Source of the DNA: an uncultured Pelagibacteraceae bacterium
GTDB lineage: Bacteria; Pseudomonadota; Alphaproteobacteria; Pelagibacterales; Pelagibacteraceae
Direction: 5' to 3'
NCBI GenBank assembly: GCA_902632275.1
Contig: CACPBW010000009.1
Location: 1-33,015, forward strand
DNA: 33,015 nucleotides
The translations under genes and the position numbers were made by a program. Each line of letters opens with the position of its first letter. The stretch's first letter is position 1. Shown piece after piece: positions 1 through 33,015 of the stretch. The notes below the pieces were generated by a model, which was not told where the DNA came from, ran no database searches, and saw nothing but the letters and a program-made list of their open reading frames with translations.

Positions 1-6
1 AAAATT

Positions 7-1449
7 ATGTATAGCAAATTTGGACAATTCATTAATGGAAAATGGCAACAGTCTTCAGATAAACAAACATACGAAGTAATTAATCCTGCAAATGAAGAAA
101 TTATTGGTCATGCATCAAAAGCAGGCGCAAAAGATGTAGATGATGCTCTTAAATCAGCACAAAAAGGTTTAGAGGTTTGGAAAAATACACCACCTTGGCA
201 AAGATCTTACACATTAAGAAAAATTGCAGATAAGATGAGAGAAAAACAAGATGTCTTAGCAAAGTGGATGACACTTGAAGTCGGAAAACCATTTGCAGAA
301 GCAAAAGGTGAAGTTGGAGGATCAGCAGATATTTTTGAATGGAACGCAGAAGAAACAAAAAGAATTTATGGTCAAACCGTTGAAAGCAGATTTATAGATA
401 CTAGAGTACATGTATATTATCAACCAGTCGGAGTAGTGGCTGCACTATCGCCATGGAATTTTCCATTAGTTTTATCTTCAAGAAAAATTTCAACAGCACT
501 AGCAGCTGGTTGTTCGGTAATTATAAAACCTGATGTTATAACACCAGGGACAGTTATGGAGCTTGTAGATATATGCAGAGAGTGTGGTGTTCCAGCTGGT
601 GTTGTAAATTTACTTTCTGGAGATCCACCTAGTATTGCATCACAATTGATTTCATCTGATATAATTAAAAAAATATCAATAACTGGTTCCTCAAGAGTTG
701 GTAAACTAATATTAAAACAAGCCGCAGATAAAGTTCAAAGAGTAACAATGGAACTAAGTGGACACTCCCCTTTTATTGTTTTTGATGATGCCGATATTAA
801 AAAAGCTACAGATATGGCTATTGCAGCAAAATTTAGAAATAACGGTCAAGTATGTATATCTCCAAATAGATTTTATATCCAAGAGAATAAAAAAGATGAA
901 TTCGTAAATTTATTTATTGAAAAAACAAAAAAATTAAAAATAGGTGATGGTATGGATCCAACAGTTCAATTGGGCCCTTTGACAACAAAAAAAAGATTAA
1001 ATGAAGTTGAAGAATTAGTCGAAACAACAAAAAAAGAAGGTGGTAAAGTTCTTCTAGGCGGAAAAAGACCTAAAGGATTTAATAAAGGATTTTATTATGA
1101 ACCAACCATTTTTGATAATATTAAAGATGATTTTACAATTATGAAAGTTGAACCTTTTGGACCTTTAGTTCCAATGCTATCATTTAAAACATTTGACGAA
1201 GTTATTGAAAGAGCAAATAATCATGAATTAGGTTTATCAAGTTACATTTGTACTAATTCAATGGAGAAAGCCCATAGAGCCTCAGAGCTTATGGAAACAG
1301 GAACTGTTGCGGTAAATACACCATTGGTCGCTATAGCGGAAGCACCTTTTGGTGGAATAAAGCAAGCAGGCTACGGAAGAGAAGGCGGCTCTATGGCAAT
1401 TAAAGATTATCTTAATGTAAAGTATACTCATCTTGGGTTAAAAGGATAA
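7..1449 (+). CDS. NAD(P)-dependent aldehyde dehydrogenase
   Basis: PWNFPL, MELSGHSPFIVFDDADI and NNGQVCISPNRF (catalytic Cys) motifs; full-length 480 aa. Confidence 0.93.
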   Translation: MYSKFGQFINGKWQQSSDKQTYEVINPANEEIIGHASKAGAKDVDDALKSAQKGLEVWKNTPPWQRSYTLRKIADKMREKQDVLAKWMTLEVGKPFAEAKGEVGGSADIFEWNAEETKRIYGQTVESRFIDTRVHVYYQPVGVVAALSPWNFPLVLSSRKISTALAAGCSVIIKPDVITPGTVMELVDICRECGVPAGVVNLLSGDPPSIASQLISSDIIKKISITGSSRVGKLILKQAADKVQRVTMELSGHSPFIVFDDADIKKATDMAIAAKFRNNGQVCISPNRFYIQENKKDEFVNLFIEKTKKLKIGDGMDPTVQLGPLTTKKRLNEVEELVETTKKEGGKVLLGGKRPKGFNKGFYYEPTIFDNIKDDFTIMKVEPFGPLVPMLSFKTFDEVIERANNHELGLSSYICTNSMEKAHRASELMETGTVAVNTPLVAIAEAPFGGIKQAGYGREGGSMAIKDYLNVKYTHLGLKG

Positions 1450-1575
1450 ATGGTAAAAGTTAAAAAAAAAGAAGTTAAAACAGCTGCAAAAGCTTTATCA
1501 TCTTGGAAAAAGATGATGCCGTTTTACTATGGTGCAGTTTGGATAATATTACTTTTAATCGTATTTTTAAAATGA
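1450..1575 (+). CDS. 41-aa single-TM micro-protein (MVKVKKKEVKTAAKALSSWKKMMPFYYGAVWIILLLIVFLK)
   Basis: ATG directly abuts the upstream TAA; stop overlaps the next ATG (ATGA at 1572-1575); basic N-terminus plus hydrophobic C-terminus; not in the ORF track. Confidence 0.6.
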   Translation: MVKVKKKEVKTAAKALSSWKKMMPFYYGAVWIILLLIVFLK

Positions 1576-2420
1576 AACTCGCAAGAATTGGAAATCCAGG
1601 TAAGGAAAAACCAATTATAGTCGATAAAGATAATAATTATAGAGACGTATCTTCTGTAATAAAAGATTTTAATTCAGATAATTTAAATTTCAAAACCTTA
1701 GAAAAATTAAAAAATATAAAACCTGAAGATTTACCTATATTAGAAAAAAATCAAAGGATTGGAGCTTGTGTTAATAAACCTTCCAAATTTATTGGAATAG
1801 GTTTAAATTTTAAAGATCACGCAATAGAACAGAATATGCCTATTCCAAAAGAGCCTATAATATTTTCTAAATTCACTAACAGTGTATCAGGACCTAATGA
1901 CGATATTGTAATACCAAAAAATTCTAATCATACAGATTGGGAGGTTGAATTAGGTTTTGTAATAGGAAAGAAATGTTCTTATGTTAGTGAAAAAGATGCA
2001 ATAGATTATGTTTTAGGTTTTTTCCTAGTAAATGATGTAAGTGAAAGAAACTTTCAAAAGAATAAAGGCGGTTCGTGGGATAAAGGAAAAGGTTTTGATA
2101 CTTTTGGACCTATAGGTCCCTACATATTAACAAAAGATGAAATTTCAGATGTTCATAATTTAAATATGTATTTAGATGTTGATGGAGAACGAATGCAAAC
2201 AGGCAATACAAATCAAATGATATTTAATATAAACCAACTTGTATCTTATATGAGCCACTGCATGACTTTGTACCCAGGTGATATATGTTGCACAGGAACA
2301 CCACCAGGCGTTGGAGAAAATAGAAAACCATCTAAATTTTTATTAGGTGGTGAAATTGTTAAGCTTGGAATAGATAACTTAGGAGAACAAACGCACAAAG
2401 TTGTCAATAACAATGCTTAA
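1572..2420 (+). CDS. Fumarylacetoacetate hydrolase (FAH) family protein
   Basis: KFIGIGLNFKDHA, EVELGFVIGK, GDICCTGTPPGVG motifs; start MKLARIGNPGKEKPII at 1572 preferred over 1503. Confidence 0.88.
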   Translation: MKLARIGNPGKEKPIIVDKDNNYRDVSSVIKDFNSDNLNFKTLEKLKNIKPEDLPILEKNQRIGACVNKPSKFIGIGLNFKDHAIEQNMPIPKEPIIFSKFTNSVSGPNDDIVIPKNSNHTDWEVELGFVIGKKCSYVSEKDAIDYVLGFFLVNDVSERNFQKNKGGSWDKGKGFDTFGPIGPYILTKDEISDVHNLNMYLDVDGERMQTGNTNQMIFNINQLVSYMSHCMTLYPGDICCTGTPPGVGENRKPSKFLLGGEIVKLGIDNLGEQTHKVVNNNA

Positions 2421-5103
2421 AAGAGATTTATATTACGAAGGAATACCCACTAAATCACAAAGAGATGACGCAAGATATTTAGGCGATATACTTGGAAGAG
2501 TTATTAGAAAACAAGAGGGTCAGAACTTTTTTAATTTAGTAGAAAAAATAAGACTTCTTTCAAAAGCAAATGTCAAAAATATAAATAATAAAAAAAGATT
2601 TAAAATAATTATTTCAGAAATAAACAAACTAAGTCCTATAAATATTTTTAAATTATCAAGGGCATTTACTCATTTTATGAACTTTTTAAATTTAACAGAA
2701 TTATTAGACTCTTCTAGAAAATTAGATGAATTTGAAAATTCTAAAATAAAAGATGAACACAAATATATTTTTATAGAAGAAATATTCGAAAATCTTTTTA
2801 AATCAAGAAAAGTTTCAAATAATAAAATTTATAATATTGCAAAAAATCTCAATATCGGAATTGTATTAACTGCTCATCCAACTGAAGTTAAAAGAAGAAC
2901 TTTAATTCAAAAATATCATAAAATAATTGAGATTATGGAGCAAAGAGATCTACTCAAACATTATCCTTCAAAAGTAAAAATTTTAGATAAAAAACTCTAC
3001 GATGAGTTTACAATTATTTGGAACACCGATGATTTAAAAAGATTTAGACCTAGTCCAACTGATGAAGCTAGATGGGGTCTTGCAGTAATTGAAGATAGCT
3101 TGTGGGAAACAATTCCAAAAGTTTATAGAAGATTAAATGGAATTTTTTTAAAAAATATGGGGAAAAATTTACCAAAAAATTTTAATCCAATTCAGTTTGG
3201 TTCTTGGATGGGTGGCGACAGAGATGGAAATCCAAATGTAACTTCCTCTATTACTAAGGAAGTAATTTTATTATCACGTTGGGAAGCAGCAAAATTATAT
3301 GAAAAGGAATTAACTAAGTTAATAAGATCTTTTTCCATGGAAAAATGCTCAAATAAAATACTTAAAATTACTGGAAAAACCTTTGAGCCATATAGAGTAT
3401 TTCTGAGACCACTTAGGGATAAAATGAGGTTAACGCATAGAGCGATAGAAAATCATCTTGTAAGACAAAAACCTCTTGACCAAAATAAACTTTTGTCCTC
3501 TAGAGAAGAAATCTTAAAACCCTTAAGGGTCGTTAGAGAGTCTCTTGAAAAAAACCAAAATGAAAATATTGCTAGTGGTGAGCTATTAGACCTAATGAGA
3601 AGAGCGAAATGTTTTGGCATAAACCTTGCTAGATTGGATATAAGACAGGAGTCCTCAAGACATTCACAATTACTTAATGAATTTATCAAAAAGAAGTACA
3701 AAGCTGATTATTATAAATGGACAGAAAAGCAGAGAATTAATTTTTTATCCAAGAATTTAAAAACTAATAAAAAAATAATTAAAAATTTTAAATTTAAAAA
3801 TAAAGAAAATCTCGAAGTTTGGTCTACTTTTAAGATTTTAGCAGATCAACCTGAAGAATGTCTAGGTGCGTATATAATTTCAATGACTTCATCTGCTTCT
3901 GATATTTTAGCAGTTTCGTTTTTACAGAAAGAAGCAAATATTAATAAAAGATTAAGAGTAGTACCATTATTCGAAACATTAGATGACTTAAAAAACGCAA
4001 AATCAATCATGAATAATTTATTTTCATTAAGTTGGTATAGAAAATTAATTAAAAAAAATCACGAAATTATGATTGGCTACTCAGATTCAAGTAAAGATGC
4101 TGGAAAGCTCTCTGCAAGTTGGCACCAATATAAACTTCAAGAGGAAATAGTTAAGTTAGGAAAAAAATATAGAATAGATCTTACATTTTTTCATGGCCGA
4201 GGAGGATCTGCAGGTAGAGGAGGTGGCCCAATTCAATCAACACTAAGATCACAACCCCCAGGTTCTGTAAATGGTAAAATTAGAATCACAGATCAAGGTG
4301 AAATGATACAACAAAAATATGGCTATGAACCTATAGCAAAATATAATCTTTGTAGTTATATCGGTGCAGTCATGCAAGCAACATTAAATCCACCACCAAA
4401 ACCAAAAGAAAGTTGGAGAAACTTAATTGAGGATATGACACAGATATCAACTAGATCTTACAGAAAAAATATTAGAGAAAATACAGATTTCATAAGATAC
4501 TTTAAAACTGTAACACCGCATCTTGCGCTTGGAAAATTATCAATTGGATCTAGACCGTCTAAAAGAAAAAATGTCGATAATATAAAAGGACTTAGAGCAA
4601 TTCCATGGGTTTTCGCATGGACCCAAATAAGATTAATGCTACCTGCATGGCTTGGGACAGGCGAGGCATTAAAATATTCCTCAGTTAAGAAATTTAAATC
4701 TGTATTAATTGATATGGAAAGAAATTGGCCTTTCTTTAATTCAACAATGGATATCTTAGATATGGTTATTTCAAAAGTAGATCCTGAAATTTCTGAAGTC
4801 TATGAACAGGGTTTAGCTGATGCTAAATTAAAAAAAGTTGGTGAGAAACTAAGAATGGAATTTGATAATATTAAAAAGTTAAATCAATTTATAACTCCAA
4901 CAGAAATTATAAATCAAAGAAAAAAATTTAGATCATCAGTAATTGTAAGAAATATATATACAGAGGTACTTAACATTCTGCAAGCTGTGGTTATGAAAAA
5001 ATTATCTAAAAAGGGAATACAAAAAAAACACAAAAAATATTTAGATGATGCAATGATGACCTCCATAGCAGGTATTGCAGCTGCAATGAAAAATTCAGGA
5101 TAA
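2413..5103 (+). CDS. ppc: Phosphoenolpyruvate carboxylase
   Basis: VLTAHPTEVKRRT, GGDRDGNPNVT, GYSDSSKDAGKLSASW, FHGRGGSAGRGGGP, C-term SIAGIAAAMKNSG; ATG at 2413 preferred over TTG at 2401. Confidence 0.96.
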   Translation: MLKRDLYYEGIPTKSQRDDARYLGDILGRVIRKQEGQNFFNLVEKIRLLSKANVKNINNKKRFKIIISEINKLSPINIFKLSRAFTHFMNFLNLTELLDSSRKLDEFENSKIKDEHKYIFIEEIFENLFKSRKVSNNKIYNIAKNLNIGIVLTAHPTEVKRRTLIQKYHKIIEIMEQRDLLKHYPSKVKILDKKLYDEFTIIWNTDDLKRFRPSPTDEARWGLAVIEDSLWETIPKVYRRLNGIFLKNMGKNLPKNFNPIQFGSWMGGDRDGNPNVTSSITKEVILLSRWEAAKLYEKELTKLIRSFSMEKCSNKILKITGKTFEPYRVFLRPLRDKMRLTHRAIENHLVRQKPLDQNKLLSSREEILKPLRVVRESLEKNQNENIASGELLDLMRRAKCFGINLARLDIRQESSRHSQLLNEFIKKKYKADYYKWTEKQRINFLSKNLKTNKKIIKNFKFKNKENLEVWSTFKILADQPEECLGAYIISMTSSASDILAVSFLQKEANINKRLRVVPLFETLDDLKNAKSIMNNLFSLSWYRKLIKKNHEIMIGYSDSSKDAGKLSASWHQYKLQEEIVKLGKKYRIDLTFFHGRGGSAGRGGGPIQSTLRSQPPGSVNGKIRITDQGEMIQQKYGYEPIAKYNLCSYIGAVMQATLNPPPKPKESWRNLIEDMTQISTRSYRKNIRENTDFIRYFKTVTPHLALGKLSIGSRPSKRKNVDNIKGLRAIPWVFAWTQIRLMLPAWLGTGEALKYSSVKKFKSVLIDMERNWPFFNSTMDILDMVISKVDPEISEVYEQGLADAKLKKVGEKLRMEFDNIKKLNQFITPTEIINQRKKFRSSVIVRNIYTEVLNILQAVVMKKLSKKGIQKKHKKYLDDAMMTSIAGIAAAMKNSG

Positions 5104-5104
5104 A

Positions 5105-5812
5105 ATGACAGAAATTTTTATTGCATTTGGTGCTGGATTAATAAGTTTTTTATCACCTTGTGTCTTACCACTTATACCAGGTTATATATCTTATATATCA
5201 GGTTCCACTTTAGAGAATCTGTTAAAAAGTAAAAATGTAAACTTGTTACCAATAATTTTATTCACTCTAGGTTTTTCAGTTGTCTTTATTATCTTTGGTG
5301 CTTCAGCAACATTTTTAGGAAAGATTTTGTTGAAAAACTCTTTTCCATTAAGGATCATAGCTGGATTAGTAATTATAATTTTTTCTCTTCACATTTTAGG
5401 AGTTTTAAATCTTAATTTTTTGAATTATGAAAAAAGATTGAATGCCGAAAAAAATAGTAATATTTTTAGTTCATTTTTAGTAGGTATGGCTTTTGCATTT
5501 GGTTGGACACCTTGTATAGGACCAATTCTTGGATCTATCTTGATTTTGGCATCAACAACTGAAAGTATTTATGAAGGAATAATGCTTTTAACTTTTTACT
5601 CATTAGGATTGGCTATACCTTTTATATTGGCTGGTTATGCTATCCAAAAGTTTCTTCTAATTTCGAAAAATATTAAGCAAAAAATGAATATTATAACAAA
5701 AACTGGAGGTGTCCTCTTATTCCTTACTGGAATATTAATAATAACAAATCAACTTCAAGCAATAGGTTTTTATTTGCTAGAATACATTCCTTTATTAGGA
5801 AAAATTGGATAA
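5105..5812 (+). CDS. ccdA: Cytochrome c biogenesis protein CcdA
   Basis: SFLSPCVLPLIPGYISYISG and FGWTPCIGPILG paired-Cys motifs; multiple TM segments. Confidence 0.9.
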   Translation: MTEIFIAFGAGLISFLSPCVLPLIPGYISYISGSTLENLLKSKNVNLLPIILFTLGFSVVFIIFGASATFLGKILLKNSFPLRIIAGLVIIIFSLHILGVLNLNFLNYEKRLNAEKNSNIFSSFLVGMAFAFGWTPCIGPILGSILILASTTESIYEGIMLLTFYSLGLAIPFILAGYAIQKFLLISKNIKQKMNIITKTGGVLLFLTGILIITNQLQAIGFYLLEYIPLLGKIG

Positions 5813-5829
5813 ATTTTTAATATATTTTT

Positions 5830-6693
5830 TTAACTACTTTTTTTTTGTTTTGTATAAAGAATTAAAATTACTCCAATTAAAATTATAAATCCTCCAAGGT
5901 AAAGCTCTGTTGTTGGTTTTTCTCCAAGAAGAAGTATCGCGGCTAACAAGCCAGTTAAAGGTATTCCCATAGTAACAATGGGTAATACTTTATATAATGG
6001 GTTATTTTTTAATACGTAATAAAAACATCCGTAGGTAACTGGTTGCATAAAAAATCCTAAATAAAACGCAATTGCCCAACTATTAATGTTTGCAGATTTA
6101 ATATAATTTATTGTGTTACCATCAAGGATAGCTGATAAAAAAATTAATATTGGTCCAGAGAATATAGCAAGCCACGCAACAAGTGTTAGAGGACTTATTT
6201 CTTTACTCAATGGTTTAACCAAAACTTGTCCTAAGGCCCAAATAGCAGATCCTAATATTGTAAGAAATATACCTAAAAATTTTCCCTCTAAATTAGGAGA
6301 GCCTGTTAAAATGTATACACCAACAAATGCAATTCCAATTCCAATTAAACTTCTTATTGTAGGTTTTTCTTTAAGCATAAAATAAGCAAACAGCACTCCA
6401 AAAGGAACTTCTGTTTGAACAAGTAGTACAGCTGCAGAAGCGTCGATTAAATCTAAACCAGTGTAAGTAACGCTATACTGTAAAGTATTTGCAACTAAAG
6501 AAGCTATAAAAATTTGCTTAAGGTATCCTCTTGGAATTGGAAACCACCAAATTAAAATTGAGGCTGCAAAAGTAAATCTTAAGCCCATTAAAAGTATAGG
6601 TGGAAAATATTCCATTGCTGGTTTAGCAATTACGAAACCAAAACCTAAAAAAATTGGAACTAAAGATGCAATTAAAGTATCTTTAAAAGTCAA
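5830..6693 (-). CDS. EamA/DMT-family transporter
   Basis: About 10 TM segments, two EamA-like halves; probable TTG start overlapping the upstream TGA stop. Confidence 0.82.
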   Translation of the reverse strand: MTFKDTLIASLVPIFLGFGFVIAKPAMEYFPPILLMGLRFTFAASILIWWFPIPRGYLKQIFIASLVANTLQYSVTYTGLDLIDASAAVLLVQTEVPFGVLFAYFMLKEKPTIRSLIGIGIAFVGVYILTGSPNLEGKFLGIFLTILGSAIWALGQVLVKPLSKEISPLTLVAWLAIFSGPILIFLSAILDGNTINYIKSANINSWAIAFYLGFFMQPVTYGCFYYVLKNNPLYKVLPIVTMGIPLTGLLAAILLLGEKPTTELYLGGFIILIGVILILYTKQKKSS

Positions 6694-7793
6694 AGATTAA
6701 ATTTTCTTTTAAGATGTCTTAATTTGCCTTCTGTACTATCAAAATCTAAATAACATCCTTGCAAAAATCTATTACCTTCGTTTGCATTAAATTCTGTTCT
6801 ACCATGTAATAATCTATAATTATCCATCATCAAAAGATCTTTTGGTTGTAATTTAAATTCAATTCTGTATTTATCCGAATTATACATTGCAGATAATTTC
6901 TTTCTTGCTTTGTAATATAAATCTAATTCATTTTTTTCTAAAATCGGAACAAAATCTAATCTCGGACTAAATCTTACTTGTTTAAATTTTTTATTTTCAT
7001 CTAATTGTATTAATTCAGCCCAGTGTTCTAAGACAACGTCTTTATCTATGAATTTAAATTTAACTTTAATTTTAGTTAGAATGTCAAAAAATTCTGGATT
7101 TTCTTTTTTTAAATCTTCGGTCACAGTATATCCATCAACTAATGTAGACAGACCACCAGAAACTTCATTGATAATACAATGTAATATTTGAATACATGGT
7201 ACAGGATTTCTGTAAGGATTATCGGTATGTGGTGCTAGAGGGAGGGATGTATAAGCTAAATCGTTAGGGCTTGGAATTGACTTAACATTAAAATGCTCAC
7301 CAAAATTTGTTCTTCTTACACTTCCAACTTTATTTGCAAATTTCACTAAGAAATTATCTTCGGTTGGTACGTCTTTAATAATTACAAATCCATATTTGTA
7401 AAAAGACAATAATAAGTCATGCATTTCTTTTGACTCAAAAAGATCATCGGAATAACTGTAATTTTTTAAATCTTTAAAAGAAGAATTCCATTTTATTTTT
7501 TCTATTCCCTCAATTACTTTATCTTCTTTAGAAAATTCTTCTGCAATTTTTTCAATATTAAGTTTTGAATTAACACCATCATTAAAATCTATTTCAAGTA
7601 GATCATTATTAATACGTGCATTTTTAATTGCTATTTCAACATCTAAAGATGTGGGGTCAAATAACCTTTGTTGAGTACCTTTATCTAGGAACTTTTCTCC
7701 ATTAGCTCTTTCTCTTAGCCAAAATGGATGTATCTCTTGAACAGATGCACCATTTTTGTAGAAAATTTTATTATTGTTTAGTTCTATTTTCAT
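6690..7793 (-). CDS. Gamma-butyrobetaine dioxygenase-like TauD-family Fe(II)/2OG oxygenase
   Basis: HTDNPYRNPVPCIQILHC (HxD), YRLLHGRTEF (distal His), NRFLQGCYLDFD; N-terminal domain as in BBOX-like proteins (HPFWLRERA). Confidence 0.82.
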   Translation of the reverse strand: MKIELNNNKIFYKNGASVQEIHPFWLRERANGEKFLDKGTQQRLFDPTSLDVEIAIKNARINNDLLEIDFNDGVNSKLNIEKIAEEFSKEDKVIEGIEKIKWNSSFKDLKNYSYSDDLFESKEMHDLLLSFYKYGFVIIKDVPTEDNFLVKFANKVGSVRRTNFGEHFNVKSIPSPNDLAYTSLPLAPHTDNPYRNPVPCIQILHCIINEVSGGLSTLVDGYTVTEDLKKENPEFFDILTKIKVKFKFIDKDVVLEHWAELIQLDENKKFKQVRFSPRLDFVPILEKNELDLYYKARKKLSAMYNSDKYRIEFKLQPKDLLMMDNYRLLHGRTEFNANEGNRFLQGCYLDFDSTEGKLRHLKRKFNL

Positions 7794-7859
7794 ACTTTTT
7801 TCTAGGATTATTTAAAATTTGTCTTTAATCAAGATAAATAAAATAGTAAGTGACTATTT

Positions 7860-8666
7860 ATGCCAGAGATAAATTCAAAGAAAATTAAAGTATTTTCAAG
7901 CTTTTTAAACAGCTTAGCTAAGGACTTAACACGACTTTATTATAATAAGCTTAACAAGCCCTTTAAGGTAAACAATAAACTTAAAGGCAAAGGCTACGAC
8001 CCGGTTACATCTGCGGATAAGGCATTTGAAAAATTTATAAGAGCAAAAATACAAAAGAAATTTCCAGATCATCAAATAATTGGCGAAGAATTTGGTCACA
8101 AAAAGGTTAAAAGCGATTTTGCGTGGATTATAGACCCAATAGATGGAACAAGATCTTTTGTGATAGGAAATCCAACTTGGAGCAACTTAATCTCATTAAA
8201 TTATAAAGGAGATCCAATTGTAGGTTTAGCAAACTTTCCAAAATTAAAAAAATACTACTACAATATTTCTAACAAAGTTGCATATGTCGTTGATAATGGA
8301 AAAAAATCAAAATTAAGTATCAATAAAAAAGTAACATTTAAAAACATGAAAGTGTCTGCTGCATTTCATGGATATCTATCATTAAACAAACAAAAGAAAA
8401 TTCCAAAGATTTTAAAAATGATGCAGTTCCCTTGTTCTGATGCATTAAGTTACGCTCATTTTTGTGAAGGAAAATTAGATGTTGTTATTCAGTGTATGAA
8501 TAAAATTTGGGATATACATCCATTAATTCCAATCATTAAAGCCTCAGGCGGTATTGCGTCCACATGGAACAACGAAAGCGCAAATAAAGCAGGCAATGTT
8601 TTAATTTCTGCAAATAGGTCTATACACAATAAAATGTTGCAGCTTTTAAAGCCTACTTTAAGGTAA
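7860..8666 (+). CDS. Inositol monophosphatase family / histidinol-phosphatase-like
   Basis: DPVTSADKAFE, GEEFG, DPIDGTRSFVIGNPTW, WDIHPLIPIIKASGG motifs. Confidence 0.87.
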   Translation: MPEINSKKIKVFSSFLNSLAKDLTRLYYNKLNKPFKVNNKLKGKGYDPVTSADKAFEKFIRAKIQKKFPDHQIIGEEFGHKKVKSDFAWIIDPIDGTRSFVIGNPTWSNLISLNYKGDPIVGLANFPKLKKYYYNISNKVAYVVDNGKKSKLSINKKVTFKNMKVSAAFHGYLSLNKQKKIPKILKMMQFPCSDALSYAHFCEGKLDVVIQCMNKIWDIHPLIPIIKASGGIASTWNNESANKAGNVLISANRSIHNKMLQLLKPTLR

Positions 8667-8708
8667 ATTTAATTTAAAAATGAAAAATTTCAAATTATAA
8701 ACCTCGAA

Positions 8709-10862
8709 ATGTTTAATTTTTTAAAAAAAGTATTATCAATATTCATAATTTTTAACCTAACTTTTGTTAGCTCAGCACAAGCTGCTGTAACCTTCGATGA
8801 CATAAACGGAGATGGAACAGGTTTTTATGTTGGAGACGAAGATGTAGATCCTACAGGTGTAACATTTAATAATAATGGAACCACGATGTTTGTGGTATCT
8901 TCAGGTAATGAAGAAATAGAAGAATATACATTAACGACAGGTTTTGATTTATCAACTGCAACCCTCAAATCAAGGTTTGATGTCAGTGGTCAAGAAACTT
9001 CTCCTAATACTCTTCTTTTTAATGGCGATGGAACAAAGATGTTTTTGCTAGGTAGAGCTGGGAATGATGTAAATGTATATACATTATCAACAGGTTTTGA
9101 TTTATCAACTGCAACTTTCAATGACATAAATGGAGATGGATCAGGTTTTGATGTTAGTGGTCAAACTACTTTACCTAGAGCTCTTGCTTTTAATAATGAT
9201 GGAACAAAGATGTTTGTAGTATGTAATGATGACAACGATATAAATGTATATAATTTATCAACAGGTTTTGATTTGTTAACTGCAACTTTCAATGACATAA
9301 ATGGAGATGGATCAGGTTTTGACATTAGTGGTCAAGATGACAGACCTAGAGGTCTTGCTTTTAATAATGATGGAACCAAAATGTTTTTGGTAGGTTTGGA
9401 TGATAAAGATGTAAATGAGTATACGTTATCAACAGGTTTTGATTTAACATCAACTGTATCTTTTGTAGATAGTTTTGATGTTAGTGCTCAAGGTCAACCT
9501 TTTGGTATTACTTTTAATAATTCTGGAACCAAGATGTTTTTGACAAGTCCTGGTGACGATGAAGTAAATTCATATTCTTTAGATTGCGGTTTTAAAGTTG
9601 CTAATTCAGGAAAATGTGAAGCGCCACCAAAAATTAAAGATGTAAGAGGTATAGTAGATGCACAAATTAATACTGCTAAAAAAATTATTGAAGATACAAA
9701 AGTGTCGACTTTTAAAAGACTGGATATATTAAGAGCAAATAAATACCACAACACCAGTGCACAAAATATAGAGTTACTCTTCCAAAATGAATTATTTAAG
9801 AAAGTATCTAATAATGTTGCAAGTCCTATTCAAGCTAAACTAAATCCAATTCAAAAGTTAGATCAAATTTTATCAAATGATTGGAAAGTATGGAATGAAG
9901 GCAGTATCAGTTTTGGAAAAATTGGTGAGACTTCCTTAAGCTCTGCACAAGATATAGATAGATTTGGTTTAACTGTAGGTGCTGATAGAAAAATGGATGA
10001 TGACCAAATATTAGGAGTAGCTTTAAGAGTGGGTAACACTGACGTTAATGTTGGAACCTTTGGTTCTAAAGTTGATACTAAAGCTTTAAGTTTATCTGTT
10101 TACGGGATTAATAGTTTAGTAGACAAGAATTTTTTAAAACATATTTTTGGAGTTAGTTATTTAGATAGTGATATTAGAAGGAATGACGAAGGAAACACTA
10201 ACTCTCATACCGGTGACCGTAAAGGTAAACAATTTTTTGGTTCACTTGATATTGGAAGAGAATACGAAGATGGTGACTTAACTATTAGTTCAATAGGTAG
10301 TATTGATGGAAGTTATACTGCGCTTGATAGCTATACAGAAATTGGCTCTAATGCTATTAGCTATAATGATCAAGATATTAAATCTTTAATGGCTTCTTTA
10401 GGTGTATTAATTGATAAAGATGTTTATTTAGAAAACTCAAATGTAAAATCTAGAGTTAATCTTGAATACAGTAAAGATTTTGCCTCAAATTCTAAAGTGG
10501 TTTCAAGTTATGTAGCAGATAGCGAAAGTTTTGAGTATAAAGCTGATAACAAAAATAGAGATATATACACAGCAGGACTTGGTTTAGATTTTAAACATGA
10601 CGAAGGGTTAACGATTAGTACTGATTATGAAAGACAGCAAATCAAAGGGCATGGTTACATTAATAAATTTACATTCTCAGCAGGTTATTTATATAGAAAT
10701 GAAACAGAGCTTGCATTTAATTACAACCCTTTAAAGGACCACGAATCTAGCTTGAGTTATAGTAAAAATATCAATGGCTTTGATTTTTCAATTAATCACA
10801 ATCATATATTTGATAACTCGGTCGAACACGATACTAATATAGAAGTTTCAAGCACATTTTAG
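8709..10862 (+). CDS. Beta-propeller repeat protein with C-terminal autotransporter beta-barrel
   Basis: Signal peptide; repeated GFDLSTATFNDINGDGSGFDVSGQ...AFNNDGTKMFVV units; alternating C-terminal strands ending in Phe (EVSSTF). Confidence 0.8.
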   Translation: MFNFLKKVLSIFIIFNLTFVSSAQAAVTFDDINGDGTGFYVGDEDVDPTGVTFNNNGTTMFVVSSGNEEIEEYTLTTGFDLSTATLKSRFDVSGQETSPNTLLFNGDGTKMFLLGRAGNDVNVYTLSTGFDLSTATFNDINGDGSGFDVSGQTTLPRALAFNNDGTKMFVVCNDDNDINVYNLSTGFDLLTATFNDINGDGSGFDISGQDDRPRGLAFNNDGTKMFLVGLDDKDVNEYTLSTGFDLTSTVSFVDSFDVSAQGQPFGITFNNSGTKMFLTSPGDDEVNSYSLDCGFKVANSGKCEAPPKIKDVRGIVDAQINTAKKIIEDTKVSTFKRLDILRANKYHNTSAQNIELLFQNELFKKVSNNVASPIQAKLNPIQKLDQILSNDWKVWNEGSISFGKIGETSLSSAQDIDRFGLTVGADRKMDDDQILGVALRVGNTDVNVGTFGSKVDTKALSLSVYGINSLVDKNFLKHIFGVSYLDSDIRRNDEGNTNSHTGDRKGKQFFGSLDIGREYEDGDLTISSIGSIDGSYTALDSYTEIGSNAISYNDQDIKSLMASLGVLIDKDVYLENSNVKSRVNLEYSKDFASNSKVVSSYVADSESFEYKADNKNRDIYTAGLGLDFKHDEGLTISTDYERQQIKGHGYINKFTFSAGYLYRNETELAFNYNPLKDHESSLSYSKNINGFDFSINHNHIFDNSVEHDTNIEVSSTF
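9086..9335 (+). repeat. In-gene near-identical direct repeat: 79-nt core at 9086-9164 and 9257-9335 (171-nt, 57-aa period)
   Basis: atcaacaggttttgattt...gcaactttcaatgacataaatggagatggatcaggttttga...agtggtcaa appears twice with few mismatches; a shorter divergent copy begins about 8935. Confidence 0.85.
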
Positions 10863-10875
10863 TACGCTTTAAACA

Positions 10876-11604
10876 ATGAGAATTTTAATTCTTCAACATA
10901 TCGAAATAGAGGATCCTGGTTTCATAAAAGATTTAATGATTAAAGATGGGGCTAATTTAACAACAATAGAATTAGACGAAGGTGAAAAAATTCCAAATGA
11001 TCTTACAAAATTTGATGCCATGTTTTGTATGGGTGGACCAATGGATACCTGGATGGAAAAGGATTATCCTTGGTTAGTTGAGGAAAAAAAAAGAATAAAA
11101 GAATACGTTGTTGATTTAAAAAAACCTTATTTAGGTTTTTGTCTTGGGTGTCAGCTATTAGGCGAAGTAGTTGGAGGAAAAGTAGTCAAATCTAATAATC
11201 CTGAAATAGGAATGTTGAATATCAATTTTTCTAAAAATAAAGATACAGATCCTTTATTTTCTAAATTTCCAAATCAAATTACATCATTGCAATGGCATTC
11301 ATATGAAGTTCAAGGTTTAGAAGATAATAAAAATGTTACCTTATTAGCATCCTCTCCCGAAACCAAATATCAAATATTTAAATACCAAAATCATGCATAT
11401 GGAATTCAATTTCATATAGAAGTTAAAGATACAACAGTTAATGAATGGGGCTGTGTACCAGAATATAAATCTGCTCTAGAAAAACAATTGGGAGCCAATG
11501 CTTTAGAAAAATTTGATAATGATGCAAAAGCAAATATGAAAGATATGAATAATTACTCTAATATTTTGTATTCAAAATTTAAGAGTGATATTCTTAAAAT
11601 ATAA
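10876..11604 (+). CDS. Class I glutamine amidotransferase-like protein
   Basis: CMGGPMDTW, GFCLGCQLLGEV (nucleophile Cys), GIQFHIE. Confidence 0.87.
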   Translation: MRILILQHIEIEDPGFIKDLMIKDGANLTTIELDEGEKIPNDLTKFDAMFCMGGPMDTWMEKDYPWLVEEKKRIKEYVVDLKKPYLGFCLGCQLLGEVVGGKVVKSNNPEIGMLNINFSKNKDTDPLFSKFPNQITSLQWHSYEVQGLEDNKNVTLLASSPETKYQIFKYQNHAYGIQFHIEVKDTTVNEWGCVPEYKSALEKQLGANALEKFDNDAKANMKDMNNYSNILYSKFKSDILKI

Positions 11605-11615
11605 AAGGAGGATAT

Positions 11616-12008
11616 ATGTCAGTATTTAAACTTGTTAATGAAACAAAAGCTAAGGGAAAAGTAAAAAAGATATTTAATGATATTAAAAAAACTAGAAATA
11701 TAAAAAAAATTCCAAATTTTTGGAAAGCAATAGCTAACAATCCTGAAACATTGGAAAGAACTTGGAATAATTTAAAACAAATAATGAGGAAGGGTGCACT
11801 CGATCCAGTTACTAAAGAATTAATTTATGTTGCAGTTTCAATTACAAATAGTTGTGAGTATTGTATTAGATCTCACACAGCTGCAGCTAAAAAAAAAGGA
11901 GCGTCAGATCAAATGATTAAGGAGATGATTGATGTTGTTGGTATAGCAAATCAAAATAATAAGTTAGTAGAATCTTACCAAGTAGAGGTAGATAAAATTT
12001 ATAAGTAG
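11616..12008 (+). CDS. Carboxymuconolactone decarboxylase / AhpD-like protein
   Basis: SCEYCIRSHTAAAKKKGAS CxxC...H motif; strong AAAGGAGG Shine-Dalgarno upstream. Confidence 0.87.
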   Translation: MSVFKLVNETKAKGKVKKIFNDIKKTRNIKKIPNFWKAIANNPETLERTWNNLKQIMRKGALDPVTKELIYVAVSITNSCEYCIRSHTAAAKKKGASDQMIKEMIDVVGIANQNNKLVESYQVEVDKIYK

Positions 12009-12024
12009 ACTTAAATAACTACTT
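12003..12024. terminator. Weak dyad AAGTAG...CTACTT between convergent genes
   Basis: 6-bp inverted repeat across two convergent stop codons. Confidence 0.25.
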
Positions 12025-12313
12025 CAAAACCTTCAAAGTTTGGGGCACCGATATAAAGATCTTTATGTTGTCCCGCATTTTTATGAGCAAGTCTAAAAGC
12101 TTCTGATTTTGTCCAATCAATAAAAGCATCTTTAGAAGCCCAAATACTATGAGATGCATATAAGGTATGATCTTCACTTTCATTTCCTTTTACCAAATGA
12201 AATTCTTTAAAACCATCTACTCCTTTTAAATGCGTATCTCTATTTTTCCAAACATCTTCAAATTCTTTCTCTTTTCCTTTTACAATTTTGAATCTGTTCA
12301 TTGCTATAAACAT
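12011..12313 (-). CDS. Antibiotic biosynthesis monooxygenase (ABM) / IsdG-like protein
   Basis: FIAMNRFKIVKGKEKEFEDVW, GFKEFHLVKG, TLYASHSIWASKDAFIDWTKSEAFRLAH. Confidence 0.78.
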   Translation of the reverse strand: MFIAMNRFKIVKGKEKEFEDVWKNRDTHLKGVDGFKEFHLVKGNESEDHTLYASHSIWASKDAFIDWTKSEAFRLAHKNAGQHKDLYIGAPNFEGFEVVI

Positions 12314-12318
12314 ATAGT

Positions 12319-13029
12319 TTAAGATAAAGTTGATCTTCCTCCATCAACACCAATAACTTGTCCTGTTACCCAAGAACTTTCATCGGTAATTAAAAATTTT
12401 GCAAGTGACGCACTATCTGCACCTTCACCAACTCTTTTTAGTGGGTGAGCTTTTGCAATACCTTCTGCAAGCACAGCATTCTTTAACATTGGTTCAGCAA
12501 TTTTTGATTTAGACAAACTTGGTGCAATACAATTTACCCTTACATTTGGCGCAAGCTCGGACGCTAAACTGACTGTTAATCCTTCAACAGCAGCTTTAGC
12601 TGATGCAATTATTCCATGATTACTAAAACCTCTTCTAACTGCAACAGTTGAAAATAAAACGACTGATCCTTTACTTTTTTTTAAAGTATCCTGGTATCCT
12701 CTAATTACTTCTAATGCAGAATAACAATTTAACTTCATACATTGATTAAATTCGTCTTCTTTAATCATTCTTAGTGGTTTTAAAACTATTGAACCAACAC
12801 AATATGCAATACCTTTTACATCCGGAACATCTGCTTTAACTTTATCAACAAATCCATTTTCAAGAACATCTGCAACAGTAAAAGAACAACCCAATTCCTC
12901 TGAAAGTTTTTTAACCTCACTTTGATTTCTAGCAACCAAATGAACTTCTTTTCCAGATTCTTTAAGTTGCTTTGATAAACTTGAACCGATCGAACCTGTC
13001 GCACCAAAAATTAAATATTTTTCTGACAT
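12319..13029 (-). CDS. SDR-family oxidoreductase
   Basis: IFGATGSIGSSLSKQL (Rossmann), catalytic region, VTGQVIGVDGGRSTLS C-terminus; YxxxK position appears as HGIIASAKAA. Confidence 0.87.
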   Translation of the reverse strand: MSEKYLIFGATGSIGSSLSKQLKESGKEVHLVARNQSEVKKLSEELGCSFTVADVLENGFVDKVKADVPDVKGIAYCVGSIVLKPLRMIKEDEFNQCMKLNCYSALEVIRGYQDTLKKSKGSVVLFSTVAVRRGFSNHGIIASAKAAVEGLTVSLASELAPNVRVNCIAPSLSKSKIAEPMLKNAVLAEGIAKAHPLKRVGEGADSASLAKFLITDESSWVTGQVIGVDGGRSTLS

Positions 13030-13057
13030 ATATTTTTTTTAAAGCTATATTAGCCCT

Positions 13058-14548
13058 ATGAAGTTATTTTTTATACTTGGAAATCAACTATTTCCACCAA
13101 AATATCTAGACCGCTTCAAAAATGATCACCTGTTTTTTATGTCAGAAGACTATGAATTATGCACATATGAAAAGCATCACAAGTTAAAGATTCTACTATT
13201 TTTGTCAGCTATGAGATCTCATGCAGATCATTTAAAAAAAAATAAATTTAAAGTTGAATATACAAAGATCGACTCAGCAGATTTTAAAAAAGATTATTTG
13301 GAAAAAGTAAAGAAAGTTATTAAATCAAAAAAAATTAAAGAGATCACAACATTTGAAATTGAAGACAAATTCTTTGAAAAAAAAGTACAAAATTTCGTAA
13401 AAAAAAATGATTTGGTTTGGCATCAAATCAAATCCCCAATGTTTTTAAACTCTAGAGAAGAATTTAATAATTATCTTTCTAAAAACAAAAGACCATTCAT
13501 GGCAACTTTTTACAAAGGCACAAGACAAAAGCTTAATATCTTGATGAAGAAAGATGGAACACCAGAAGGTGGCAAATGGAGTTTTGATGAAGATAATAGA
13601 AAAAAACTTCCAAAAAATACAAAAATACCAAAATTTCCAAATATAACTGAAACAAAACACACAAAACATTTAAAACCTATTGTTGATAAAATATTTAAAG
13701 ATCATCCAGGAAGTACAAAAAATTTTTGGTTTGCAACTGAACACAATGATGTTGTGAAACTTTTAAGTTTTTTTCTTAAAGAAAAATCAAATTTATTTGG
13801 TGATTATGAGGATGCAGTTGATCAAGGTAATAATATTTTATTTCATAGTGCTTTAAGCCCTTATATTAATTTAGGACTTATAACTCCTGAATTTATTATT
13901 TCTAAAACTTTAGAGTTCCATAAAAAAAATAAAATTAGACTTAATTCTTTAGAGGGTTATGTAAGACAAGTCATTGGCTGGAGAGAATTTATGCGAGGAG
14001 TTTATCAAAAGTACAGCGAGGATATGGAGACAAGAAATTTTTTTAAACAAAATCGAAAAATGAAAGATACATGGTACAAAGGAACAACTGGATTGCCACC
14101 TTTGGATCACGCAATTAAGAATGCATTAAATCATGGATGGTCACATCATATTGAAAGATTAATGATACTCTCAAATATAATGAACTTGTGTGAGATAAAA
14201 CCTAAAATTGTTTATAAATGGTTTATGGAAATGTTTGTAGATTCATCTGACTGGGTAATGGTGCCCAATGTTTATGGTATGGGCTTATTTAGCGATGGAG
14301 GTATTTTCGCGACTAAACCATATATTTGTGGATCAAGTTATTTTATGAAAATGATGGATTTTAAAAAAGGTGAATGGTGTAACACTATGGATGGTTTATA
14401 CTGGAGATTTATAAATAGAAATAGATCTTTTTTTTTAAAAAATCCAAGACTTTCAATGATGGTGAGAATCTTCGATAAAATGAAACCAGAAAGAAAAAAA
14501 TTAATTTTAGCGGAAGCTGAAAAATTTATTAATTTTAATACTAATTAA
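13058..14548 (+). CDS. PhrB/FeS-BCP-type photolyase-cryptochrome-related protein, apparently without Fe-S cysteines
   Basis: ILGNQLFPPKYL N-term; GYVRQVIGWREFMRGVY; SHHIERLMIL; SDWVMVPNVYGMGLFSDGGIFATKPY; LYWRFINRN. Confidence 0.85.
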   Translation: MKLFFILGNQLFPPKYLDRFKNDHLFFMSEDYELCTYEKHHKLKILLFLSAMRSHADHLKKNKFKVEYTKIDSADFKKDYLEKVKKVIKSKKIKEITTFEIEDKFFEKKVQNFVKKNDLVWHQIKSPMFLNSREEFNNYLSKNKRPFMATFYKGTRQKLNILMKKDGTPEGGKWSFDEDNRKKLPKNTKIPKFPNITETKHTKHLKPIVDKIFKDHPGSTKNFWFATEHNDVVKLLSFFLKEKSNLFGDYEDAVDQGNNILFHSALSPYINLGLITPEFIISKTLEFHKKNKIRLNSLEGYVRQVIGWREFMRGVYQKYSEDMETRNFFKQNRKMKDTWYKGTTGLPPLDHAIKNALNHGWSHHIERLMILSNIMNLCEIKPKIVYKWFMEMFVDSSDWVMVPNVYGMGLFSDGGIFATKPYICGSSYFMKMMDFKKGEWCNTMDGLYWRFINRNRSFFLKNPRLSMMVRIFDKMKPERKKLILAEAEKFINFNTN

Positions 14549-14559
14549 TTAAAATTAAT
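14528..14559. terminator. Bidirectional AT-only hairpin across both convergent stop codons
   Basis: 12-bp perfect stem ATTAATTTTAAT - 8-nt loop - ATTAAAATTAAT followed by a T tract. Confidence 0.55.
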
Positions 14560-15252
14560 TTTTATTAAATATAATTTTATTAAACCAAACAATGATTGAA
14601 TAATTAATTTTATATTTACTGAGCTTTCTCCTCTTTTACGATTTATAAATATAGATGGTGTTTCTGATATTTTTAAATTATTCATTTTTAATTTTAATAA
14701 AGTTTCTGATAAAACAATAAATCCATCGCCAATCTTTCCACACTTTGAAACAACAATTTTTAATGCTTTTTTAGAATACATTCTATAACCATTAGTATAA
14801 TCACTTACACCAACATTAAGTAAAAGCTTTGCAAGAAAATTTGCTAACAAAGAAAACACTCTTCTTTGAATTGACCAATTGTAAATTTTACTATTATTTA
14901 GATATCTACTTGAAACTAATAGATCTAATTTTCTGTTTTTAAATATTTTTAAATTTTTTCCAAGTTCCTCTGGTTTATGGGAAAAATCAGCATCCATTTC
15001 AACAAAAAATTTGATCTTGTTATCTTTTATTGCTCTCTTAAAACCTTCAATAACCGCTGACCCTCTACCTTTTTTATTTTTTCTATATATATAAGTGATT
15101 TTTTTATTTTTTTTAAAATAATCATTTAAATTATAATTTTTTGTATCATCAACAATGAAAATTTTTGAGTTTGGATAAAGTTTAATTAATCTATTTGAAA
15201 GTTTAAAAATATTTTCTTTTTCATTATAAGTGGGAATTATAATACCTAACAT
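14545..15252 (-). CDS. GT2 glycosyltransferase, polyprenol/dolichol-phosphate mannosyltransferase-like
   Basis: IIPTYNEKENI, VDDT, EMDADFSHKPEEL, SRYL, DYTNGYRMYSKKAL. Confidence 0.87.
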   Translation of the reverse strand: MLGIIIPTYNEKENIFKLSNRLIKLYPNSKIFIVDDTKNYNLNDYFKKNKKITYIYRKNKKGRGSAVIEGFKRAIKDNKIKFFVEMDADFSHKPEELGKNLKIFKNRKLDLLVSSRYLNNSKIYNWSIQRRVFSLLANFLAKLLLNVGVSDYTNGYRMYSKKALKIVVSKCGKIGDGFIVLSETLLKLKMNNLKISETPSIFINRKRGESSVNIKLIIQSLFGLIKLYLIKINFN

Positions 15253-15309
15253 ACTATTTTGTTTATTTTTATAATTGAATTATATATATGAATATCAAAC
15301 ACAAACTAA

Positions 15310-16503
15310 ATGAAAAAGAGACTTGAAGGTTATTTATTATATTATCTTCTTATATTGTTAAGCTTTGCTTACTTTTTCTTATTTTTGAAACACGGGGTTG
15401 GCAATGACTCTACTATCTCTGAATGGCTTATAAATTACGAAGGAGGATTTACCAAAAGAGGTATTATTGGACAAATAGCAATTGAAATATCTAGATATTT
15501 TAATTCTGAGTTAAGATGGGTAATTTTTATATTACAAACTTTTACTATTACATCATATTTCTTGCTTTTATTTTATTTATTAAAAAAACTTCATTATGAA
15601 AGAGTAATTATTTTATCAATTTTTACTCCAATTTTTATTTTGTATCCAGTTGCTGAAATTGAAGTTTTGGCACGTAAAGAAATTATAGTATTTTGTTCTT
15701 TTCTAATTTATTTTTTAGTCCCAAGAGATAATAAGTTTAAATCAACTAGTTTTATAATTTTTCTTACATTTGCAATGTTAGTCTGGGAACCAATTATAAT
15801 TTTTTTCCCTCTTATTCTTCTTTTTGAAATAATAGAAAATAATATAGAAAAACTTAACTTCAATTTTATAAAAATAATTTTTTGTTTTATTCCAAGCTTA
15901 GTTATCGCACTCATTATATTTTTTAATCCTTTAACGGTTGATGAGCACACGATTATGAAAACAGTTTTAAAAAATGAATTTGGAGAAAATTGCTATATGT
16001 CATGTCATCGACTAATAACTGTTCCAATTGAGGGAAATTTCAAAGAGGTGTATAACAAATACTCATTTGAGGTTTTTTTTAGATATTCATTAATTATACT
16101 TATTGGCTTTTTTCCTTTGCTGGTATTATTAAATAGTTCTTCTCTAAAAAATAAAAATTTATTCATATTTAAAAAATTTAATAAGCCAATTTTTACGTTC
16201 TATATAGCACTTTTACCTGTCATATTACTGTTTGCTGCTGGTTACGACTGGGGAAGGTGGGTGAATATTTCCTACGTAATGTTGGCTTTAATTTATTATA
16301 AATTACTCTCAAATAATTACTTAATTTTAAATTTTGAAAAATTAAAAAAACATTTTCTTTATAAAATAAAAGGAAAAGCATTTATATTTTTATTTGTCAT
16401 ATATTGTTTTGGTTGGAACCCCAAGACTGTTATATCAGGAGATGTCGCATCATTTCCGGGATATAGAATACCCTATAAAGTTTTTAAAATCGTATCAAAT
16501 TAA
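15310..16503 (+). CDS. Polytopic membrane protein, possibly surface-polysaccharide related
   Basis: About 10 hydrophobic segments; divergent from the GT2 gene; NYEGGFTKRGIIGQI motif. Confidence 0.65.
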   Translation: MKKRLEGYLLYYLLILLSFAYFFLFLKHGVGNDSTISEWLINYEGGFTKRGIIGQIAIEISRYFNSELRWVIFILQTFTITSYFLLLFYLLKKLHYERVIILSIFTPIFILYPVAEIEVLARKEIIVFCSFLIYFLVPRDNKFKSTSFIIFLTFAMLVWEPIIIFFPLILLFEIIENNIEKLNFNFIKIIFCFIPSLVIALIIFFNPLTVDEHTIMKTVLKNEFGENCYMSCHRLITVPIEGNFKEVYNKYSFEVFFRYSLIILIGFFPLLVLLNSSSLKNKNLFIFKKFNKPIFTFYIALLPVILLFAAGYDWGRWVNISYVMLALIYYKLLSNNYLILNFEKLKKHFLYKIKGKAFIFLFVIYCFGWNPKTVISGDVASFPGYRIPYKVFKIVSN

Positions 16504-16579
16504 AAAAAATTGTATTCAAAAAAGTAAAAAAATTTTAATATTGTTCTTAAATTTATTTTAGTTTAAAATTTGAAAATCT

Positions 16580-16930
16580 ATGTCCATCAAAGTTTTTTTT
16601 AATAATTCATGTAGTGTTTGCAGATTAGAAATAAATCACTATAAAAAAATTGCTGATAGTAATTTGGAATGGGTAGATATTACAAATAATGAAGAAGCTT
16701 TAAAACTAACATCAAAATCTCAAGAAGAGCTTTTAAGGAGACTTCATGTAATAGACGAGGGTAAGGTGGTAGGTGGAGCTAAAGCATTTATTATAATATG
16801 GTCTAAAATCCCAAAATATAACTTTTTAGCTAAAATTTTTTCAATTAAGCCATTATATATTTTATTTCACTACATGTATGAGGTTATTGCATACTTTTTG
16901 TTTCTTAAAAATAAAAACCAACTAAAGTGA
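16580..16930 (+). CDS. DCC-family thiol-disulfide oxidoreductase-like (DUF393)
   Basis: VFFNNSCSVCRLEINHYKK CxxC; GGAKAFIIIWSKIP; C-terminal hydrophobic segment. Confidence 0.8.
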   Translation: MSIKVFFNNSCSVCRLEINHYKKIADSNLEWVDITNNEEALKLTSKSQEELLRRLHVIDEGKVVGGAKAFIIIWSKIPKYNFLAKIFSIKPLYILFHYMYEVIAYFLFLKNKNQLK

Positions 16931-17052
16931 AAAAACAAAACTTACCAAGTAAAATCTGTCCTGTTTGCAAAAGACCATTTGTTTGGAGAAAGAAATGGAA
17001 ATTGAATTGGGACAAGGTAAAGTATTGTTCTAAAAAATGTTCTACTAAATAA
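16927..17052 (+). CDS. DUF2256 family zinc-finger-like micro-protein (MKKQNLPSKICPVCKRPFVWRKKWKLNWDKVKYCSKKCSTK)
   Basis: GTG start overlaps the DUF393 stop (GTGA); CPVC...CSKKC; LPSKICPVCKRPFVWRKKW matches the remembered DUF2256 pattern; not in the ORF track. Confidence 0.85.
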   Translation: MKKQNLPSKICPVCKRPFVWRKKWKLNWDKVKYCSKKCSTK

Positions 17053-18187
17053 ATTCTTGTACTATTTTTGGTATATAGCTCTTAAAATTAAAAAAACCTT
17101 TGTTACAATATTGCCAAGAATATTGGTCTATTTTCCTATACAAAAAATTAATATTCTTTAAGTTATTTGTGTTTAAGTAATCAAGATTTTCACCAATAGA
17201 AGGGTATAAGGCCAGTAAATTTTCTTTGATATTTTTTAAATCTTGGATGTTAATAATTTCGCAATTAAAAGATTTACTTTTTAAGATTTGAATTTGATCA
17301 TTTATCAGAGATTTCTTGAATATTAAAACTTTTTCATCTAACTTTATTTGTCTTGTTTCATTTCCATTAAATATAAAAAAAATTTTTTTAAAATTTTGAT
17401 CTTTAAAATCTGTTTGATCAAAAGACAGATTATTTTCAAATATTAATAAATTCTGATTATTTGATAAATTAGCGCTCAGAAAGCTATTATTAACAATTGA
17501 ATAATTTCTATCATCTGTCACCGGGACAGGATTTTCATTAAGTTTTATGTTGCTAAATCTATTGTTAGTAAATTTTTTTATATTCCATTCTGATGCAGCA
17601 TAATTTTTACCTTTAGTTTGAATACCAGCTACCCATCTCCATCCCAGAGTATTTGAAGCACTATCACCGTCAAAAAGATACTTCATAAAAAACCCAGCAC
17701 CTAATTGCCAAGGTAAACCAAGAGTAAAAATCCAAATACTTGCGAACCACATTCTTGCATGATTATGAAGATAATTATGATTTTTTAATTCATTTACCCA
17801 TGAGTTAAAACATTCAATTTTTGTTTTACCTTCAATTGCATTAAGGTAGTCTTTATTATCTTTATATTCAGTTTTAAGTTTATTTAAATCTATCATATAA
17901 TCAATCCAAACATTAGGTCTAAGCTCAAGCCATCCTTTCCAATAAACACGCCATAAAACTTCTTGAATAAATTTTTCTATTTTTGAGAATGAGAATTTGT
18001 TTAAAGATAATCTCATCACTTCTTGTTCAGTTACAATACCGTGTGTAATGTATGGTGATAGACAAGAAATATTTGTCCTTTTGTCTGGACCAAAATCAAA
18101 ATTTCTAAGACTAGAATATTTATCTAGGTTATTATCTATAAACGCTGTTAATTTTTTATTTGCAAACTCTCTACTAGGTTCAAACAT
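17045..18187 (-). CDS. Photolyase with N-terminal FAD-binding domain and C-terminal alpha/beta-like domain (NewPHL-like)
   Basis: ISCLSPYITHGIVT, RVYWKGWLELRP, NHARMWFASIWIFTLGLPWQLGAGFFMKYLFDGDSASNTLGWRWVAGIQTKGKNYAASEWNI; no N-terminal antenna domain; about 165 extra C-terminal residues. Confidence 0.87.
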   Translation of the reverse strand: MFEPSREFANKKLTAFIDNNLDKYSSLRNFDFGPDKRTNISCLSPYITHGIVTEQEVMRLSLNKFSFSKIEKFIQEVLWRVYWKGWLELRPNVWIDYMIDLNKLKTEYKDNKDYLNAIEGKTKIECFNSWVNELKNHNYLHNHARMWFASIWIFTLGLPWQLGAGFFMKYLFDGDSASNTLGWRWVAGIQTKGKNYAASEWNIKKFTNNRFSNIKLNENPVPVTDDRNYSIVNNSFLSANLSNNQNLLIFENNLSFDQTDFKDQNFKKIFFIFNGNETRQIKLDEKVLIFKKSLINDQIQILKSKSFNCEIINIQDLKNIKENLLALYPSIGENLDYLNTNNLKNINFLYRKIDQYSWQYCNKGFFNFKSYIPKIVQEFI

Positions 18188-18212
18188 TATAAATTATATT
18201 ACTTTTGGAAAA

Positions 18213-18452
18213 TTAATTACCTTTTTTTCTTGGATCTTTTAGATTTCGAAGTACCCCAGCAAGCCCAGATAACTTTATACTAATATAAATAATATAAACC
18301 AATGTTAAACCTAGAGCCATTGTTGAAAAAAATACAAATATTGCAGTTAAAAATTTTTCAGTAAACCAATTTTCAACATCTGAATTTGATAAATACAAAA
18401 TATTCCAAAATGCTAAAAATATTAATTCGTAGGTAATAATTACTTTATACAT
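18213..18452 (-). CDS. Small membrane protein (two predicted TM)
   Basis: 79 aa, two hydrophobic segments, co-directional and tightly packed. Confidence 0.65.
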   Translation of the reverse strand: MYKVIITYELIFLAFWNILYLSNSDVENWFTEKFLTAIFVFFSTMALGLTLVYIIYISIKLSGLAGVLRNLKDPRKKGN

Positions 18453-18457
18453 ATTTG

Positions 18458-18682
18458 TTATTGTTTACTTATATTATCTATAAATTTCTTTGCAAGAGGT
18501 CCTACCAGTAAAGAAACTATTATTGCAATTGGTAAGCCAAAAGACCAAGCTTTTAAAAACCTTTTTAAATACCCAGAGTCCATACCAGTATTTATATAAG
18601 TAATAATAAGCGTCATTAGCAAACTCATGCCAAAACCCATTAATAAGATATATGCTAAATTTGAATATTTTTTTGGGATCAT
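18458..18682 (-). CDS. DUF2798-like small membrane protein
   Basis: GMSLLMTLIITYINTGMDSGYLKRFLKAWSFGLPIAIIVSLLVGPLAKKFID. Confidence 0.75.
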   Translation of the reverse strand: MIPKKYSNLAYILLMGFGMSLLMTLIITYINTGMDSGYLKRFLKAWSFGLPIAIIVSLLVGPLAKKFIDNISKQ

Positions 18683-18694
18683 TTTTTTACATTA

Positions 18695-18913
18695 TCACTG
18701 ATGAAAAATTAGGAAATAAAAATAAAAAACCCATAAAAAACACATTGCAAGCGTCACAAATATTATTGTCACACCTGTTGCTGTATCGTTTTGATATTTT
18801 TTGTTAACCTTATCTCTCCATCTTTTTGGATATAGCGGAATTGTAAAAGCGTAAATGACTAGAAAAATATTAAGTGCAGTAGCTATTATACAAATAAAAA
18901 GTAACTGACTCAT
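18695..18913 (-). CDS. Small membrane protein (two predicted TM)
   Basis: 72 aa, two hydrophobic segments, tightly packed. Confidence 0.65.
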   Translation of the reverse strand: MSQLLFICIIATALNIFLVIYAFTIPLYPKRWRDKVNKKYQNDTATGVTIIFVTLAMCFLWVFYFYFLIFHQ

Positions 18914-18919
18914 TTATTA

Positions 18920-19471
18920 TCATATACTTTCTTGTTTAATAATTTCTTTTAATCTCTCAATCATCATAAGAGGAGTTTTCATTGCTGGATATACTTTATG
19001 AGCTTCAATGTAACTATCAATTGCTTTTTGATAATTTTTCATAGCTGTTTGTACAAGTCCTTGACCTGATAAAGCTCCAAAGTGTCTTTTTTCTAACTTT
19101 AAAACCATATCTATATCATTTTGAGACAGCTCGAAATTACCCATCAAATACAGAACTGTTGCCCTTTTATTCCAAGCTTCAGCCCAATTTGGATCCAATT
19201 CAATTGCTTTTGAAAAAACATTATGTGCACTGGTTAATTGATTTTGCGCCATGTATTCCGAGCCTTTTGCCAAAAGATCAGTTAAACTTTCTTCTGATGG
19301 ATGTGTCGTCCATAACTTCCAAATTTTCCCCTCAATTTTTTTTGCAGTCATTGGATTACCTGTTTTTTTTAATTTTTCAAATAGATCATCTAGTTCCACA
19401 GCAATTTCATTTTGAGCAAACGATGCTGATGAAAACAAAAATATAAAAAGTATTATAAATATTTTTTTCAC
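18920..19471 (-). CDS. Secreted TPR-repeat protein
   Basis: Signal peptide; AHNVFSKAIELDPNWAEAWNKRATVLYLMGNFELSQNDID TPR units. Confidence 0.83.
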   Translation of the reverse strand: MKKIFIILFIFLFSSASFAQNEIAVELDDLFEKLKKTGNPMTAKKIEGKIWKLWTTHPSEESLTDLLAKGSEYMAQNQLTSAHNVFSKAIELDPNWAEAWNKRATVLYLMGNFELSQNDIDMVLKLEKRHFGALSGQGLVQTAMKNYQKAIDSYIEAHKVYPAMKTPLMMIERLKEIIKQESI

Positions 19472-19792
19472 TTATTTTGACATAGGAGTAGCACCCGTCT
19501 CCAAACTTATAATTTTACCATCTTTAAATTTGTAAACAGCCATCACAGCCTCAACATTTCCATCGTCAAAAGTTACGATTGCGTGGTGTACCCCAACCTC
19601 ATCATTTTCATAAACTATTCTCGATTTATCTTGCTTTATATCACCGCTCATAGCCCATTTAATAACATCACCTTTTCCTAAAGAATTTCCTGATTTATGC
19701 ATCGTAAATTTAAAATCATCATGCAAAAGTTCATTCATAGTTGTTTCGTCTTTATTTTTAATTGCGTCACTATAATTCTGTAATATTGACAT
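19472..19792 (-). CDS. SnoaL/NTF2-like protein
   Basis: YSDAIKNKDETTMNELLHDDFKFTMH...VYKFKDGKI pattern; starts adjacent to the TPR gene. Confidence 0.72.
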   Translation of the reverse strand: MSILQNYSDAIKNKDETTMNELLHDDFKFTMHKSGNSLGKGDVIKWAMSGDIKQDKSRIVYENDEVGVHHAIVTFDDGNVEAVMAVYKFKDGKIISLETGATPMSK

Positions 19793-19809
19793 TCTATCCC
19801 CTTTATTTA

Positions 19810-20232
19810 TTAATAATTATATATTTTATCTGCTAGTCCATAGCACAAAGCTGCACTTAAGGTCGTAAATATTAACGGTGCTATTATTCCTTCTCTTGAT
19901 CTTTCTGCATTTTTAATCCCAGTTTTATCGATTAGAATTGAATAACAATTCACAACAAAAATACAAACATTTTGCAAGAAAACTAAATTAAAAAAAGAAC
20001 CTGCCCCAACAACCCCATTGTTTCTAATGAACATTACATACAAAGACATAAATACCCAACCGGCCATAAATGCACCCACAAATCTGACCATTGTAAAACC
20101 ACTATCATCAATTTCAAACTTAGTACAAAACTGTCTAGTTTTAAAAATAGTTTGAAATGCGTAGATACCAATTCCTGCAAAGTGAATTATGTAAATGATT
20201 AGATAATAAATGTTATTAAATTTTTCTACCAT
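19810..20232 (-). CDS. Hypothetical polytopic membrane protein
   Basis: About 4 hydrophobic segments, same operon orientation. Confidence 0.65.
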   Translation of the reverse strand: MVEKFNNIYYLIIYIIHFAGIGIYAFQTIFKTRQFCTKFEIDDSGFTMVRFVGAFMAGWVFMSLYVMFIRNNGVVGAGSFFNLVFLQNVCIFVVNCYSILIDKTGIKNAERSREGIIAPLIFTTLSAALCYGLADKIYNY

Positions 20233-20271
20233 ATTAAGTTTTTATAACTATATCATTACTTATTAAGTTAT

Positions 20272-20652
20272 CTAATATAAAGTTTGAACTACTTTTTTAA
20301 CTCTTTCTTTACCATTTGGAATAGTTTTTTCTAAAAAAGCATGACAACTTTCAGTCAACTCTTTATTATATGGTGAGCCATAATGTTTATCTACGGCTTT
20401 ATTAGTTCCTTCATCCCAATCTTTCTCTTTAATACCAATTTCTAAAGCGTACGCTTTCCACACTTTTACCGAGGATATGGATTTTTCTTTCATACTATAC
20501 TCAAATGTTTCTCCTGAGGGTAAAAAGTAATTAGCCATATATATTCCAACACAATTCCAAGCTTTTTCTTTTTCTTCATTGCTTAAACTTCCTGCATTTG
20601 CAATGTTTATAAAGGCAAAGCTAATTAAAATTAAAAATAATTTTTTCATCAT
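20272..20652 (-). CDS. Hypothetical small secreted protein
   Basis: Signal peptide MMKKLFLILISFAFINIANA; 126 aa. Confidence 0.7.
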   Translation of the reverse strand: MMKKLFLILISFAFINIANAGSLSNEEKEKAWNCVGIYMANYFLPSGETFEYSMKEKSISSVKVWKAYALEIGIKEKDWDEGTNKAVDKHYGSPYNKELTESCHAFLEKTIPNGKERVKKVVQTLY

Positions 20653-20659
20653 TATTCCT

Positions 20660-21043
20660 CTATTTTTTCATTGCATTAAACATGCTTAGAGTGTCATCAA
20701 ATGTCATCATGGTAACCATTTTTCCATTGTCACCAATTTCAAAATAATGGCCAAACATAGTATCCATTCCATCAGCTGTTGCTTTAACTCTTACAAATAC
20801 TTTATTTCCTTCAGCTATCATATCCATAGGTGTTACGTGAAAGTTCGACCATATTGAAGGTATTTTACCCATTGCTGCCATCATAGCTTGAGGTCCTTTG
20901 TGAACTCCTGACAAAGGGTGAACACCTTCTTTTCCTGGAAAAGTCCAAGTAGTATTTTCATCAACCATTTCTTTAAAAAAGGTTTCCATATCTCCTTTAT
21001 TAAAAAGATCGTAACCCATTTTTGTTCTTGCTTTTGCGTCCAT
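20660..21043 (-). CDS. SnoaL-like (NTF2 superfamily) protein
   Basis: GYDLFNKGDMETFFKEMVDENTTWTFPGK...GVHKGPQAM...VRVKATADGMDTMFGHYFEI. Confidence 0.83.
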   Translation of the reverse strand: MDAKARTKMGYDLFNKGDMETFFKEMVDENTTWTFPGKEGVHPLSGVHKGPQAMMAAMGKIPSIWSNFHVTPMDMIAEGNKVFVRVKATADGMDTMFGHYFEIGDNGKMVTMMTFDDTLSMFNAMKK

Positions 21044-21087
21044 AATTATCTCCTTTTTAATAAGTTAACTTAACTATAGATTATTAC

Positions 21088-21105
21088 TGTAACGCTTTTG
21101 TTACA
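21088..21105. promoter_or_regulatory. Perfect dyad TGTAAC-gctttt-GTTACA upstream of the SnoaL/photolyase run
   Basis: 6-bp perfect inverted repeat with 6-nt spacer in the 78-bp gap between cysK 3' end and the SnoaL 5' end. Confidence 0.5.
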
Positions 21106-21121
21106 TATCTGGTATGTGGTG

Positions 21122-22123
21122 TTATATCCAACTTGGAAAAGGTAGACCTTTTTCTTGAAGAAATTTTTTATTAAACAGCTTTGAGTTGTATTTATCTGAT
21201 CGATCACAGAGTATTGTTACAATAGTTTTTCCTGGTCCAAGCTTTTTACCCAATCTAATTGCTCCTGCAATATTTACCCCACAACTTGTTCCTAGACTTA
21301 AACCTTCATTTTGAATTAGATCATATAAAATTGGTAACGATTCTTTATCTTCAATTGAAAAAGCTCCGTCAATTTTAGCCTCTGCAAAATTAGCTGTTAC
21401 TCTACTTGATCCAATACCTTCTGTTATTGAATTTCCTTCTCCTTTAAGTTCTCCATTTTCAATATAATTGTATAAAGAAGATCCTGCAGGATCAGATAAA
21501 TAAATTTTTACATCTTTACTTTTTTCTTTTAAATAACTGCTCACACCTGCAATTGTTCCCCCAGTTCCAGAAGCGCAAACAAATGCATCTACCTTTCCAT
21601 CTGTTTGATCCCAAATTTCAGGTCCAGTTGTTTCATAATGGCCTTTTGAATTAGCAATATTATCAAATTGATTTGCCCAAACTACGCCATGATTGTTTGA
21701 ACTTTTTAACTCATCAGCAAGTCTTCCCGCAACTTTTACATAATTCCCATCATCTTTATATGGTTTTGGCGGGACAAGTCTTAAATCTGCACCAATATTT
21801 TTTAGCATATCTTTTTTTTCTTGTGTTTGATTATCGTTCATTACAATTACAGTTTTATAGCCAACTGAATTTCCTATCAAACATAGACCAATACCTGTAT
21901 TTCCAGCAGTGCCTTCAACTATGGTTCCGCCTTTTGATATTAGTTTTTTTTCTTCTGCGTCTTTAATTAAAGCTAAAGCTGCTCTATCTTTTACTGATCC
22001 ACCTGGATTTAAATATTCAGCTTTTCCATAAATATTACAGCCAGTAATTTCTGAGGCTGCTTTTAGTTTTACTAATGGAGTGTTTCCAATACCGGAGATA
22101 AAGTTATCCTGAGTGTTCTTCAT
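21122..22123 (-). CDS. cysK: Cysteine synthase
   Basis: [15 protein letters not shown] (PLP Lys), [33 protein letters not shown]. Confidence 0.93.
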
Positions 22124-22688
22124 TTTTTTCTTCGTTATTTATACCATAAGGTTTAAATTCTTCCGTTGCAGTTCCAACATTTTTAGCTGGTATACCTACC
22201 ATAACACCATTTTCAGGAACATCTTTTGTCACTACGGCATTAGCTCCAATTTTTGCGTTCTTTCCAACGGTTATTGGTCCTAAAACTTGTGCACCTGATC
22301 CGACTACAACATTATCTTGTAACGTAGGGTGTCTTTTAATTTCTCTTTGATTATCGGAATTTATACTTGGTGAGATACCACCAAGTGTTGCCATATGATA
22401 AATTGTAACATTGTCTCCTATATCTGATGTTTCACCTATTACAACTCCCATACCATGATCAATAAATAAATTTTTTCCAATTTTTGCTTTTGGATGAATT
22501 TCAATACCAGTCATAAATCTTGAAAACTGTGAAATTATTCTTGCAACTAAATCAAATTTTGCAATTGCAAAAAAATTTGCAATCCTATGCATAAATACAG
22601 CTTTCACTCCTGGATATGTTAAAATCACAGACAGCTTTGATTTTGCTGCAGGATCTCTTTTTATAATTGATTCTAAAAATTCATTCAT
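22104..22688 (-). CDS. cysE: Serine O-acetyltransferase
   Basis: [44 protein letters not shown] hexapeptide repeat; overlaps cysK. Confidence 0.9.
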
Positions 22689-22724
22689 AATTTTTTAATT
22701 TTTTAGGATTAACTAAAAACTACT

Positions 22725-22838
22725 TTAACAACAGCAACAAGTGTTTTCTGGTTTGCACAAACACTCTTTGCCGTTTTCACAAGCACAAGTGTCATTAGTG
22801 CAATTGGTACAAATGCATTTTGGATTTTTGCATGCCAT
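22725..22838 (-). CDS. Metallothionein-like Cys-rich micro-protein (MACKNPKCICTNCTNDTCACENGKECLCKPENTCCCC)
   Basis: Complete 37-aa ORF, 12 Cys including three CxC pairs and a terminal CCCC; not in the ORF track. Confidence 0.8.
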   Translation of the reverse strand: MACKNPKCICTNCTNDTCACENGKECLCKPENTCCCC

Positions 22839-22891
22839 AACAAAGATATAAATATTAATTGGCTAATTACAATACTTTTATTTACCGCAAA

Positions 22892-23584
22892 TTATAACTG
22901 TTCTAAAGTAAGCCCTTTAACATTAGCTGGGACTGCAACATCCATCATCTTAGGATTTGCTAGTTTTAGATTCTCCATTATCTCAGCATACTCTTCTTTT
23001 GAACTCACTTGTAATCTTGGGTTATTATTTCTCTCTGTTTCAATCGTTGAATACTTTTTACCGTTATAATCATGCGCTGGATAAACTAGAGTTTTTTCAG
23101 GAAGTTTTAATAATTTATTAAACAGTGAGTCGTAAGCATCAAATGAACTGCCATTTTGAAAATCTGTTCTTCCAGTGCCATTTATTAACAAAGTATCTCC
23201 AGTAAAAACTCTATCCTTCATAAAATAACTGTAGGAACAATCCGTATGACCTGGGGTATACATAGCTTTTAATTCTATGTTCTCAATATTAATTTTTTCA
23301 TTATCTTTAACTTTAATATCTATAACTTCTGATTTAGAATTTTCTCCCATTATTCGTGTACAGCTAGTTCTCTTATTTAACTCGTTTAGAGCAGTAATAT
23401 GATCAGCGTGAATATGTGTATCTATCACTTTAACTAATTTTAATTTTAACTTTTCTAAAATTTTTAAATATTCATTAGTGTGTTCAATAACTGGATCAAT
23501 AATTAATGCCTCTCGTCCCTCACCACTTGATATAATGTAAGTATAAGTTGAAGATTTAGTATCAAATAACTGCTCAAAGATCAT
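22892..23584 (-). CDS. ETHE1-like persulfide dioxygenase / metallo-beta-lactamase fold protein
   Basis: DTHIHADHITA, YTPGHTDCSYSY, GRTDFQNG, VYPAHDYNG. Confidence 0.87.
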   Translation of the reverse strand: MIFEQLFDTKSSTYTYIISSGEGREALIIDPVIEHTNEYLKILEKLKLKLVKVIDTHIHADHITALNELNKRTSCTRIMGENSKSEVIDIKVKDNEKINIENIELKAMYTPGHTDCSYSYFMKDRVFTGDTLLINGTGRTDFQNGSSFDAYDSLFNKLLKLPEKTLVYPAHDYNGKKYSTIETERNNNPRLQVSSKEEYAEIMENLKLANPKMMDVAVPANVKGLTLEQL

Positions 23585-23606
23585 GATTTCTTAATATTAT
23601 AAAAAA

Positions 23607-23635
23607 TTGCAAGGCAAATCAATCTTGCATATAAT
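23607..23635 (+). promoter_or_regulatory. Sigma70-type promoter TTGCAA-N17-TATAAT upstream of peroxiredoxin, with overlapping TGCAAG-N10-CTTGCA dyad
   Basis: Read directly; spacing 17 nt; dyad 23608-23629. Confidence 0.65.
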
Positions 23636-23667
23636 TTAATTATAAAAACTAATCGAGGGTAATTATT

Positions 23668-24330
23668 ATGACACTTAAAATAAATAGTTTAGCTCCAGAC
23701 TTTAAGGCAAAAACAACCATTGGAGATATTTCATTTCACGACTGGCTAGGGGACAGTTGGGGGGTTTTATTTTCCCATCCAAAAGATTTCACTCCAGTAT
23801 GCACAACAGAATTAGGGTCACTTGCAAGATTAAAACCTGAATTTGATAAACGAAACGTAAAAGTGATTGGTCTAAGCGTAGACCCAGTTTCAGATCATGT
23901 GAAATGGTTAGAGGATATAAAAGATGTAACAGGAAATAAACCAGACTATCCAATAATAGCTGATGAAGATCTTAAAATTGCAAAACTTTACAATATGCTA
24001 GAAGGGGATGCTGGTACAACATCAATGGGAAGAACAGCAGTCGATAATCAAACTGTTAGAACAGTTTTTATTATAAGACCAGACAAAAGAATCGGTTTGT
24101 TTCTTACTTATCCTATGGCAACTGGAAGAAACTTTTTAGAATTATTAAGGTCTATAGACTCTATGCAATTAACAGCAAAACATAAAGTTGCAACACCAGC
24201 AGATTGGAAAAAAGGTGAAGAAGTAATTATTGTGCCAGCTGTTAAAGATGAGGAAGCAAAAAAATTATATCCAAATGGTTGGAAGGCAATTAAACCTTAT
24301 TTAAGAAAGGTCCCAGATCCATCAAAATAA
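23668..24330 (+). CDS. 1-Cys peroxiredoxin (Prx6-like)
   Basis: SHPKDFTPVCTTELG active site; GLSVDPVSDHVKWLEDI; long C-terminal domain. Confidence 0.93.
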   Translation: MTLKINSLAPDFKAKTTIGDISFHDWLGDSWGVLFSHPKDFTPVCTTELGSLARLKPEFDKRNVKVIGLSVDPVSDHVKWLEDIKDVTGNKPDYPIIADEDLKIAKLYNMLEGDAGTTSMGRTAVDNQTVRTVFIIRPDKRIGLFLTYPMATGRNFLELLRSIDSMQLTAKHKVATPADWKKGEEVIIVPAVKDEEAKKLYPNGWKAIKPYLRKVPDPSK

Positions 24331-24339
24331 TTTTAAAAT

Positions 24340-24379
24340 TTAAAACCAACATTCTTTGAAATAAGTTTGTTGGTTTTAA
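24340..24379. terminator. Bidirectional terminator hairpin
   Basis: 11-bp perfect stem TTAAAACCAAC / GTTGGTTTTAA between convergent genes; overlaps the minus-strand stop codon. Confidence 0.75.
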
Positions 24380-25074
24380 TTTATTATTTCAAAAATATCT
24401 TTCTCATCTACTATACGCATGAATTCATTATGATGAGTATAATAGTCTTTAAAAGTTAAATTTTTAAAATTCTTTATTTCGTGAGTTAGAATATTTTTAT
24501 TCTTTCTTTTAAGAATAAGACCTAATCCTTGATCAGCTTTGATTGTATAGGTATCAATATCTTCTCTCGCTCTAGATTTTACAATTGATTTCCAAACGTC
24601 ACCATTCCAACTTGAGTGTGTTTGTGGGATAGTTTGGTGCCAAATTTTTGAAGGTAAGCAATCGTGAATTAAAATAACACCATTTTCATTTAATACTTTT
24701 AGAGAGTTATCTATATCCTTTAATACTTGCTCGTATACATGTAGGCCATCAATAAATATAAGATCAAAAGTACTTATGTTTTCTGCAAAAAATTGATCAC
24801 TAGTCATTCTGTGCGTACCACCTGATTGTGGATCTACTCCTACTTTTTCATTAATAATAATCTTAGAAAAGTTAACATCACTTTGACAACCAACTTCTAA
24901 ATATGACTTAAATTCTTTCTTTTTTATAATTTGGTTTATTAAATCAAACCTATTTGACGTTTTATGCCAATCATAATTTAGTTTCTTTGAAAATCTTTCT
25001 TTAGTCAGGAAATATAAAAATCTTCTTAAATATAAGGTTAACTTACTTGGTAAATCGTCATTTCTAATTATCAT
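24376..25074 (-). CDS. Class I SAM-dependent methyltransferase
   Basis: YLEVGCQSDVNFS, DLIFIDGLHVYEQVLKDIDNSLKVLNENGVILIHDC. Confidence 0.8.
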   Translation of the reverse strand: MIIRNDDLPSKLTLYLRRFLYFLTKERFSKKLNYDWHKTSNRFDLINQIIKKKEFKSYLEVGCQSDVNFSKIIINEKVGVDPQSGGTHRMTSDQFFAENISTFDLIFIDGLHVYEQVLKDIDNSLKVLNENGVILIHDCLPSKIWHQTIPQTHSSWNGDVWKSIVKSRAREDIDTYTIKADQGLGLILKRKNKNILTHEIKNFKNLTFKDYYTHHNEFMRIVDEKDIFEIIN

Positions 25075-25772
25075 TTTGAGTATTTTTTCATAGAAATTTG
25101 AGCTAGTAACAAGTTTGGATCGATAAATATTTTAGACTCTTTTACTTTCTTAAATGATTTATAAGCAAATATTGCAATTGGTATTTCAGTGCATCCTAAT
25201 ATTATTTTTTTACACTTCATTTTAAGAAGATAATTTACCGCTGGCCTCAATACTCTTTCTGCATCTTTTACTTTACCCATCTTCACAAGGTTAATAGCTT
25301 TATTTACACTTTTTTTTTGAATAAATTTGTTTGGACTTATCAAACTAAAATTTTTATCAAAGTATTTATTATAAACTTTTGTTTCAAGTGTTGCCTCAGT
25401 ACAAAGAATTCCAATTTTAGAATTGTTTTTACAAGTCTTTTTTGCGTATAAAAAAACTTCTTTAGGCATACTTAATATCGGAATTTTAATGTGTTTTTGA
25501 ATATCTTTGTGCCAATAGTGAGCCGTATTACAAGGTATAACAATAAATTTACATTTATTTTTTTGCAGAAGTCTGCAGCCTGCAATTAAGCTTTTAAGAA
25601 CATTTTTATATTTTTTTAAATTTTTTATTCTGTTCGGAATTTTTGATTTATTATAAAGCATGAACATAGGATATTTTTGATCAATTTTTCCTCTATTGAT
25701 CACTGCCAGCTTGTTACAAAAGTCTAAACCTGCTCTGGTACCCATTCCACCTAGAATTCCAATCATAAGCAA
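25071..25772 (-). CDS. Aspartate/glutamate racemase family protein
   Basis: GILGGMGTRAG, IVIPCNTAHYW, IILGCTEIPIAI (two catalytic Cys). Confidence 0.87.
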   Translation of the reverse strand: MLMIGILGGMGTRAGLDFCNKLAVINRGKIDQKYPMFMLYNKSKIPNRIKNLKKYKNVLKSLIAGCRLLQKNKCKFIVIPCNTAHYWHKDIQKHIKIPILSMPKEVFLYAKKTCKNNSKIGILCTEATLETKVYNKYFDKNFSLISPNKFIQKKSVNKAINLVKMGKVKDAERVLRPAVNYLLKMKCKKIILGCTEIPIAIFAYKSFKKVKESKIFIDPNLLLAQISMKKYSK

Positions 25773-25849
25773 TGTTGATATTATTTTTAAAAATATTGCA
25801 AGATATTTATCTCAATTAAGATAAAAGGTACCAAATAGAATTATTATTT

Positions 25850-26467
25850 ATGAGTTTTTTGTTTTTAGGTTTTTTTACAGGACTTAGTTTAATCTTAGCT
25901 TTGGGTGCCCAAAATATTTTTGTTATAGAGCAAGGCCTTAAAAAAAATTACATATTTATTGTTTGTTTAATATGCTCGCTGTCAGACCTAATTTTAATAT
26001 TTTTAGGAATTTTCCTTTTTAATTTTTTTGAAAATTATCTATCAGGGCTAGTTGAATTTATTTTAAATATTTTATTATTGATATTTTTAATTTATTTTAT
26101 ATTTGAAAAAATAAAGTCAAATTATCAAAATGTTAGTTTTGATGAACAAAAAACAGTCTTATCTTTTAAAAGTGTTATTATTAAAACGCTTGGATTTACT
26201 TATTTGAATCCACATGTTTATTCAGATACTGTTTTTTTTCTTGGAAATTTTTCTAAAAATTTTGAAATTTTTAATAAATATTATTTCGGTATTGGAGCAG
26301 CCATTTCATCATTTATTTTCTTTTTTTCGTTAGGATATATGTCGAAATTTTTTTCAAATTATTTAAAAGGCGAAAAAATTTGGAAATATATAAATAATTT
26401 TATAATTATTTTTATGAGTGGTTTATGCATATATATTTTGAGTGATTTGTATAATTATTTTGTTTAA
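25850..26467 (+). CDS. LysE/ArgO-family amino acid exporter
   Basis: GLSLILALGAQNIFVIEQGLKKNY; LGFTYLNPHVYSDTVFFLG; multiple TM. Confidence 0.87.
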   Translation: MSFLFLGFFTGLSLILALGAQNIFVIEQGLKKNYIFIVCLICSLSDLILIFLGIFLFNFFENYLSGLVEFILNILLLIFLIYFIFEKIKSNYQNVSFDEQKTVLSFKSVIIKTLGFTYLNPHVYSDTVFFLGNFSKNFEIFNKYYFGIGAAISSFIFFFSLGYMSKFFSNYLKGEKIWKYINNFIIIFMSGLCIYILSDLYNYFV

Positions 26468-26592
26468 AAAAAGTTAATAAATCCAAGCCAAGCCAAAATA
26501 AATACTGCTAACCAAATTAAACCTTTTATTAAAAAAAATAAAAAACTTCCAGCAACGATATATTTGATAATTTTTTTAATTTGATTTTTCAA
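26464..26592 (-). CDS. 42-aa hydrophobic micro-ORF (MKNQIKKIIKYIVAGSFLFFLIKGLIWLAVFILAWLGFINFF)
   Basis: TTG start 13 nt after the HisD-family stop; continuous frame; stop overlaps the convergent LysE stop; not in the ORF track. Confidence 0.4.
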   Translation of the reverse strand: MKNQIKKIIKYIVAGSFLFFLIKGLIWLAVFILAWLGFINFF

Positions 26593-26604
26593 AATATGAT
26601 AGAC

Positions 26605-27891
26605 TTAATTTGAATATCCGTATTTTCTCAATCTAACATCACCAGTTCTTGCGTGTGCTTCCATACCTTCGTATCTTGATATTCTAGCAGCTGCAGCACC
26701 AACTTCTTTAGTTGACTCTTTAGTCATCCTTTGGAAGCTCAATGTTTTAATAAATTTTCCCACAAATAAACCACCAGTATATTTTCCTGCACCTTTTGTT
26801 GGTAAAATATGATTTGTACCTGAACACTTATCTCCATAAGCAACAGTAGTTTCTTCACCAATAAATAATGATCCATAGTTTTTTAGACGATCATGAAACC
26901 ATTTTAGATTTTTTGTTTGTACTTCTAAGTGTTCTGGAGCATATTCATCACTTATTTTTGCCATTTCTTCATCAGTGTCACAAAGAATTACCTCACCATA
27001 ATCTTTCCAAGCAGCTTCGGCACTTGTTCGTGGTAATTCTGGAAGTTCAGAAATTAATTCGGGAACTCTTTTCATAACTTGTTCGGCAAGTTTTTTGCTT
27101 GTCGTGTAAAGCCATGCTGGCGAATTATATCCATGTTCTGCTTGCCCAACTAAATCCACAGCAACAATTTCTGGGTCGGCGCTTTCGTCTGCTATAATTG
27201 CAATTTCTGTTGGTCCAGCAAACAAATCAATACCAACTTTTCCAAATAAAATTCTTTTAGCTTCAGCAACAAATTGATTACCAGGTCCAACTAATATATC
27301 TGCAGGTTCATTTCCAAACAATCCATAAGTCATTGCAGCAATAGCTGGAACGCCACCAAGATTTAAAATTACATCTGCTCCACAAAGATTTGCAGTATAT
27401 ATAATAGCTGGATGCGCACCCATTTTTTCTTTTGGAGGACTACAAGCAATTATATTTTTTACACCGGCAACTTTTGCAGTTGTTACACTCATAACAGCTG
27501 ACGCTATATGGGCATACCTTCCACCAGGTATATAACATCCTGCAGTATTAACAGGGACTAATTTTTGACCAGCGTAAAGTCCTTTTGAAAGCTCTACTTC
27601 GAAATCTTGTCCATAATTTTTTAGTTGTGCTTCTGCAAATTTTCTTACTCTTTCATAAGAGAATTGAATATCATCCTTAGTTTTTTGATCTAGCGACTTA
27701 TTTATTTGATTAATTTTTTCTTTAGAAACAATTATATCTCCGTCAAATTTATCAAATTTTTTTGTAAGTTCTTTACAACCATCTTCTTTAGATTTTTCTA
27801 ATTCAGACAACAATTTTTGAACAATATCTCTAGTTTTTGTATCATCTGTTGAGGCAGTTTTGACAGCTTTTTTTAAATATTGAATTCCCAT
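26605..27891 (-). CDS. HisD-family dehydrogenase, probably sulfopropanediol dehydrogenase (HpsN)-like
   Basis: VGPGNQFVAEAKR, GPTEIAIIAD, GQAEHGYNSPAWL, SGTNHILPTKG; C-term SRYEGMEAHARTGDVRLRKYG resembles HpsN rather than canonical HisD. Confidence 0.85.
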   Translation of the reverse strand: MGIQYLKKAVKTASTDDTKTRDIVQKLLSELEKSKEDGCKELTKKFDKFDGDIIVSKEKINQINKSLDQKTKDDIQFSYERVRKFAEAQLKNYGQDFEVELSKGLYAGQKLVPVNTAGCYIPGGRYAHIASAVMSVTTAKVAGVKNIIACSPPKEKMGAHPAIIYTANLCGADVILNLGGVPAIAAMTYGLFGNEPADILVGPGNQFVAEAKRILFGKVGIDLFAGPTEIAIIADESADPEIVAVDLVGQAEHGYNSPAWLYTTSKKLAEQVMKRVPELISELPELPRTSAEAAWKDYGEVILCDTDEEMAKISDEYAPEHLEVQTKNLKWFHDRLKNYGSLFIGEETTVAYGDKCSGTNHILPTKGAGKYTGGLFVGKFIKTLSFQRMTKESTKEVGAAAARISRYEGMEAHARTGDVRLRKYGYSN

Positions 27892-27916
27892 TTTGGCAGT
27901 ATTTATATTTTGATTA

Positions 27917-28828
27917 TTAATCTAATGCAACTACTGCAGCTGCTATAGATGCCATCCTAGCAGTTGCCTCATCAGATCTACTTGTTATTACAACTGGAAC
28001 TTTTCCACCAACCACAACTCCAGCTGCACATGCACCCATAAAATATATCATCATTTTTACTAATGCATTACCAGCCTCAACATTAGGAACCAACAAAACG
28101 TCGGCTTGGCCGGCGACTGAATTTTTAATACCTTTAATTCCAGATGATTTTTTAGACACACTATTGTCAAAAGCTAATGGTCCAAAGACATCTGCTTTAA
28201 GATTTTCTTTTTTAGCAAGCTCAGTTATTTCTTTTGCATCAATAGAACTTTGAACACTGTCTAAAACTTCTTCAGTTGCTGAAAGAACAGAAACTTTTGG
28301 TTTTTCAATACCAATTCTATGACAAAAATTTATTACATTTTTAAGAATATGCATTTTTGTTTTTACGTTTGGAGAAACATTTAAAGCTCCATCAGTTATT
28401 ATTATTGGCTGATCATTCTTTTCTAATGTCATGTGCCAAATATGGCTCAGTCTAGTCTTTCCTAACAAATTATATTCTTTCTTAATTACCTCTTTCATTA
28501 GAACATCTGTATGAATATGACCTTTAACTATAATTTTTATTTTTCCTTGAGAAGCTAGTTTTGCAGCTATTTTAGCTGTTGAGTTTTCTTTAGGTTCGTG
28601 GATAATTTCGTATTTTGAAATATCAAATTGTAATTCTTCGGCACATTTTTGAATTTCATCTTTATCACCAATTAAAATAGGATTTATCAAATTTTCTTTG
28701 ACAGCATCTATTACTGATAGCATGGGAAGCATTTTTCCAGCGTTTACAATTCCTGCAGGAATATCTTTTTTTTTATGTGCAACATCTAGAAGGTTAATTG
28801 GACAAATTATTTCTTTATTTGAAAGCAT
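27917..28828 (-). CDS. Phosphate acetyl/butyryltransferase family protein (Pta/Ptb)
   Basis: VKGHIHTDVLMKEV, GPLAFDNSVS, ADVLLVPNVEAGNALVKMM, GGKVPVVITSRSD. Confidence 0.87.
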   Translation of the reverse strand: MLSNKEIICPINLLDVAHKKKDIPAGIVNAGKMLPMLSVIDAVKENLINPILIGDKDEIQKCAEELQFDISKYEIIHEPKENSTAKIAAKLASQGKIKIIVKGHIHTDVLMKEVIKKEYNLLGKTRLSHIWHMTLEKNDQPIIITDGALNVSPNVKTKMHILKNVINFCHRIGIEKPKVSVLSATEEVLDSVQSSIDAKEITELAKKENLKADVFGPLAFDNSVSKKSSGIKGIKNSVAGQADVLLVPNVEAGNALVKMMIYFMGACAAGVVVGGKVPVVITSRSDEATARMASIAAAVVALD

Positions 28829-28883
28829 AAGTTTTTTTTACATATATTTACGATGTCTATATAATAAGTTAATATGGCATAAA

Positions 28884-29729
28884 ATGGAAATTGTAACTAA
28901 AATTGCACCAATTGCATTAGCTTTGATAATGTTAACTCTAGGATTAGGACTAACAATCAAAGATTTTACCAGGGTTATAAAGCAGCCAAAAGATTTTATA
29001 GTTGGTTTAATTTGCCAGTTAATACTTTTGCCAATTGTAGCTTTTATAATTATAAAAGTATTTCAAATCAGTACGGAACTTGCGCTAGGTTTAATGATTA
29101 TTGCTGCAGCACCTGGGGGTGTTACATCTAATGTATTGACGAAGTTTGCGAATGGAGACGTTGCTTTATCAATTTCACTTACAGCAATTGTGAGTTTGAT
29201 AAGCATAATATCCGTTCCTTTAATAATTTTCGGTTCGGCTGATTTATTAAATATTAAGACTTCGACCACAAATATTTCAATGAATGAAATAGCTTTAAAA
29301 ATGTTTTTTGTGGTAACGCTCCCTGTAATTGTTGGAATGATTTTAAGAAAATTTTTTCCATTTTTTTCTAATGAGGAGCAATTAATTCAAAGAATATCTA
29401 TTTTTCTTTTTATAATAGTTTTTGTTGCTATTTGGGTTGAGGAAAATCAAAATATTATATTTTACATAAAGCAATCAGGAATAATTACTCTAGTATTAAA
29501 TATTATAATGATGGTTTTGGGATATTATGTAGCTAAAATTTTTGCGAGTGGCGCTGAACAAAGGAAATGTATATCTCTTGAATGCGGACTGCAAAATGGC
29601 ACATTGGCAGTTTTTGTAGCAACTCAAATTTTCGATGAAATAACATACATAGTACCTACAGCTACTTATGCTCTTATAATGTTCGTAACATCAATATTTT
29701 TTGTTCTTTTTATAAGAAACAAAAATTAA
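28884..29729 (+). CDS. Bile acid:Na+ symporter (BASS/SBF) family transporter
   Basis: LTLGLGLTIKDF, LGLMIIAAAPGGVTSNVLTKFANGDVALSISLTA; start MEIVTKIAP at 28884 instead of 28698. Confidence 0.87.
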   Translation: MEIVTKIAPIALALIMLTLGLGLTIKDFTRVIKQPKDFIVGLICQLILLPIVAFIIIKVFQISTELALGLMIIAAAPGGVTSNVLTKFANGDVALSISLTAIVSLISIISVPLIIFGSADLLNIKTSTTNISMNEIALKMFFVVTLPVIVGMILRKFFPFFSNEEQLIQRISIFLFIIVFVAIWVEENQNIIFYIKQSGIITLVLNIIMMVLGYYVAKIFASGAEQRKCISLECGLQNGTLAVFVATQIFDEITYIVPTATYALIMFVTSIFFVLFIRNKN

Positions 29730-29783
29730 ATTCAGGACATTTTGCATCTATTTGAATGAAAAAAAGTTGCTATACACATAATC

Positions 29784-30167
29784 ATGCAAATTGAAATAAT
29801 TTTACCATCAGTCGTTTTAGGAATTATGTTGTTTTTTTCTTTTGCTGTTGCGCCTGTTATTTTTAAAGTTCTTAAGGAAAATGATGCAAGAAAATTTGTA
29901 AGAACGATTTTTCCTTATTATTATTGCATAAATTTAATACTGGTTTCTTTAGTATGTATTTTTTTATTTTATAAAGACTTTATAAATTTTGATTTTTATC
30001 TTCTCTTTTCTGTAGCTATTCTTTTTGCTATCTCATTATTTGTATTAATGCCGATGATTAATAATGCGAGAGATCAAAAGAAAGAGAGTAAATTTAAATA
30101 TTTGCATGCAGCTTCTGTGATTATAAACTTTTTACAAATTTTTATTCTTATTTATGTTTTACTTTAA
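29784..30167 (+). CDS. DUF4149-like membrane protein
   Basis: GIMLFFSFAVAPVIFKVL...IFPYYYCINL; four TM. Confidence 0.65.
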   Translation: MQIEIILPSVVLGIMLFFSFAVAPVIFKVLKENDARKFVRTIFPYYYCINLILVSLVCIFLFYKDFINFDFYLLFSVAILFAISLFVLMPMINNARDQKKESKFKYLHAASVIINFLQIFILIYVLL

Positions 30168-30714
30168 AAAAAAAATATTTATTTTTTTTTTAGTTCTTTT
30201 CATCATTCCAAACCAATCCAAAACTGAAGAAAATTTAATAAATACACTTAAAAAAGGTAAAAATATTATTTTTATCAGACACTCACTAGCACCAGGCAAT
30301 GGTGACCCTTCAGGATTTATATTAAGTGATTGTTCAACTCAAAGAAATTTAAATAAAAAAGGAATAATCCAATCGAAAAAAATTGGAAACTTTTTTGAAA
30401 AAAATCAAATTCCTATAGATTTAGTTCTAAGTAGTGAATGGTGCAGGTGTAAGGATACTGCATTTTATGCTTTTAGTGATTTTAAAACCTTTGATGCTCT
30501 GAATTCTTTTTATGATGAAAAGTTTGCTGCTAATGAGGATAAACAAATTAAAAATTTGAAAAAATTCATAAAAAAATGGAGAGGTGATAAAAACCTAGTC
30601 CTAGTCACTCATTATGTTGTTATAAATTCTATTTTAGGTGTGGGATCAGGCTCAGGTGAGATTGTTGTTGTGGACAAAAATCTAATTTTAAAAGGAAGGA
30701 TTAGCAATTATTAA
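30154..30714 (+). CDS. Secreted histidine phosphatase family protein
   Basis: Signal peptide; IIFIRHSLAPG, TQRNLNKKGIIQSKKIG, VLSSEWCRCKDTA, LVTHYVV. Confidence 0.85.
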   Translation: MFYFKKKIFIFFLVLFIIPNQSKTEENLINTLKKGKNIIFIRHSLAPGNGDPSGFILSDCSTQRNLNKKGIIQSKKIGNFFEKNQIPIDLVLSSEWCRCKDTAFYAFSDFKTFDALNSFYDEKFAANEDKQIKNLKKFIKKWRGDKNLVLVTHYVVINSILGVGSGSGEIVVVDKNLILKGRISNY

Positions 30715-30719
30715 AAATC

Positions 30720-32150
30720 ATGACAGTAGCTAAAAGATTTATAATTTATATATTTTTCTTTACTTTTTACTTTTCTTTTGCTGCCGCAGAATTTTTTAAA
30801 GATATATCAGGTATTATTGAGAACAATGAACCAAGACTTAGTTACGGAGTGGCAGTTTCGGATGTAAATAATGATAATAAATTTGAATTTGTAGTTACTG
30901 GGTTTGGATATAAAAACTTAGCCTTAGGTTTTGAGAATAATAATTTGGTAAATACAATAGATAATAAAATATTCAATGATGCAGAAAGAAAAACTATTGG
31001 TGTTGCAGCTTGCGATATTGATAAAGACGGATTCGAGGAAGTTTATTTTTTGAATACAGATACTTATAGTGGAGATAAAAAATATTCAGACAGGCTTCTT
31101 GATAAAAAACAAAAAAAATTCTTTGATTTATTTGAAATAGAGGAAAATAAAACATCATTAAATCTTACCGCTGGAAGATCTGTTGTGTGCGTTGATCGTA
31201 ACGGTAACGGTGTATATGGATTTTATGTTGCAAATTATGGTGGCCCCACCAGATTTTATGAACTAAGTAACAATTTACTAATCGATAAAGCACCAAAACT
31301 AAAAATTGATAGAGTTACTGGTGGAAGAGCAGTTGTAGCTGGACATATAATTTCAGATAATACTGATATTTTTGCTGCAAACGAGAGAGGATCAAATTTT
31401 TTATACAAAAATAATAACGGTTCTTTTACAGAATTAGCAAATGAGTATGAGGTTCAAGACAAATATGAAAATGGGAGAGGCACAACTCTTTCTGATGTTT
31501 TTTATAGAGGACAATTAGATATTGTAAGTTCAAACTGGAATGGAAATCATAGAATATTTGCTTTAGACGGAAATGAATTTACAGATATTGCCCAACCTGA
31601 TTTTAACGAACCAACTCGTATAAGAACAGTTATATCTGCAGATTTTGATAATGATGGTTTTGATGAAATATTTATGAATAATATTGGCCAACCAAATAAA
31701 TTATTTAAGATTTTAGATAATGGAGTGTTAAAAAAAATAGATATACAAGTGGGTTTAGAATATTTTGGCTTAGGTACAGGAGCAGCAGTTGCTGATATTG
31801 ATAATGATGGGATACTAGAATTGTTAGTTGCTCATGGTGAAAGCGGCATGCAACCACTGAGTCTTTACAAGGCAGATATAAAAGAAAAGTTCAATTATAT
31901 TAGAATTCAACCATTAAATAAATTTGGTGCACCAGCAAGAGGTGCTACAGTTACTTTAATTTCTAATTTAAGAAAACATTCCAAAACTATTGATGCTGGA
32001 TCTGGATACTTGTGTCAAATGGAACCCGTAGCCCATTTTGGTTTACGAAAAGGTGAGAAGATTCGAAGTATTGTTATCCAATGGACTAATGGACAGAAAA
32101 AAAGTCTTAAGATATCAAAAATAAATAATACAATTAAAGTAAAACAATAA
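30720..32150 (+). CDS. Secreted FG-GAP/VCBS-repeat protein with C-terminal UnbV/ASPIC domain (CRTAC1-like)
   Basis: DIDKDGFEEVYF, DFDNDGFDEIFM, DIDNDGILELLV; GAPARGATVTL...GSGYLCQMEPVAHFGL...IQWTNG. Confidence 0.85.
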   Translation: MTVAKRFIIYIFFFTFYFSFAAAEFFKDISGIIENNEPRLSYGVAVSDVNNDNKFEFVVTGFGYKNLALGFENNNLVNTIDNKIFNDAERKTIGVAACDIDKDGFEEVYFLNTDTYSGDKKYSDRLLDKKQKKFFDLFEIEENKTSLNLTAGRSVVCVDRNGNGVYGFYVANYGGPTRFYELSNNLLIDKAPKLKIDRVTGGRAVVAGHIISDNTDIFAANERGSNFLYKNNNGSFTELANEYEVQDKYENGRGTTLSDVFYRGQLDIVSSNWNGNHRIFALDGNEFTDIAQPDFNEPTRIRTVISADFDNDGFDEIFMNNIGQPNKLFKILDNGVLKKIDIQVGLEYFGLGTGAAVADIDNDGILELLVAHGESGMQPLSLYKADIKEKFNYIRIQPLNKFGAPARGATVTLISNLRKHSKTIDAGSGYLCQMEPVAHFGLRKGEKIRSIVIQWTNGQKKSLKISKINNTIKVKQ

Positions 32151-32217
32151 ATAGCAAATATTTAGCTAGGACAATTGTGACCAGTACTAATTTTTAACTT
32201 TTTGGTATTAAGTTATT

Positions 32218-32361
32218 ATGACTTCATGTTTATTTTCTCTTATCGTTGTTGCATTTGTAGGATTAATTGCTTTTGTATTTAGAAAACCGTCAGATAAAGA
32301 AATTAAAAAATTTAAGGATAAATCCCAGGATAAAGTAAACTGGTCAAGAATGGGTTTTTAA
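32218..32361 (+). CDS. 47-aa single-TM micro-protein (MTSCLFSLIVVAFVGLIAFVFRKPSDKEIKKFKDKSQDKVNWSRMGF)
   Basis: Complete ATG-to-TAA ORF with N-terminal TM; not in the ORF track. Confidence 0.55.
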   Translation: MTSCLFSLIVVAFVGLIAFVFRKPSDKEIKKFKDKSQDKVNWSRMGF

Positions 32362-32392
32362 GTCAAAAAATAACACAATCTTAAAATTCGAT

Positions 32393-33015
32393 ATGTCAAG
32401 ATTTTTAAAGTCTATCACAATCATGATTTTATTATTCGCTTTTCAATCACCTGTAGTAGCGTCTGGAAAGGAATATTATGAAAATTTAGTTTCAAATTGG
32501 TCAAAAATTTTTCCTGATCAAAATAGAAATGCTGCTGGACCAAAGTTTTTTAAGTTTATTATTGATCAAGATATGAATTATAAAGAATTTGTTGAATATA
32601 ATAAGCTTTATTGTGCAGTTAGTGGATCATTAATAAGTCCAGGAAGTATGCCTGAATTTCTCTATGTAAATCAAGATAAATCAAATACAAAGATTTGTGG
32701 GTATTACTACAGATGTTGTATTCCGTGTTCTTGTGATGTTATGAAATATTCGAAAGTTAAAAAAATAAATTATCAATTTAAAGATGTAAAAAAAGATATT
32801 TATGTTCTTACTATAGATAATCCTTGTGGAAAAGTAGACTTTCCAAAAAGAGTAAACAAAGATTATTTTTGTAAAAATGATAAATTAGATACAAATCAAG
32901 TATTTGAAATAGATGGTAAATTAGTAATTGGTCTTTTACATAAAGCAAAACCTTGTAATGAACAAAATATAAATTACATTGCTAAAAACGAAGTGACAGG
33001 CGAATATTGTGATAT
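32393..33015 (+). CDS. Secreted Cys-rich hypothetical protein, truncated by window end
   Basis: Signal peptide MSRFLKSITIMILLFAFQSPVVAS; CGYYYRCCIPCSCDV; open frame to the end of the window. Confidence 0.7.
   Translation, partial: MSRFLKSITIMILLFAFQSPVVASGKEYYENLVSNWSKIFPDQNRNAAGPKFFKFIIDQDMNYKEFVEYNKLYCAVSGSLISPGSMPEFLYVNQDKSNTKICGYYYRCCIPCSCDVMKYSKVKKINYQFKDVKKDIYVLTIDNPCGKVDFPKRVNKDYFCKNDKLDTNQVFEIDGKLVIGLLHKAKPCNEQNINYIAKNEVTGEYCD

Follow-up and report, generated by a model that had tools for sequence, protein, structure and literature searches.

Among described systems, the bacterial metallothioneins SmtA and BmtA (PF02069) are small, cytosolic, cysteine-rich proteins with CxC pairs, carrying about 9 cysteines plus histidine and often accompanied by an SmtB-type regulator. 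SmtA protects Synechococcus from zinc, with an SmtB/ArsR-type regulator absent from some metallothioneins of its type (PMC7387436), and bmtA banks zinc in the marine Synechococcus WH8102 (PMC9337993). MymT, the copper metallothionein of Mycobacterium tuberculosis, is likewise small, cysteine-rich and bacterial, and belongs to a lineage other than that of SmtA. In animals, the metallothionein alpha domain holds 11 cysteines in about 35 residues, binds an M4 cluster and has few aromatic residues or histidines. Short cysteine-rich reading frames are also described in another role: leaderless polycysteine attenuator ORFs, with contiguous cysteine codons ahead of a downstream gene, are reported from mycobacteria (Canestrari et al. 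2020, as cited in PMC9031893 and PMC9094748).

Here, we describe a 37-residue peptide with 12 cysteines that is encoded by a genuine gene that is conserved among some of the SAR11 bacteria of the ocean. SAR11 bacteria are the most numerous in the sea. The peptide resembles SmtA and BmtA in size, predicted location and CxC pairs, but has 11–12 cysteines and a CCC tail, and no SmtB-type regulator was found in the host genome (75% complete). MymT comes from a distant phylum and is likened to it by description only, while the animal alpha domain is similar in cysteine number but different in spacing, with no PDB sequence match. The ORF shares with the mycobacterial attenuators a short, predicted leaderless frame with contiguous cysteine codons, and differs from them in having a register along its whole length, no RNA structure found and persistence after the loss of cysE. 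We propose that it probably represents a new family of small cytosolic metallothioneins whose cysteine supply is co-expressed. The literature searched, drawn mainly from outside subscription journals, contained no SAR11 metallothionein.

A short ORF with a conserved cysteine register

In the window (the whole stretch of 33,015 nucleotides analysed), the metallothionein-like ORF occupies positions 22725–22838 of the minus strand, with its ATG at 22838–22836, sense codons down to 22728 and a stop codon at 22727–22725; the plus-strand frame over the same positions encodes a different peptide. The complete 37-codon, 12-cysteine frame was found as the preliminary description of this locus had quoted it, as was its place between a cysE-like gene and a metallo-β-lactamase (MBL)-fold gene that share its strand. 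The 4.0 kDa peptide contains no histidine and no aromatic residue. Against the 1.0% cysteine of the long ORFs of the window, the probability of at least 12 cysteines in 37 residues is 2e-15, and the highest cysteine fraction reached by ORFs of at least 25 residues in 100 Markov-1 simulated windows was 0.214, compared with 0.32 here. Conservation of the cysteine register is stronger evidence than composition that the ORF exceeds chance.

Homologues and a codon alignment define this register as C-x4-CxC-xx-C-x4-CxC-x5-CxC-x6-CCC in most members. A terminal CCCC had been described; the cysteine run is real, with CCC as the family rule and CCCC confined to some members. Over 40 aligned copies, the eleven cysteine columns have a pN of 0 and a pS of 0.82, with TGT and TGC both in use and third positions differing in most comparisons, whereas the remaining columns have a pN/pS of 0.64. 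The cysteines are thus essentially invariant over codons whose third base is free to change, the mark of selection on the peptide. A loose cysteine pattern served in part to collect the 40 copies, which favours an invariant-cysteine result, and members found by profile retain 317 of 319 cysteines over the eleven columns; two further profile-found members each carry one substitution (Cys3 to Tyr in L036, and CYC for CCC in L319). Non-cysteine positions also show preferences (N5, K7, N12, D16, P30 and E31), and one subfamily combines a three-codon deletion with an extra Cys15 while keeping the register on both sides. The suggested check of relatives for conserved cysteine codons thus came out in favour of the ORF, with the 11 columns kept across several Pelagibacteraceae genera.

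In composition, the 40 members average 30.2% cysteine, 0.33% Phe, Trp or Tyr and 0.52% histidine. Low mass, about 30% cysteine, CxC and CC motifs, few aromatics or histidines and 11 register-conserved candidate ligands are the features by which metallothioneins are recognized. None of 31 members matched Pfam (E ≤ 1) or NCBIfam, and PF02069 was absent from the host genome while being detected in a Synechococcus elongatus control, in keeping with the earlier remark that the layout is not of the SmtA type. No secondary structure appears in an AlphaFold model of the peptide (pLDDT 73), and a fold search with this model gave no PDB match; for a metal-free metallothionein, such results carry no information. 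Sequence matches in the PDB, to stretches of VWF and mucins (all E ≥ 0.045), were judged to be chance cysteine-rich similarity.

Gene neighbourhood

Directly downstream of the ORF lies cysE, encoding serine O-acetyltransferase (22104–22688, minus strand; TIGR01172 over its cut-off), followed by a cysK-like gene for cysteine synthase A (21122–22123, minus strand; NF007989 over its cut-off). Upstream is the MBL-fold gene (22892–23584, minus strand), which probably belongs to a separate transcript. It had been called a persulfide dioxygenase gene; the fold is present, and the name is a plausible guess because no curated NCBIfam cut-off was reached. The curated cut-offs missed by the protein include those of GloB and of the sulfur dioxygenase model.

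Across 42 distinct loci, cysE is the next downstream gene in 39, in two unrelated gene settings, and the MBL-fold gene lies upstream in 36. In the genus g7, a GcvT-/sarcosine-oxidase-like dehydrogenase gene is divergent and cysE–msrB lies downstream; in the six g7 loci no MBL-fold gene adjoins, yet the ORF and its promoter persist. The three exceptions to the cysE link, L025, L026 and L027 (genomes G368, G397 and G324), form a g7 subclade in which cysE has gone from the operon and msrB directly follows the ORF. No cysE was found elsewhere in these genomes (70–80% complete). Despite this loss, all three keep the peptide with its 11 cysteines and the promoter. The deletion may make these cells cysteine-dependent. 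No metal-related gene was seen among the neighbours of the ORF.

A predicted leaderless transcript shared with cysE

On the minus strand, a −10-like box (TATATC, 22845–22850) ends 6 nt before the ATG and is separated by a 16-nt spacer from a −35-like box (TTGTAA, 22867–22872). A TATA-type hexamer ending 5–7 nt before the ATG is present in 40 of 40 copies, a placement expected in 6.6% of shuffled upstream sequences and seen at 3 of 31 long ORFs of the window; TTG stands about 16 nt upstream of this box in 38 of the 40, and no copy has a Shine–Dalgarno core (0 of 40). The usual σ70 promoter geometry sets the transcription start relative to the −10 box, and the first transcribed base would therefore coincide with the A of the ATG or adjoin it. 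The sequence strongly suggests a leaderless mRNA from the ORF's own promoter that runs on into cysE–cysK. No conserved operator is evident.

The gap between the ORF and cysE measures 36 nt in the window (22689–22724) and 25–38 nt across loci. It contains no terminator, which makes cotranscription of the two genes likely. The ORF tail and downstream RNA are no more structured than shuffled sequence (mean z 0.10, 40 sequences), and the ORF/cysE region had no Rfam match. The preliminary description, correct in part, had missed how constantly the ORF accompanies cysE, its predicted leaderless promoter, and that a cysteine-responsive leader is a rival possibility.

Distribution and history of the family

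Homologues with an identical cysteine register occur in 9 of the 100 nearest relatives. A first profile detected the family in 27 of 347 Pelagibacteraceae genomes and a second in 30, or 29 (about 8%, the genome of the window included) once a match at E = 0.06 judged to be chance was dropped; the ORF is carried by 16 of the 140 genomes whose completeness is 90% or more. A class-wide sample of 337 gave one weak partial match and none that convinced, and a phylum-wide sample of 399 no member besides the window itself. Weak partial profile matches in other taxa (L037, L320 and L321) were judged to be chance. As far as sampled, the family is confined to the Pelagibacteraceae.

On a tree of cysE, the presence of the ORF requires 4 changes, compared with 16.2 when shuffled, and basal branches and genera carry it; the simplest history is therefore that of an old gene with several later losses. 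Most SAR11 genomes live without it. The sequence ahead of cysE was read in a number of genomes that had at first scored negative: G004 proved with the second profile to carry the short subfamily, and the others had no cysteine-rich ORF there. ORF-less genomes (L285–L304) show a conserved −10-like motif of the TAACTATATA type about 10–50 nt upstream of cysE, in two gene settings.

Metal genes of the host genome

In the 75% complete host genome, profile searches found no HMA domain (PF00403) and no ArsR/SmtB-type domain (PF01022), and one match to the Fur family. The HMA and ArsR profiles were positive in 13–14 of 14 control genomes (14 of 14 for PF01022), in which both are near-universal. With a quarter of the genome unseen, these absences are soft; subject to that limit, a metal buffer would not be redundant in this cell.

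Nine-cysteine peptides in viral contigs

Scanning IMG/VR for the core cysteine spacing yielded at least about 118 viral contigs with short nine-cysteine ORFs of the type MCNNPECKCENCTCDPCECSSENPCGC. Most of what the pattern search returned from genomes and viral contigs was low-complexity polycysteine frames, and only filtered ORFs were used. Among the matches listed (L202, L210, L219, L237, L271, L283 and L322–L430), the viral pattern is C-[ND]-N-xx-CxC-xx-CxC-xx-CxC-x5-CxC, position 13 of the core is always cysteine and the CCC tail is absent. The core C-x-N-x-x-CxC-x-x-C-x-[C/N]-x-x-CxC-x5-CxC is common to viral and SAR11 peptides, and the SAR11 locus L074 is intermediate, sharing even the extra cysteine of the viral form. 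Similarity outside the cysteines is modest (mean z of 1.64 against cysteine-fixed shuffles). Common descent of the SAR11 and viral peptides is possible.

One of the viral contigs resembles T4-like cyanophages and pelagiphage HTVC008M, and another resembles HMO-2011-type phages of SAR116, roseobacters and Pelagibacter; the cysteine pattern was not found in the stretches of pelagiphages HTVC033P and HTVC008M examined. Blast-type searches of the phage collection returned nothing useful, whether the query was the peptide, a viral relative or the viral genes; this negative is weak, as the low-complexity filter may hide peptides of this kind. The two SAR11-type and three viral sequences compared with PHROGs gave no match. 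The abundant viral family looks like a phage-borne metallothionein, and no phage metallothionein was reported in the mainly non-subscription literature searched.

Discussion

Metallothionein is the best reading of this peptide, and we infer metal binding from its sequence. Its 11–12 thiolates would wrap a metal cluster, with a capacity like that of the 11-cysteine M4 alpha domain of animal metallothionein; set in CxC pairs and a CCC tail, these thiolates would be enough to hold four divalent metal ions in a cluster or to form a Cu(I) core. Sequence does not distinguish Zn or Cd from Cu(I), and the lysines beside many of the cysteines lean towards a divalent metal as a rule of thumb only. The peptide may thus buffer metal in a streamlined cell with no detected HMA protein or ArsR/SmtB regulator, and the co-expressed CysE and CysK would supply the cysteine that it consumes, a single transcript matching supply to demand.

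The features of the transcript also allow a regulatory explanation, in which ribosomes slowing at the CCC run when charged Cys-tRNA is scarce would alter the translation or transcription of cysE–cysK. The predicted leaderless start, a C-terminal CCC run in all but one member, a distance of 25–38 nt to cysE, the next gene in 39 of 42 loci (msrB replacing it in 3), and the precedent of comparable mycobacterial leaders (PMC9031893 and PMC9094748) fit such a cysteine-responsive leader, and we consider it a possible but unlikely account. It leaves unexplained why conservation takes in all eleven cysteines and every spacing between them along 35 residues, well beyond the CCC run, and why L025–L027, having lost cysE, retain every cysteine with msrB next to the ORF. 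In addition, L319 has CYC in place of CCC, the upstream region that drives cysE in ORF-less genomes is an ordinary one and has no cysteine-rich ORF, and the tail and downstream RNA lack structure and a terminator, although a purely translational mechanism needs neither. A functional protein is favoured because the whole register is conserved, no RNA structure follows and the cysE-less clade has kept the peptide. The two roles could in principle be joined, in a leaderless metallothionein that also gauges cysteine, tunes cysE–cysK and shares ancestry with the widespread nine-cysteine peptides of marine phages, metal-thiolate peptides then passing between phages and SAR11; this composite we hold to be rather improbable.

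A role not in metal binding but in buffering thiols or persulfides or in storing cysteine, in concert with the MBL-fold (putative persulfide dioxygenase), peroxiredoxin and MsrB neighbours, would fit a neighbourhood of sulfur and redox genes in which no metal gene is found. A fixed CxC register is, however, unnecessary for such a role, and the ORF and promoter remain in the six g7 loci where the MBL-fold gene does not adjoin; we judge this explanation improbable. The lack of annotation in any family library searched would suit a chance cysteine-rich ORF or a peptide of another class, such as a secreted peptide or RiPP precursor. Pure chance origin is refuted by conservation of the ORF, which several genera maintain with its cysteine codons under extreme constraint, and neither a leader region nor modification enzymes in the flanks accompany it, leaving this group of explanations with very little probability.

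Automatic annotation is likely to miss the family, whether metallothionein or leader, because no family model matches it. Were the leader reading true, polycysteine attenuation would extend far beyond the mycobacteria. If, as the metallothionein reading holds, the peptide binds metal, these SAR11 bacteria would possess a metal buffer tied by its transcript to cysteine synthesis, in cells with no detected HMA transporter or chaperone.
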